Shown in pieces: positions 1 to 64,000 of a stretch of 64,000 bases of DNA. The notes below the pieces were generated by a model, which was not told the DNA's origin, searched no databases, and saw only the letters and a program-made list of their open reading frames with translations. Where the stretch lies: the NCBI GenBank assembly GCA_029564935.1, contig JAKQPD010000058.1, positions 40,083 through 104,082 on the forward strand, in the 5' to 3' direction. The stretch is from Bacteroidota bacterium (GTDB lineage Bacteria; Bacteroidota; Bacteroidia; Bacteroidales; VadinHA17). Numbering within the stretch: the stretch's first letter is position 1; each line of letters opens with the position of its first letter. The position numbers were made by a program, and so were the translations under genes.

Positions 1-1
1 T

Positions 2-220
2 AGCCTCCTTATGATAAAATGGGGTTACGGAATTGTAGGCGTGGCGCTCGCCACTTTCATCGTATATTGTATTTCAAAGATCTTCCTTGCCGGGTATGTC
101 TGGGTTAAAATGAAAATTAAACCAACCGAATATATCCCGCTGAAGTTATTTATTATCTACTCAATCCTTACAGCTGTGGTATTCATTCTGGTAGACCGTG
201 GGATAATTGATATCCGGTGA
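2..220 (+). CDS. C-terminal fragment of a multi-pass membrane protein, probably polysaccharide/oligosaccharide flippase-like (truncated by window edge)
   Basis: Frame open to the window edge (SLLMIKWGYGIVGVALATF...), hydrophobic helices, stop at 218-220; family call tentative. Confidence 0.5.
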   Translation, partial: SLLMIKWGYGIVGVALATFIVYCISKIFLAGYVWVKMKIKPTEYIPLKLFIIYSILTAVVFILVDRGIIDIR

Positions 221-287
221 CAGGAAGAGAAGGAGAGGGGAAAAGGAGAAGAGGAGATGAGGAGATGAGGGGAAAAGGGGAAGGGAT
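221..287. repeat. Purine-rich low-complexity tract (gagatgag / ggggaaaa-like units)
   Basis: caggaagagaaggagaggggaaaaggagaagaggagatgaggagatgagg starts directly after stop codon 218-220. Confidence 0.7.
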
Positions 288-381
288 TTAAAAAATCATT
301 TGGCAAATTGAAAATTACTAGTTAATTTTGCACTCCCTAAACAGAGACGATTTATATTAAAAATAATAAACAGATTTAACA

Positions 382-651
382 ATGAAACAGGGAATACATC
401 CGGGGAATTACAGATTTGTTGTATTTCAGGATATGTCAAACGGTTATTCATTCCTGACAAAATCTACTGCTCCTTCACGGGAAAATATTAAATGGGAAGA
501 TGGGAATGAGTATCCCCTTATTAAGCTTGAGATCTCAAATACGTCTCATCCGTTCTATACCGGTAAGATGAAGCTTGTTGATACGGCAGGAAGGGTTGAT
601 AAGTTCATGAACCGCTATAAAGATCACGTTAATAAGAAAAAGGAAAAGTAA
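382..651 (+). CDS. rpmE2: 50S ribosomal protein L31 type B
   Basis: [29 protein letters not shown]...HPFYTGK typical of cysteine-free L31. Confidence 0.95.
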
Positions 652-671
652 TATTCAGATAACTGAAATGC

Positions 672-700
672 AAAGGGGCTCTGTCAGAAGCCCCTTTTTT
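672..700 (+). terminator. Rho-independent terminator after L31
   Basis: aaaggggct-N8-agcccctttttt hairpin plus T-run. Confidence 0.85.
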
Positions 701-903
701 GTAGTTCCTGGTTGCCCGGAGCAGGCAGGGATTCAGGTGGATAAGTGCCTTGCCGGTCAGTATCCTGAAGGTTCAGAGTGATAAAAAGAATACGGTTTGT
801 GAAACATTTGGCATAATCATTGCGTAGGATTGAAACGGCTTTTTTGAGAAAATATTCAGTAAATTTGGCACTTACGGTAGCAGGTTTTGACAGGAGACAC
901 TAA

Positions 904-3366
904 ATGGAGAAGAAATTCAGACGTACGGTAAATGATCTGTTCATCCCGGACATGCTTGATGGTGAGGGAGATATAATACCCATAATATCTGATGGCGATG
1001 ACAGGGATCTTGAGAATGTTGAGGTACCTGATGTAATTCCGGTGCTTTCGCTAAGGAATACCGTACTTTTCCCGGGGGTGGTGCTTCCGATATCAATAGG
1101 CAGGCCACGTTCCATACAGCTGATAAAAGATGCTTACAGGACCGATAAAATAGTAGGGACAGTTGCCCAGAAGGATCCGGATCAGGAGAATCCGGGATTT
1201 GCCGACCTTCATCAGGTCGGTACCATCGGACAGATCGTCAAGCTGCTTGAAATGCCGGATGGTTCGACCACTGCCATAATACAGGGCAGGAAAAGAATGA
1301 TACTCAGCGAACTGATCTCCGACGATCCGTACTTTGTAGCCAAAGTCAGATCCATTCCTGAAAAAAAACCTGAAAAACAAAGCAAAGACTTCGATGCGAT
1401 AGTCGGGTCCCTCAAAGATCTTTCCCTCAAGATCATAAAGATAAATCCGAATATAAGTCCCGAAGCAACTTTTGCCATAAAGAACATCGAGAACAATACT
1501 TATCTTATCAACTTTATATGTTCCAATACTGACATAAAGGTTCAGGACAAGCAGAAGCTTCTGGAAATAAACAATATACGTGACAGGGGATTTATGCTTC
1601 TTGAGTTCCTTGTACAGGAGATCCAGGTCCTTGAGCTGAAGAATGAGCTTCAGTCTAAGGTTAAAAGTGACCTTGATCAGCAGCAGAGGGAATTTCTGCT
1701 TCATCAGCAGATGAAGACCATACAGAATGAGCTTGGCGGGAATCCTGTTGAAAAAGAAATAGAGGAATACCTAAGGAAAGCAGATAACAAGAAATGGAAC
1801 GCCGATGTCAGGAAAATATTTGATAAGGAACTCGATAAGCTTCGCCGTCTGAATCCTGCTGCCGCAGAATATTCGGTTCAGGTCAACTATATCCAAACCC
1901 TGCTTGATCTGCCATGGGGTGAATACACGCCTGATAATCTTGATCTTAATAATGCACGCCAGGTACTTGATGATGATCATTTCGGACTTGATGACGTTAA
2001 GGAAAGGATTCTTGAGCACCTTGCCGTTCTTAAGCTCAAGGGTGATCTGAAATCGCCGATCCTGTGCCTTTACGGACCTCCAGGAGTCGGAAAAACATCC
2101 CTTGGGAAATCTGTTGCCAGGGCCCTTGGCAGAAAATATGTCAGGATGTCACTCGGCGGACTTCATGATGAAGCGGAAATAAGGGGTCACAGAAAAACAT
2201 ATATCGGTGCAATGCCGGGAAGGATAATCCAGAACATCAAGCGTGCAGGTACTTCAAATCCTGTATTCATCCTTGATGAAATAGATAAGGTTGGTCAGGA
2301 TTTCAGAGGTGATCCTTCATCAGCTCTTCTTGAAGTACTCGATCCGGAGCAAAACAGCACTTTTTTCGATAACTTCATCGAGATGGAGTATGATCTGTCG
2401 AGGGTACTCTTCATTGCAACTGCAAATACTCTTAGTACGGTAAGTCCGGCTCTGCGCGACAGAATGGAAACAATAGAGATAACCGGCTATCTTGTTGAGG
2501 AGAAGCTGGAGATTGCCAGACAACATCTTTTGCCCAGACAGCTTGAGAATCATGGTGTTAAACCCAATCAGCTGATCATCAGCAACAATATCTTTGAAAA
2601 GCTTATCGAAAGATATACCCGCGAATCGGGTGTCAGGGAACTTGACAAACGTCTGGCAAAGATTGTCAGGGTAACAGCAAAGAACATTGCATCCGGCACA
2701 AAATACCAGCCTGCACTGGCTGAAAAAAATCTTGCGGAAATACTGGGTCCTCAGAAGTACACAAAAGACCTTTATACCGGTAATGAACAGGCCGGCATTG
2801 TGACCGGTCTGGCATGGACCGCAGCAGGAGGGGAGATCCTTTTTGTGGAAACAAGCATAAGCGCCGGCTCCGGAAAGCTTACAATGACGGGAAATCTCGG
2901 AGAGGTCATGAAGGAATCAGCCATTCTTGCCCTCGAATATCTGAAAGCAAATGCAGGACTTCTAAATTTGCCGGAGAACTTTTCGGAAAAATGGAATGTA
3001 CATGTTCATGTTCCCGAGGGAGCGATACCAAAGGACGGTCCGTCTGCAGGAATAACGATGGCAACATCCATCGCATCGGCATTTACCCAGAGGAAAGTTA
3101 AGAAATATGTAGCTATGACAGGTGAGATAACCCTTCGTGGTAAAGTCCTGCCTGTAGGAGGTATTAAAGAAAAGATCCTTGCTGCCAAAAGAGCAAACAT
3201 CAGGGAGATAATTCTCTCGGAAGAGAACAGGAAAGATGTTGAGGATATCAAGGAGATCTATATTAAAGGATTGAAATTCCATTACGTAGGCACTATTATG
3301 GATGTGCTTGAGCTGGCCCTTCTGAAGCAAAAGGTCAGCAATGCCAGGAAAATTTCTTTCGGATGA
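904..3366 (+). CDS. lon: ATP-dependent Lon protease
   Basis: LON N-domain (PVLSLRNTVLFPGVVLP), Walker A GPPGVGKTS, protease motif PKDGPSAGITMATS. Confidence 0.97.
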   Translation: MEKKFRRTVNDLFIPDMLDGEGDIIPIISDGDDRDLENVEVPDVIPVLSLRNTVLFPGVVLPISIGRPRSIQLIKDAYRTDKIVGTVAQKDPDQENPGFADLHQVGTIGQIVKLLEMPDGSTTAIIQGRKRMILSELISDDPYFVAKVRSIPEKKPEKQSKDFDAIVGSLKDLSLKIIKINPNISPEATFAIKNIENNTYLINFICSNTDIKVQDKQKLLEINNIRDRGFMLLEFLVQEIQVLELKNELQSKVKSDLDQQQREFLLHQQMKTIQNELGGNPVEKEIEEYLRKADNKKWNADVRKIFDKELDKLRRLNPAAAEYSVQVNYIQTLLDLPWGEYTPDNLDLNNARQVLDDDHFGLDDVKERILEHLAVLKLKGDLKSPILCLYGPPGVGKTSLGKSVARALGRKYVRMSLGGLHDEAEIRGHRKTYIGAMPGRIIQNIKRAGTSNPVFILDEIDKVGQDFRGDPSSALLEVLDPEQNSTFFDNFIEMEYDLSRVLFIATANTLSTVSPALRDRMETIEITGYLVEEKLEIARQHLLPRQLENHGVKPNQLIISNNIFEKLIERYTRESGVRELDKRLAKIVRVTAKNIASGTKYQPALAEKNLAEILGPQKYTKDLYTGNEQAGIVTGLAWTAAGGEILFVETSISAGSGKLTMTGNLGEVMKESAILALEYLKANAGLLNLPENFSEKWNVHVHVPEGAIPKDGPSAGITMATSIASAFTQRKVKKYVAMTGEITLRGKVLPVGGIKEKILAAKRANIREIILSEENRKDVEDIKEIYIKGLKFHYVGTIMDVLELALLKQKVSNARKISFG

Positions 3367-3845
3367 AGAAGATAGCTGTATTCCCGGGTTCATTTGACCC
3401 TTTTACGATAGGCCATGAGGGAATAGTCAAACGCGGACTGAATATTTTTGATGAGATAATAGTATCAGTCGGCGCTAATCCGCTCAAACAAAGCTATTAC
3501 TCTCTTGAAACACGGAAATTAATGATAACCAAAGTCTTTCAGGATGAGCCGAGGGTAAAGGTCGACCATTATGAAGGACTTACGGTTGATTATTGCAGGC
3601 GGCACGGTGCAAGGTATATTCTCAGGGGCCTGAGAACTGCTGCCGATTTTGAGTTTGAACGGGCAATCGCCCAGTCAAATAAAGTTCTGGAATCTGAGAT
3701 TGAATCGGTCTTCCTTCTTACCATACCTGAGCATGCACATGTAAATTCAACCATCGTTCGCGACATTATCCGTTGCGGCGGAGATGCTTCGGCATTTGTA
3801 CCGGATTCAATTAATATTAAAGATTACACTGGCGGCGAAAAGTGA
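3363..3845 (+). CDS. coaD: Phosphopantetheine adenylyltransferase
   Basis: AVFPGSFDPFTIGHEGIVKRGL; ATGA overlap with lon stop. Confidence 0.97.
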   Translation: MKKIAVFPGSFDPFTIGHEGIVKRGLNIFDEIIVSVGANPLKQSYYSLETRKLMITKVFQDEPRVKVDHYEGLTVDYCRRHGARYILRGLRTAADFEFERAIAQSNKVLESEIESVFLLTIPEHAHVNSTIVRDIIRCGGDASAFVPDSINIKDYTGGEK

Positions 3846-3920
3846 AATAAGTTATGAGTAGTGAGTGGTGAGTCTTGCCATCCCTACAAATCGTCGAAAT
3901 TTCGTCGCTTCGTTCCTCAA

Positions 3921-4088
3921 CTTCCGACTTCCGGCTTCCGACTTCCGGCTTCCGACTTCCGGCTTCCGACTTCCGGCTTCCGACTTCCGGCTTCCGGCTT
4001 CCGGCTTCCGGCTTCCGACTTCCGGCTTCCGACTTCCGGCTTCCGACTTCCGGCTTCCGACTTCCGGCTTCCGACTTCGGACTTCCAA
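3921..4088. repeat. 24 gapless units of a 7-bp repeat (CTTCCGA/CTTCCGG)
   Basis: Direct reading; ends 2 bp before the NUDIX stop codon at 4091. Confidence 0.97.
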
Positions 4089-4090
4089 CC

Positions 4091-4702
4091 CTATACTTTA
4101 AGGACCGATATATTGATCATATCCATCAGAGACAACCATGCACTTCCTTTGATCTTATTAAGTTCATCGGGCAGAAGCCATTCCACCTTGGTAATTCCCT
4201 CTTTTATCTGTGGCTCGGTTATCATTTCACCATTATATTTCATAAGGAACCAGCTTGTCTTTTTCAGGTAGGAGATACCTTCCCATGTATATGTATGATA
4301 GCTTGGTTCCAGTGGTTTTACAATTGTCTGGCCCCTGATACCTGATTCTTCGCTGACTTCCCTTAATGCACAGGCCTCAGCTTCCTCCCCTGGTTCGATA
4401 TGACCTTTCGGCAGGTCGAGCCTTCCTTTCTTCTCTATAAACAGGAATCTTCCGGAGGTATGCCTTACAAGCCCGCCGGCTGCACCTACCTCGGTAAAAT
4501 AGATCCTGAAGATCTTCCAGATATGCAGGATATCCGGACCGTAGATATTTATTGCTGATATCTCCGGATTTGCCTGAAAATCTGCAATTATCCTATAAAG
4601 TTCTTTGGTGTCATTGAATTTAAGGAATAACCCGTATTTTTGTAACCGGTCAGGTTCAGGGCTTATCAGAATGAATCTGTTTTCAAAATGAACCTTATAC
4701 AT
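4091..4702 (-). CDS. NUDIX hydrolase
   Basis: Nudix box GHIEPGEEAEACALREVSEESGI. Confidence 0.92.
   Translation of the reverse strand: MYKVHFENRFILISPEPDRLQKYGLFLKFNDTKELYRIIADFQANPEISAINIYGPDILHIWKIFRIYFTEVGAAGGLVRHTSGRFLFIEKKGRLDLPKGHIEPGEEAEACALREVSEESGIRGQTIVKPLEPSYHTYTWEGISYLKKTSWFLMKYNGEMITEPQIKEGITKVEWLLPDELNKIKGSAWLSLMDMINISVLKV
4634..4641 (+). promoter_or_regulatory. Possible Bacteroidetes -7 box (TATTTTTG) for pyrE inside NUDIX 5' coding end
   Basis: TTG about 18 nt upstream of TATTTTTG, about 70 nt before pyrE start; motif only. Confidence 0.35.
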
Positions 4703-4708
4703 ACTTTT

Positions 4709-5344
4709 ATGGAGACTAATGCAAAACGAATAGCTGAATATCTTTTACAAATTAAAGCAATAAAATTGCAACCGTCAAATCCTTTTACATGGGCTTCCGG
4801 CTGGAAATCCCCGATTTACTGTGATAACAGGAAAACACTTTCCTTTCCTGAGGTAAGAAAATATATTCGTGATTCATTTGTATCCCTGATCAATAACCTT
4901 TATCCGCAGGCTGAAATTATTGCGGGTGTTGCTACCGGTGCGATATCTCATGGTGCTCTGGTTGCCGACAGACTGGAACTGCCGTTTATCTATGTCAGGT
5001 CAGGAGCAAAGGAACACGGACTGGGTAACCAGATAGAGGGTTATTATCAGGAAGGCCAGAAAGTTGTTGTGATTGAAGATCTTATTTCGACAGGTTCCAG
5101 CAGCCTTAATGCTGTTAAAGCCCTGAGGGACAAAAATTGTGAAGTCCTTGGAATGACTGCAATTTTTACATATGAATTTAAAAAATCATATGATGCTTTT
5201 GCGGCAGCTTGCTGCAATCTGCATACCTTATGCAACTATACAGTATTGATTGATACAGCCCTTGCCACCGGATATATAACTGAAGCAGATGTGGAGACTC
5301 TCAGGAAGTGGAGGACGGACCCTGAAAACTGGGGAATAAAATAA
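4709..5344 (+). CDS. pyrE: Orotate phosphoribosyltransferase (start probably at 4709; ORF track begins 4688)
   Basis: PRPP loop VVVIEDLISTGSSSLNAV and OPRTase core. Confidence 0.93.
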   Translation: METNAKRIAEYLLQIKAIKLQPSNPFTWASGWKSPIYCDNRKTLSFPEVRKYIRDSFVSLINNLYPQAEIIAGVATGAISHGALVADRLELPFIYVRSGAKEHGLGNQIEGYYQEGQKVVVIEDLISTGSSSLNAVKALRDKNCEVLGMTAIFTYEFKKSYDAFAAACCNLHTLCNYTVLIDTALATGYITEADVETLRKWRTDPENWGIK

Positions 5345-5353
5345 TCAGGTGAA

Positions 5354-5782
5354 ATGGGAAGTATGACTCGTTTTGACAGCCGCAGCGCAAAGGTGAACCA
5401 GGCTCCTGAAGTGATATTTGATTTTGCAACGGATTTAAGGAATTTCAGCCGTTTTGTCCCGGCTTCATCATTCACTGATCTCGAATTTAACCAGAATTCA
5501 TGCTCCTTCAGGGCTGATACACTTGGAACAGTGACCGTTCAGTTAAAAGAAAAGATCATGTACAATAAAATCGTTTTTACGGGCAATGCCCTGTTGCAGA
5601 ACGATTTTTTAATTACTGTCTTCCTTCAGGAAACTCCTGATAAATATTCTGAGATAAAGCTGTCATTTGAGGCAGAAATGAACCCCTTCCTTAAAATGGC
5701 TGCTTCGGAACCGGTAAGACAATTTCTTGACGTGCTGGTTAAGGAAATTGAAAAATTCGATGGTTGGGGCAAAATGACTTAG
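5354..5782 (+). CDS. SRPBCC/START-like family hypothetical protein
   Basis: FDSRSAKVNQAPEVIFDFATDLRNFSRFVP...; fold-type guess from pattern. Confidence 0.6.
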   Translation: MGSMTRFDSRSAKVNQAPEVIFDFATDLRNFSRFVPASSFTDLEFNQNSCSFRADTLGTVTVQLKEKIMYNKIVFTGNALLQNDFLITVFLQETPDKYSEIKLSFEAEMNPFLKMAASEPVRQFLDVLVKEIEKFDGWGKMT

Positions 5783-5792
5783 ATAATTCATA

Positions 5793-5889
5793 ACCTTTGT
5801 GTCCTTTGTGTAATCCTTTGTGTCCTTTGCGGTTAAATAAAGTTTTTAAACCACAAAGAGCACAAAGTTCACACGAAGGGCACAAAGGG
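5793..5889. repeat. Imperfect inverted repeat built from about 9-bp units (cctttgtgt / cacaaaggg)
   Basis: cctttgtgtcctttgtgtaatcctttgtgtcctttgcgg ... ccacaaagagcacaaagttcacacgaagggcacaaagg. Confidence 0.85.
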
Positions 5890-5925
5890 ATATAGTAAAT
5901 TATGAATATTTATGAATTAAAGAGA

Positions 5926-6666
5926 CTAAATAAGGTATTCTACTTCCTTGAAAGAGTAACTGTTGACTGACCTGTCTTTCCTTTCAATTTCAAGGTTTCC
6001 GGTTGCTGAGATTCCTTTTATCATTCCCCTGAAAACTTTTCCTTCTGCGCTGTATTCATGCCATTCACCAGCCCTGTACAGCAGTGAAATGTATTCATCC
6101 CTTATTAGTTGCCTGTCACCGTAAAGAAGTTGCTTATACCTGCTATCGAGAGAATTAAGCAACTGTTTAAGGCAGGCACGGATATCGCTCTCCTTACCGG
6201 TTATAAGCTTGATTGAAACAGGATTCGGAATTCCGGAACTGAATTTCTCCTGGTTGATATTTAGACCTATACCGGCAACACTGCTTTCTATTGTGTCTCC
6301 GATCAAAGTGTTCTCGATAAGTATGCCTGCAATTTTATCATCTTTTACATAAATGTCATTAGGCCATTTGATCTTTACCTCAGGAATTATACCCTGCAGA
6401 AAATCAGATATTCCGAGTGATATGGCCATTGATATAAGGAACTGATCCTCAGGCCTTACGGATGAGGGGTAAAGGATTATGCTGAAAATAAGATTCTTTC
6501 CGTTTTCACTTTCCCACCTGTTCCCCTGGTGCCCTTTACCGGCAGTCTGGAAATCGGCATAAATGACGGTACCTTCCTGTAATTCAGAAACTTTCAGACA
6601 TTCTGATGCATAAGTATTTGTGGATTCAAGCAATCCGTAGAACTGAATATTTGATCCAATAATCAT
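5926..6666 (-). CDS. birA: Biotin--[acetyl-CoA-carboxylase] ligase
   Basis: GKGHQGNRWESENGKNLIFSI, KWPNDIYVKDDKIAGILIE. Confidence 0.95.
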   Translation of the reverse strand: MIIGSNIQFYGLLESTNTYASECLKVSELQEGTVIYADFQTAGKGHQGNRWESENGKNLIFSIILYPSSVRPEDQFLISMAISLGISDFLQGIIPEVKIKWPNDIYVKDDKIAGILIENTLIGDTIESSVAGIGLNINQEKFSSGIPNPVSIKLITGKESDIRACLKQLLNSLDSRYKQLLYGDRQLIRDEYISLLYRAGEWHEYSAEGKVFRGMIKGISATGNLEIERKDRSVNSYSFKEVEYLI

Positions 6667-6786
6667 AGTGGACAGAATAACAGTGTTTTTACTGAAGGAA
6701 TACTTGTCGGACAGGTGGTACGCAATGTATTTGGTACTGTTCTTGTAAAAATGGACTTAAGTAACAAAAATACAGATAAAAGTTCG

Positions 6787-6794
6787 TACTTTTG
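6787..6794 (+). promoter_or_regulatory. Possible Bacteroidetes -7 box (TACTTTTG) upstream of rsfS
   Basis: TAnnTTTG motif about 30 nt upstream of rsfS start; no clear -33 seen. Confidence 0.35.
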
Positions 6795-6819
6795 CACCTT
6801 GATTTGTAACTATTAATTT

Positions 6820-7200
6820 TTGATGAAAAAAAGGTCCGACGGCGCCGAAGTTCTTTTGAAAAGCATAATAAAGGGAATCTTTGATAAAAAGGGGAAGGAT
6901 GTACTTAAGATAGATCTGCGAAAACTTGAAAACCCTGTCACTGATTATTTTGTTATATGTCATGGTTCATCGGTAACCCAGGTTGATTCCATATGTGATT
7001 CAGTTGAAGATGTTGTTATGGAAAAAACCGGAGAGAAGCCGTTACATGTTGAGGGACTTGAAAATTGTTTCTGGGTGCTTATTGATTACGGGAATGTGGT
7101 TGTCCATATTTTCCTTGAGCAGTACAGGAGTTTTTACAGTCTCGAATCACTCTGGGCAGATGCCCATATTGAAATTATGGAAGATAAGCTAAGCAAGTAA
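6820..7200 (+). CDS. rsfS: Ribosome silencing factor RsfS
   Basis: DLRKLENPVTDYFVICHGSS...; position upstream of ftsH. Confidence 0.93.
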   Translation: MMKKRSDGAEVLLKSIIKGIFDKKGKDVLKIDLRKLENPVTDYFVICHGSSVTQVDSICDSVEDVVMEKTGEKPLHVEGLENCFWVLIDYGNVVVHIFLEQYRSFYSLESLWADAHIEIMEDKLSK

Positions 7201-7206
7201 TTTTCT

Positions 7207-9327
7207 ATGACCCAGAATACAAATAAGCCTTCTCCCGAAAAAAAGGGAGACAAGAATGTCAAGCCGAGGTTCAACAGCAACTGGATATTTGCAATTATAG
7301 CGCTTTCCTTCATCCTGTTTGAGATCTTATTCAACAGGAATGTCGCGCAGCGGGCAACGACCAGCATGATAAAGGAGATGATCGCAAAGCATGATATTGA
7401 AAAGCTCGTTGTTGTCAACAAGGATATTGCGGAGATCTATCTGACCGGTGACGCGGTCAGTTCGGGCAGGTACGAGAACCTTCCCAAGCCAGGAGGAGGA
7501 ATGGGACTGCAGGTACCAAAACCCCATTACACATATAATATAGGTGATATTAGCAATTTTGAACCATTTATCCTCGAAACTCAGAAAAATGCGGGATATA
7601 GTGACAGTGACCTGATTTACCCCGAATATATTACAAGGAAGAACTATTTTACCGATATCCTGGGGTGGCTTATTCTTCCGGCGCTTCTTATAGTGGTCTG
7701 GCTTTTTATGATGCGCAGGATGGCAGGAGGTGGTTCAGGTGGAGCCGGAGGTATTTTCAGTGTCGGTAAATCGAGGGCGCAGATATTTGATAAGGATACA
7801 AACGTCAAAATTAATTTTAGTGATGTTGCGGGCCTTGAGGAAGCCAAGACCGAAGTGATGGAGATAGTTGATTTTCTCAAGAATCCGAAAAAATATACCC
7901 AGCTGGGAGGAAAGATCCCGAAGGGAGCTCTTCTGATTGGTCCTCCGGGTACCGGCAAGACACTTCTTGCAAAAGCAGTGGCCGGTGAAGCCAACGTTCC
8001 GTTCTTTTCAATATCCGGATCGGATTTCGTTGAAATGTTTGTCGGAGTAGGCGCTTCGCGGGTAAGAGACCTTTTCAAACAGGCTAAGGAGAAGGCTCCC
8101 TGTATAGTATTCATTGATGAGATCGATGCAGTAGGCCGGGCAAGGGGCAGAAATGCAAATTTCGGATCGAATGATGAACGTGAGAACACCCTGAACCAGC
8201 TTCTTACCGAGATGGATGGTTTCGGGACGAATATGGGGGTCATCATTCTCGCTGCCACAAACAGGGCCGATATCCTTGACAGGGCATTACTGAGGGCAGG
8301 CCGTTTCGACAGGCAGATACATGTTGAGCTTCCCGACCTTAATGAAAGGGAAGCCATTTTCAAGGTACATCTGCGGCCAATAAAGCTCGCAAAGAATTTC
8401 GATGTAGCTTTTCTTGCCAAACAGACTCCCGGATTTTCCGGAGCCGATATTGCCAATGTATGTAATGAAGCTGCACTTATTGCTGCCAGGAAAAACAAGA
8501 CAGTTGTTGAAAAGCAGGATTTCCTTGATGCCATTGACAGGATTGTGGGCGGACTTGAAAGAAAGAACAAGATCATTTCCCTTCAGGAGAAAAAGACAAT
8601 TGCCTACCATGAAGCTGGTCATGCTACTGTAAGCTGGCTTCTTGAGCATGCAAGTCCTCTCGTGAAGGTAACAATTATACCACGTGGCAGGGCATTGGGC
8701 GCTGCATGGTATCTTCCCGAAGAAAGGCAGATAACGACCCGCGAACAGCTCCTCGATGAGATGGCATATGCACTGGGTGGAAGGGCTGCCGAAGAACTGG
8801 TTTTCGGAAAAGTATCCACCGGAGCTCTCAGCGACCTGGAAAAGATAACAAAACAGGCTTATGCAATGGTATCATTCTTCGGAATGAGCGATAAGGTTGG
8901 AAATATAAGCTTCTATGATTCATCAGGGCAATCAGACTTCGGATTTACAAAGCCCTACAGCGAAAAGACAGCCGAGCTTATAGACCGTGAGGTAAAGGAA
9001 ATAATTGAAGAATCATACAACAGGTCCAAGGATGTTCTCAGGGCAAATATGAAGGGACTGACAGAACTGGCTGAACTGCTGCTTGAAAAGGAGGTTATTT
9101 TTGGCGAAGACCTCGAAAGGATATTCGGCAAGAGAAAAGCTGACAAACTGAAAGAAGAGCAGGAAGAAAAAGACAGAAAAATGGCTGATAATAATACAGC
9201 CAGTGTCGTAACAGAAGATGAGGTTAATAAAACTGCTACTGCTGGTGATCCGACTGTAAAGGATGCCGGTCTGAAAGTGACTGTTGATCCTGAAAAGCCA
9301 GCAGAAGAATCCACTGGCGGAAAATAA
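7207..9327 (+). CDS. ftsH: ATP-dependent zinc metalloprotease FtsH
   Basis: [16 protein letters not shown] region, HEAGH zinc motif. Confidence 0.98.
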
Positions 9328-9339
9328 AATATTGGCAGG

Positions 9340-10182
9340 TTGAAAGAGATATACAGACGGACCTTAACGGGAGCCTGGATTGTAATATTCACTCTGGGTG
9401 GCTTCTGGCTTCACCCTGTCTCATTTTTCCTCACCGGTCTTATAATCCTTTCGGGGACACAATATGAATATTTAAGGATAATCAGAAGTACGGGAGTAAA
9501 TGCACAAATGATCCCGGGTATGCTTACAGGTATAGCTGTTTATATTCTGGCAACCCTGGTTGCCTCAGGGATACTCGGTTTCAGGTACCTGCTGATTCTG
9601 ATCCCTTTTATTGCCGGGATTATGATTTTTGAACTTTACCGCAGACAGGATAACCCGTTTGATTCTCTTGCCCATACAATATTTAGTGTCATTTATACCG
9701 CACTTCCTTTTTCTTTCTTCCCATTTGCCGCGTTCGGAAGAGAAGGAATAAATCCGTTGATCCGATATGATGGAGGTGTTTTCTCACCGGGAATAATAAT
9801 AGGTTTTTTTGTCCTGCTGTGGGTCAACGATACAGGAGCCTATCTTTCGGGAATAACCTTTGGGAAGCACAGGTTGCTTGAGAGGATCTCACCTAAAAAA
9901 TCATGGGAAGGATTTGCCGGAGGAATTATTTTATCAGTATTATCTGCCTGGTTATTATCAGGTCTGCTCGGTGTGCTTGATACACCTGAGTGGATAATTG
10001 TCGCTTTGCTGGTAGCGGTCAGCGGGACATTCGGGGATCTTATAGAATCGATGTTCAAGAGGAGCACGGGAATAAAAGATTCCGGATCCATTATGCCCGG
10101 GCACGGTGGTTTTATGGATCGGTTTGACAGCACCCTTTTGTCATTCCCTCTTGTATTTCTTTTTATAACGTTTTTTGGTTGA
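9340..10182 (+). CDS. cdsA: Phosphatidate cytidylyltransferase (TTG start)
   Basis: CDP-DG synthase signature region SGTFGDLIESMFKRSTGIKDSGSIMPGHGGFMDRFDS. Confidence 0.95.
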   Translation: MKEIYRRTLTGAWIVIFTLGGFWLHPVSFFLTGLIILSGTQYEYLRIIRSTGVNAQMIPGMLTGIAVYILATLVASGILGFRYLLILIPFIAGIMIFELYRRQDNPFDSLAHTIFSVIYTALPFSFFPFAAFGREGINPLIRYDGGVFSPGIIIGFFVLLWVNDTGAYLSGITFGKHRLLERISPKKSWEGFAGGIILSVLSAWLLSGLLGVLDTPEWIIVALLVAVSGTFGDLIESMFKRSTGIKDSGSIMPGHGGFMDRFDSTLLSFPLVFLFITFFG

Positions 10183-10221
10183 TTGAGCTTACTTAGTTAG
10201 TTTTGTTATAATTTTCAGGAA

Positions 10222-10878
10222 ATGAGCATTCACAGAGAAGGATATAAAATACTGATCTTCGGGTTTATTCTGCTGATCCTGTTCAATGTGTTGCTTTGGA
10301 TAATTCTTCCGGGCAATACGCTTATCAGATGGCTTGCAGTATTGTTTTCACTCATGATGTATACTTTCCTTCTGTTTTTTTTCCGGCTGCCTGCCAGAAG
10401 ACTTGATCCCGATCCGGGACTTGTATATGCACCGGCAGACGGGAAGGTAGTTGTTGTTGAGGAGACTGAGGAGAAGGAATATTTCAGGGACCTGCGCTTA
10501 CAGGTTTCAATTTTCATGTCGCCTTTCAATATGCACAGCAACAGGTATCCTGTCTCAGGTAAGATCAAATACGTGGAATATCATCCCGGGAACTATATGG
10601 TGGCATGGCATCCCAAATCGTCAGAACTGAATGAGAGGAGTACAATAGTCATTGAAACTGATACGGGGAAGGAGATACTTATAAGGCAGGTGGCCGGCGC
10701 TGTTGCCAGAAGGATCGTCACATATGCCAAACTTAGTGATAATGTCAGACAGGGCGATGAACTGGGATTTATAAAATTCGGATCCAGAGTTGATATATTT
10801 CTGCCCGTGGGGACTGAAATCGAGATACCCTTACTGCAGCAGGTGAAAGCAAACAAAAGTGTAATTGCAAAGATCTGA
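10222..10878 (+). CDS. psd: Phosphatidylserine decarboxylase family protein
   Basis: APADGKVVVVEE..., FMSPFNMHSNRYPVSG; C-terminal LGFIKFGSRVDIFLP. Confidence 0.93.
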   Translation: MSIHREGYKILIFGFILLILFNVLLWIILPGNTLIRWLAVLFSLMMYTFLLFFFRLPARRLDPDPGLVYAPADGKVVVVEETEEKEYFRDLRLQVSIFMSPFNMHSNRYPVSGKIKYVEYHPGNYMVAWHPKSSELNERSTIVIETDTGKEILIRQVAGAVARRIVTYAKLSDNVRQGDELGFIKFGSRVDIFLPVGTEIEIPLLQQVKANKSVIAKI

Positions 10879-10893
10879 AAAGAAAGAAGAGAA

Positions 10894-12132
10894 ATGAGAA
10901 GTAAAGATGACAGGATAATAAATATAACTGAGGATGTAAAGTGGATCGGTATCCTTGATTTTGATATCACGACTTTTGATATAGTCATGACAACCGAATT
11001 TGGTACCACATATAACTCTTACTTCATCAACGGGGAGAAAAAAGCCCTTGTTGAAGTGGCAAAGGAAAAGTTCAGTGATGTTTATTTTGAAAAGCTTAAT
11101 TCGGTTACTGATCCGGCCTGCATCAGCTATATAATCCTTGATCATACCGAACCCGATCATTCAGGAAGCCTGAAGCTGTTGCTCGAAGCTGCTCCGGAAG
11201 CAACTGTAGTCGGCAGCGGTAATGCAATAAAATATCTTGAGGAAATGCTCAATGTCCCCTTCAGGTCTATGGTCGTAAAAGACGGCGATACTCTTGATCT
11301 GGGGAACAAGACCTTACACTTCATTTCAGCCCCAAACCTTCACTGGCCGGATTCTATCTATACATGGCTGGAGGAAGACGGGATACTCTTTACCTGCGAT
11401 TCCTTCGGCGCTCATTATTGCACCCGGGAAATGACAGATGAACTTACTGATAATTACCTGAAAGCCTTCAGATATTATTTTGATGTGATCCTTAAGCCTT
11501 ACAGCAGGTTTCTTATCAAAGCTATTGAAAAGATAAAGCCGCTGGATATAAGGTATATATGTCCGGGACACGGACCTGTGCTTGATAAGAACAGAGCAAA
11601 GATCGTTAAACTGACTGAAAAATATGCAAATGAATACATCGCAAAAAATGCAGGTGTAACCGGTAAAAATATTCTTGTCGCTTATGTTTCAGCTTATGGT
11701 TTTACAGGAATTGCCGCTGAGGCAATTGCAAAGGGGATAAGGGAAACAGGGGATTTTAGCGTAAAGGTCGTTGATATTGAACATATTGATCTTAATGAGC
11801 TGGATGGACTCATAACTGAGTCAAGTGCTCTGCTGATCGGTTCTCCCACAATTAATCAGAATACCCTTCTGCCGGTTTATAAAATGTTTGCAGTGATCAA
11901 TCCTATACGTGACAAGGGCAAGATGGCCGGAGCATTCGGATCTTACGGCTGGAGCGGAGAAGCTGCCGGAATTATCCTTGAAACATTGAAAACTCTCAAA
12001 CTGAAGATATTTGAAGAAACAGCTGCATTCAGGTTCCGGCCTTCAGGCCAGAAGGAAGAGGACCTGAGACTCTTCGGGAAAAGATTTGCAGAAAGATTTG
12101 CGCAAGAATGTAAACAAAAAGAAAGAGGCTGA
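10894..12132 (+). CDS. FprA-family A-type flavoprotein (metallo-beta-lactamase + flavodoxin)
   Basis: LDHTEPDHSGSL motif, CPGHGPV, flavodoxin domain NILVAYVSAYGFTG. Confidence 0.93.
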   Translation: MRSKDDRIINITEDVKWIGILDFDITTFDIVMTTEFGTTYNSYFINGEKKALVEVAKEKFSDVYFEKLNSVTDPACISYIILDHTEPDHSGSLKLLLEAAPEATVVGSGNAIKYLEEMLNVPFRSMVVKDGDTLDLGNKTLHFISAPNLHWPDSIYTWLEEDGILFTCDSFGAHYCTREMTDELTDNYLKAFRYYFDVILKPYSRFLIKAIEKIKPLDIRYICPGHGPVLDKNRAKIVKLTEKYANEYIAKNAGVTGKNILVAYVSAYGFTGIAAEAIAKGIRETGDFSVKVVDIEHIDLNELDGLITESSALLIGSPTINQNTLLPVYKMFAVINPIRDKGKMAGAFGSYGWSGEAAGIILETLKTLKLKIFEETAAFRFRPSGQKEEDLRLFGKRFAERFAQECKQKERG

Positions 12133-12144
12133 TATTCAGCCTCT
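12124..12144. terminator. Hairpin (agaggctga-tat-tcagcctct) between convergent flavoprotein and hsp20 genes
   Basis: Perfect 9-bp stem including the flavoprotein stop codon. Confidence 0.7.
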
Positions 12145-12171
12145 CTCTTCAAGCGGTCTTTTTTTCAAAAA

Positions 12172-12627
12172 TTACGAGATCTTTACCTGCCTTGTGATCT
12201 TACTCTTTTCTTCTTCATTCTTCGGAAGCTCAACAATCAGAACCCCGTCTTTGTAATTGGCTCCGATCTTGTCAACATTAACATTCTCGGGAACATAGAA
12301 ACTCCTGCAGAATGAGGAATAGCTGAACTCTTTCCTCTTGTAACCATCATGGTTCTCTTCCGTTTCACTTTTTGATTCGTGTGAAATTGTAAGAACATCC
12401 TCGTTGATGTCAATCTTAAGATCTTTCTTGTCAATACCGGGAACAGCAAGTTCAAGTGTGAAATTCTTTTCATTTTCCCTGATGTTGACTGCCGGCATCG
12501 AACTGTTGCGACCTGTCAGTACAGGAAAGAAATCATCATCAAAAAGATTCGACAGAAACGGGCTGAAACTTCTCCTTGTAATCGTTGGTAACATAGCTTT
12601 GTCCTCCATTATTTTTAAGTTAAACAT
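12172..12627 (-). CDS. Hsp20/alpha-crystallin small heat shock protein
   Basis: FTLELAVPGIDKKDLKIDINEDVLTISHE..., GVLIVELPK. Confidence 0.95.
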   Translation of the reverse strand: MFNLKIMEDKAMLPTITRRSFSPFLSNLFDDDFFPVLTGRNSSMPAVNIRENEKNFTLELAVPGIDKKDLKIDINEDVLTISHESKSETEENHDGYKRKEFSYSSFCRSFYVPENVNVDKIGANYKDGVLIVELPKNEEEKSKITRQVKIS

Positions 12628-12779
12628 ATTTTTAAGTTTTATATCCCATATATTTCAAGATCTGTTCCAAAATCATTTTCATGACATAATGGCGGGCAAG
12701 TTGTCATTTAACTGGCAATATGGCAGGGCATTGAATTTTCAGAAATTTAAGTTAGGTTTGTAAAAGAAACTATATAAGC

Positions 12780-13994
12780 TTGAAGCCCTTATTCAGGAAC
12801 ATTTTGATATTTTTTGCGGTTGTACTGCTTCTGGCCGCAGCATGGTACTTCCGGAGCATAGTGGTCTATATCCTTGTTTCAGGGGTTCTGTCAATAATGG
12901 GACGTCCGCTGGTCGATCTTTTCAGCAGTATACGGATCAGGAAATGGGGTTTTCCGAGGACTCTGGCGGCTCTTCTGACACTCATTATAATATGGGGTCT
13001 TATAATTCTTTTCTTTTTAATTTTTGTACCTCTCGTAACAAAGCAGATAAATTATTTTTCAACCTTAGAGACTGAAAAGATTGTCAGTCTTGTAGAAAAA
13101 CCGATCAAATTCATTGAAGATCTGATCCGCTCAGTCGGGCGGAATATGAACTCTGATTTTTCTGTTCAGGAATTCATTAACCAGAAGCTTTCAGAAATTC
13201 TGGATATTGAAAAGGTAAAGGGTTTTCTCGGATCACTTCTGGGAGTTCTTGGAAATATAGCAGTGGCTGTTTTTTCGATCACATTCATAACTTTCTTTTT
13301 CCTGAAAGATCAGCATCTGTTCTTTGAATCTATACTGATGTGGGTTCCCGACAAATATACGGAGGGTTTTACCCATGCATTATATTCAATCAAGAACCTT
13401 CTGACAAGGTATTTCATTGGGATACTCATTCAGTGTACCTGTGTCATGATACTTATTGATATAGGGATGACGATTGCTGGGATTGACTTTCAGCAGGCTC
13501 TTGTTATGGGTCTGATTATCGGGATACTGAATGTAATACCTTATATAGGTCCCTGGCTGGGCTTTTTTATAACAATTGTAATGGGAGTGGCATCACATGT
13601 TAACCAGGATTTTACAACGGTTGTCGTTCCTCTTGTATATTTTATGACGGCAGTGGTAGCCATAACTCAGTTAATTGATAATGTCATATTTCAGCCCCTG
13701 ATTTTTTCAAACAGCGTTAAAGCCCATCCCCTTGAGGTCTTCATTGTTGTGCTGGCTGCCGGGTTTGCTGCAGGAATACCCGGTATGATACTGGGGATAC
13801 CGGGTTATACAGTTCTGAGGGTTTTTGCCCGGGAGTTCTTTTACAGCTTCAAGCCTGTGCAGAAGATCACTTCCGGACTGGCACAGAGCGATCTTTCCCA
13901 TGAAACACCTGATAATGAGGCTAAGGGAAAAGATACAAATAACACATCCGGAAATGATCCGGGGCAGAAGACCAATTTAGCATCCGGAGATTGA
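12780..13994 (+). CDS. AI-2E family transporter (PerM-like)
   Basis: Multi-TM, IIGILNVIPYIGPWLG motif. Confidence 0.9.
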   Translation: MKPLFRNILIFFAVVLLLAAAWYFRSIVVYILVSGVLSIMGRPLVDLFSSIRIRKWGFPRTLAALLTLIIIWGLIILFFLIFVPLVTKQINYFSTLETEKIVSLVEKPIKFIEDLIRSVGRNMNSDFSVQEFINQKLSEILDIEKVKGFLGSLLGVLGNIAVAVFSITFITFFFLKDQHLFFESILMWVPDKYTEGFTHALYSIKNLLTRYFIGILIQCTCVMILIDIGMTIAGIDFQQALVMGLIIGILNVIPYIGPWLGFFITIVMGVASHVNQDFTTVVVPLVYFMTAVVAITQLIDNVIFQPLIFSNSVKAHPLEVFIVVLAAGFAAGIPGMILGIPGYTVLRVFAREFFYSFKPVQKITSGLAQSDLSHETPDNEAKGKDTNNTSGNDPGQKTNLASGD

Positions 13995-14047
13995 AAGGTT
14001 ACAGATATTCTTATTTGTATATTGCAAGGATCAACATAGTGCTTATA

Positions 14048-14278
14048 ATGAAAGATCTTTTAAAGAAGGTTTTCCGCTTTTATTATGATGGATTTTCAAA
14101 CATGTCATCCTGGGGAAAGAAAGTCTGGATCATAATTCTTATTAAGCTTTTTATTATTTTCGCTATACTTAAACTCTTCTTTTTCCCAGATTTTCTTAAG
14201 AAGAACTTTGAAAATGAGAAACAGAGAAGCGACTATGTACTTGATCAATTAACACCCTCAAATAAATCTCATGATTGA
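14048..14278 (+). CDS. DUF4492-type small membrane protein upstream of cydA (ORF track start 13991)
   Basis: FRFYYDGFSNMSSWGKKVWIIILIKLFIIFAILKLFFFPDFL; overlaps cydA start. Confidence 0.8.
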   Translation: MKDLLKKVFRFYYDGFSNMSSWGKKVWIIILIKLFIIFAILKLFFFPDFLKKNFENEKQRSDYVLDQLTPSNKSHD

Positions 14279-15830
14279 AAATGCTGATTTGTCACTTGTT
14301 GACTGGTCGCGGGCACAGTTTGCCCTGACTGCCATGTATCACTGGATCTTTGTTCCTCTGACCCTGGGTCTGTCATTTATAGTTGCTATAATGGAGACAA
14401 TATATGTCAGGACAGGTAAGGAGGAATGGAAAAGAATGACAAAGTTCTGGATGACCCTGTTCGGGATTAATTTTGCTATTGGAGTGGCTACAGGGATTAT
14501 TCTGGAATTTGAATTCGGAACCAACTGGTCAAATTATTCCTGGTTTGTCGGGGATATTTTCGGAGCACCTCTGGCTATAGAAGGTATACTCGCATTTTTC
14601 CTTGAATCGACTTTTGTAGCCGTTATGTTTTTCGGATGGAACAAAGTTGGAAAAAAATTCCATCTCGCATCGACCTGGCTGGTCGGGATAGGCGCTAACC
14701 TATCGGCATTATGGATACTGGTCGCAAATGCATGGATGCAGAATCCGGTAGGAATGACATTCAATCCCGAAACTGCACGGAACGAGATGACTGACTTCTG
14801 GGCTGTCCTCTTTAATCCCGTCGCTATTGATACATTCTTCCATACAGTTACTTCAGGGTTTTTACTTGCATCTGTATTTGTCCTGGGTGTGAGCGCCTGG
14901 TTCCTTCTGAAAAACCGTGAGGAATGGCTTGCAAAGAAGAGTATACTTATCGCGGGGATATTCGGGCTGGCATCTTCGCTCACAGTGGCATTTACAGGAG
15001 ATACATCGGCACGAACCTTAGCTGAACATCAGCCAATAAAATTTGCGGCTTTTGAAGCTCATTACAATGGGAAAAGTAATGCTGGTCTTGTTGCTGCAGG
15101 TATACTTAAAGACTCCGGTCAGAAACTGGGGGAAAAGACAAAAAAAGACTTTGTCTTCAAAATAGAGATACCAGGTTTCCTGTCAGTTATGACCGGTGGT
15201 GATAAAAATGCCTATGTTCCAGGGATAACAGATCTGCTTTACGGTTCACCCGAAAGATCTGATATTATACCTGTCACCGAGAAGATGGAAAGGGGGAAGT
15301 TTGCCAGGGAAGTGCTGATGGACTATAAGAGGGCAAGGATGATAAACGATACTGAACAGGCTAATAACATTAAAGAAATGTTCAATGATAAGGACTTCAT
15401 CGATAATTATTTCAGTTATTTCGGATATGGTTTCCTGAATAAACCCGAAGATGCAATCCCTAACGTATCAGTAGCCTTTTATACATTCCACCTTATGGTA
15501 ATGCTGGGTTTCTTTTTCATACTTGTCTGCGCCCTCGCATTGTTTTTTAACTACAGGGGGACGATCACTAAACAAAAATGGTTCCTATGGATTCTTATAA
15601 TCTCCATCCCGCTTGTGTATATTGCCAGTCAGTCAGGCTGGGTTCTTGCCGAGATGGGCCGTCAGCCATGGATAATACAGGACCTTATGCCTGTATCTGC
15701 TGCAGTCTCCCAGATCGGCACTGGTTCAGTGATCACGACATTCATCCTTTTTGCAATTCTATTTACAGCACTTCTGTTTGCCGAAGTGTCTATTATGATA
15801 AGACAGATTAAAACAGGACCAAAACATTAG
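14271..15830 (+). CDS. cydA: Cytochrome bd ubiquinol oxidase subunit I
   Basis: LSLVDWSRAQFALTAMYHWIFVPLTLGLS; GRQPWIIQDLMPV. Confidence 0.97.
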   Translation: MIENADLSLVDWSRAQFALTAMYHWIFVPLTLGLSFIVAIMETIYVRTGKEEWKRMTKFWMTLFGINFAIGVATGIILEFEFGTNWSNYSWFVGDIFGAPLAIEGILAFFLESTFVAVMFFGWNKVGKKFHLASTWLVGIGANLSALWILVANAWMQNPVGMTFNPETARNEMTDFWAVLFNPVAIDTFFHTVTSGFLLASVFVLGVSAWFLLKNREEWLAKKSILIAGIFGLASSLTVAFTGDTSARTLAEHQPIKFAAFEAHYNGKSNAGLVAAGILKDSGQKLGEKTKKDFVFKIEIPGFLSVMTGGDKNAYVPGITDLLYGSPERSDIIPVTEKMERGKFAREVLMDYKRARMINDTEQANNIKEMFNDKDFIDNYFSYFGYGFLNKPEDAIPNVSVAFYTFHLMVMLGFFFILVCALALFFNYRGTITKQKWFLWILIISIPLVYIASQSGWVLAEMGRQPWIIQDLMPVSAAVSQIGTGSVITTFILFAILFTALLFAEVSIMIRQIKTGPKH

Positions 15831-15842
15831 GAGGAAAATAAG

Positions 15843-16973
15843 ATGATAACACTGATTTCATATTCATTCCTGCAAAGCTACTGGTGGATAATAATATCTC
15901 TCCTGGGAGCGCTGCTGGTTTTCCTGATGTTTGTCCAGGGTGGCCAGTCGATGATCTTCTCGCTTCCTGCCAATGAAAAGCAAAAGACAATTCTTGTAAA
16001 TGCCCTGGGACGGAAATGGGAGTTTACTTTCACTACACTTGTCACTTTCGGCGGTGCATTTTTTGCATCCTTCCCTCTCTTCTATGCTTCCAGCTTTGGA
16101 GGTGCATACTGGGTCTGGATAGCGATATTGTTCAGTTTTATAATCCAGGCAATAGCCTATGAATACAGGTCTAAACCGGCAAATGTATTTGGCAGGAAAA
16201 CCTTTGATATTTTCCTGTATCTGAACGGTGCGCTGGGGCCTTTCCTTATAGGCACGGAAGTTGCTACATTCTTTACAGGATCACAGTTCAGCCTCGACTA
16301 TATGAACCATGTTAAATGGGCTAATCAGTGGCACGGCCTCGAAGCCCTGCTCGATGCAAGGAATGTAGCTCTCGGACTTGCAGTACTCTTCCTTGTAAAA
16401 TGCAACGCATCAATGTTCATTATTAATTCAGTAAGCGATGAAGATCTTACAGACAGATCGGTAAGGAAGCTGATTATAAATTCTGTTGCATTCCTTGTAT
16501 TTTTCCTGTTTTTCGTAGTCTCACTTTTTGTCTCGAAAGGCTATGCGGTCGATGAGGTGACAGGCAATGTAGTGATGGAGAAATTCAAATACCTGTCCAA
16601 TCTGATTCAGATGCCTGTGGTACTGATCCTTTTCCTTGCCGGTGTCGCAGGAGTACTGTATGGATTAATTACTACGATCTTTAATGGCAGCCGGAAGGGG
16701 ATCTGGTTTAGCGGAGCCGGGACTATCCTCACTGTTTTTTCCCTCTTCCTTATTGCAGGCTTCAACGGGACTGCATTCTATCCGTCGTCATTCGACCTCA
16801 GGAGTTCCCTGACGATCCGGAATGCTTCCTCCAGCCTCTTTACCCTGAAAACCATGATGTATGTATCATTTATTATACCTTTTGTAATATTGTATATATG
16901 GTATGCATGGAGAGCGATCAGCCGGGAAAAGATAACTGAGGAAGAGCTTTCAGAAGAGGGACATGTTTATTAG
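15843..16973 (+). CDS. cydB: Cytochrome bd ubiquinol oxidase subunit II
   Basis: Hydrophobic CydB-like, VQGGQSMIFSLPAN, directly downstream of cydA. Confidence 0.93.
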   Translation: MITLISYSFLQSYWWIIISLLGALLVFLMFVQGGQSMIFSLPANEKQKTILVNALGRKWEFTFTTLVTFGGAFFASFPLFYASSFGGAYWVWIAILFSFIIQAIAYEYRSKPANVFGRKTFDIFLYLNGALGPFLIGTEVATFFTGSQFSLDYMNHVKWANQWHGLEALLDARNVALGLAVLFLVKCNASMFIINSVSDEDLTDRSVRKLIINSVAFLVFFLFFVVSLFVSKGYAVDEVTGNVVMEKFKYLSNLIQMPVVLILFLAGVAGVLYGLITTIFNGSRKGIWFSGAGTILTVFSLFLIAGFNGTAFYPSSFDLRSSLTIRNASSSLFTLKTMMYVSFIIPFVILYIWYAWRAISREKITEEELSEEGHVY

Positions 16974-17127
16974 GCGCAGGGCACAGGGCGAAGAGTTCAG
17001 GGCAAAGGGCGGAGAGCGGAGAGCAGAGAGCGGAGAGCTCAGAGCAAAGAGCGGAGGGCAAAGAGCAAAGAGCCGCAAGCCGCAAGCCGCAAGCCGGAAG
17101 CCGGGAGCCGGAAGCCGGAAGCCGGAA
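16974..17127. repeat. 22 gapless units of a drifting 7-bp repeat (GCGCAGG ... GCGGAGA ... GCAAAGA ... GCCGCAA ... GCCGGAA)
   Basis: Starts at the base after the cydB stop and ends next to the pssA stop (17129-17131). Confidence 0.95.
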
Positions 17128-17128
17128 G

Positions 17129-17878
17129 TTAAAGGTTATGAGCTTTTTCTTTGAAAAGAAGTGAGGCGAGCGATGCAAGTATATACAAAGGTATTATCAG
17201 CGGGGCTGCATTTATCCCTCCGAAAGCAAATGACAGTACTGTCATTATTATGAGTAAATATCTGCCTTCATTACCTTTGAACCTTAGATGGGAAGTTTTC
17301 AGGGAAAGGAGCGGTATACGGCTTACCATAAGAAGTGAGAGGACCAGAGTAAGTATCAACATTGCAGCCGGAGATCCTGTTATTGATTTGCTGATACCCG
17401 GATCGCCGTAAAATGATGCAAAAACAATTGAAATTACTGCGAGTGCACTTGCAGGAGTGGGCAAGCCTTTGAAGGATCTGGCCTGGGTTTCGTCGATATT
17501 GAAGATAGCAAGGCGCAATGCGGCACAAACCGGCATAACAGCTGAGGAACATAACAGAAGGAATACAGGCAAAGAGTCGGAAGTGATAGTAAATGGCTGT
17601 GAAACCCCGAGGGCTTCTGCCAGGAGCAGGAATATTATTAATCCGGGTGCAACACCGAAGCTTACCACATCTGCCAGAGAATCAAGCTCTTTCCCGATAT
17701 CCGAATAAGCCTTCAGCAACCTTGCGGAGAAACCATCCAGAAAATCAAATATCATCGCTGCAAGTATGAGCCAGGAAGCGGAAACAGGATCTCCGTTAAG
17801 GGTGAAAATAATTGAAACAAAGCCTGATGTCAGGTTGAGAGATGTAATAAAGTTGGGAATATGCTTCATTTTGGTCAT
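17129..17878 (-). CDS. pssA: CDP-diacylglycerol--serine O-phosphatidyltransferase (start likely 17869 or 17878; ORF track to 18010)
   Basis: MTKMKHIPNFITSLNLTSGF..., DFLDGFSARLLKAYSDIGKELDSLADVVSFGVAP (CDP-alcohol transferase motif). Confidence 0.93.
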   Translation of the reverse strand: MTKMKHIPNFITSLNLTSGFVSIIFTLNGDPVSASWLILAAMIFDFLDGFSARLLKAYSDIGKELDSLADVVSFGVAPGLIIFLLLAEALGVSQPFTITSDSLPVFLLLCSSAVMPVCAALRLAIFNIDETQARSFKGLPTPASALAVISIVFASFYGDPGISKSITGSPAAMLILTLVLSLLMVSRIPLLSLKTSHLRFKGNEGRYLLIIMTVLSFAFGGINAAPLIIPLYILASLASLLFKEKAHNL

Positions 17879-17963
17879 TTGATATCGCGAAGAAGTTAAA
17901 ATTAAGATAAATTTCAGTAATAACTTCAATTTGGTTAAATTTGGCTCCTCGGAGAAACACAGG

Positions 17964-18416
17964 ATGGATGATCTATTGAACATAAAAATTGCTGTGGACT
18001 TTGACGGCACTATTGTTGATCACGAATATCCTGCGATAGGAAAGGAGAAGCTGTTTGCATTCCGGACCCTGAAGGAGCTTGAGAAAAAAGGCGCCAGACT
18101 GATCCTCTGGACATTCAGGGCAGGGAAGGAGCTTGAGGAGGCAGTCGAATACTGCAGACTGAACGGTATCGAATTTTATGCTGTCAATAAAAATTATCCC
18201 GAGGAAATTCTTACCGAATCAATAAGCAGGAAAATAGATGCTGATATTTATATCGATGACAGGAATCTTGGCGGATTCCCGGGCTGGAGTGAAGTGTGGC
18301 AAATGCTTTTTCCTTACGATCTTGAGATGAAGGTTGCAGAAAAAAGGATTAATTCTGCAAGAAAAAATATATTTAAACGACTAATTACCAGGATAATAAG
18401 TCCGGATGAGAAATAA
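17964..18416 (+). CDS. HAD-like hydrolase (BT0820-type) (ORF track start 17931)
   Basis: IAVDFDGTIVDHEYPAIG, YIDDRNLGGFPGW. Confidence 0.82.
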   Translation: MDDLLNIKIAVDFDGTIVDHEYPAIGKEKLFAFRTLKELEKKGARLILWTFRAGKELEEAVEYCRLNGIEFYAVNKNYPEEILTESISRKIDADIYIDDRNLGGFPGWSEVWQMLFPYDLEMKVAEKRINSARKNIFKRLITRIISPDEK

Positions 18417-19527
18417 TTCTGTTAAATATCTTTCCCTGATCTTATCAGTGTTGCTTACAGTTTGGACTCTTTCATGCTCAGGCCGCCCGGGGAAGGCCGG
18501 GGAGGAGAAAGGGGAAGCAATACCTGCAGTCAAGGCAGATGAAGAGATCAGACTGATAAGGATGAAGAGTCCTGAAGAGAATTCGACATTCAGATCAGGC
18601 TATCCGGTAAATGTTATTCTTACCTCAGTAAATCCTGGTCCTGAACCCGATTCGGTACTGCTCTATTATGACGGTAAGGCTGTAGTTACTCTGAGGCAGG
18701 GCCCGTGGGATTATTCAATTCCCGGATCTTTTACTCTGAGTACCGGGAGAAGATCGCTGAAGGCTGTTGCATACCGAGGAGGCAGGCCCCGGACAACTAT
18801 TGCACGATTCATGGTCATCCTTTCAGATATCATACCGGTAAAAAACAGTTATAAGGTCATTAACGAATATCCTCATGACCGGGAAGCATTTACACAGGGA
18901 TTATTCTATGACAACGGGTTATTGTATGAAGGAACAGGACAGGAAACCGGATCAACGTTGAGAGAAGTAGAACTGCATACAGGGAAGGTGCTGCGCCAGC
19001 TTAACCTGAGTCAGGATCTTTTTGGGGAAGGAATTACATTGTTTAAAGACAGGATATACCAGGTAACCTGGAGATCGAAAGTTGGATTTGTCTATGAAAA
19101 ATCCACATTCAACCTTATTAATAAGATCTATTACCAGTCCGAAGGGTGGGGACTTACCACTATGGATGATCATTTAGTAATGAGTGACGGTACGAATGTG
19201 CTCTATATTATCGAACCGGAAATGTTTACCGTTGTATCCAGGCTTGAAGTATATAACAACGAAAAAATGGTTGATCAGCTTAACGAGCTGGAATATATAA
19301 ATGGCGAAATATGGGCAAATATCTGGAATACAGATCTGATCGCCAGAATAGATCCTTCTGCCGGGAAACTTCTTGGTTATATTGATCTTAAGGGAATACT
19401 GAAGGATCCGGGGACCGATACAAGCATAAATGTATTGAACGGGATAGCTTTTGACAAAGCGACGGGCAGGATATTTGTAACCGGAAAGAACTGGCCCAGA
19501 CTCTTTGAGATCAGGGTTGTTGAATGA
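18406..19527 (+). CDS. Glutaminyl-peptide cyclotransferase (lipoprotein)
   Basis: Signal peptide with lipobox-like LSCSG; HDREAFTQGLFYDNGLLYEGTG, ELEYINGEIWANIW. Confidence 0.87.
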   Translation: MRNNSVKYLSLILSVLLTVWTLSCSGRPGKAGEEKGEAIPAVKADEEIRLIRMKSPEENSTFRSGYPVNVILTSVNPGPEPDSVLLYYDGKAVVTLRQGPWDYSIPGSFTLSTGRRSLKAVAYRGGRPRTTIARFMVILSDIIPVKNSYKVINEYPHDREAFTQGLFYDNGLLYEGTGQETGSTLREVELHTGKVLRQLNLSQDLFGEGITLFKDRIYQVTWRSKVGFVYEKSTFNLINKIYYQSEGWGLTTMDDHLVMSDGTNVLYIIEPEMFTVVSRLEVYNNEKMVDQLNELEYINGEIWANIWNTDLIARIDPSAGKLLGYIDLKGILKDPGTDTSINVLNGIAFDKATGRIFVTGKNWPRLFEIRVVE

Positions 19528-20470
19528 TCTTTGTCCCGTAAACAACATTGATTCCGGAAGGAATAATGCCGAATTCTGCCGGTGTGTGACCAAGTGATTC
19601 CCCATCTGCTTCGACGGACAATAATGACTCTGAATTCACTATTACATTCTTGCACCTGTATCCGTCTACCTTTGGATGGCTGAGGATAGTTCCGTCATAT
19701 AGTAATTTCAGGCTTCTTATTATTTCAATCCTCCCCATTTCCCGGATCACTGTTACATCCAGAAATCCGTCGTCGGGCAGTGCATCCGGAGTCTGTCTCA
19801 TCCCTCCGCCGCAATATCTTCCGTTCCCCACATTGACGGAGAATATCGATGCACGGGTACCTTTCCCGTCAATGATTATCTCTGCCGGAGTGATCCTGTA
19901 AGACACCAGGCTCGATATCAGGTTGTAAAAATAAAGCGCCTGGTTGCTCTTTCCCTTATCCTTCTGTTTATTTGTCTTTTTTACAACCAGAGCCTCAAAT
20001 CCCAGTCCGGCAATATTTATAAAATATCTTTTCTGTTGTACGCTTCCTGAATAATAGCTTACTGTTCCGACATCGTGAAGCTGGGTTTTCCTGTCCTTAA
20101 TTACTCTTACTGCACCTTCATAAACAGTTGGAATACCGAACATCCTTCCCCAGTCATTGCCAGTCCCGACGGGTATCATTCCTATTGTAATCTCTGAGCG
20201 AGAAATTTTTTCCTGGGAATAGATGCCGTTGACAACCTCATTCAGAGTTCCGTCACCTCCAACCGAAATTATCTGGCGGAATCCTTTGATGACCGCATCC
20301 CGTGCAAATTCAACTGCCTGACCTTTCCTTTCAGTGAACTTCGCCTCAAAAGAGATCTCTTCTTTCCCGAACAGAGCCGAGATCCTTTCCCAGTCCTTGC
20401 TCCCTTTCCCGTTACCGGCATTGGGATTGACGATTACCAGCCAGGTATTGTTCCGAGAATTATTTGCCAT
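19511..20470 (-). CDS. Diacylglycerol kinase family lipid kinase (YegS/BmrU-like)
   Basis: VNPNAGNGKGSKDW, SVGGDGTLNEVVNG, GTGNDWGR. Confidence 0.93.
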   Translation of the reverse strand: MANNSRNNTWLVIVNPNAGNGKGSKDWERISALFGKEEISFEAKFTERKGQAVEFARDAVIKGFRQIISVGGDGTLNEVVNGIYSQEKISRSEITIGMIPVGTGNDWGRMFGIPTVYEGAVRVIKDRKTQLHDVGTVSYYSGSVQQKRYFINIAGLGFEALVVKKTNKQKDKGKSNQALYFYNLISSLVSYRITPAEIIIDGKGTRASIFSVNVGNGRYCGGGMRQTPDALPDDGFLDVTVIREMGRIEIIRSLKLLYDGTILSHPKVDGYRCKNVIVNSESLLSVEADGESLGHTPAEFGIIPSGINVVYGTKIIQQP

Positions 20471-20474
20471 GATG

Positions 20475-20537
20475 AAAGTGCCTAAAGTGCCTAAAGTGCC
20501 TAAAGTGCCTAAAGTGCCTAAAGTGCCTAAAGTGCCT
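20475..20537. repeat. Seven perfect copies of 9-bp AAAGTGCCT
   Basis: Direct count; abuts the lipid kinase start codon (20468-20470). Confidence 0.97.
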
Positions 20538-20593
20538 AAAGTTATCGTTTTATAGTTAATGTTGTAATATTATGAGATCAATTATCTTAGTAA

Positions 20594-20637
20594 ACTTTAT
20601 GAATTTTATGAACTCTATGAACTTTAGGCACTTTATT
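20594..20637. repeat. Degenerate 9-bp repeat (actttatga/attttatga/actctatga/actttaggc/actttatta) with inverted match to the AAAGTGCCT array
   Basis: aactttaggcacttta is the exact reverse complement of taaagtgcctaaagtt at the end of the upstream array. Confidence 0.8.
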
Positions 20638-20817
20638 ATCCTAAGAAGCATTAATTCAAAGACATATAATTATTTGCGTGTAAAAACGTTGTTAATAAGA
20701 TGTTGAAAACCGCAAATAAAATGTTTACAACTACATCTTTCACTTACCGCAGCAGTGGTACATTAAATAGTAAATTTGAAGCTCAAAATAAAACTGTTAA
20801 ATACTAAAGGAAAGCAG

Positions 20818-21600
20818 ATGGGAAGGATAATTGCGATAGCCAATCAGAAGGGTGGAGTAGGCAAGACGACTACTGCAATAAATCTGGCAGCGAGCCTCGC
20901 GGCTCTTGAAAAGAAGATATTGATAGTTGATGCGGATCCGCAGGCAAATGCTACCTCCGGGATCGGGATTGACACTCGTCAGATGAGGAGTACGATTTAT
21001 GATTGTCTTATTGAGAATAAGGAGCCGGCCGAAGCTATTTTGCGTTGTGAGATAGAGAATCTTTCACTGATGCCATCGAACATAGATCTTGTGGGGGCTG
21101 AAATTGAGATGCTTGACCGGCCGGAAAGGGAGAAGATACTGAAGAATGTGATAAGCAGGATAGAGAATGATTATGATTTCATATTTATTGATTGCTCTCC
21201 TTCGCTCGGTTTGCTTACTGTAAATGCACTTACCGCAGCTCATTCGGTTATAATACCGGTTCAGTGTGAATATTTTGCCCTTGAAGGTCTGGGGAAGCTG
21301 CTTAATACTATAAAGATAATTCAGAATAACCTGAATACTGGCCTTGAGATTGAAGGATTTCTCCTGACTATGTATGATGCCAGGCTGAGGTTATCAAATC
21401 AGGTTGCCGATGAGGTGAACAAGCATTTCCAGCAGATGGTATTCAAGACAATTATTCAGAGGAATGTCAAGCTTTCCGAAGCGCCAAGTTTTGGACAGCC
21501 TGCAATTCTTTATGATGCTGATTCGCGTGGGACAGTCAATTATCTTAATCTGGCCAAGGAGCTTCTTGAGAAGGAAGAGGCGAGGGTTAAGCAGGTTTAA
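20818..21600 (+). CDS. parA: ParA/Soj family chromosome partitioning ATPase (ORF track start 20776)
   Basis: MGRIIAIANQKGGVGKTTTAINLAASLA. Confidence 0.96.
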   Translation: MGRIIAIANQKGGVGKTTTAINLAASLAALEKKILIVDADPQANATSGIGIDTRQMRSTIYDCLIENKEPAEAILRCEIENLSLMPSNIDLVGAEIEMLDRPEREKILKNVISRIENDYDFIFIDCSPSLGLLTVNALTAAHSVIIPVQCEYFALEGLGKLLNTIKIIQNNLNTGLEIEGFLLTMYDARLRLSNQVADEVNKHFQQMVFKTIIQRNVKLSEAPSFGQPAILYDADSRGTVNYLNLAKELLEKEEARVKQV

Positions 21601-21621
21601 AGGATTTTTACCAGATAAGGA

Positions 21622-22509
21622 ATGGTTATGGCAAAAAAGAATGCATTGGGAAGAGGGCTGGGCGCTTTGATCGAAGGTGTTGAAAAGGAGATCCTCGAGA
21701 AGAAAGTTGAAGCTAACACTGATATACCGGTTGATCTTATAGACGGGAATCCATATCAGCCGAGGAGCAGCTTTGATGAGCAGGCCATGGAAGAGCTTGC
21801 CGCTTCGATCAGAAAGCTTGGCATCGTTCAGCCTCTCACGGTAAGGGAAACCGGTAGCGGAAGATACCAGCTGATAGCAGGTGAAAGACGCTTAAGAGCT
21901 TCCAGGCTGGCAGGGCTGACACATGTTCCCGCCTATATAAGGACTGCTGATGACCAGGCGATGCTTGAGCTGGCTCTGGTTGAGAATATACAGCGTGAAG
22001 ACCTCGACGCGGTGGAGGTTGCCATCAGTTTTCAGCGTCTTATTGAAGAGTGCAGGCTTACCCAGGAACAACTCAGCGAACGGGTGGGAAAACAAAGATC
22101 GACGGTCGCGAATTACCTGAGATTGCTGAAGCTTCCGGCCGAGATCCAGCTGGGGATACGGAACAAACATGTGACTATGGGCCATGCCAGGACCCTTGTG
22201 AATATTGAAGATCCAAAAAAACAGATCTCCGTATATTATAAAATTATCGACGGCGATCTGTCGGTACGGCAGACTGAAGAACTTGTAAGACATTTGCAGA
22301 CCGCAACGGGAAAGGATTCCGAAAAGACCAGAAGGAAACAACAACTGAATCAGGATTTTATACAGCTGACAGATCAGCTGAATAAGATATTTTCAGTAAA
22401 CGTAAATTTCAGGATCAATGAACAGGGAAAAGGGAAAATCGTCATTCCTTTTGACAATAACGAAGAGATGGAACGCATTTTAGGCCTGCTTGATCGCCTG
22501 AACACCTGA
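21622..22509 (+). CDS. parB: ParB/RepB/Spo0J family partition protein
   Basis: RLRASRLAGLTHVPAYIR; ENIQREDLDAVEVA; HTH region. Confidence 0.96.
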   Translation: MVMAKKNALGRGLGALIEGVEKEILEKKVEANTDIPVDLIDGNPYQPRSSFDEQAMEELAASIRKLGIVQPLTVRETGSGRYQLIAGERRLRASRLAGLTHVPAYIRTADDQAMLELALVENIQREDLDAVEVAISFQRLIEECRLTQEQLSERVGKQRSTVANYLRLLKLPAEIQLGIRNKHVTMGHARTLVNIEDPKKQISVYYKIIDGDLSVRQTEELVRHLQTATGKDSEKTRRKQQLNQDFIQLTDQLNKIFSVNVNFRINEQGKGKIVIPFDNNEEMERILGLLDRLNT

Positions 22510-22560
22510 AAATATTATCTTTACTGCGCCGTTTAACTGGTACGTCCGGTTTCATAACTG

Positions 22561-23196
22561 ATGAAGGCGCAGATATTAATAACAATATTGATAATTTCTT
22601 TGCTGTTCTGCATTCTGCAGAGCAGTACAGCACAGGATACTATTGCCGTTCCGGAAAAGGTTAAACGCTTCCTTAAAGCTGATCCCATGAGAGCAACAAT
22701 GCTGGCTGTTGCATTGCCAGGACTGGGACAGATCTATAACAGGAAATTCTGGAAAGTACCTTTTGTCTATGCAGGCTTCGGCGGCGCCGTCTTTGCAATA
22801 ACATATAATTCAACAAATTATAATAAGTTCATGAAGGCTTATCAGGATTTCACTGACGATATTCCGCAGACAGATTCCTACCTCGAACTTATTAAAAATG
22901 CTGATCCTGCAACATACGACCCTGTACTCCATCCTAAAACCTACGATCCTTCTGCGGCATCGTGGTACACGGAAAGAATGTTAAGACAGGTAGATTATTT
23001 TAAAAAATACCGTGACCTTTCGTATATTGGCTTCGCTGCGTGGTACCTTCTTACGGTTCTCGATGCAAATGTAGACGCAAGTCTGTTTAACTATGATATC
23101 AGCAATAACCTCAACCTGCAGATTGAACCGGTTCAGGTACCACAGGAAGGTTTTGCTGCTCTGGGACTGAATGTCAGTTTCAGACTGTTTTTTTAA
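22561..23196 (+). CDS. DUF5683-type protein with N-terminal signal
   Basis: RATMLAVALPGLGQIYNRKFWKVPFVYAGFGGAVFAI... Confidence 0.8.
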   Translation: MKAQILITILIISLLFCILQSSTAQDTIAVPEKVKRFLKADPMRATMLAVALPGLGQIYNRKFWKVPFVYAGFGGAVFAITYNSTNYNKFMKAYQDFTDDIPQTDSYLELIKNADPATYDPVLHPKTYDPSAASWYTERMLRQVDYFKKYRDLSYIGFAAWYLLTVLDANVDASLFNYDISNNLNLQIEPVQVPQEGFAALGLNVSFRLFF

Positions 23197-23211
23197 CTTA
23201 ATGACGGGACG

Positions 23212-24759
23212 ATGAGGATAAGAGATTTTGTTACGATTATTTGCATTGCACTGACTGTAAATATCAATGCTATAGCAGTTAACGATACAATAATAATCAG
23301 ATCGGATACCAGTGCCGATATTATTACGGCCAACCTGGACAGCCTTGTGAACAGCTGGTATGTAAAAATGGCTCTTGCGGATAATCCGGACCTGTTGTCG
23401 GATGACTCCAATGGAATTATGTTTACGGATTCCGTTTATAAGGAAAGACTGGGCAGGATCAATACAATAATTAGGCTTCCATACGGATCCATAATCCGGA
23501 ATCATATCCATGTTTATACGGTGAAGAAAAGGGAGCTTTTCAGTTCGATCATGGGATTGAAGGATTATTATTTCCCTATGATCGAGAATATTTTCGATTC
23601 CTATGGAATACCCGTTGAGCTGAAATATATGGCAATAATTGAATCGGCTCTTAATCCGAATGCCGTATCAAGGGTAGGGGCAACGGGTCTGTGGCAGTTC
23701 ATGTACAGCACCGGCCGTTCTTACGGTCTTACTGTAAATTCGATAGTCGACGAGCGCAGGGATCCCGTTAAGGCAACTCATGCAGCTGCGCGGTATATGA
23801 AGGATCTGTATGCTATTTATAAAGACTGGATCCTTGTAATTGCTGCTTATAACTGTGGTCCCGGTAATGTGAACAAAGCCATCCGGAGGTCGGGAAACAA
23901 AAAAGATTACTGGGAGATCTATTACAGGCTTCCCAGGGAAACAAGAGGTTATATCCCCGGATTTGTAGCCGCCATGTATGCGGTTAACTATTATGACCTT
24001 CATAAGATCAAACCGCTGCCCCTTAATTTTCCTGTTGCGACCGACACTATAATGATTAATAACGATATTCATCTTGACCAGATATCGGAAGTTATGAAAA
24101 TCCCTGCAGGAGAGCTCCGGGCTCTCAATCCGCAGTACCGGACCGGGCTCGTTCCCGGATCGGCAAAGCCGCAGGCACTTACGCTTCCTGTAAGCCATCT
24201 GGGGGACTTTATCGACCTGAATGATACCATTAGGGGCTATAAATCAGATGTTTACCTCACCAATTCTATCCGGCTTGTCGATCCTTCAAGATCGACATAT
24301 GTTCCGGCTGATGTAAAAGGAAAAACAAAGCTGATTTATAAGGTTAAGGAGGGCGATAATCTTGGATTCATTTCGGAATGGTACAGGGTCAGTCTTTCTG
24401 ACCTCAGGTACTGGAATAATATTTACCGGAATACAATCAGGATAGGTCAGAACCTGGCAATTTATGTCGACCCGGCAAAAGCCGGTCAGTATGGAGGTAT
24501 AAATGAGATGTCATTTGCAGAAAAACAGGCAATGATTGGTAAGAGTGCTCCGGTCAGTGTTCAGCCTATTGCGTCACTTCTTCAAAACCAGACCGATGGG
24601 GATTATATAACCCATACTGTCAGGTATGGCGATACTATATGGGATATTGTAAAAATGTACGACAATGTTACAATAAGTGATATACTCTCACTGAACGGTA
24701 TTTCAGATCCGCAGAAGATACAGGTAGGACAGAAGCTGAAGATCAAGAAGAAAAGCTGA
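23212..24759 (+). CDS. Membrane-bound lytic transglycosylase (MltD-like) with two LysM repeats
   Basis: SLT: ESALNPNAVSRVGATGLWQFMYSTGRSYGL; LysM: YKVKEGDNLGFISEWY, HTVRYGDTIWDIVKMY. Confidence 0.94.
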   Translation: MRIRDFVTIICIALTVNINAIAVNDTIIIRSDTSADIITANLDSLVNSWYVKMALADNPDLLSDDSNGIMFTDSVYKERLGRINTIIRLPYGSIIRNHIHVYTVKKRELFSSIMGLKDYYFPMIENIFDSYGIPVELKYMAIIESALNPNAVSRVGATGLWQFMYSTGRSYGLTVNSIVDERRDPVKATHAAARYMKDLYAIYKDWILVIAAYNCGPGNVNKAIRRSGNKKDYWEIYYRLPRETRGYIPGFVAAMYAVNYYDLHKIKPLPLNFPVATDTIMINNDIHLDQISEVMKIPAGELRALNPQYRTGLVPGSAKPQALTLPVSHLGDFIDLNDTIRGYKSDVYLTNSIRLVDPSRSTYVPADVKGKTKLIYKVKEGDNLGFISEWYRVSLSDLRYWNNIYRNTIRIGQNLAIYVDPAKAGQYGGINEMSFAEKQAMIGKSAPVSVQPIASLLQNQTDGDYITHTVRYGDTIWDIVKMYDNVTISDILSLNGISDPQKIQVGQKLKIKKKS

Positions 24760-24761
24760 TC

Positions 24762-25937
24762 TTATACATTTCCTCCGGAGACAGGTCTGGCATAGGTAAG
24801 CACATCGGCGCCGGTTATTTCATCCCTGCACAGTATTATTAGTCTCTCGAGGACGTTCCTGAATTCCCTTATGTTGCCAGTCCACTCGATTTTCTGAAGC
24901 TCCTTTATGGCATCTTTCCTTATAACCTTTTTGCTCATACCATACTCCTTGCAGATCATTGTATTGAAGTGATCAGCAAGAAGCGGGATATCTTCCTCCC
25001 GTTCGTTGAGAGTGGGAACATGGATAAGAATTACGCTGAGCCGGTGATAAAGATCCTCTCTGAAGGAGTTGTTCTCAATCTCCTTCTTTATATTCTTGTT
25101 TGTTGCGGTGACAACCCTCACATTGACCTGGATATCCTTGTCGGATCCGACCCTTGTTATCCTGTTTTCCTGGAGAGCCCTCAGGACTTTTGCCTGGGCT
25201 GAAAGGCTCATATCGCCTATTTCATCGAGGAACAATGTTCCTCCGTTAGCCTGTTCAAACTTTCCAATGCGTTGTTTTATGGCAGAGGTGAATGAACCTT
25301 TCTCGTGTCCGAATAGTTCACTTTCAATCAGTTCCGAAGGTATTGCAGCACAGTTGACCTCAACGAACGGGCCTCTCGCCCTGTTACTCTTCTCATGGAT
25401 CTGATGGGCAACAAGTTCTTTTCCTGTACCATTTGCTCCTGTAATGAGAACCCGTGCTTCGGTCGGAGCAACCCTGTCTATCATCTCTTTTACCTTGCGT
25501 ATGGCTTCCGATTCACCAACAATCTCATACATCCTGCTTACCTTGTTCTTCAGAACCTGGGTCTGTGTTATCAGAGTTGATTTGTCCGTGGCATTCCTTA
25601 TTGTTATAAGGAGTCTGTTGAGGTCGAGGGGTTTTTCAAGAAAATCATAAGCACCTTTCTTTATAGCTTCAACAGCCGTATCAATATTACCATGACCTGA
25701 TATCATTATTACGGGTGTGACTGATGATATCTCAGTGATTTTCTGAAGGACTTCAATCCCGTCCATTTTCTGCATCTTTATATCACATAATACTATGTCA
25801 TAATTATTTGCAGAGAATAATTCAATCCCCGACGCCCCGTCCTCAGCAAGATCAACCTCATGCTTCTCATACTCCAGAACATCCTTCAAAGTGTTCCGGA
25901 TAGCCCTTTCGTCGTCAATTACCAGTATTTTTGACAT
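24762..25937 (-). CDS. NtrC-like response regulator (receiver + AAA+), apparently lacking a Fis HTH domain
   Basis: Receiver [14 protein letters not shown]; Walker [15 protein letters not shown] in place of GAFTGA; ends soon after AAA+ C-terminal [15 protein letters not shown]. Confidence 0.93.
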
Positions 25938-25968
25938 TCATTTTTGGTTTAATAGTTCAAATACAATA

Positions 25969-26117
25969 GCTCAGAGCTCAGGGCTCAGAGCTCAGGGTTC
26001 ATCACATATTACCTGGCATGCAGTTGGCAGTTGGCAGTCATTAGCCCTTAGCCCTGCGCTCTGTGCTCTTTGCTCTGTGCTCTGTGCTCTGAGCCCTGTG
26101 CTCTGTGCCCTTCGCCC
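25969..26117. repeat. 7-bp drifting repeat tracts (gctcaga-type 25969-25996; gcagttg...ttagccc...tgtgctc...ttcgccc 26020-26117, 14 gapless units)
   Basis: Direct reading; ends 2 bp before permease stop codon (26120-26122). Confidence 0.93.
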
Positions 26118-26119
26118 TA

Positions 26120-27469
26120 CTATCCGCTGTACCTTAGCCATTTCCAGAGTTCTTTCCACGAGGTTTTCTTTCCGTACATAAGAATGCCTGTTCTGTAGAC
26201 TTTTGCTGCCATCCATACGAAGGCAATAAAGGTTATAACCATTAATGCCATCGACAGGATTATCTGCCAGGCGGGTACGCCAAAGGGAATCCTTGCGACC
26301 ATGACTATCGGTGATGTCAGCGGGATGATTGAAAACCAGAATGCAACAGAACTTTCAGGATTCTGCATAGTACCCATTGCCACAAGGAGTGCCAGAATTA
26401 TCGGTATTGTGACCGGCAGCATGAACTGCTGGGTCTCCGTCTCGTTGTCTACCGCCGATCCTATTGCCGCAAATATTGCCGCATAAAGCAGATAGCCTGT
26501 AACGAAGTAGAATATGAAAGAAAGTATTATAAGAGGCCAGTTCTGATTCATGGCACTGTCAAATATTTTAGCAAATTCCTCTGCCTGGGATGAAATCTCC
26601 CTGGTTTGGGCACTCGCCATCGCAGGCTGGTTTGCCGACATTACATCCTGGGTCACTGTTTGTGTGATATCCGTAATATCCGATTTTTTAAGGACAGTTG
26701 ATTTAACCACGGCAACCGCACCTATAGTCAGGAACACCCATATCAGGAACTGTGTAAGCCCGACAAGGGCAATTCCTATTATTTTTCCCATCATAAGCTC
26801 TGAAGGTTTTACAGAGGAGACAATTACTTCGACAACACGGCTTGTCTTTTCTTCAATCACACCTCTCATGACCTGTGATCCGAAAATGAACACGAGCATG
26901 TACATAAGCAATCCGCCTATATAGGCTAGAGCCATTGAAATTCCCGTACTTGTCTCGGTTGTTTTCCCTCTTTCATCAACCAGCTTTGTTGATACCGAAA
27001 CATTTGTCCTGATCTGCGTGAGTATTGAATCGAGGTTTTGAATATTATAGGTAAGAAGCTTCTGTTTTTCGATTTCTTTTTTCATTGAACCTGAAATATG
27101 ATCCAGAAGTCCTATGTCGGGTTGTTTTTTGGAATAGAGAATGGGGTTGTTAAGCGCTTCGGGAGAGAGATACAGTACACCGAAATACCCCGCTTCCTCG
27201 AATGTGTCGATCAGATCATTTATATTTGCGCCCTCCAGGTAGATGAATTTCTCATTCTTTGTGTCGGGGATTATATTTTTAAAAATTGCAGTATGATCTT
27301 CAACAATGGCTATCTTTTTGTAATCCTTGTCCCCCGAAAGCATTATCAGAGGTACAAGTATGACAAAGGAAGCTATAATCAGAGGCGCAAGAATTGTCAT
27401 TATTATGAAGGATTTCTTTCTGACCCTTGTCAGGTATTCCCGTTTGATAATTATAGCAGTCTTGGTCAT
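26120..27469 (-). CDS. ABC-2 type permease (NatB-like)
   Basis: ITRVRKKSF-type N-terminus, VMRGVIEEKTSRVVEVIVSSVKPSELMMGKIIGIALVGLTQ. Confidence 0.92.
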   Translation of the reverse strand: MTKTAIIIKREYLTRVRKKSFIIMTILAPLIIASFVILVPLIMLSGDKDYKKIAIVEDHTAIFKNIIPDTKNEKFIYLEGANINDLIDTFEEAGYFGVLYLSPEALNNPILYSKKQPDIGLLDHISGSMKKEIEKQKLLTYNIQNLDSILTQIRTNVSVSTKLVDERGKTTETSTGISMALAYIGGLLMYMLVFIFGSQVMRGVIEEKTSRVVEVIVSSVKPSELMMGKIIGIALVGLTQFLIWVFLTIGAVAVVKSTVLKKSDITDITQTVTQDVMSANQPAMASAQTREISSQAEEFAKIFDSAMNQNWPLIILSFIFYFVTGYLLYAAIFAAIGSAVDNETETQQFMLPVTIPIILALLVAMGTMQNPESSVAFWFSIIPLTSPIVMVARIPFGVPAWQIILSMALMVITFIAFVWMAAKVYRTGILMYGKKTSWKELWKWLRYSG

Positions 27470-27473
27470 GGAT

Positions 27474-28409
27474 TTAATCTTTAGAGGTTTGATCGGTTTC
27501 GTAATTACGGGATTGGACTACCCTTATGAATATCTCGTTCATTGAGGGCAGGGCAGGATTGAAAGATAAAATTGTTCCTTTATCAATTACATCTCTTAGA
27601 ATATCATTTGCCACCACGCGGCCCGGAGTTTTAAGCCTGATAGTGGTTTTTTCATTTTCAAACTGACGGCTCAGGATTTTGAACTGTCCGTTTTCAGGTA
27701 TAGCAATATTACCGCTGAACACAAGGTCATATTCATTTGCAGCCCATTTATTGCGGATATCACTTACTCCACCCTCCAGGATTGTTTTTGCTTTGTTTAT
27801 AAGAGTAATATTATCACAAAGCTCCTCGACAGATGACATATTATGAGTTGAAAAGATTATTGTTGCTCCCTTTTCCCTAAGGAAGAGGATCTCATTTTTT
27901 ATTGTGTTTACATTTACCGGATCAAACCCGGTGAAAGGTTCATCAAAAATTATGAGACTGGGTTCATGGAGTACAGTTGTAATGAACTGTACTTTTTGCT
28001 GCATACCTTTGGAAAGCTCCTCAACTTTTTTTCCCCACCAGTCAACTATATCGAGCTTTTTGAACCAGTATTTGAGTCGCCGCATTGCTTCAGTCTTTGA
28101 AAGGCCCTTGAGTTGTGCAAAGTACAGTGCCTGTTCCCCTACTTTCATTTTCTTGTACAGCCCTCTTTCTTCAGGAAGGTATCCGATCATTCTGACATCC
28201 TCCGGAGTAAGTTTTTTACCATTGAGGAATAGTGAGCCGGAATCTGGTCCTGTTATCTGGTTTATTATCCTCAGCAGAGTGGTTTTTCCTGCGCCGTTGG
28301 GCCCGAGAAGCCCGTAGATGCACTTGCCCGGAACGGAGATGCTGACATTATCGAGAGCAGTCACGGTTCCAAACTGTTTGGTGATGTTGGTTGCTTCAAA
28401 TAGTGGCAT
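27474..28409 (-). CDS. ABC transporter ATP-binding protein (NatA-like)
   Basis: GPNGAGKTTLLRIINQ, VEELSKGMQQKVQF, LIIFDEPFTGFDPVN. Confidence 0.96.
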   Translation of the reverse strand: MPLFEATNITKQFGTVTALDNVSISVPGKCIYGLLGPNGAGKTTLLRIINQITGPDSGSLFLNGKKLTPEDVRMIGYLPEERGLYKKMKVGEQALYFAQLKGLSKTEAMRRLKYWFKKLDIVDWWGKKVEELSKGMQQKVQFITTVLHEPSLIIFDEPFTGFDPVNVNTIKNEILFLREKGATIIFSTHNMSSVEELCDNITLINKAKTILEGGVSDIRNKWAANEYDLVFSGNIAIPENGQFKILSRQFENEKTTIRLKTPGRVVANDILRDVIDKGTILSFNPALPSMNEIFIRVVQSRNYETDQTSKD

Positions 28410-28502
28410 AGAGAAAGTATGTTTTGAGTAAAAGAGGTGTAAATATAAAAAATCTACTTGTCACTTCTGTGTATCATCTACTCTTGCTGATAAAAAAAAT
28501 TA

Positions 28503-28553
28503 AGAACTAACACAGAGATACACGGAGGTTCACAGAGTTACACAGAGAGTTAC
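28503..28553. repeat. Degenerate about 9-bp repeat (acacagaga/tacacggag/gttcacaga/gttacacag)
   Basis: Direct reading; immediately downstream of dnaJ 3' end (sense of dnaJ). Confidence 0.65.
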
Positions 28554-28563
28554 AATCAGAGTT

Positions 28564-29709
28564 TTATTCGAAATAGCCTCTCATTCTCTCGAAGAAACCT
28601 TTATCGTTCTTATCCGGACGGGGAATAAATGATTGTGATTCTTTAAGTTTTTCGATGACTTTGGCTTCTTCCCGCGTCATATTTTTTGGTATCCAGACGT
28701 TTACATTTACGAGCAGGTCGCCCCTGCCATAACCGTTGACTTCCGGGAGACCTTTACCTCTCAGTCTGAGTATTCTTCCGGGCTGGGTACCCGGTTCGAT
28801 CTTTATTTTAACATTATTATCAACAGTGGGAATTTCAACATTTGTTCCCAGGATTGCATCAGGAACACTGATGAAAAGGTTATAGATCAGATCGTTGCCT
28901 TCTCTTATTAATTCCGGATGTTCATCTTCCTCAATTACAACCAGAAGGTCGCCGTTGGCACCTCCTCTCCGGGCAGCATTACCCTTTCCCGAAAGGGTCA
29001 TCTGCATACCTCTGGCTACTCCTGCAGGTATATTGATCTTTATGATCTCTTCTTTCTGGACTATGCCTTCGCCATAGCATGACGGACATTTTCTTGTAAT
29101 TGTTTTGCCATCGCCGCCGCATGCCGGACAAACTGACGTAGTCTGCATCTGTCCAAGCATAGTATTTGTTACCCTTGTTACATGTCCGGTGCCGTGACAT
29201 GTCTGGCAGTTTGACAGGCTGCCGGCATCGGCAGCACCTGTTCCCCCGCACGCTGTACAGGTATCGTACTTGTTAACTTTGATTTTCTTTTCAGTACCGG
29301 AGGATATCTCGTTAAGGTTAAGTTTGACTTTTACCCTGAGGTTAGTTCCCTTGTTCACTCTGCGGCTTTTCCGGCCTGTGGAAAAACCTCCGAATCCTCC
29401 GAAAGCATCTCCGAAAATATCTCCGAAAGAAGAAAAAATGTCCTCGACTGTCATTCCGCCGCCTCCGAAGCCTCCGCTGGCTCCGCTCATACCGGCATGA
29501 CCGAACCTGTCATACCTCGATCTTTTTTCATCATTTGACAGAACCTCATAAGCCTCAGCTGCTTCTTTAAAGTTCTCCTCAGCTTTCTTGTCGCCCGGAT
29601 TTTTATCGGGATGGTATTTTAAAGCCTGTTTCCTGTAGGCTTTCTTTATTTCATCTTTGGTGGCATTTCTCGACACCCCCAGAACCTCATAATAATCTCT
29701 TTTTCCCAT
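28564..29709 (-). CDS. dnaJ: Chaperone DnaJ (ORF track to 29730)
   Basis: [40 protein letters not shown]; four CXXCXGXG-like zinc motifs. Confidence 0.97.
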
Positions 29710-29762
29710 CTCCTGACTTATTACCTGCAACTCCAGGCTTTAACATGAACAAGGTTGTTATA

Positions 29763-30425
29763 TTATTCCCCGACAATCACCTTTGAATGCCTTATAACTT
29801 TATCCTGAAGAAAGTACCCTTTGAGCACGACATCCACAATTTTACCTTTCATATTCTCATCTTCAACCTGTACTTTGCCAACGGCATCATGAAGATCGAA
29901 ATTAAAAGCACAGTTCAGCGCTTCTACTTCTGTAACACCATTCTGTTTCAGAAAATCAACGAATTTTGTATGGATAAGATCAATACCTTCTTTGACAGCA
30001 TTGCAATCTTTTGCATTGGCAGAATTGTTCAATGCTCTTTCAAAATCATCCATGAAAGGGAGCAGCTTCATCAGGATGCTTTCGGAAGCATATTTTGTCA
30101 GCTCCATTTTCTCCCTGAGGGTCCTTTTCCTGTAATTATCGAATTCAGCTGAAAGACGGAGATACCTGTCCTGCATCTCTGCCAGTTTTTCTTCATAAGA
30201 ATTATCCGGAGTACTAACTTTGTCAGTGCTCTCAGTTTTCTGTTCGTCACCTGTGACAATATCTCCTTCAGGTGCAGTTTCCGGTGTTTCTCCGCCCGGG
30301 GACTGCTCAGCAGGTTCTTCCACTTCTTTATTATCTTTATTTTCAGGGTCCTGTACTTCTTTGGTTTCCTCCTTCACAAAGCTCTTCTTTTTAATCATTT
30401 CTGATACTTTTCGATTTTTGAACAT
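29763..30425 (-). CDS. grpE: Nucleotide exchange factor GrpE
   Basis: YLRLSAEFDNYRKRTLREK, C-terminal GYFLQDKVIRHSKVIVGE. Confidence 0.95.
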   Translation of the reverse strand: MFKNRKVSEMIKKKSFVKEETKEVQDPENKDNKEVEEPAEQSPGGETPETAPEGDIVTGDEQKTESTDKVSTPDNSYEEKLAEMQDRYLRLSAEFDNYRKRTLREKMELTKYASESILMKLLPFMDDFERALNNSANAKDCNAVKEGIDLIHTKFVDFLKQNGVTEVEALNCAFNFDLHDAVGKVQVEDENMKGKIVDVVLKGYFLQDKVIRHSKVIVGE

Positions 30426-30505
30426 TACTACCTCAAATAGTCTGCCATGGATATGGAGATTGACAAATTGGCAGGCGGAAAGGATCGACGGTCCGAAGGT
30501 TTGAC

Positions 30506-30545
30506 GGTCTTGCAGTCTTGCAGTCTTGCGGTCTTGCAGTCTGGT
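30506..30545. repeat. 8-bp repeat (ggtcttgc/agtcttgc), about 5 units
   Basis: Direct reading. Confidence 0.85.
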
Positions 30546-30651
30546 ATTACTGACCTGTGGGAGGTATCAGACAGATGACTGATGGTTAAATAGACGGACG
30601 ACCAGACTGCCGGGCGGGCAATTGGTCAGACGATACTTATTTATGTGGGGA

Positions 30652-31299
30652 TCAATGCCGGTTATGGCTTTTCTTCTTAATGTACTGCTTGTTTTGCTGT
30701 TTGCCGTGGGGTTTGCCCTGCATGGGCTTTTTCTTTGGCTGGGGCAATAATTCTTTTACTTCAAGGATCCTGACTCCTTCAGTCATTTTAAGTTTACCGC
30801 CGGACAACTGGGTCATATCACCGATAATGACTTCATCGGCAACCTGGCTCCTGTTCCAGGTAACATATGATTTTTTCATCTGGTTGACTATCAGGGTTGT
30901 AAGGTATTCCTTCTCTTCTCCTTCTTCCATTTCTGATGCCGCATCTATCATAAGTTCAATTAAGCGGCCGTAATGCAGGAACCTGATGTCTCCCTGTTTG
31001 TATGGGATCTGATTCGGTTTTTCTTTGAACTTCGCCTTTTCGGGCATGGGGTAGGGAGAGTCAATCTCAAGATCAAAGCCTGCAATAAGCGCAAGATGAT
31101 CCCAGAGTTTATGCTTGAAGTCTCCCTCATCGCGCAGGTGCGGATTGAGATTACCCATTATCTGGATTATCGTTTTGGCAGCACGGTTCCTCTCATCCCT
31201 GTCCTCAATGGTCTTTACATGATCAACCATCTTCTGGACATTCCTGCCATACTCCGGTAATGCCATCCTTTTTCGCTGAGTATTATAATCGTATCCCAT
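30652..31299 (-). CDS. DUF4290-type protein
   Basis: YNTQRKRMALPEYGRNVQKMVDH..., KPNQIPYKQGDIRFLHYGRLIE. Confidence 0.85.
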   Translation of the reverse strand: MGYDYNTQRKRMALPEYGRNVQKMVDHVKTIEDRDERNRAAKTIIQIMGNLNPHLRDEGDFKHKLWDHLALIAGFDLEIDSPYPMPEKAKFKEKPNQIPYKQGDIRFLHYGRLIELMIDAASEMEEGEEKEYLTTLIVNQMKKSYVTWNRSQVADEVIIGDMTQLSGGKLKMTEGVRILEVKELLPQPKKKPMQGKPHGKQQNKQYIKKKSHNRH

Positions 31300-31522
31300 T
31301 ACACTTAAAATGTTTACCGCAAAGCTAACAATTAAATGTGAATTAATCCGGTTTTTCTTGAGAACAGATCAGAAGGTCATCACCGGTCTAAAGAGATTAT
31401 CACAATATCCTCCCGATCTGCCACTCATACACAAGATAGCTTCTTAAGTATCAGATGTTCAATAAGTCCCCCCCCTGGGGGATTTAGGGGTAAAAGAATA
31501 TCAGTAAGATTATGCACAGACT

Positions 31523-32272
31523 CTATAAACCGAGAAACTGTATTGCCATGCCGGAAAGAAATATAACTGTACCTGCAATGACGTTGCTGTATTTTTCAAC
31601 AGGTTTAAGGTTTATCCTGCTAAATCCGAGCTTGAAGACCAGTACCACCGACATCATTGTTGCAATTGTCACTGCCGAGAAAAGTACTGAGACCAGAACA
31701 GCGCCGCCTATATTGCTTTGGGCGGCAGGGTACATAAGTATCGGGATAAGCGGTTCGCACGGGCCAAAGATAAAAATGAGGAACAGTATCCAGGGCGTTG
31801 TTTTAACTACATCAGTATCATGTACATGAAGATGTTCCCTGTGGTGGTCGTGTTCATGTGAATGTTTTTCGCCTCCGGGATGAAAATGAGAGTGACTGTG
31901 CTTTTTATTTCGTATCAGGTTCCTTATGCTGATTATCATATAAACAAGTCCGAATGCAATAAACAGCCATGCAGCTATGTTACCTCGAAACGATTCTGTA
32001 TCAACCAGCTTATTCAGTGAAATACCTACAGCGATACCAATGAGACCAAGAATAACCGAGCTTAAGACATGACCAAGGCCGCAAATGAATGTAATGAACA
32101 TTGTTTTCCTCAGGGTCCACTTTTTTGCTTCGCTCAACACTATGAACGGCAGATAATGATCAGGACCAAGGATAGTATGAAAAAATCCTATTGAGATGGC
32201 TGTAACGGAAAGCAGTGCTATCGAATCATTCATATTATTCCGGTTAGTTGTATTTCCCCTCGTATTCTGCAA
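31523..32272 (-). CDS. UreH/SafE-like or nickel/cobalt-exporter-like membrane transporter with His-rich loop
   Basis: GFFHTILGPDHYLPFIVLSEAKKW; HSHSHFHPGGEKHSHEHDHHREHLHVHD. Confidence 0.8.
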   Translation of the reverse strand: MQNTRGNTTNRNNMNDSIALLSVTAISIGFFHTILGPDHYLPFIVLSEAKKWTLRKTMFITFICGLGHVLSSVILGLIGIAVGISLNKLVDTESFRGNIAAWLFIAFGLVYMIISIRNLIRNKKHSHSHFHPGGEKHSHEHDHHREHLHVHDTDVVKTTPWILFLIFIFGPCEPLIPILMYPAAQSNIGGAVLVSVLFSAVTIATMMSVVLVFKLGFSRINLKPVEKYSNVIAGTVIFLSGMAIQFLGL

Positions 32273-32465
32273 ATATCTATAAAAACATCAATTATTCATT
32301 ATCCGGTAATGAATTATTAACATTTTTTAGTTACATGGTCAGATTTAAAAAAGTCCCGGGAACTTAAGTCTGGCCATTTTTAGTAAGCCCCCTTGGGGAT
32401 TGGCGTCAACCTTAGGAATATTTTAATCATATAAACAACTGTAATTATCTGGGGCTTAACTAAAT

Positions 32466-32682
32466 AAGTTTCCCCTACTTTTAAAGGAGGGGTGGCCGGG
32501 ATTGCTGATTTTGATATGATTACAATCGTGCTTTCCCGGCGGGGGTGGTTAATGCGGACTTACTAAAAGTGAACTTATTGCTCAGAATTTAATAAACCAC
32601 CCCGGCCAGACAATTAAACTTCTGCAAGTCCGACGATTTCTTCGTCTGGCCACCCCTCCTTGAAAAAAGGAGGGGAAACTTA
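32466..32682. repeat. Composite palindromic intergenic element (nested inverted repeats)
   Basis: aagtttcccctacttttaaaggaggggtggccggg (32466-32500) versus ggccacccctccttgaaaaaaggaggggaaactt (to about 32682); inner arms gggggtggtt / aaccaccccggcc. Confidence 0.8.
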
Positions 32683-32788
32683 TATTATTATAATTCTGCT
32701 AATTAATCTTTTTTCTGGTCCTTAGGTTGGCGGCTATGCTTCCCGGAGGATTTAGGAGTAAAATGATGCCAGTATGATCTTAACACAG

Positions 32789-33967
32789 TTACTTTCCCTG
32801 AGGGATAATTTCGTGAAATCCTTCGTTCTGTCCTGAGAGAAGGGATCTTGCACTTTTAATGAATTTCATCATCCTCAGGTAGTCATTCTTATCTGTAAAG
32901 AATTCCGGTTTATTCTCGAATCCTGCACAGGGAAGTATATAAAATCTCATTCTTCCGTTTTCGACAGGGGTGTATACCCATGTCAGATAGTAGCCGGCGT
33001 CAGATATCACAACAGAACTGTCGGTTTTTGTAAGTTCGATCTTAACCATTGAACCGCCGTCGGTCCCTGGTTTACGCTGGTTTGAAATGAAATTTCCCAG
33101 GGAATATGTAACAGCTTTGTTTTTAAACACAGGATTGTCTTTCTGCCATATCATTTTCTGGATCACATGGGGGTGTGATCCGATAATAATATCAACTCCT
33201 TTGTAGAAGAAGTAATTAGCCAGTAATATCTGGTTCTCCGAAGGGATTGTATCATATTCTGTTCCCCAGTGAAGGGCAAGGATGAGGACATCGGGTTTTA
33301 ATTCTTTAGCTTTCATAATGTCCTCAGTGATCTTTTCTTTATCCAGCATGTTTACAATAACAGGGGGAGGTACTGTTATGCCGTTTGTTCCGTAGGTATA
33401 ATTGAGGAAGGCAACAGAAATGCCGTTCCGGTTAACGACAAGGGGCTGAAGGGTGTCTCTTGATGTTTTATTCCTGAATGTTCCCGTATGGGGTATTCCG
33501 ATACTGTCGAGCCTGTCAAGGGTGCTGATGATACCGGATTTTCCACGGTCGGCTGAATGGTTATTTGCGGTGAAAAGGCAGTCTATTCCTGCCTCAGTAC
33601 ATGCTGCTGCAAGTGCAGAAGGGGAGCTGAACTGAGGATATCCTTTATAGGGCGGACCTGCAAGGGTGACTTCCAGATTGGATGCCGAGAAATCGCTGGA
33701 ATCGATAAGGGGTTTAACATGCATGAACACTTCCCTGTAATCATAAGTTCCTGTGCCGGGTATCGCGGCAGCATTGATCTGTGAATCGTGTCCCATTATG
33801 TCGCCCATGAACAGAAGAGATACCTTTTGTACTGATGGAAGAGTATCCTGACCCTGCATTATTGGTGAAATGCACAGGAACAGAAAGAGGGCTGCCGGTC
33901 CCTTCAGATTTTTATTCCGCGGATCAGCCATGTTAAACCGCTGTATTATTGATTTTATAACTGACAT
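32789..33967 (-). CDS. CapA family protein (poly-gamma-glutamate synthesis/metallophosphatase-like)
   Basis: LLFMGDIMGHDSQINAA, NNHSADRGKSG, DIIIGSHPHVIQ. Confidence 0.92.
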   Translation of the reverse strand: MSVIKSIIQRFNMADPRNKNLKGPAALFLFLCISPIMQGQDTLPSVQKVSLLFMGDIMGHDSQINAAAIPGTGTYDYREVFMHVKPLIDSSDFSASNLEVTLAGPPYKGYPQFSSPSALAAACTEAGIDCLFTANNHSADRGKSGIISTLDRLDSIGIPHTGTFRNKTSRDTLQPLVVNRNGISVAFLNYTYGTNGITVPPPVIVNMLDKEKITEDIMKAKELKPDVLILALHWGTEYDTIPSENQILLANYFFYKGVDIIIGSHPHVIQKMIWQKDNPVFKNKAVTYSLGNFISNQRKPGTDGGSMVKIELTKTDSSVVISDAGYYLTWVYTPVENGRMRFYILPCAGFENKPEFFTDKNDYLRMMKFIKSARSLLSGQNEGFHEIIPQGK

Positions 33968-34043
33968 TTCCGCCTCAAAGATAAATTATTTATAACTTTG
34001 ATGTCCTTTTTGCATTTTAATTACACTTAATTGCAGGGCTGTG

Positions 34044-35990
34044 ATGAAAAACGGTGAAATTAATCGTGGAATAAGGAATCTGTCAGTTGCCGGTGCACTT
34101 GCTACCCTGGGGATAATTTTCGGTTCCCTCGGGACGAGCCCCCTGTATACAGTCAGGGCCATAATTAACAACACGCCGGGAAACCTGAACGAGTTGCTGA
34201 TCTTTGGAGGATTGTCGTGCATCTTCTGGACTCTGACTCTCTCTGCAACTGTCAAGTATGTACTGATCGCGCTAAAATCTGATAACAACGGCGAGGGCGG
34301 CATTTTTACACTCTTCTCCCTTATAAAAAGCAAGGGTTCCTGGGTCGCGCTTCTTACGATGATCGGGGGAGCTGCTTTCCTTGCCGACGGGATCATTACA
34401 CCCGCAATCACACTGACATCATCGATAGAAGGTTTCAGGCTTTCATTCCCGGCAATACCTGTAATTCCCGTTGTCCTGCTTATAATTGGCCTTCTTTTCT
34501 TTGTCCAGCAGTTCGGGGCAAACATCCTCGGGAGAGCCCTCGGCCCGGTAATGGCGATATGGTTCATCTTAATTGCTGCAGTGGGATTAATACAGATAAT
34601 AAGCTATCCGGACATTTTAAAAGCACTTAATCCTGTTTATGCTTACCGGTTTGTAAATGAGTATCCGGGCGGATTCATGCTTCTCGGTGCGGTCTTCCTG
34701 TCAATTACGGGCGCCGAAATGATTTATGCCGGTATGGGCTCAAGCGGTGTAAAAAACATCAGAATATCGTGGGCTTTCGTCAAAACTGCTCTTATACTTA
34801 ACTATTTCGGACAGGGTGCATGGGTTATGATGAATATACGGTCTGTATCTGATATGAATCCCTTCTTTGCTATCATGCCGTCATGGTTCCTTATACCGGG
34901 GATAATTATTGCGGTTGCGGCATCATTTATTGCAAGCCAGTCGATAATAACCGGATCATTCAACCTGTTCGGGGAGGCGGTCACGCTTAATTTATGGCCG
35001 AAGATAAGGTTACTTCATCCCACAGCCATGAGGGAGAACATCTATCTCCCATTTGTAAACTGGTTCCTTTGGGTAGCATGCAGCCTTACAGTCCTCCTGT
35101 TTAAAGAATCTTCAGAGATGACAATGGCATACGGACTTGCCATAAACTTAACTGAGCTTGTAACAACCTTGTTACTTGCATATTATCTCCTGCAGAAAGG
35201 ACTTAATCACCGTCTGGTCCTGCTGCTTTTGATTGCCTATCTGTTTATCGAGGGCAGCTTCCTTATAGCCAATCTGAACAAATTCAGATCGGGAGGTTGG
35301 TTCACTCTACTGATATCCACAGTCTTTTTCCTTGTTATGTTTGGCTGGTATTTCGGAAGGAAATTAAAGAACCGATATATAACTTTTGCCGACCTCGATA
35401 AGTACCTCGATGTGTTCACCGACCTCAGTAAAGATGAATCTGTGCCTTTGTTTGCGACACACCTTGTTTATATTATACGGGCAAACAGGGTCGACCAGGT
35501 TGAATCCAAAGTTATTTATTCAATCTTCCATAAACAGCCCAAACGTGCAAAGACCTACTGGTTCCTTCATGTCGACAGGGTCGATGAGCCAAACAGATTT
35601 GATTATACTGTAAAGCAGATCATCCCGGGTATCCTTATCAGGGTCGATTTCAGGATAGGATTTAAGGTTGATCCGAAGATTAATCTGTATTTCAGGGAGG
35701 TTCTTGAAGATATGGTGAAAGCGGGAGAGATAAACCTCGACAGCAGTTATGAATCCCTGAGAAAGCACGGTTTTCAGAGTGATTTCAAATTCATCCTTAT
35801 TGACAGGATCATGCTCCGGGATGTAAAACTTTCAGGCTATGAGAATTTTGTTCTTACATTACATCTAATTGTCAGACAGGTAGGACAGCCTGATGAAAAG
35901 GCACTTCATCTCGATTCGACCAGCACCATTGTTGAAAAAGTACCCATAATAATTGATCAGCCGGTCTCAAAAAGGATCCTGAGGGTGTGA
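34044..35990 (+). CDS. kup: KUP/HAK/KT family potassium transporter
   Basis: ALATLGIIFGSLGTSPLYTVRAI, DNNGEGGIFTLFSLI. Confidence 0.94.
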   Translation: MKNGEINRGIRNLSVAGALATLGIIFGSLGTSPLYTVRAIINNTPGNLNELLIFGGLSCIFWTLTLSATVKYVLIALKSDNNGEGGIFTLFSLIKSKGSWVALLTMIGGAAFLADGIITPAITLTSSIEGFRLSFPAIPVIPVVLLIIGLLFFVQQFGANILGRALGPVMAIWFILIAAVGLIQIISYPDILKALNPVYAYRFVNEYPGGFMLLGAVFLSITGAEMIYAGMGSSGVKNIRISWAFVKTALILNYFGQGAWVMMNIRSVSDMNPFFAIMPSWFLIPGIIIAVAASFIASQSIITGSFNLFGEAVTLNLWPKIRLLHPTAMRENIYLPFVNWFLWVACSLTVLLFKESSEMTMAYGLAINLTELVTTLLLAYYLLQKGLNHRLVLLLLIAYLFIEGSFLIANLNKFRSGGWFTLLISTVFFLVMFGWYFGRKLKNRYITFADLDKYLDVFTDLSKDESVPLFATHLVYIIRANRVDQVESKVIYSIFHKQPKRAKTYWFLHVDRVDEPNRFDYTVKQIIPGILIRVDFRIGFKVDPKINLYFREVLEDMVKAGEINLDSSYESLRKHGFQSDFKFILIDRIMLRDVKLSGYENFVLTLHLIVRQVGQPDEKALHLDSTSTIVEKVPIIIDQPVSKRILRV

Positions 35991-36097
35991 TCGCCTTTAA
36001 TTTCCTCCTTTAATCATTACCGGTTTTAATTCCGGAATAAATTGTTTTATTTTGGGAAAATGAATTACCGATAACAAAATAACCAATAATATTATCT

Positions 36098-37948
36098 ATG
36101 AAACAATTATTATTTGCAGCAGTATTCCTGTCAGTTTTTGCCGGAACAACCCGGTCTCAGGTTTCCGCCTGGAAACCGGCCGGTGACAGGATCACAACAG
36201 TATGGTCGGCAAATGTAAATCCTCTTAATCCGCTTCCCGAATATCCTCGTCCCCAGATGGTGCGAAACAGCTGGAAGAACCTTAACGGATTGTGGGACTA
36301 TGCAATTACAGGCAGCGAAAGCGCCAGACCTTCGTCCTTTGACGGAAAAATACTTGTGCCATTTGCCATAGAGTCCGCATTGTCGGGAGTGGGTAAACCT
36401 GTGGGTCCCGATAATATATTATGGTACAGGACCAGATTTACAATCCCTAAGGATTTCAGGAAAAAGACAATTTTACTTCATTTCGGGGCTGTTGACTGGA
36501 AATCGGAAATTTTCGTGAATGGTGTGTCTGCAGGCACTCATCAGGGGGGATATGATCCCTTCACCTTCGATATAACAACCTTTGTTAAGGGCAGTGGCTC
36601 ACAGGTTCTTGAACTTAAGGTCACCGATCCGGTAGACAAAGGTGTACAGCCAAGGGGAAAGCAGGTCATCAAACCAAGCGGAATCTGGTACACTTCAGTA
36701 ACAGGTATATGGCAGACCGTATGGATTGAAGCCGTTCCAAAAACATATATTGTATCAACGAAACAGGTACCTGATATTGATAAAGGAATCCTAAAACTCG
36801 ATGTAAATGTTCAGAATGCCCAACCGGGTGATATTGTAAGTGTTTCAGCATGGGACGGAACCGTTAAGGTTTCCGGAACCGAGGCAGCACCGGGAACACA
36901 GATAGAGCTTCCGGTAAAGAACGCAAAACTATGGTCACCGGATAACCCCTTCCTGTATGATTTGAAGATCGCAATAATGCGAAAGGGTAAGGTTGCAGAT
37001 GAGGTAAAAAGTTATTTTGCTATGAGAAAGATCTCCCTGAAACCTGATGCAAATGGTTTCCTGAGGATGATGCTTAACAATGAATTCGTTTTTCAATATG
37101 GACCTCTTGACCAGGGCTGGTGGCCCGACGGACTCTATACAGCCCCGACCGATGAAGCTCTGCTGTTTGATATAGTTAAGACGAAAGAGATGGGATTCAA
37201 TACTATACGTAAACATGTAAAGTCAGAGCCGGCACGGTGGTACTATCACTGCGACAAGACAGGAATGCTGGTCTGGCAGGATATGCCAAGCGGCGATTTG
37301 GGCGGCGGACAATGGAATACTCGTCCGGGTATGGAAGGTGGTTCTGATAAGACAAGAACACAGGAATCCGAGAAGATCTACCGTACCGAATGGAATGCGA
37401 TTATAGATTATCTCTTCAACTTCCCATGTATTGTGGTATGGGTACCATTCAATGAAGCCTGGGGACAGTTCAAAACTGTTGAGATTACCACCTGGACAAT
37501 GCAGAAAGATCCCTCACGGCTCGTAAACAGCGCCAGCGGAGGGAACTTCCATGAGACAGGCCATATACTTGATCTCCATAATTATCCGGGACCTGTTATG
37601 GCAAAACCGGAAATTTTCGGTACCAAACAGGCTATTGTTCTGGGAGAATTCGGGGGACTGGGGCTTCCTCTTGAGAATCATACCTGGCTCGATAAGAATA
37701 ACTGGGGCTACAGGACCTTCCAGAACGCCGATACCCTCTTCAAAACATATTCAGGATATCTTGACCAGATAGCACCTTTCATTAACAGGGCACTTTCGGC
37801 TGCCATCTATACCCAGACCACTGATGTGGAAATTGAAACTAACGGACTGATGACCTATGACAGGAAAGTCATAAAGGTACCGGAACAGAAACTTAAAGCC
37901 GCTGCACAGAAACTCTATAATGCGGCAAAAACTGTGAAATTCAGATAG
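36098..37948 (+). CDS. Glycoside hydrolase family 2 (beta-galactosidase/glucuronidase-like)
   Basis: Signal peptide; VRNSWKNLNGLWDYAI; HFGAVDWKSEIFVNGVSAGTHQGGYDPF; VWVPFNEAWGQ. Confidence 0.92.
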   Translation: MKQLLFAAVFLSVFAGTTRSQVSAWKPAGDRITTVWSANVNPLNPLPEYPRPQMVRNSWKNLNGLWDYAITGSESARPSSFDGKILVPFAIESALSGVGKPVGPDNILWYRTRFTIPKDFRKKTILLHFGAVDWKSEIFVNGVSAGTHQGGYDPFTFDITTFVKGSGSQVLELKVTDPVDKGVQPRGKQVIKPSGIWYTSVTGIWQTVWIEAVPKTYIVSTKQVPDIDKGILKLDVNVQNAQPGDIVSVSAWDGTVKVSGTEAAPGTQIELPVKNAKLWSPDNPFLYDLKIAIMRKGKVADEVKSYFAMRKISLKPDANGFLRMMLNNEFVFQYGPLDQGWWPDGLYTAPTDEALLFDIVKTKEMGFNTIRKHVKSEPARWYYHCDKTGMLVWQDMPSGDLGGGQWNTRPGMEGGSDKTRTQESEKIYRTEWNAIIDYLFNFPCIVVWVPFNEAWGQFKTVEITTWTMQKDPSRLVNSASGGNFHETGHILDLHNYPGPVMAKPEIFGTKQAIVLGEFGGLGLPLENHTWLDKNNWGYRTFQNADTLFKTYSGYLDQIAPFINRALSAAIYTQTTDVEIETNGLMTYDRKVIKVPEQKLKAAAQKLYNAAKTVKFR

Positions 37949-37962
37949 AGAGTAGGGTGAAA

Positions 37963-38038
37963 TTGCTTGTTGCTGGTTGCTTGTTGCTGGTTACTGGTTG
38001 CTGGTTAACGGAACCTGAAACCTGAACCCTGAAACCCT
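37963..38038. repeat. 7-bp drifting repeat (ttgcttg/ttgctgg ... aacctga/accctga)
   Basis: Direct reading, about 10 units; follows GH2 stop. Confidence 0.93.
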
Positions 38039-38064
38039 GAAACACTTAACTTACTCTTTTTCAT

Positions 38065-40050
38065 ATGAGAAAAATTTTAAAATCCGGACTGATCCTGCTC
38101 CCGGCTTTTGTCTTCCTCACCGGCGTCATTGGACAGCAGGTGGGTGAAGTATCGGTTATCCTCAACAAGCCGGTGGCAGAGGTGCAACCGACAATGTGGG
38201 GAGTATTCTTTGAAGACATCAATTTTGCTGCCGACGGAGGTATTTATGCCGAACTTGTCAAGAACAGGTCTTTCGAGTTTACCTATCCCCTGACGGGATG
38301 GAGGCAGGATCGCGATAACGGAAGGGGCAGGCTCGTGCCTTCTTTTTATTCCCCTGCCAGGCCTTCCAATCCTCATTATGTATCGGTGGTGGTTGATCCC
38401 GGGAAAGGAACATTCGGTCTTATAAACGAAGGATTCCGCGGAATGGGTATTAAAAAGGATAATCAGTATAACTTTTCTGTCTTTGCGAAACTTACATCCG
38501 GTTCGGGACTTAAGATGAATATTGAGCTTCTTGATCAGAATGGCGATGTGATCGGGGGTACCATGATAGAGGGTTTTTCAGGATCGTGGAAAAAGTTCGA
38601 TACAGCTTTTACAGCAACCCGCACAGAATCAAGGGCAACCCTGCGGCTGGTAATCACCGGAAAGGGTACAATTGATATCGATATGGTTTCCCTTTTTCCC
38701 TCCGATACCTGGAAAGACCGGACCGGAGGTCTCAGAAAGGATATTGTCGAAATGATTGCCGCCCTGAAACCGGGATTTGTCAGATTCCCCGGCGGTTGTA
38801 TAGTTGAAGGAAGAACTATTGAAAACCGTTACCAGTGGAAGAATACTGTCGGTCCGGTTGAGGAGAGATCAATGATAATCAACCGGTGGAACATGGAAAT
38901 GAGGAACCGGCAGGCACCAGACTATTTTCAGAGCTTCGGACTGGGATTTTATGAATATTTCCTGCTTTCGGAAGATATTGGGGCAGAACCGCTTCCTATA
39001 CTTAATTGCGGAATGTCATGCCAGTACAATGCCGCAGAGGTTGTTCCCCTGGATGAACTCGATCCCTATATCCAGGATGCACTTGACCTTATCGAATTTG
39101 CAAACGGAGCACCGACAACCCGCTGGGGTGGATTGAGAGCTTCAATGGGCCATCCCGGACCTTTCAACCTGAAATATGTGGGTATTGGCAATGAACAATG
39201 GGACGAGCAGTATATTGAGCGGTACAGGGAGTTTGAAAAAGTACTGAACCAGAAGCATCCTGAGATCAGGATCGTTTCGGGATCAGGACCTTCTGCATCG
39301 GGTGTTTATTTCGACTATGCATGGGCAGAACTTAAGAAGCTGAATCCTGCCCTTATAGATGAGCATTATTATATGCCCCCGGAATGGTTCCAGAGCAACG
39401 CTTCACGATATGATAATTATGACAGGAAGGGTATCAAAGTTTTTGCAGGTGAATATGCAGCACACGGGAAGGACGCAGAAGCACCCGAATCGAGAAATAC
39501 CTGGTTAAGTGCACTTTCTGAGGCTGCTTTCATGACAGGACTTGAAAGGAATGCTGAAGTCGTACACATGGCTTCGTATGCACCCCTGCTGGCGCACATC
39601 GATGCCTGGCAGTGGCGCCCCGACCTGATATGGTTTGATAATCTTAAGACTTTCGGGACACCAAACTATTATGTCCAGAAAATGTTTTCCACACACAGGG
39701 GAACAAATGTAATTCCTGTTCTTCAGTCAGGTAAACCGCTTGCCGGTGCTGACAGTCTTTATGCCAGCGGAACAATAGAAAAAAACTCTTCCGGGGTGTA
39801 TATCAAGCTTATCAATACTTCTTCAAAGGTAAAACCGGTACTGTTAAATATTACAGGAGCTTCACTGGAGAAGACCGGGGAGATTTCCGTTCTAAGAGCA
39901 GGCGGATTGTATGATTATAATTCTGCTTCAGATCCTGAGCATATATTCCCTTCCACTGATTCACTGGCATTAACAGGAGGGAAGCTGAATCTGAAGCTTG
40001 AACCTCATTCTGCGAATGTTGTTATCCTTAAGTATAAGCGGCTGAAGTGA
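38065..40050 (+). CDS. GH51-type alpha-L-arabinofuranosidase
   Basis: WGVFFEDINFAADGGIYAELVKNRSFEF; RFPGGCIVEG; GIGNEQWDEQY. Confidence 0.94.
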   Translation: MRKILKSGLILLPAFVFLTGVIGQQVGEVSVILNKPVAEVQPTMWGVFFEDINFAADGGIYAELVKNRSFEFTYPLTGWRQDRDNGRGRLVPSFYSPARPSNPHYVSVVVDPGKGTFGLINEGFRGMGIKKDNQYNFSVFAKLTSGSGLKMNIELLDQNGDVIGGTMIEGFSGSWKKFDTAFTATRTESRATLRLVITGKGTIDIDMVSLFPSDTWKDRTGGLRKDIVEMIAALKPGFVRFPGGCIVEGRTIENRYQWKNTVGPVEERSMIINRWNMEMRNRQAPDYFQSFGLGFYEYFLLSEDIGAEPLPILNCGMSCQYNAAEVVPLDELDPYIQDALDLIEFANGAPTTRWGGLRASMGHPGPFNLKYVGIGNEQWDEQYIERYREFEKVLNQKHPEIRIVSGSGPSASGVYFDYAWAELKKLNPALIDEHYYMPPEWFQSNASRYDNYDRKGIKVFAGEYAAHGKDAEAPESRNTWLSALSEAAFMTGLERNAEVVHMASYAPLLAHIDAWQWRPDLIWFDNLKTFGTPNYYVQKMFSTHRGTNVIPVLQSGKPLAGADSLYASGTIEKNSSGVYIKLINTSSKVKPVLLNITGASLEKTGEISVLRAGGLYDYNSASDPEHIFPSTDSLALTGGKLNLKLEPHSANVVILKYKRLK

Positions 40051-40075
40051 AAGATAACACAATATTGTTATCTTT
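40050..40075. promoter_or_regulatory. Inverted repeat aaagataaca-caatat-tgttatcttt overlapping a TATCTTTG -7-like box before the DedA gene
   Basis: Perfect 10-bp arms; TAnnTTTG at 40069-40076. Confidence 0.55.
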
Positions 40076-40098
40076 GTGCTCTTCAATAAGAGTCTGAT

Positions 40099-40719
40099 AT
40101 GGAGATAATTCAGTCAGTGATTGACTGGTACATGGTCAATCTCAATTACTTTACCATAGGTTTGCTGATGGCGATCGAGAGTTCATTTATTCCGTTCCCG
40201 TCTGAGGTTGTTATCCCTTTTGCAGCCTACAAGGCAGCACAGGGAGGCCTTAATGTTTTTGGTGTTGTTATTGCAGGGACAACCGGTGCGATCATCGGAG
40301 CTTTGTTCAATTATTATCTTTCCTTGTATCTTGGAAGACCCCTGGTCTACAAACTGGCTGATTCCAGGATCGGAAAGTTGCTTCTTCTGTCGAAAGAAAA
40401 GGTTCAGCATGCAGAGGATTATTTTGTAAAAAACGGCAATGCCTCAACATTCATCGGGCGGCTCGTTCCTGCTGTACGACAGCTTATTTCGATCCCTGCC
40501 GGGCTTGCAAGGATGAACATGCGCAATTTTATTATCTATACTACCGCCGGAGCCGGATTATGGAATATCATTCTGGCGCTTATCGGATATTTTATTTACG
40601 ACATCAGAGAAAAAATATTCCCTTACATTGAGTATATACTCTATTTCCTGGGTGCTGCATTTGTGATCTATCTGGTGTTCCAGGCCCTGAAGAACAGGAA
40701 AGCAAAAAAGAACGAATAA
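40099..40719 (+). CDS. DedA family membrane protein
   Basis: AIESSFIPFPSEVVIPFAAY, FIGRLVPAVRQLISIPAGLARM. Confidence 0.95.
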   Translation: MEIIQSVIDWYMVNLNYFTIGLLMAIESSFIPFPSEVVIPFAAYKAAQGGLNVFGVVIAGTTGAIIGALFNYYLSLYLGRPLVYKLADSRIGKLLLLSKEKVQHAEDYFVKNGNASTFIGRLVPAVRQLISIPAGLARMNMRNFIIYTTAGAGLWNIILALIGYFIYDIREKIFPYIEYILYFLGAAFVIYLVFQALKNRKAKKNE

Positions 40720-40730
40720 ACAAAATTAAT

Positions 40731-40790
40731 ATCTACGTATTATAATACGTATTATAATACGTTTTTTAATACGTATTATAATACGTAGAT
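40731..40790. repeat. Interlocked palindromes: three copies of 16-bp ACGTATTATAATACGT in a 24-bp-stem inverted repeat
   Basis: Copies at 40735-40750, 40747-40762, 40771-40786; outer arms 40731-40754 / 40767-40790. Confidence 0.97.
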
Positions 40791-40833
40791 ATCTGGGTTC
40801 TTAATTCTGGCAGATGAGCTTCCCGGGAGTATC

Positions 40834-43800
40834 CTATTTTATTGATAAACTCACAATCTGTACCGGTCCGAGTAAGCCTGAGGGCAGTAAGGGTGATTCT
40901 GCCTGATAAAAAGCCTGAGTCGTATAGGTATATTTCTTTGTCGCATCAGGCTGCTGGTCTCCGATAAGCCTGTTGACCCATAAGTTGGTCACCCTGATCT
41001 CAAGTGAATTTTCACCACTTTTAAGCACTTCTGTTACATCGCACCTGAAGGGTTTCTTCCACACTATTCCAAGATACTTCCCGTTGATTGTAACCTCTGC
41101 TATATTTCTTACTGAACCCAGATCCAGATATAGCCGGGTATTATTCTCAAACCAGTTTTCAGGAGCATTGAATGATTTTGTATATGTGCCCGTCCCTGAG
41201 AAATATTTAACTCCCGGATCCGGATTTTCCGTCCAGGATGTAAGGTTGTCCATTTTTATCTTTGCCGGAGCGCCGCGGTCAGGCTGGAAGCTGACATCCC
41301 AAGAACCTGATATTGTTTCGAGCGGTGTTTCGGTCTTTGCGGGTAAAGTAACAGAGGCGACCTTTGTCGGCTTACGGAATACAACAAATAAAGCATCATT
41401 CGGATCCAGGTTAAGTGGCACTTTAGTGGATCCGTTTTCAAAAGAATATGAGGCTTGTTCAATTTTACCTGTTACAGGATGCCAGATTTCAGGGCTCATC
41501 CCTTCTGTTCTGAATGTTGCCTCCAGTTTCTCGCTCCTGTTGTTCCTGTTATTGATCCAGTAGATATCTGCCTTTCCAAGTTTCCTGTGAACAAACAGAA
41601 CCTTTGTATCCGGCTCAGGCAAGGTGAAAGTGAAATCAGGTTTAATATCCAGGGCGGACAGTACCCCGGCAGCTGTTTTACCTGAAAGTACTTTACCTTT
41701 TCCTACTATATTCTCCCCATTTTCCGTCTTCCATAATTCACTTACAATTGATTGAAATTCAGTAGGATCATCATTTAATGCAGGTGATCTTACCGGTTTA
41801 GGGCCGGAAACGATCGCTCCTTCTTCAACCAGGCTTTTTATTTTCCTGAGTACCGGCAACGACATATTCCGGGTGTTATCGTCAAGGATCAGGACGGAAT
41901 AGCTCATGCCGGAGGGAGCAATTAATCTGCCCTCTCTGACTGACAGGAGATTTACAAGTGCATCGGCATTTATAAAATCATAATTATAGCTTTCCGGAAT
42001 ATCAGGTAATTTATTCCCGAACAGAGCTGTAATGTTGCTGTCTTCACCATAGAAATAAAGTACATCGGCAACAAATTGTCCCTGTTGAAGCATAAATGAA
42101 CTTCGTGAAAGATAAGTTATCCATGGTTCTGCCTGTTCTGCCCAGGTCTCGTGTCTTGTAAACCATTGTCCGTAGGGTCCGAGGCCCAGTCCCGGTATTT
42201 TATCATTTACCGGTTGATGTACCGATGTATGAATCACAAAGCGGTTGAGGCCCATAGCCAGTTCCATATCGGCTGTAGGTTTAAGTCTTTCCGGTGAGAA
42301 GGCCCAGGTATTACCCCTGGCAGTCATGGATTCGGCAGCAGCAAATTCCTTTCCGTAAAGATGGGCTACCGATGCTGATTCACGAACATCTGCCCGGTAT
42401 CTGATCGCAACGTCGCCATTCTCGTCCTGGTCGATCGTCCCCGGTGTCCAGGTAGCGCTCATTGGAATATCTGCAGTGCGTTTAACCTCCATGCCATCAC
42501 CTATGAAGGCACGTCCTCCTTCATGTGATTCTGTATAACGGCCCATGCCACGTTCCCGGAGAATAGTTGTAAGCTGGTCATAATGGTTTTCGGCAGTCAT
42601 ATCCCCGATAGTTTTTCTGAAATCAAACAGGAATTTCTCACTTGCATCAGCGCTTTCAATGATCTGCCCTGTAAGAACAGGCATCCAGGGCAGCATGTCA
42701 TATCCCCTGTGCTTCCTGAATTCTACTAACATGCTGTCGGTCCAGTTCTGAACCCCGGCTTCCCAGCTGTCGATTATAATGTATTTCAATCCTCTGGAGC
42801 CCATGAGGCCTCCTGTTGCATCCTTGTACTGATCGAGATAATTCTCAAAATATGCCTTTACGTGTCCCGCATCGAGTTTATCAACTTCCAGACCGGTTGC
42901 TTCAGGAGAGGCCGGATGATTCTGCCTGCCTGTAAGGGAATAACCAAACCTGATAATTTTCCATCGCCCTTCTGCAGGAGTCCAGGTAAGTCTGCCGTCA
43001 GAACCCATTTTGTCTGTCAGGTCAATAATATCCGACTTGTTTACGGCATCTTCGGCGCTTATTGGCAGGGTTGCCAGGTCATACAGCCCGAAAGCGGATG
43101 TAAACCCGGCTTTATCTTCAGAACGGTTTACACGTGCGACGGAGTGAAGAATGACCTCAGCAATACGAACTCCCGGGGGTGGCGGAGGCGGTGGAGGTGG
43201 TGATCCGCTTGCCGGGGGAGGTATAAAACCCGGTCTGGCAGGAAGTTCGGGAGTAATAAAAGAGATCCTGAAAAACTTTGCCGTTACTGCAGGAAATGTA
43301 TATGTACGCGGAATGTTTGAAGGTCCGGGTATCTCAAAAACCGGATTGAACTGTCTGCCGTCATCAGAAGCCTCCAGCATCCTGTTTTTCCCCGGGCCGT
43401 AATTTATTCCCTGTTCGCTGCTTACAAGGGTCAGGGATTGAACTTTCAGAGGTTTGGCAAATTCGAACATTATCCAGGATTTATTGTTTGTCCGGGCTGC
43501 CGGCAAAAAAGTATTATTTGTCAGGTCTCCGTCGGTGAGGTCTGTTAATGAGAATTTTCCTTCGCTTGAGCTTACCCTGGGATTCAGCTCTTTCATCGAC
43601 AGATCGCTGGCAGGTAACCTGTATGCAAGCACTGCAATATCCTTATAATATTCAGGCAAAGGTTCGGGGATCCGGCTCTGGGCGGGAATATTCTGAAACA
43701 CACCTGATATTGCAGGCGGATTTGGAATTATACCGTCAAAGGATTTTCCTTCATCAATCCTTACCTCGCTCCAGACAAGTTTTTTCATAGCCTGGGCCGG

Positions 43801-44205
43801 GATGACCCACGGACCTCCGCTTTCGCTCCATCCGGGAGACCCGGCAATAGCCATTTCAAGTCCCAGCGAGTCAGCCAGTCTGGTAGTGAACCGGAATGCA
43901 TCTTTCCATTCCGGCGTCATATAGATGAGACGTTTTTCGACGATCTGTGGTGTGGTCAGACTGGCATCGAAATTCTGGAAACCGCCGATACCGGTCCGGC
44001 TCATCCATTCGAGATCGGCTCTTATCCCTTCCTTTGTTATATTTCCGTTCATCCAGTGCCACCAAACCCTGGGTTTAGCACTTTCAGGAGGGTCCATAAA
44101 ACCCTTTTCAAGATTGTTACCAGCTTCATTTAATGGCCCTGAGCAGCTATAGAGTATGATAATCATTGCTGTCAGTAAGACGTTAAAATACCTGTGGATT
44201 CTCAT
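40834..44205 (-). CDS. GH106-like (alpha-L-rhamnosidase type) large glycosidase, lipoprotein signal
   Basis: PRVWWHWMNGNITKEGIRADLEWMSRTGIGGFQNFD; LYSCSG lipobox; C-terminal beta-sandwich YLDLGSVRNIAEVTINGKYLGIVWKKPF. Confidence 0.87.
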   Translation of the reverse strand: MRIHRYFNVLLTAMIIILYSCSGPLNEAGNNLEKGFMDPPESAKPRVWWHWMNGNITKEGIRADLEWMSRTGIGGFQNFDASLTTPQIVEKRLIYMTPEWKDAFRFTTRLADSLGLEMAIAGSPGWSESGGPWVIPAQAMKKLVWSEVRIDEGKSFDGIIPNPPAISGVFQNIPAQSRIPEPLPEYYKDIAVLAYRLPASDLSMKELNPRVSSSEGKFSLTDLTDGDLTNNTFLPAARTNNKSWIMFEFAKPLKVQSLTLVSSEQGINYGPGKNRMLEASDDGRQFNPVFEIPGPSNIPRTYTFPAVTAKFFRISFITPELPARPGFIPPPASGSPPPPPPPPPGVRIAEVILHSVARVNRSEDKAGFTSAFGLYDLATLPISAEDAVNKSDIIDLTDKMGSDGRLTWTPAEGRWKIIRFGYSLTGRQNHPASPEATGLEVDKLDAGHVKAYFENYLDQYKDATGGLMGSRGLKYIIIDSWEAGVQNWTDSMLVEFRKHRGYDMLPWMPVLTGQIIESADASEKFLFDFRKTIGDMTAENHYDQLTTILRERGMGRYTESHEGGRAFIGDGMEVKRTADIPMSATWTPGTIDQDENGDVAIRYRADVRESASVAHLYGKEFAAAESMTARGNTWAFSPERLKPTADMELAMGLNRFVIHTSVHQPVNDKIPGLGLGPYGQWFTRHETWAEQAEPWITYLSRSSFMLQQGQFVADVLYFYGEDSNITALFGNKLPDIPESYNYDFINADALVNLLSVREGRLIAPSGMSYSVLILDDNTRNMSLPVLRKIKSLVEEGAIVSGPKPVRSPALNDDPTEFQSIVSELWKTENGENIVGKGKVLSGKTAAGVLSALDIKPDFTFTLPEPDTKVLFVHRKLGKADIYWINNRNNRSEKLEATFRTEGMSPEIWHPVTGKIEQASYSFENGSTKVPLNLDPNDALFVVFRKPTKVASVTLPAKTETPLETISGSWDVSFQPDRGAPAKIKMDNLTSWTENPDPGVKYFSGTGTYTKSFNAPENWFENNTRLYLDLGSVRNIAEVTINGKYLGIVWKKPFRCDVTEVLKSGENSLEIRVTNLWVNRLIGDQQPDATKKYTYTTQAFYQAESPLLPSGLLGPVQIVSLSIK

Positions 44206-44242
44206 TTTATTAAATTTTATGGTTTAAATGTTTCTTTTGATT

Positions 44243-44380
44243 GTTCCAGGTTTCAGGTTTAAAGTTCCAGGTTTTACCAGCCGAAACTTTCTTTTACCAC
44301 CGAAACTAAGGGAAGGTGGCAGGAGAGGCTGGTTTAAGGTTCCAGGTTTCGGGTTTGTGAACCAGGAACCAGGAACCTGG
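44243..44380. repeat. 7-bp drifting repeat tracts (gttccag/gtttcag/gtttaaa; gtttaag...aaccagg...aacctgg)
   Basis: 44243-44277 and 44332-44380 both in exact 7-nt register. Confidence 0.88.
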
Positions 44381-44404
44381 AATTATTAACCGGATTCCTT
44401 GCAG

Positions 44405-44896
44405 CTAAATCTCCGCAAATGCCACGATGTAGTTGTGTCCGTATTTCTTTGCACATTTCGGGCATGTGGTATAATAGAAGTAATATTTTTTTGCCGTTTT
44501 ATTTATCTTTTTCAGATACTCTTCGAATTCCTTCAGGTATTTCGGTATATGATTGAATGGTCCGTCAAAGACCTTGGTGGCGAAAGTTCCGGAAAGCTTA
44601 ATATTATTGGCTCCCGGGACTTCTTTAGTGACGCTCATATACAGCTCGCTTTTCCAGGGTGAAGGATCATAGGCAAGAAGAAGGAAATCTTTAATTTCGG
44701 GTGCAGCTCCGGCATTTTTAGCTGTTTCCCACATACTCCCCAGAGTTTTTGCATATGTAAAAGGCAGAGGCATATGTAAAAACTGAGGGATAGCCTTCAT
44801 AATAAATGGCTTTTCAATCCAGTCATGTGTTTTTTGGTCCCATGGTGCCGGGTCAAAGACCGGGCAGCATTCCTGATCGTGTGAATGGTCTGTCAT
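44405..44896 (-). CDS. Conserved hypothetical, possibly GyrI-like small-molecule-binding fold with cysteine motifs
   Basis: DHSHDQECCPVFDPAPWD ... FATKVFDGPFNHIPKYLKEFEEYL ... CPKCAKKYGHNYIVAFAEI. Confidence 0.55.
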   Translation of the reverse strand: MTDHSHDQECCPVFDPAPWDQKTHDWIEKPFIMKAIPQFLHMPLPFTYAKTLGSMWETAKNAGAAPEIKDFLLLAYDPSPWKSELYMSVTKEVPGANNIKLSGTFATKVFDGPFNHIPKYLKEFEEYLKKINKTAKKYYFYYTTCPKCAKKYGHNYIVAFAEI

Positions 44897-44944
44897 GGTT
44901 TTAATAATTAATTAAATTTTTTAGATTATTGTGTAATAATATTG

Positions 44945-45475
44945 TCAGAAAAGTGAGATATCCACCGGTTTGCCTGAAAATTTTCTTTCATGATCAAGAA
45001 GCCATCTTTTTCTCTGTAAACCTCCGCCATAGCCTACCAGAGCGCCATCGGCACCTATAACCCTGTGGCAGGGAATGACTATTGCTATCCGGTTTGAACC
45101 ATTTGCACTGCCTACGGCCCTGACAGCTCCCGGCTTATTGATCGCTTCCGCCTGCTGATGATACGATACTGTTTCACCATAAGGTATTTTCAGGAGTTCA
45201 TCCCAGACTGCTTTCTGAAAATCACTTCCGGGTGTAACAAGGGGAAGGTCAAAGAATTTCCTTTTTCCGGAAAAATATTCCTTCAGCTGTTTTTTAAGGT
45301 GTCTCAGATGTCTGCTTCGGCCTTCCTTAATTTCAGCAACGAGAAGTTCTTTCAGTTCTGTCAGCTCTTCATTAACGATTTTATCGTCTGAGAATTCAAG
45401 GAGACAGATCCCCGCTTCAGTCGCGGCAGCTATCATTTCGCCGAGAGGAGTTGTAATTTTTGTCGTTTTGATCAT
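44945..45475 (-). CDS. ogt: Methylated-DNA--[protein]-cysteine S-methyltransferase
   Basis: IPYGETVSYHQQA, AVGSANGSNRIAIVIPCHRVIG. Confidence 0.95.
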   Translation of the reverse strand: MIKTTKITTPLGEMIAAATEAGICLLEFSDDKIVNEELTELKELLVAEIKEGRSRHLRHLKKQLKEYFSGKRKFFDLPLVTPGSDFQKAVWDELLKIPYGETVSYHQQAEAINKPGAVRAVGSANGSNRIAIVIPCHRVIGADGALVGYGGGLQRKRWLLDHERKFSGKPVDISLF

Positions 45476-45508
45476 GGCGGGTTACTAAATACTTTTAATA
45501 TACATCTG

Positions 45509-45704
45509 GTTCCGGGTTCCGGGTTCAAGGTTCCAGGTTCAAAGTTTCCGCCCCACGCCCCTCGCCCTCCGCCCTCTGCTCTTCGCTCCTCGCTCTGAGC
45601 CCTGTGCTCTGAGCCCTGTGCTCTGAGCCCTGCGCTCTGAGCCCGTCACCCCCTCTCCTCATCTCCTCTTCTCCCCCTCGCCCACTCGCCACCTCATTCT
45701 TCAC
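45509..45704. repeat. 7-bp drifting repeat (20 gapless units 45509-45648) passing into ctctcctc-type low complexity
   Basis: gttccgg x2, gttcaag, gttccag ... ccctgtg/ctctgag; reaches the stop codon of the next gene (45705). Confidence 0.93.
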
Positions 45705-46148
45705 CTACTGCCCCGGGATCCTTCCCGATGTTGATTTGATATATTTAACGTTCCTGAACCTCATCGCCGACCAGTTATCATCCACAGAAACCATCCTGAT
45801 GCCATAGAACCCCATATCGTTCATTGATTTCCATCCCCTGTCGCGTTCCAGATCAGAGGTTAATTTCTTCGAAGTCTTTTTAGGGTAGCAGTACCACAGA
45901 ACTCCGTCGGCAGTAAGATTGTGAAGTGCAACCGGTGAAATATCATTTACCTCCCTGACACTTTTTACAAATATTATCATGAAATTATAAGGGCACCGCT
46001 GATCTATCTCAGTGTCAATCTTAACATCATGGAGTTCTTTTGATAAGCTTTGAAGGAAAACTTCCCCGGCATTCATTATTAATATCCTGTTATATTCCTT
46101 GTAATTGAGTTTGCGAAGAAGGTCTTTCATTTCGGGCATGATTATCAA
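45705..46148 (-). CDS. Hypothetical protein (DUF3052-like)
   Basis: Intact ORF with TADGVLWYCYPKKTSKK and DRGWKSMNDMGFYGIRMVSVDDNWSAMRFR. Confidence 0.6.
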   Translation of the reverse strand: MIIMPEMKDLLRKLNYKEYNRILIMNAGEVFLQSLSKELHDVKIDTEIDQRCPYNFMIIFVKSVREVNDISPVALHNLTADGVLWYCYPKKTSKKLTSDLERDRGWKSMNDMGFYGIRMVSVDDNWSAMRFRNVKYIKSTSGRIPGQ

Positions 46149-46167
46149 CAGCTAATTTAGTAAAAAA

Positions 46168-46196
46168 TTGAATTAAGGAAAAAAGGTTTATCTTTG
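46168..46196 (+). promoter_or_regulatory. Predicted Bacteroidetes promoter: TTG-N18-TATCTTTG
   Basis: Located just upstream of the TPP riboswitch. Confidence 0.6.
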
Positions 46197-46207
46197 TACT
46201 TTCAGAA

Positions 46208-46283
46208 AATGGGGTGCCTTAATATTACGGGCTGAGATCATACCCTTATACCTGATCCGGATAATGCCGGCGGAGGGAAATAA
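46208..46283 (+). ncRNA. TPP riboswitch (THI element)
   Basis: GGGGTGCC...GGCTGAGATCATACCCTTATACCTGATCCGGATAATGCCGGCGGAGGGAAA matches conserved THI-box segments. Confidence 0.96.
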
Positions 46284-46291
46284 AATCAAAG

Positions 46292-46336
46292 ATGACATCA
46301 GCACCGGAAATTAAAGCCTCATTTTCAGAATTGTAA
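46292..46336 (+). CDS. Possible 14-aa mini-ORF directly after the riboswitch (MTSAPEIKASFSEL)
   Basis: ATG 12 nt after riboswitch end; GGAGGG of the riboswitch upstream; coding status unproven. Confidence 0.3.
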   Translation: MTSAPEIKASFSEL

Positions 46337-46514
46337 GGTTAAGACTGAGGTTGAGGTTGAGGTTAAGGCAGCGTCCGGCGTCCGGCGTGCGGTAAGCGGC
46401 GTGAGGCTGAGGCTAAGATTCTTGCCAACTGCCTACTGCCAACTGCCAACAGTTTTTTCTTAGGTTGAGGTTGAGGATTGCGGCTCGCGGCTACCGGCTG
46501 GCGGCTACCGGAAG
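46337..46514. repeat. Period-6/7 drifting repeats in the leader between riboswitch and TonB receptor
   Basis: gttgag units then gtccggc gtccggc gtgcggt aagcggc ... ctgccaa ctgccaa; gcggctc gcggcta ccggctg gcggcta ccggaag. Confidence 0.88.
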
Positions 46515-46565
46515 GGCAATTCTGACCTGATGCCTTGAATTTTGAATTAAGTAATAAGAGAGGAA

Positions 46566-48995
46566 ATGAAAGCAAAATGTATTTTAGTTCTGGTGTATAT
46601 TTTCATCTTCATTGAGGTTTACGGGCTGCAGGAAAGGACATCAGTTATTCGTGGCAGGATCACGGATATTGAAGGTAATTCTTTGTCAGGTGCGGGTGTG
46701 ACCATTGAAAACACTTTCCTTGGGACGCACACAGCAGCGGATGGGTACTACCGCATTGACGGTCTGAAAGATGGCAATTACAATCTCAGGATTTCATTTA
46801 TCGGCTATGAACCGGAGCTTGTCAGTATTGATCTTGAAGGAGAAGCTGTTGCCAATGTGAGCCTTGTACAGAAATCATTTCTTGCCGGAGAGGTCATTGT
46901 AAATGCTACAAGGGCTGGTTCCCGTTCTCCGCTTGCATATACATCGCTTGAAAATGAGATATTATCAAAGCAGAACAGCGGCCATGATATACCTTATCTG
47001 TTGAGCCTTACGCCATCACTTGTAGAAACTTCAGAAGCCGGCAACGGAATCGGATATACAAACCTCAGGATAAGGGGGACCGATGCCAGCAGAATAAATG
47101 TGACAATGGATGGAATTCCCCTGAATGATCCGGAATCCCAGCAGGTTTTCTGGGTTGATATACCGGATCTGGCATCATCTGTCGATAATATCCAGGTCCA
47201 GCGTGGGGCAGGAACGTCAACAAACGGTGCCGGAGCTTTCGGAGCAACTGTAAATATGCAAACCGGAAATCCCGGGAATGATCCTTTTGCAAAGATCAGC
47301 ACATCTCTTGGCTCTTTCAATACATCCCGGAAGATGATAGCTGCAGGTTCGGGACTTCTTGCCGGAAAGTTCGCCTTTCAGATAAGGTTATCCGACCTGA
47401 AAAGTGACGGGTATATTGACCGGACAGGCTCAGACCATCAGTCGGCATTCATAAACGGTGCCTTCAGAACCGCCAGATCATTCCTTAAGGCCAACATCTT
47501 CCTCGGTCAGGAACATACCGGGATAGGATGGTGGGGAGTACCACCTGAAATTCTTCCGGTGAACAGGAAATATAACCCGGCAGGTGAATATACAGATGAA
47601 AATAATGTCGTTCAATATTATGATAATGAGAGTGATAATTATAATCAGAATCATTACCAGCTGTTTTACGGTCTGAAACTCAATAATTCACTGAGCCTCA
47701 GTACGGCTTTTCACTATACCTCGGGGGAAGGTTATTATGAAGAATTCAAGGAAGACAGAGATTTGTCAGATTACGGATTACCTGATATAATTACAGGTGA
47801 AAGTATTATTTCCCAATCCGATCTGATAAGGAGGAAATGGATGGATAATGATTTTTACGGTCTGGTTTATTCAGTTAAGTATAAAACGGATAAACTGTCA
47901 GCCACATTTGGCGGAGGCGGTAATTATTATTCAGGCGATCATTACGGCAGGATAATATGGATGAGCAATCCTGGTAATATCCCCAAAGACCACCAGTGGT
48001 ATTTAAACAACGGAAAGAAAGGAGAGGTCAGTACCTATGCCAAGGCTGATTATGTCCTTAATGAAAAACTGTCATTGTTCGCAGATCTTCAGTTCAGATT
48101 TATCGATTACAGGATGGATGGTAATGACGATGATCTCAAAGATCTTGGCCAGAGACATCATTATGCATTCCTGAACCCGAAAGCAGGACTGTTCTATTCA
48201 ATTGATCAGAACCAGGATGCTTATCTTTCATTTTCTGTGGCAAACCGTGAGCCGACAAGGGCTGATTTCAAGGAAGCCGCGGGAGATCCTGATGCAGTTC
48301 CCCAACCTGAAACTCTTTATGATACTGAACTGGGATATAAACTGAGAAAAGAAAGGTATTCTGCAGCAATAAACCTGTATGCAATGCTTTACAATGACCA
48401 GCTCGTACCTACAGGCGAACTCAGCAGTACCGGCTATCCGATAATGACAAATGTTAAAAAGAGCCGCCGGCTGGGTATCGAATTATCTGCGGGACTGAGA
48501 CCGGCAGATTTCTTTGACTGGAATCTGAATCTGACCTTAAGCAGTAATAAGATCCCGGATTTTATAGAATATTACATTGATTATAATACTTCCGACTGGT
48601 CAGAGGAATACAGGAGCATGAATCTCGGGACAGTCGATATAGCATATTCACCCTCAGCGACCGGTACGAGTGATCTTAACTTTAAAATCCTGAAAAATAC
48701 AGAACTGCATTTAATAAGCAAATATGTCGGTGAGCAGTATTTTGACAATACGATGAACAGCGAAAGAATGATAGATCCATATTTTGTCAATAATCTGAGG
48801 ATAGATTTCAATCCGTCAATCAGAGGCCTTAAAAATGCAGGTTTTCAGCTATTTATAAATAATATTCTTAACCACAGGTATGAAAGTAATGCCTATGGCG
48901 GCAACTGGTTCGAAGACGGGGTTGAAAAAACATGGTCATATTTCTTTCCTCAGGCGGGGATTAATTTTATGGTGAAAGCGGAGCTTGCTTTTTAA
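46566..48995 (+). CDS. TonB-dependent receptor with carboxypeptidase-like N-domain (candidate thiamine/precursor receptor)
   Basis: RGRITDIEGNSLSGAGVTIENTFLGT...; plug LRIRGTDASRINVTMDGIPLNDPESQQVFWVDIPDLAS; downstream of TPP riboswitch. Confidence 0.92.
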   Translation: MKAKCILVLVYIFIFIEVYGLQERTSVIRGRITDIEGNSLSGAGVTIENTFLGTHTAADGYYRIDGLKDGNYNLRISFIGYEPELVSIDLEGEAVANVSLVQKSFLAGEVIVNATRAGSRSPLAYTSLENEILSKQNSGHDIPYLLSLTPSLVETSEAGNGIGYTNLRIRGTDASRINVTMDGIPLNDPESQQVFWVDIPDLASSVDNIQVQRGAGTSTNGAGAFGATVNMQTGNPGNDPFAKISTSLGSFNTSRKMIAAGSGLLAGKFAFQIRLSDLKSDGYIDRTGSDHQSAFINGAFRTARSFLKANIFLGQEHTGIGWWGVPPEILPVNRKYNPAGEYTDENNVVQYYDNESDNYNQNHYQLFYGLKLNNSLSLSTAFHYTSGEGYYEEFKEDRDLSDYGLPDIITGESIISQSDLIRRKWMDNDFYGLVYSVKYKTDKLSATFGGGGNYYSGDHYGRIIWMSNPGNIPKDHQWYLNNGKKGEVSTYAKADYVLNEKLSLFADLQFRFIDYRMDGNDDDLKDLGQRHHYAFLNPKAGLFYSIDQNQDAYLSFSVANREPTRADFKEAAGDPDAVPQPETLYDTELGYKLRKERYSAAINLYAMLYNDQLVPTGELSSTGYPIMTNVKKSRRLGIELSAGLRPADFFDWNLNLTLSSNKIPDFIEYYIDYNTSDWSEEYRSMNLGTVDIAYSPSATGTSDLNFKILKNTELHLISKYVGEQYFDNTMNSERMIDPYFVNNLRIDFNPSIRGLKNAGFQLFINNILNHRYESNAYGGNWFEDGVEKTWSYFFPQAGINFMVKAELAF

Positions 48996-48996
48996 C

Positions 48997-49122
48997 CTTT
49001 GTGCTCTTCGTGTGAACTTAGTGCTCTTCGTGGTTAAGCTTTTAAATCCCTTAACCACAAAGCCTGCCTGGCTGACGCTAGTCAGACAGGGACACGAAGG
49101 TTAACACAAAGAGCACAAAGGA
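48997..49122. repeat. Second copy of the cctttgtgct/agcacaaagg imperfect inverted repeat, interrupted by a cctgcctggctgacgctagtcagacagg segment
   Basis: Arms resemble the element at 5793-5889. Confidence 0.8.
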
Positions 49123-49171
49123 AGAAAATACCAATTTTTTTCAATAACAACCAGTAACCAGCAACAAACAC

Positions 49172-49897
49172 ATGACTAACTGGATAGCAACTAATTACAT
49201 AGAGATTTTCGGTGCTGTAGCCGGGATAATCTATGTATTCCTTGAGATCAGGCAGAACATATGGCTATGGCCTGTCGGGATTGTTACATCGGCAGTTTAT
49301 ATATATGTTTTCTTCACCGGGAAGCTTTATGCGGATATGAGCCTTCAGGGGTACTATTTAGCGATAAGTCTGGCAGGGTGGTACTGGTGGTTGAGAGGCT
49401 CAGGGCGCAGAGCACACGTGTCCTCCGAAGCTTTAGCGAAGGAGGAGGGCTCAGGGCAGGAGGGGAAGAGGAGAGGGGGAGAGGGGGAGATAGGGAGAGG
49501 GGGAGATGATGAAAAGGTGAAAGGGAGAGGGGGAGAGGGGGAGAGACCGGGGGACGAAGAGACGGAGGGACTGAAGGTCACAAGGCTTACATTGATAACC
49601 GGAATTATTTTGGCAATCGTTTTTGTGGTCTTATATGGGTTAATGTGGTTTGTACTTGACGGATTAACCGATTCTCCTGTCCCGCAGTGGGACTCATTTA
49701 TAACGTCCCTCTCAATAGTTGCTACCTGGATGCTGGCAAGGAAGATCTATGAGCACTGGTTCCTGTGGATAATAGTAAATACTACAGCAGCTATACTTTT
49801 CTTTACCAGAGGATTGTTTCCGACAGTGGTTCTGTATTTTATTTACCTGGTAATGTCTTTTGCCGGGTTGAAGGCATGGAAACACTCAAATAACTGA
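49172..49897 (+). CDS. PnuC/PnuT-family transporter with about 59-aa low-complexity insertion
   Basis: EIFGAVAGIIYVFLEIRQNIWLWPVGIVTSAVYIYVFF; WMLARKIYEHWFLWIIVN; insertion aa about 75-133. Confidence 0.9.
   Translation: MTNWIATNYIEIFGAVAGIIYVFLEIRQNIWLWPVGIVTSAVYIYVFFTGKLYADMSLQGYYLAISLAGWYWWLRGSGRRAHVSSEALAKEEGSGQEGKRRGGEGEIGRGGDDEKVKGRGGEGERPGDEETEGLKVTRLTLITGIILAIVFVVLYGLMWFVLDGLTDSPVPQWDSFITSLSIVATWMLARKIYEHWFLWIIVNTTAAILFFTRGLFPTVVLYFIYLVMSFAGLKAWKHSNN
49394..49570. repeat. Composite repeat inside the transporter ORF: 7-mers, a cctccgaagctttagcgaaggagg imperfect palindrome, then 8-mers gagagggg
   Basis: Direct reading; in frame, no stop. Confidence 0.9.
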
Positions 49898-50128
49898 TCC
49901 GCGCCGGAAGCTGGTTTAAAAACATTAAATTACCGGTTACTTATACTTCTGACGTTCGGTACTCTCTCTAACATGTAAAGCAGTAATACAGCTAAAAATT
50001 TTCAGATCAGATGTTATAGGAATATCATCAATTAATTAATAATTTTGACACCCTGATGGAAATTTCATATAATCTGAGACGATTGATGAAATGATTAGTT
50101 CTATTAATTAACTAATTACCTTAAATCT

Positions 50129-53100
50129 ATGAGAAAATTCAATTTATTGAAAAGAAACAGGGTTCTCATCTTTCTTTTGGCGATGTTTTTTACAATTTCT
50201 GTTGCCGGGAATCTGAAAGCTGGGGATCGTGAAGGAAGCCTTAATGCATTCTCTGAAGACATGCAGGGAATTGCAGTCAGGGGCGTTGTAAAGGATGCCT
50301 CTACCGGTGAACCGATGGCCGGTGTTAATATCGTCGTGAAAGGTACCACAATTGGTGCGATCACCGATTCCGAGGGCAGATATTCGTTCGCATCTGTCGA
50401 AAGAAATGCGACCCTCAATTTTTCCTTTATCGGATATGTGACAATGGAGGTACCGGTTGATGGCAGATCAGTTGTGGATGTCAACCTGGAAAGTGAGATC
50501 CTTGGCCTCAATGAAGTTGTTGTTGTTGGTTATGGTTCTGCAGTGAAGAGGAACGTTGCCAGCGCCACTGTGGCTCTCAAAAGTGATGAGATAGTAGGTC
50601 TTGCAACTACCGACCCAAGGCAGGTTCTTCAGGGAAAGATCGCCGGGGTGCAGGTCACAAACAACAGTGGTGATCCGGGTTCCGGAGCAAGGATCGTAAT
50701 CAGGGGTATGGGATCTTTCTCAAATACCGACCCTCTTTACGTTATCGACGGCATTCAGGGAGGTGATATTAACTCGGTCGCCCCACAGGATATCGAAAGC
50801 ATAACAATCCTTAAGGATGCTTCCACAACAGCTATTTACGGATCGGCTGCTGCCAATGGTGTAGTTCTGATCACAACCAAGAGTGGTAAAAGGGGAGATC
50901 TTAAAATTGAATATGAAGGCTCTGCAGGATTCGCAAATGTCGTAAAACGCCTCGATATGCTCAACGCATCGGAATATGTCGATCTTGTTACAGATATCCA
51001 GCATTCGAACGGGCTCGAGATAACCGCAAAGCTCGCTACACCAGATGTAAGGATCGACCGTACCGACTGGCAGGATGTTACTTTTCAGAGAGGATTCGTA
51101 ACCGATCATAATCTGAGGTTCAGCGGAGGTACTGAAAATGTGACATATGCTTTCTCAGCCGGCTATCAGAATCAGGAATCGACCGTCATCGACAGGACTT
51201 TCCAGAGGGTAACGGTCGGAGCAAAGATGACAGAAAGCCTTTTTAAGAAAAGGGTCAACCTCAACCAGAACCTCAGGGTTAAGCATGATATAAATAATGG
51301 TGTTCTGGCAAGCCTTAATGAGGCACTGAGAATGGCTCCCTACCTCCCGATATATGATCCTACAAACCTTGGAGGATATGCAAGGATGGACAAGGTAACA
51401 GATCTGCAGGATGCCAATAATCCATATAATTCCATCGGAAATACAGATTATAATGACAGGAGCCTGGGTATGGAACTTGACCTCTCGGCAGAGTTGCAGA
51501 TATTAAACGGACTGACCTTCAGGTCACAGGGAAGAGTAAGCGGAGGAAACTACCACAATATGACTTTCAACTATCCCTGTAACGGGGGTAACTTCAACAG
51601 GGCAACTTCCGATATCAGCGAATATTTCAACTATAATTATGGATTTATTCTTGAAAACTATTTTTCATATAACAGGATATTTGGAGATCATGCCGTAACA
51701 GCTACACTGGGAAATACATATGATCCGGCAGGGATTTACAGGAGTATTTCAGTAAGCGGATCAGATTATACAAGTGATGCCATCCAGAACCTTGCCCTTG
51801 CTAATTCAACCTCTGTGACCGGATCATCGGTTAACAGCGGAAAATCAAGATTATCATACTTTGGCAGGATAGGTTATACATTCAGGGAAAAATATGTTCT
51901 GAATGCCAGTCTGAGAAGAGATGCTTCAAGCGTTTTCGGTATAAATAACCGCTGGGGTACATTCTATGGTGTGGGACTGGCCTGGACAGTTTCGAAGGAG
52001 AGCTTCATGAGCTCTATCCCGGCTGTATCCAACCTGAGATTGAGATCAAGCTATGGTAAAACAGGAAATGATAATATTCCCGCCTTCCTCACATCATCAA
52101 ATGTCTGGAAAGGTACAGGTAATAATATTGTTTATTCCTTTGGTGACGATCTCACATTTGCTACAGGATCAATCGTGAACAGCATTCCCAATCCCGATCT
52201 GAAATGGGAGGAAACAAATCAGTTCGATATCGGATTTGATCTGGGCTTACTGAAAGACAGGATAGACTTCACTTTCGATTATTACAGCAGATCCAATAAA
52301 GACCTTCTGATCGAAACACAACTTCCCCTGACAACCGGTCTTGGAAATCCCGGTTCGGTCGGAACCCAGTGGATCAATGCTGCCAGTATGGAAAACTCAG
52401 GATTTGAAGCTGCCCTTACCTACCGCAGTAATCCTGCAGGGGAATTCAGATGGGATATTTCATTAAACACCACTTACAGTGTTAATGAAGTGACAGCTCT
52501 GGGGACTGTGGGTGACCTTCCGATATCAAAAGGAGAATTTATGACAGGTGTCGGAAATGCAACCCGCACTGATATCGGTCATCCTCTTGGTTCATATTTC
52601 GGATATGTTTATGACCATGTGGTTAAGGATCAGGCTGATCTTGATAAGCTGAATTCGGCAGCAAGCGCCGCAACAGGTGGTACTGTAACAGAATACCAGA
52701 CGAATGCAAAACCCGGTGACCGCGTGTGGAAGGATGTGGACGGGAACGGATATATTAATGCCGACGACCGTACATATATCGGAAATCCTTCGCCTAAATG
52801 GCAGTACGGGATTGTCTTCAATTCCTTCTTTAAAAACTTTGATCTACAGATTTTGATCCATGGACTGGCAGGTGTCGATGCCGTTAACGGATCTCTCTAC
52901 TGGTGGGAAGGAATGTCAAAACCGTTCAACCAGACAGCTACAGTTCTGACAAGATGGAAAAACCCGGGCGATGTTACCGATATTCCCCGTGCAGGACAAA
53001 ATTCGGGAGCTAACCTGAACTTCTCGACCTGGTATGTCGAAAATGGTAATTATCTTAGAGTAAAGAATTTCGCACTGGGATACAACCTGCCTCAGAATCT

Positions 53101-53299
53101 GTTCAATACTTTCCAGAAATTCAGGGTTTACCTGTCCATCCAGAATGCGCTGACCTTTACAAAATATTCAGGCTATGACCCTGAGATATCTTCGACTTCC
53201 CCGGGTGATAACAACAACTACATATTCCAGAGGGGTATTGATATGTACCAGAGACCCAATCCGAGGATTATGAGACTTGGAGTTCAGTTAACCTTCTAA
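50129..53299 (+). CDS. SusC/RagA family TonB-linked outer membrane protein
   Basis: CarboxypepD_reg-like domain, LNEVVVVGYGSAVKRNVASATV, DPLYVIDGIQGGDINSVAPQDIESITILKDASTTAIYGSAAANGVVLITTK. Confidence 0.97.
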   Translation: MRKFNLLKRNRVLIFLLAMFFTISVAGNLKAGDREGSLNAFSEDMQGIAVRGVVKDASTGEPMAGVNIVVKGTTIGAITDSEGRYSFASVERNATLNFSFIGYVTMEVPVDGRSVVDVNLESEILGLNEVVVVGYGSAVKRNVASATVALKSDEIVGLATTDPRQVLQGKIAGVQVTNNSGDPGSGARIVIRGMGSFSNTDPLYVIDGIQGGDINSVAPQDIESITILKDASTTAIYGSAAANGVVLITTKSGKRGDLKIEYEGSAGFANVVKRLDMLNASEYVDLVTDIQHSNGLEITAKLATPDVRIDRTDWQDVTFQRGFVTDHNLRFSGGTENVTYAFSAGYQNQESTVIDRTFQRVTVGAKMTESLFKKRVNLNQNLRVKHDINNGVLASLNEALRMAPYLPIYDPTNLGGYARMDKVTDLQDANNPYNSIGNTDYNDRSLGMELDLSAELQILNGLTFRSQGRVSGGNYHNMTFNYPCNGGNFNRATSDISEYFNYNYGFILENYFSYNRIFGDHAVTATLGNTYDPAGIYRSISVSGSDYTSDAIQNLALANSTSVTGSSVNSGKSRLSYFGRIGYTFREKYVLNASLRRDASSVFGINNRWGTFYGVGLAWTVSKESFMSSIPAVSNLRLRSSYGKTGNDNIPAFLTSSNVWKGTGNNIVYSFGDDLTFATGSIVNSIPNPDLKWEETNQFDIGFDLGLLKDRIDFTFDYYSRSNKDLLIETQLPLTTGLGNPGSVGTQWINAASMENSGFEAALTYRSNPAGEFRWDISLNTTYSVNEVTALGTVGDLPISKGEFMTGVGNATRTDIGHPLGSYFGYVYDHVVKDQADLDKLNSAASAATGGTVTEYQTNAKPGDRVWKDVDGNGYINADDRTYIGNPSPKWQYGIVFNSFFKNFDLQILIHGLAGVDAVNGSLYWWEGMSKPFNQTATVLTRWKNPGDVTDIPRAGQNSGANLNFSTWYVENGNYLRVKNFALGYNLPQNLFNTFQKFRVYLSIQNALTFTKYSGYDPEISSTSPGDNNNYIFQRGIDMYQRPNPRIMRLGVQLTF

Positions 53300-53310
53300 A
53301 ATGTAAGACA

Positions 53311-54891
53311 ATGAAAAGAAAAATTATATATTCATTGATAGCTGTCCTGATGCTTAATGCATGCAGTGAAAGCATACTGGATGTGAAGAATGAGAATAGC
53401 TATGACGGTAATACCTTCTTTACCAATGCAACAACAGCAAAGGAAGCATCAACAGCTATGTATTCACCGCTGCTGTTCCAGGGAATGTTCGAAAGGGAAT
53501 TTTACTTCATTTTCGACCTGCTGGGATATGATGCATTCAAGAACTTCCCTCTCCAGGGATCATTGCTTGAGATCGCAGCATATACCCATAATCCGAATAC
53601 CGGTGAAATGAATTACTTCTTTAATTCCTGTTATAAAATGATCTTCAGGACGAATTTTGTGATCAATATGTGTCAGAACTGGGAACCCACCGATGCCGGC
53701 GATCAGGCATTAAAGACCCGTATCGAAGGCGAAGCAAAGTTTCTCAAAGGGCTTGGATATTTCTGGCTTGTGAACTGTTTCGGTGATGTTCCCCTGCGTA
53801 AAACCCTTGAAGACCATTATGTCCTTCAGATGGAGAGAACCCCGAAAGCCGAAATATGGACTGATATTGAGACAAATCTTACTGATGCCATTGCCAAATT
53901 ACCGCTGGCACAGGATTACGCCGCATCCGATTATGGAAGAGCCACAAAGGGAGCAGCAGTTGCCTTACTTGGCAAGGTATACCTTTATCAGAAGAAATAT
54001 CCCCAGGCTATTACAGAATTTACAAAGCTGATGGCAGCGCCATATGATTATGCGCTTACAAATTCACTGGATGATATTTTCATACACGATCTCAAGACCA
54101 AAGAAACGATTTTCGCAGTTATGCATGGCGAATGGCAGGGATGGGGTGTCGGCAATGCATATGGTATGTTCGGTGGACAGGAATCATGGGCTAATAAAAC
54201 GACCCATAACGGCCGGGCAATGGAATATGGGTTCAATGACTGGTGGAACGTTCTCCTGTCACCGACACTTGTTGATGCCTTTACATATAACAATGAGTCG
54301 GGTGTTTCTTACATTGATCCCAGGGCAGCCCTTACCTTCTATGATAATCTTGGCGGAACCAAAGGAGGCGATACCCTCTATTGCGAGGAATGTGCTGAAG
54401 GAAAACTCTCCTACGCGAAGGCTGTAGGTAAAGCCGGCCCTATTTATTCCTGGCGGAAATATGAATTATATGAGCTGAGGAAAAACTATGGTCAGCCCGA
54501 CAGCTATATAAACAGTCAGGTGATCCGCTATGCCGATGTCCTGCTTATGCTTGCAGAAGCATATATAGAGAACAATGAGGTCAGCAAGGCGCTGCCTCTC
54601 ATTAACCAGGTTCGCAAACGCTCGGGTGCTTTCGAATACACTAGTCTCGGAACACAGGCCGATGCCAGGAATATTCTCAGACGTGAAAGAAGGATCGAAC
54701 TTGCCGGCGAACAGTCACGTTACTTCGACCTTGTAAGATGGGGAATATTGGTCCAGACAGTCAATGCCGAAAAGCAAATTGTTGAAAAGGCACAGCCTGT
54801 CAAAGATTACCATGTCCTCCTTCCGATCCCGCAATCGGAAAGAGATGCAAACCCCTTGCTGAATGCCCAGGTAAACAATAACTGGAATTAA
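53311..54891 (+). CDS. SusD/RagB family nutrient-binding outer membrane lipoprotein
   Basis: Lipobox LNACSE; SusD architecture, RRERRIELAGEQSRYFDLVRWG. Confidence 0.95.
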   Translation: MKRKIIYSLIAVLMLNACSESILDVKNENSYDGNTFFTNATTAKEASTAMYSPLLFQGMFEREFYFIFDLLGYDAFKNFPLQGSLLEIAAYTHNPNTGEMNYFFNSCYKMIFRTNFVINMCQNWEPTDAGDQALKTRIEGEAKFLKGLGYFWLVNCFGDVPLRKTLEDHYVLQMERTPKAEIWTDIETNLTDAIAKLPLAQDYAASDYGRATKGAAVALLGKVYLYQKKYPQAITEFTKLMAAPYDYALTNSLDDIFIHDLKTKETIFAVMHGEWQGWGVGNAYGMFGGQESWANKTTHNGRAMEYGFNDWWNVLLSPTLVDAFTYNNESGVSYIDPRAALTFYDNLGGTKGGDTLYCEECAEGKLSYAKAVGKAGPIYSWRKYELYELRKNYGQPDSYINSQVIRYADVLLMLAEAYIENNEVSKALPLINQVRKRSGAFEYTSLGTQADARNILRRERRIELAGEQSRYFDLVRWGILVQTVNAEKQIVEKAQPVKDYHVLLPIPQSERDANPLLNAQVNNNWN

Positions 54892-54908
54892 ACATGGATT
54901 CATTATAA

Positions 54909-54944
54909 GAAGAAAAGGGGCTGTGAAAACAACCCCTTTTCTTC
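54909..54944 (+). terminator. Rho-independent-type terminator after susD-like gene
   Basis: gaagaaaaggggctgt-gaaa-acaaccccttttcttc. Confidence 0.85.
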
Positions 54945-55008
54945 TTTGATCATTTCCATATTAGGTTAACAGAAAACTAATAAATATATTTACGTTAAAT
55001 ACCAGGGA

Positions 55009-56586
55009 ATGACACAAAAAATAATTCATTTCAACCTGTTGTTCCTGATCTGTACAATTCTTGTTTATTCAGGCTGCAGAGGTAACTACGACGAGGATTC
55101 AGTGGTGGCAGGCCGCTTGCCGGTAATAGAACCCGATTATTCGTATGTTACTATCCCACACAATATTGCACCGATGAATTTTTTGGTCGTGGAAGAAGCT
55201 GATCATTTCATGGTTGAAGCAAGCTCGGGGAATGGTAATATCAATATAAATGTTAAATCTTCTGACGGGAAGATATTTTTCCCTGAAAAGCAATGGAAAA
55301 GATTACTGGAAGATTCAGGTGGAGACAGGATAACAATACAGGTTTTCGCACGGAAAAAAGGTGAGAAAAAGCCAAAACGTTATGAATCGTTTGAAATGTA
55401 CGTATCGGTTGACCCGGTTGATCCCTGGCTGGCCTACAGGCTGATCCATCCGGGTTATTACAACTGGTCAAATATACGGATCATGCAAAGGTCGGTTGAA
55501 AGCTTTGAACTTGAACCTGTTGTAGATAACCGTATTCTTGATATGAATTGTGTCAACTGTCACTCTTTCAATAATAACAATCCCGGCAGGTTTATGGTAC
55601 ATATCAGAGGCTCTCATGGCGGTACATATTTTATTAATGACGGTAATATCACAAAAAGGGATCCAAAGATTGATGCCATGCCCGGAGGTGCAACTTATCC
55701 GGCCTGGCACCCCGGCGGAAGGTTTGTGGCATTTTCTTCAAACCAGGTAAGACAGGCATTCTATGCCAGTCCTGAAAAAACAATCGAAGTGTTTGATCTG
55801 GTTTCTTCAATGACAGTATATGATTTTGATAAAAATGAAGTTGTAATGGCAAGAGAACGGGATACGATCCCATATCTCCAGACATTCCCCTCATGGTCAC
55901 CCGACGGCAAGTACCTGTATTATTGCAGGGCTCTTCAGAAGAATCCCGGGACAAGCATGATACTGGATGAAATAAAGCAGACCAGATATGATATTGTCCG
56001 GGTTCCATTTGATCCGGAAACAGTGACATTCGGAGAGACAGAGATAGTCTTCAATGCATCCGGGTCAGCAAAAAGTGCTTCCTTCCCCAGGATATCACCC
56101 GATGGAAGATATCTGGTTTTTACGCTGGCAGATTACGGGACCTTCCCCATCTGGCATAGTGAAGCCGATCTATACATTCTGGATCTCAGTAACGGGGGAA
56201 GTAAAAAAATGAATATTAACAGTGACGATAATGAAAGCTATCATTCCTGGTCGTCAAATGGCAGATGGCTGGTATTCAGCAGTAAAAGAACGGACGGAAG
56301 AAGCACCAGACCGTTCTTTGCACATTTCAGTTCCTGGGACAGTATGGGAAAACCGTTCATTCTTCCACAGGAAGATCCGGAGTATTATGGCAGACTCATG
56401 GAGTCTTTCAATATCCCGGAGTTTGTGAACGGAAGGATCAGCCTCACGCCTCACGATTTTGCAAAGGTGGCAAATAATGAAGCACTGAAAGCTGTAGCTG
56501 GCAATCCTCTGGATTCATTGCATAAATGGGAAGTGAAGAGTGTTAATACAAAACGTAATCCGGGAGAAAAATCTATACATGAATAA
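55009..56586 (+). CDS. TolB/PD40-like beta-propeller lipoprotein with one CXXCH motif
   Basis: Lipobox YSGCRG; MNCVNCHSF; PD40 repeats FPSWSPDGKYLYYCRA, FPRISPDGRYLVFTLAD, YHSWSSNGRWLVFSSKR. Confidence 0.82.
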   Translation: MTQKIIHFNLLFLICTILVYSGCRGNYDEDSVVAGRLPVIEPDYSYVTIPHNIAPMNFLVVEEADHFMVEASSGNGNININVKSSDGKIFFPEKQWKRLLEDSGGDRITIQVFARKKGEKKPKRYESFEMYVSVDPVDPWLAYRLIHPGYYNWSNIRIMQRSVESFELEPVVDNRILDMNCVNCHSFNNNNPGRFMVHIRGSHGGTYFINDGNITKRDPKIDAMPGGATYPAWHPGGRFVAFSSNQVRQAFYASPEKTIEVFDLVSSMTVYDFDKNEVVMARERDTIPYLQTFPSWSPDGKYLYYCRALQKNPGTSMILDEIKQTRYDIVRVPFDPETVTFGETEIVFNASGSAKSASFPRISPDGRYLVFTLADYGTFPIWHSEADLYILDLSNGGSKKMNINSDDNESYHSWSSNGRWLVFSSKRTDGRSTRPFFAHFSSWDSMGKPFILPQEDPEYYGRLMESFNIPEFVNGRISLTPHDFAKVANNEALKAVAGNPLDSLHKWEVKSVNTKRNPGEKSIHE

Positions 56587-56589
56587 ATT

Positions 56590-58365
56590 ATGTTTAAGAA
56601 ATTGAACACAGGCAAACAGAAAGAGGATTGGTTCATAATTGCATTCTTTTTCCTTCTGGCTTTTATCTATTTTTTCTTTTTTGCAAGTCATATCCTTTTT
56701 TTCCAGGAACAACAATACCTGTTCGTTTATACATCATCATATTTTCAGGAATTTTTTATAAGGCCCGGGGGGCTGCTTGATCTTTCCGGGAAATTCCTCA
56801 CACAGTTTTATTACAGCAGACTTGCAGGATCTCTTATTTTAGCTATCACACTTACTCTTCCGGGAATCATTCTTATGCACATTAACAGGCGGCTTATATC
56901 GGGACCGATATTAAATGCACCGCTAATGATAATTCCTTCCTGTCTTCTTCTGCTGATGCAAACCCACTATTATCATATGATGATGTATAATCTGGGATTT
57001 CTGCTTATCTTATTTTATTTTCTGCTTTTTGTTCTGTCAAAAAAGAGAGTGATGAGGATTATATTAACAACTCTTTTCCCGTTCTTCTTTTATTTTGCCG
57101 GAGCATATGCCCTGATATTTGCATTATTGTTCTTAACATACAGTTTTTTATATCTTAAAGGTCCTGAAAAGTATTATCTGCCAATCATCCTGATTTTTGA
57201 AGTACTTGTTTCGGCAATTATATTCAAACAGATATTATTGTTGCAGGGGTATATGCAGCTCGCTCTCTTTCCACTCCCGTTCATTAATGATCAGACGCAC
57301 AAGATACTTTTCTATATCCTGACGGCATTCATTATTCTCTATCCGGCTATATGTATACTTTCCGGTCGTATTAAATTATCAGGGCAAAGGCTGGTGGCTG
57401 TCAGGCGAATTTCTGTTGTAATTGTTCCTTTTATAACACTTATAATGCTGATTACAGGGTATAATTCCCAGAATGCAAGGGTGATTAATCTGGAAAAACT
57501 TGTATTTAATGAAAAATGGAAGGAAGCGATAAAATACCAGGAAAAACATCCTTCAGAGAACCGTATCGGGCAGTACTTTTATAATATAGCTCTTTCAGAA
57601 ACTGACCAGCTTTGTGACAGGTTATTTTATGGTCCTCAGGATTTTGGTACAGGCTCCCTTATGCTGGAATGGAGCGGTGAGCATCTTAACTGGGGTTCCT
57701 TTGCATTTTACACTACAGGCCTGATAAACGAAGCCCAGCGTTGGGCTTATGAGGAAATGGTTGTTTACGGGCGCCGGCCGCAGAATATGAAAATGCTGAT
57801 AAAGACCAGTCTTTTAACCGCTAATTACCGGCTGGCTGAAAAATATTCGGGGATATTGAATAATACGCTGTTTTATAAAACCTGGTCAGAGCGATATGGA
57901 ATGATGGCAGAGGACACATCTCTTATAAGACTTGATCCGGAATTGGGAGAAAAGCGTTTATTACTTCCGAAGTCAGATTTTTTCATTTATCTGGAATCAC
58001 CTGAGCAAAATCTTCCCTTGCTTGTTGATGAAAATCCGCAGAACCGCAAAGCCTTCGAGTATATGATGTCGTGGCTTATGCTTGGAAAGGAGGTTGAAAT
58101 TCTTGTGAACAATATCAGATTGATGAAAAAGATGGGGTATAGTAAAATCCCCAGGCATATTGAAGAAGCAATAATGATCTATTATAACAGTCAGAAGAAA
58201 TTACCCGATATGGGCGGATTGACTGTCAGCAATGAAACGCGTATACGCTTCGATAATTATTTTGCATCTTATGTAAATGCCAGACAGAATCCTGCGACAC
58301 TGAAGGAAAAAATGAAGGAAAAATTCGGTGATACCTTCTGGTATTATTTTCATTTCACAAAGTAA
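56590..58365 (+). CDS. Polytopic membrane protein with C-terminal soluble part (DUF6057-like)
   Basis: Many TM helices in aa 15-290; C-terminal TPR-like helical region. Confidence 0.65.
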   Translation: MFKKLNTGKQKEDWFIIAFFFLLAFIYFFFFASHILFFQEQQYLFVYTSSYFQEFFIRPGGLLDLSGKFLTQFYYSRLAGSLILAITLTLPGIILMHINRRLISGPILNAPLMIIPSCLLLLMQTHYYHMMMYNLGFLLILFYFLLFVLSKKRVMRIILTTLFPFFFYFAGAYALIFALLFLTYSFLYLKGPEKYYLPIILIFEVLVSAIIFKQILLLQGYMQLALFPLPFINDQTHKILFYILTAFIILYPAICILSGRIKLSGQRLVAVRRISVVIVPFITLIMLITGYNSQNARVINLEKLVFNEKWKEAIKYQEKHPSENRIGQYFYNIALSETDQLCDRLFYGPQDFGTGSLMLEWSGEHLNWGSFAFYTTGLINEAQRWAYEEMVVYGRRPQNMKMLIKTSLLTANYRLAEKYSGILNNTLFYKTWSERYGMMAEDTSLIRLDPELGEKRLLLPKSDFFIYLESPEQNLPLLVDENPQNRKAFEYMMSWLMLGKEVEILVNNIRLMKKMGYSKIPRHIEEAIMIYYNSQKKLPDMGGLTVSNETRIRFDNYFASYVNARQNPATLKEKMKEKFGDTFWYYFHFTK

Positions 58366-58391
58366 AGACGCCCAAATTGGGCGTCTTTACT
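58361..58391. terminator. 15-bp stem hairpin agtaaagacgcccaa-a-ttgggcgtctttact overlapping the stop codon
   Basis: Perfect inverted repeat; no T-run directly after it on + strand. Confidence 0.75.
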
Positions 58392-58407
58392 GGATAACAA
58401 TAATTTG

Positions 58408-58436
58408 TAAAACCGCCATGTCCGGCGGTTTACAAA
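58408..58436. terminator. Second hairpin ttgtaaaaccgcc-atgtcc-ggcggtttacaa between convergent operons
   Basis: Inverted repeat with a single extra A. Confidence 0.65.
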
Positions 58437-58443
58437 ATCAAAA

Positions 58444-60213
58444 TCAATATCCCGGATCCTGTGTCAGGATACCTTTCTGCAGGTCGATCTGGGTCTGAGG
58501 TAATGGCCAGTAATCATCCTGATCAGCATTAAACACAGCATCCTTCATGAATCCCCTGAATGTCAGATCATGTGCGATATAGGCGTTAAGTGTTGTTGCA
58601 AGTATACCCCATCTGCGCAGATCGAAGAAACGATGGTTCTGGCATGCAAATTCAAGCCTTGTTTCTTCCTGGACAGCCTTAAGTGCATTTTCCTTGGTAT
58701 CGAACGGATAAAGTCCCGGTCCCGGGTAAGGCTCTATTTTATAATTGGCTGCGGGTTTTGTCGGGTCAACATCAGGATTGGAACCCAGATTCTTTGTACT
58801 GGAACAGAATCCCATAACCGGTGTGCTTGTTTTAGCACGGTTACGGATCATATTCACATATGTCCTGGCAAGTTCAAGGTCATTATCCACTACTGCGCAC
58901 TCAGCTCTCCACAGCAGAATACTTGCGTAACGGTATGTTCTGTAGTTTTTGCCATTATAAAAACCAGTCTGATAAAGATTTAAACTCTGTTCGTCTTTCC
59001 TGTGCATGAAAATTTTCGTCATGAATGGACCTCCGTTGCTCTGTTCACGTATCCAGTCATTTCCGGGGTGAATTCCCCATCCCAGAAAATCAACTCCCCT
59101 GCGAGCGATTATAAAATCGACTCTGGGGTCCATTGTATGATCGGTAGGTGTAAAATCTACTCCGCTGCCGACTCCCATATCGGTTGCCAGATGATCACGT
59201 AAGGCGGGATTAAGTTGAGGAAGGCCTTCTGCAGTTGTCTGGAATGCTTCGAAAAGATTGAGGGAAGGTGAATAGAAACCCCAGCCTCCGCAACTTGCAA
59301 GACCCTTCTGGTGAAAGTTACAGCCTGATCCGTTGACTGCCGAGTGAGCAGTTGCAGTAGTTGAACACTGTAATTCGAAGATGGATTCGGAATTATTCTC
59401 ATGTGTCATGTCGAAATTGTGCATGTATTCGGGAGCAAGACTGAATCCTCCGTTGTTAATGATATCATCCAGAAGAGGTTTCGCAGCAGTATAATCTTTC
59501 TGATACATATGAGCCTGTGCGAGCACTGCTTCTGCAGAATATTTTGTCGGACGGCCTTTTTCGTTATTGTATTTCGCCGTTCCCAGGTTCGTTATGGCAT
59601 ACTGAAGGTCCTCCTCTATTCCGGTCCATCCCGGATCAGTGTTTTGCACCTCCTCAGGCTTAACATCTCCAAGTTCTGTAGGTGTTTTAATATATGGGAT
59701 CTTTTCAAAGATCTTGTTAGCCTGGAAGTGGAACCATGCTCTCAGGAATTTTAATTCTGCTTCAGCCTGCTTTGCTCTTGCATCCGTAAGTTTAGAGTTA
59801 CCTTTCTGGGTTTCCCAGAGGAAAGTAAGTGCCACATTGGCGCGCGCTACTCCGTCATAACATGCATTCCATCTGTTTTCAAGATACGGATTATTGGGCA
59901 GAGCTTCATATCTTTCAAGAAGGTTGAAATTACTCTGGTCGCCTACATCGGTACCTTTATAGGCATCATCGGAACATCCGCCGGAATATGTCCAGTCACT
60001 TGTCATAGCAGCTCCGAACATTGATTGGTTGGCGTTTTGCATCCTTTCATAAACGCCAATGATTAGCGCTTCAATACCTGCTGGTGTCTGAATGACGGAA
60101 CCTGCTGCTACTCCCGGGGGCTCTTTGGTTAAAAATTCTTCAGAGCAGGAATATATTGCAAGCAGACTTGCCATCAATATGGAAAATGATAAAAATCTGA
60201 ATATTTTTTTCAT
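58444..60213 (-). CDS. SusD/RagB family nutrient-binding outer membrane lipoprotein
   Basis: Lipobox IYSCSEEFL; VQEETRLEFACQNHRFFDLRRWGI. Confidence 0.95.
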   Translation of the reverse strand: MKKIFRFLSFSILMASLLAIYSCSEEFLTKEPPGVAAGSVIQTPAGIEALIIGVYERMQNANQSMFGAAMTSDWTYSGGCSDDAYKGTDVGDQSNFNLLERYEALPNNPYLENRWNACYDGVARANVALTFLWETQKGNSKLTDARAKQAEAELKFLRAWFHFQANKIFEKIPYIKTPTELGDVKPEEVQNTDPGWTGIEEDLQYAITNLGTAKYNNEKGRPTKYSAEAVLAQAHMYQKDYTAAKPLLDDIINNGGFSLAPEYMHNFDMTHENNSESIFELQCSTTATAHSAVNGSGCNFHQKGLASCGGWGFYSPSLNLFEAFQTTAEGLPQLNPALRDHLATDMGVGSGVDFTPTDHTMDPRVDFIIARRGVDFLGWGIHPGNDWIREQSNGGPFMTKIFMHRKDEQSLNLYQTGFYNGKNYRTYRYASILLWRAECAVVDNDLELARTYVNMIRNRAKTSTPVMGFCSSTKNLGSNPDVDPTKPAANYKIEPYPGPGLYPFDTKENALKAVQEETRLEFACQNHRFFDLRRWGILATTLNAYIAHDLTFRGFMKDAVFNADQDDYWPLPQTQIDLQKGILTQDPGY

Positions 60214-60249
60214 ATCTGTGTTTTTAAATGTTTTTAAGTAATATTCCTG

Positions 60250-63200
60250 TTAAAGGCCAAAAGCAATTCCGAAAATGAATTGCTGTGAAGTGGGCCAGGC
60301 TCCCTGATCTACTCCCATATTGATAGCTGAACTTGGGATTGAAAGTTCAGGATCCAATCCTGAATATTTGGTCAGTGTGAACAGGTTTGAAGCCTGGAAA
60401 TAGAGCTGAAGTGTCGAGAAGTAGTTATTCAGCAGCCTGTTAAAATCGTAGCCAATCCTCAGAGTTTTCATCCTGAGGAATGAAGCATCCTCCAGGAATG
60501 CAGTTGAGGGCTCCTGGTGTGGAGTATCATTTGATGTAATTATTGGCATGGTGGCTTTGGTATTATCACCTTTAAGGTATGGACTTCCCCATGATTCATA
60601 CAGCCTTCTGTGACTTCTCCCCCCTGCGAACTGGGTGTAGTCGATGTATCTGCTTACATAATTCACGAGTTCATTACCGATTGAAGAATACAGAGTGGTC
60701 ATAATACTTAATCCCCTGAATCCAAGACTCAGGCTCAGCCCTGCAGTGAAATCCGGATGAGGTGATCCTATCCATGTACGGTCGCTGGCATCAACTTTAC
60801 CGTCAGGTTTTCCGTCAGGTCCGCTTATATCTCTGTATTTGAAATAACCTGCCTTATTATTGACTCCTCCGAAAATTGGTGCATAATCTGTAGCTTCGGT
60901 ATCTGAGTTGAAAATCCCGTCAGATATATATCCATAGTACTCTGGCCATGCCCTGCCTGCAGCAGCCCTTGTATAGATCTTCTCACGAAAAGCACTTCCC
61001 TGTATAAAATATGAAGCAACGTCAGTCAGCTTTGTAATTTCATTTTTATAACGGGAGAATACAAGGTCTGCACTGTATGTAAGATCTCCGTTAAGTGCAT
61101 TGTTTGAATATCCGAGTTCCAGATCGAATCCGGTATTTTTCATCTCGGCAATGTTTATTGAAGGTCTTGTTGCAGTTCCAAGTACCAGTGGCAGCTGCTG
61201 CTGATGAAGCATATCCTTGGTCTTACGTTGCCAGACATCTACCGTCAGTGTAAGATTCTTAATGAGTGTTGCATCTATACCTATATTAAATGTGTTTGTT
61301 GTTTCCCATCTTACTGAAGTGTTTCCGAAAGTTGACTGGCGGAAACCGACATTGCTAATGGCTCCGTTTGCGCCGTTCATGCCATAGCTGGCATCACCCT
61401 CATGATATGCAAACTGGGTGTAGCTGTTATAATTTCCCATCCTGTCATTTCCGACAACACCATAACCAATACGTAATTTCAACTCATCAAGCCAGTCAGA
61501 TGTTGAAGCCATGAAATCTTCCTGTGTAATTCTCCATCCAAGTGATGCAGCCGGGAAGAAGCCAAATTTTTCATCTCCGAAGCGGGATGAACCATCACGG
61601 CGGACCACACCCTCAATCATATACTTGTCGGCATATGTATAATTGACCCTGCCGAAGAGTGAAAAGAGGCTGTAGGAACTGTTGTTGTCGGAGTTAGCTA
61701 TACTTCTCAGGCCGGTATTAAGAGTCATATAATTAACATCAAGGAAAGAATATTCAGCCCTGCTTGCACTAACCGATGTCGATGTATTATCATAAGCTTC
61801 GGATCCGAGAATTGCCCTTATGTTATGCTGACCCGTAACCAGTCCGTATTCAATAGTGTTTGTCCATGTCCAGTTGAGTCCGGTACCGGCACCTTTGGAA
61901 AAACCATCATAAGTTCCCCTTTCAGCAGCAGCAACTTCAACAAATGTAAGATCTCTTGACTGATAGCTGTATTGATTTATACCTAACAGAGTTTTAAAAG
62001 ATAATCCCTTTATAATGTTAAACCTGGCATAAACATTACCGCTGATATTCATGTATCTCGAAAAATCATCCTTGTTGGAGTCGAGGAGAAATACCGGGTT
62101 CTGGGCATTTCCCATTCCTGATGGTCTTGATCCGGCATAGGTGGTTCCGCTGATGTCATATACAGGAATAATAGGTTGAAGCCTGTAACACCATGATACC
62201 ATTGAGGATTCAGCATTATCTGTCTGATGCCCGTGATCATCTGTATAAACAACCCCGATACTGCTTCCAAGGTCAATCCATTTTGCAGGTGACGTATTGA
62301 TGTTTGAACGGAAGCTGTATCTCTCGTAACCGGTCCATTTGAAAATACCCTGATCGCTTGTGTAACCGAGCAGGAATGCATATGTTGTATTTGCAGATCC
62401 TCCCGCAATATCAAGTGTGTATTCCTTGAAGGGTGCATTCCGTGTTGATTCACCCCACCAGTCTGTTCCTATCTGGTTGGCTTTTGTAATAAGGTATGTG
62501 TCATCTCCGTCCCTCACTGACATCAGATTGTCATACAGAGCCGGGTCTGCCAGAGGATCATTTTCAGGAGCTTTTGTAGGGAAAAGATAATAAGGAATAA
62601 CAGGTACAGCACCATTGCCATACTGCGGATGTGTAAAGTTCTTAGGATCGGTTGGGACTCCGATTGGTAATCCGAAATTCTTGGCCTCAAGCCACAGCAT
62701 TTCACCGTATTCCCGTGTATTCAGCATGTCATAAAATTTCCCCGGCTTTGTAAAACCCTGTCTTACATTAACATTCATTGTGACTTTCTGGTTCTTCTTT
62801 CCGCTTTTTGTTGTGATAAGTACAACACCATTGGCAGCTCTTGCACCATAGATCGACTGAGCTGCAGCATCCTTAAGGATTGTTATACTTTCAACATCAT
62901 TGGGCGAATAAGATCCTCCGGGTATACCGTCAACGACATACAAGGGATTGGAGTCGTTGATTGTAGTCATACCACGTATCCTGATGGACGATCCTTCTCC
63001 GGGTGTATGCTGGTTGAAAATTGTAACCCCGGCAACTTTCCCCTGAAGACGGGTTATAGGATTAACTGCAGCACTCTCAGCCAGTGTGGCTGCATCAACC
63101 GTTGATACGGAACCTGTCAGGGATTTTCTTGCCTGTGTCGAATAACCCACGACCACAATTTCATCAAGTGCCGAAACCGCTTCAGCAAGCGTGACATCTA

Positions 63201-63519
63201 TTGCAGTCTGGGCTCCCACAGTTACCTCCTGTGTTACATACCCGATAAAAGAAAAGGTAAGAACAGAGGATGCTGAAGTGACAGTCATTGTATATCTGCC
63301 ATTTGCATCTGAAATGGCACCATTAAGTGTGCCCTTTTCCAGAATGTTCACTCCTGGAATAGGATTACCGCTTGCATCGACAACCCTTCCGGAAATTTGT
63401 TTTTGTTGCAGATTATTTGTTGTGCCGTTTCCGTCATCCGGCGTTAAAGCCAGTGTAAAGGGAATAAAGGTCACAACCATAATCAGCAACAATACATTTC
63501 GCATGATTTTTTTTGTCAT
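60250..63519 (-). CDS. SusC/RagA family TonB-linked outer membrane protein
   Basis: ISGRVVDASGNPIPGVNILEKGTLNGAISDANGRYTM; SALDEIVVVGYSTQARKSLTGSVSTV; DSNPLYVVDGIPGGSYSPNDVESITILKDAAAQSIYGARAANGVVLITTK. Confidence 0.97.
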   Translation of the reverse strand: MTKKIMRNVLLLIMVVTFIPFTLALTPDDGNGTTNNLQQKQISGRVVDASGNPIPGVNILEKGTLNGAISDANGRYTMTVTSASSVLTFSFIGYVTQEVTVGAQTAIDVTLAEAVSALDEIVVVGYSTQARKSLTGSVSTVDAATLAESAAVNPITRLQGKVAGVTIFNQHTPGEGSSIRIRGMTTINDSNPLYVVDGIPGGSYSPNDVESITILKDAAAQSIYGARAANGVVLITTKSGKKNQKVTMNVNVRQGFTKPGKFYDMLNTREYGEMLWLEAKNFGLPIGVPTDPKNFTHPQYGNGAVPVIPYYLFPTKAPENDPLADPALYDNLMSVRDGDDTYLITKANQIGTDWWGESTRNAPFKEYTLDIAGGSANTTYAFLLGYTSDQGIFKWTGYERYSFRSNINTSPAKWIDLGSSIGVVYTDDHGHQTDNAESSMVSWCYRLQPIIPVYDISGTTYAGSRPSGMGNAQNPVFLLDSNKDDFSRYMNISGNVYARFNIIKGLSFKTLLGINQYSYQSRDLTFVEVAAAERGTYDGFSKGAGTGLNWTWTNTIEYGLVTGQHNIRAILGSEAYDNTSTSVSASRAEYSFLDVNYMTLNTGLRSIANSDNNSSYSLFSLFGRVNYTYADKYMIEGVVRRDGSSRFGDEKFGFFPAASLGWRITQEDFMASTSDWLDELKLRIGYGVVGNDRMGNYNSYTQFAYHEGDASYGMNGANGAISNVGFRQSTFGNTSVRWETTNTFNIGIDATLIKNLTLTVDVWQRKTKDMLHQQQLPLVLGTATRPSINIAEMKNTGFDLELGYSNNALNGDLTYSADLVFSRYKNEITKLTDVASYFIQGSAFREKIYTRAAAGRAWPEYYGYISDGIFNSDTEATDYAPIFGGVNNKAGYFKYRDISGPDGKPDGKVDASDRTWIGSPHPDFTAGLSLSLGFRGLSIMTTLYSSIGNELVNYVSRYIDYTQFAGGRSHRRLYESWGSPYLKGDNTKATMPIITSNDTPHQEPSTAFLEDASFLRMKTLRIGYDFNRLLNNYFSTLQLYFQASNLFTLTKYSGLDPELSIPSSAINMGVDQGAWPTSQQFIFGIAFGL

Positions 63520-63818
63520 ACTTCTAAGGTTAGAAAGTTAAAAGATAATAAATTGATAATAAATAATTTATAAGATTTTTTTAAAATAGAGAGCGGTTAC
63601 AGCCCCCTAAAAAGGTTAGGTTGAATGTTCCATAGGCATTAGGAGTTAGTTAGGTACTACAATCAGAGTAGTAATTTACGAAAAATTTTGAAAATGGCAA
63701 GTTTTCAGGGGAAATTTTATGTACCGGGGGTAAAAATCCGGGTCTGGGATTGTAGTTCCCGGTAAATTAGGTAGGATAAGAGGTTACCTTGTAAGGATTA
63801 TCATGCAAAAAATTACGG

Positions 63819-63874
63819 ATCAGAGTTTAAAGGTCAGGATTCCGGATTCAGGGTTCAGGAATACAGAGTCAGAT
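63819..63874. repeat. 7-bp drifting repeat (atcagag tttaaag gtcagga ttccgga ttcaggg ttcagga atacaga gtcagat)
   Basis: 8 units in exact register. Confidence 0.75.
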
Positions 63875-64000
63875 ACAAGGTTTCAGGGTATAACCGTCAA
63901 CCTATGTCTCAATACAATTTTTTTGCACACCAGCTATCATAACAAAATTGTAAGTATCAAATATTGTGTAATTTAAAGATGGTGTAATTAGCAGGAGTTT

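Follow-up and report, generated by a model that had tools for sequence, protein, structure and literature searches.

How does repeat DNA that otherwise lies between genes come to be read, in frame, in the middle of a membrane transporter? The question is raised by a locus in the 64,000-nucleotide stretch of DNA analysed here (hereafter the window), in which a gene of the pnuC family is interrupted by a composite tract of short tandem repeats and an imperfect palindrome. We examined the gene and its neighbourhood, the same repeats elsewhere in the genome, and the corresponding site in relatives within and outside the genus.

A PnuC-family transporter gene in a probable thiamine locus

The protein encoded by the interrupted gene (Table 1) matched the PF04973 NMN_transporter profile over positions 1-174 of 175 (E 3e-50, 171 bits against a cut-off of 27.3). 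It was also matched by TIGR01528 and, by profile, matched the solved PnuC structure PDB 4QTN (E 4e-12). An AlphaFold2 model of the 241-aa protein (mean pLDDT 75) gave 4qtn_A and 4qtn_C as its top Foldseek matches (E 4e-5 and 6e-5, TM 0.53). With its full-length PF04973 match and 4QTN fold, the window protein belongs to the PnuC/PnuT family. It has seven transmembrane segments (TM) in a 3+1+3 arrangement, and the repeat tract lies between TM3 and TM4, i.e. where the first unit of three helices gives way to the linker helix of this fold. The helices were modelled with moderate to good confidence and linker residues 81-140 with a pLDDT of about 50-59, from which the linker is probably disordered. 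The positive-inside rule, applied by eye, places the TM3-TM4 loop probably on the cytosolic side.

Upstream lie a TPP riboswitch, which six of the seven relatives tested also have some 2.5 kb before pnuC, and a TonB-dependent receptor gene, whose family was assigned by reading the sequence rather than by a family search. The OMthi-pnuT thiamine locus of Bacteroidetes likewise comprises a PnuC-family inner-membrane protein, a TonB receptor and a TPP riboswitch (PMC5613172). Because of this shared arrangement the window gene is probably pnuT, and its substrate would be thiamine. The window locus departs from the described loci in two respects. The TM3-TM4 linker of Bacteroidales homologues outside the genus has 8 aa whereas that of the window is long and made of repeats, and tnr3 is absent directly downstream, where the ORF that follows resembles a SusC-type receptor. 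In the intergenic region between the TonB gene and pnuT (49000-49140), inverted 'cacaaag...ctttgtg' repeats flank a gcctgcctggctgacgctagtcagacaggg palindrome.

Table 1 Features of the transporter locus (positions in the window)
Feature	Position	Strand	Basis
TPP riboswitch (RF00059)	46200..46295	+	Rfam, 56.2 bits, E 2.5e-8
TonB-dependent receptor gene, OMthi-like by position	46566..48995	+	ORF; behind TPP riboswitch; family by sequence reading
pnuC-family (pnuT-like) transporter gene	49172..49897	+	ORF, 241 aa; PF04973; TIGR01528; PDB 4QTN
Repeat-filled TM3-TM4 linker, residues about 75-135, hydrophilic	49394..49576	+	Alignment of 24 genus proteins; loop extraction; AlphaFold2 pLDDT
Heptamer block 1 (gctcagg gcgcaga gcacacg tgt)	49398..49421	+	Sequence; same block intergenic before palindrome
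Imperfect palindrome cctccgaagctttagcgaaggagg, 24 bp, member of a dispersed family	49422..49445	+	Copies in own genome
Heptamer block 2 (gctcagg gcaggag)	49449..49462	+	Sequence
Octamer block (ggagaggg type)	49470..49545	+	TRF, period 8, 9.8 copies, score 75
Second-type octamers, three (gacgaaga gacggagg gactgaag)	49553..49576	+	Sequence; pair alignment of the window with L037

Composition of the tract and its counterparts in the own genome

The linker comprises 57-59 hydrophilic residues. A preliminary description of the locus had proposed about 59 such residues between TM3 and TM4, encoded by 7-mers, an imperfect palindrome and 8-mers in a row, with a length that fits the frame and no stop. 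The count agrees with residues 75-133, all three repeat types were located in the sequence or by TRF, and the ORF stays open through the whole tract. The proposed span of 49394-49570 had the right site but ended too early: because the 3' end carries octamers like those at this end of the loop in the nearest relative, L037, the repeat-built DNA was taken to extend to about 49576. Autocorrelation of the window loop at lag 8 exceeded dinucleotide shuffles (z 5.7); as DNA, the tract had no significant hairpin energy (z -1.6).

In the own genome (G000) the loop DNA had 50 further BLAST matches, many of them weak. The best was an intergenic copy of the heptamer-palindrome composite (contig C62, 5969-6018; 92% over 50 bp). 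The palindrome core was present in 33 copies at two or fewer mismatches, compared with none for the reversed control, and among 30 copies examined that of the window was the only one in a bona fide gene, one other falling in a doubtful 119-aa ORF. Octamer tracts resembling ggagaggg were found in intergenic DNA, and 501 kb of this genome held 28 lag-7 tracts outside ORFs, their unit type being the same as in the loop. The loop heptamers are therefore of the intergenic-heptamer kind, defined by degenerate 7-nt periodicity in dispersed intergenic tracts.

Several other repeat arrangements were noted in this genome. Further heptamer or octamer tracts of the window, of the types acttccg, gagagca, ctgtgct, ttgctgg and gctctgagccctgt, lie at 3910-4096, 16977-17144, 25959-26122, 37957-38014 and 45502-45698, where mechanical calls place no ORF of 100 aa or more, and a perfect 9-mer tandem array, AAAGTGCCT, occupies 20475-20542 (7.6 copies, 100% matches). 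On contig C287 (L192, 8880-9170) a 96-bp unit with the TCCGAAGC palindrome in each copy is repeated three times in tandem, directly behind an apparent tRNA 3' end. On contig C438 (L193, 3700-3850) the TCCGAAGC palindrome is nested inside a tccgtagcc...ggcgaagga palindrome, the whole being duplicated at a spacing of 63 bp.

One alternative is that a REP/MITE-like mobile element equipped with a transposase of the Y1 family (RAYT) targets the loop or copies itself into it, as for Rickettsia palindromic elements. Resident palindrome families do occur in the loops of several species, the window's TCCGAAGC family being found in the opposite orientation in the loop of L012, and the genome has three Y1_Tnp genes. 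The TCCGAAGC palindrome was absent from all three Y1 loci, however, and since other palindromes flank these genes an origin by a RAYT transposase was rejected. Most loops moreover consist of heptamers or octamers without any palindrome, target-site duplications were not identified, and a bona fide gene holds just one of the 30 copies examined. We consider insertion by such an element unlikely.

A repeat-filled loop throughout the genus

Among 62 genomes belonging to the window's GTDB genus, which are drafts (MAGs) of uncultured Bacteroidales or Bacteroidetes with one per species, 57 had the gene. Their 53 distinct loops measured 7 to 98 aa, with a median of 28. Among 29 relatives outside the genus the loop was exactly 8 aa in 25, and 4, 5, 10 and 10 aa in the others. 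An order-wide search of 295 genomes found nearly only uninterrupted PnuC outside the genus, a result that takes in the single further genus sampled from the family.

In the pooled autocorrelation of 43 genus loops, lag 7 had a z score of 18.6 and lag 8 one of 11.2 against dinucleotide shuffles, with peaks at 7, 14, 21 and 28 nt and at 8, 16 and 24 nt; lags 3, 6 and 9 were unremarkable. Since units of 7 and 8 nt shift the frame, this periodicity does not arise from repeating codons, and the loop repeat is one of DNA and not of protein. Units compared at the best lag matched mostly at about 40-70%, the highest value for any loop being 0.82, and extraction of the loops from the genus sequences gave no common peptide or motif. 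The quadruplex motif G3+N1-7 was present in 21 of the 53 loops, compared with 6.9 in shuffles.

Loop content can mirror the host genome, as seen in individual cases rather than by statistics: L012 is one, and the G014 loop holds two palindromes of the CCCCCTTTGAAGGGGG type, of which there are 42 copies in the G014 genome and none in that of the window. In G007 the loop is purely heptameric and heptamer-peptide matches number more than 100 genome-wide. A count over that genome gave 105 heptamer-coded peptide matches, and the tracts sampled from it (L253-L270) were intergenic, several of them beginning right where the gene before them ends in its stop codon. Genomes differ in how many repeats they carry, and the loop of the repeat-poor genome G011 is still repeat-derived, which points to inheritance rather than fresh capture in such genomes.

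The preliminary description had seen in this site an intergenic repeat process at work inside a coding gene and making a charged loop, a view that the short loops outside the genus, the intergenic composites and the kept frame bear out. It had also named two findings that would overturn it, a loop of the same kind encoded by non-repetitive codons in homologues and a frameshifted or misassembled tract. Homologues outside the genus mostly had a loop of 8 aa, and no loop with the same peptide in non-repetitive codons was found. Short reads could in principle collapse or misjoin repeats during assembly or binning; the genomes are without exception draft MAGs, and the loop of one copy contains an NN gap. 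Against this, in about 50 independent assemblies from different studies the tract sits at one and the same codon, its frame open and free of stops, and the loops are only 20-300 bp long and degenerate. An artefact is thus extremely improbable.

Rapid turnover of loop content

Loops were compared on a tree built from the protein core after removal of the loop, obtained by a quick search and holding many weakly supported forks; the sister pairs considered here rest on well supported forks together with DNA identity. The cores of L010 and L032 are 95% identical in DNA and their loops have 35 and 9 aa, while those of L020 and L077 are 87% identical with loops of 9 and 95 aa. In L021 and L030 (core DNA 93% identical) the loop DNA has been replaced between near-identical flanks. 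The window and its nearest relative, L037, share about 80% of core DNA identity and have tracts that are alike at their ends and differ in the middle, where the window carries the palindrome and another octamer type.

Over the whole tree the repeat class changed at least 27 times. Short loops are nested beside long ones: with the outgroup included, six changes between short and long were required, short loops arose at least five times, and at least five lineages hold short loops of 7-13 aa. The six changes fit a single basal gain followed by five contractions.

This turnover bears on the proposal that the loop is a selected, functional segment, for instance a tether or regulatory element for which the repeats are raw material and which binds the membrane, RNA or an enzyme that processes thiamine. 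The loop is kept in nearly the whole genus and is hydrophilic throughout, and its mean charge per residue passes from mildly basic at its start (+0.06) to mildly acidic at its end (-0.07). Sisters nevertheless differ freely in sequence, length and repeat class, short-loop lineages have arisen repeatedly, no motif is conserved, and the low-confidence prediction is that of a probably disordered segment, so that a selected function of this kind appears quite unlikely.

Reading frame, strand and hydrophobicity

Across the 53 loops, no stop was found in 1797 coding-frame codons, a count that is partly zero by construction since the genes were found as single ORFs; the other two sense frames held 50 and 114. 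One of about 55 genus genes, L002 of G012, has an in-frame TAG in the loop. Either the filter against stops is not absolute, or the gene is decaying or split, or the assembly is in error. On its contig (C64) an in-frame ATG follows a few codons past the TAG, so that the locus may hold a transporter made in two pieces, a gene in decay or an error. The split gene of G062 was rejected as biology, there being an NN assembly gap within the loop.

Non-triplet units within a coding frame, tract lengths that differ among close relatives and a species with an in-frame stop in its loop are features that a contingency (phase-variation) switch might have, in which slippage of 7- or 8-nt units would turn the transporter on and off by frameshift. 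However, the copies are degenerate, which lowers slippage rates, and nearly all sequenced copies are in frame without stops. The stop of G012 is a single point stop in the unshifted frame and not a frameshift, and neither near-perfect repeats nor frameshifted alleles were seen in the loops. The tract also sits in the middle of the gene, a position in which simple repeats are reportedly suppressed (PMC4692102). A switch is accordingly a very unlikely explanation.

The sense frames were all hydrophilic (mean GRAVY -1.5 to -1.9) and the antisense frames mostly hydrophobic. Among loops of at least 54 nt, 46 of 47 were purine-rich in sense and none was pyrimidine-rich, although these 47 are not independent, given the common descent of the tract. 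Intergenic 7- and 8-mer tracts between co-directional genes (genus loci L058-L107, L138-L157 and L191-L250) had the purine-rich strand as the sense strand in 19 of the 22 cases that could be oriented (p 0.0009; the tracts may be non-independent). This bias was absent outside the genus, and strand preference was mixed among the intergenic tracts of G007. Avoidance of stops was rejected as the sole cause of the orientation, the pyrimidine strand of intergenic tracts being open at least as often as the purine strand. The loop orientation fits better with avoidance of the antisense reading, which is mostly hydrophobic. The purine-sense orientation would follow from selection for a soluble linker; a strand-biased mutational process is possible as well, given the intergenic purine bias.

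Repeat tracts are nearly confined to one gene in the coding DNA sampled

About 1.6 Mb of genus ORFs were screened, together with peptide searches over 60 genomes. The coding sample was partly centred on pnuC loci, and the DNA set against the loop came from their flanks and from G011 (400 kb), the own genome (501 kb) and other genomes (260 kb); outside pnuC, repeats and ORFs (at least 100 aa) were called mechanically rather than by a gene finder. Of 36 tracts with 7- or 8-nt periodicity inside sampled ORFs, 33 lay in the TM3-TM4 loop, from 30 loci. The other three are doubtful, falling in an ORF at a contig end, in a 112-aa ORF and in a likely upstream extension. The peptide searches returned other long open frames; the view that many other genes are hit was rejected, as the candidates followed up, from G019, G065 and G007, abut a stop codon or precede a likely start. 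In this sample, the repeat tracts are nearly exclusive to the transporter gene. The insertion site is old and its content young, and the tract is genus-wide and nearly exclusive to one gene.

Proposed origin of the loop

We consider it likely that an ancestral insertion into a tolerant linker was followed by churning of its content through slippage and repeat capture, filtered for frame, stops and hydrophilicity. The 8-codon linker would have received intergenic repeat DNA once, in the ancestor of the genus. The tract would then have expanded, shrunk, been replaced and been invaded by local palindrome families, the most probable steps being slippage during replication, unequal exchange and a switch of template from one repeat to another. 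Quadruplex motifs in the loops could promote stalling. Polymerase slippage has been linked, as a hypothesis, to heptamers elsewhere (cited in PMC4692102). Selection on the transporter would remove frameshifts, in-frame stops and hydrophobic stretches of linker. Because the purine-rich strand codes for Gly, Glu, Arg, Lys and Gln in any frame, the product would be a harmless flexible linker; we infer that the tract is translated and that its effect on transport is near-neutral.

A process that itself prefers this one codon position, for example template switching driven by R-loops or quadruplexes on a purine-rich transcribed strand, might instead recruit repeats as protein continuously. We regard this as rather doubtful.

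Relation to known repeat systems

Palindromes in frame within genes are already known from Rickettsia and from REP-bearing genomes (PMC10969869, PMC3733652). The Rickettsia palindromic elements (RPE) are in-frame insertions into protein genes (Ogata et al. 2000, 2002, reviewed in PMC10969869) and, in the account of that review, resemble the present case in being dispersed palindromic DNA that is found both between genes and in frame within them and is tolerated by the host protein. By the same account RPEs are about 150 bp long, encode a conserved peptide and enter many unrelated genes, whereas the window has one gene and one loop of mixed content, mostly 7- and 8-mers, without a conserved peptide. 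Its palindrome is 24 bp long and has one of the 30 copies examined in a bona fide gene, and the loops of the genus share no peptide.

Intragenic REPs of the GTAG/CGTC families are, like the window palindrome, short palindromes of intergenic families inside ORFs (PMC3733652). In some species their clusters encode 43-82 residues, and some of the ORFs are the sole ones modified in their species (PMC3733652). The window differs in that a GTAG/CGTC tag was not noted and no Y1 transposase gene adjoins, that palindromes are only part of the loop, and that the target is a membrane transporter, many of the REP targets being DNA repair genes (PMC3733652).

The heptameric intergenic repeats of Xanthomonas and Nostoc (GGGAATC, GGGGATT; PMC4692102) resemble those of the loop in being G-rich, degenerate, mostly intergenic, fast-changing between relatives and quadruplex-prone. 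They are, however, under-represented on the coding strand in ORFs (PMC4692102), and here the repeats occupy the coding strand of one ORF genus-wide. A single recurrent loop filled across a genus with mixed 7-mers, 8-mers and palindromes is, as far as we have searched, new.

The genus thus offers a natural case in which junk-like repeats become protein at a single tolerated site. It also raises the question of why only this gene is hit in the coding DNA sampled. With about 50 species in which non-coding repeats are written into one site of one transporter, it forms a natural series that allows measurement of the rate at which such DNA enters proteins, of the filters that it passes (frame, stops and hydrophobicity), and of its cost.
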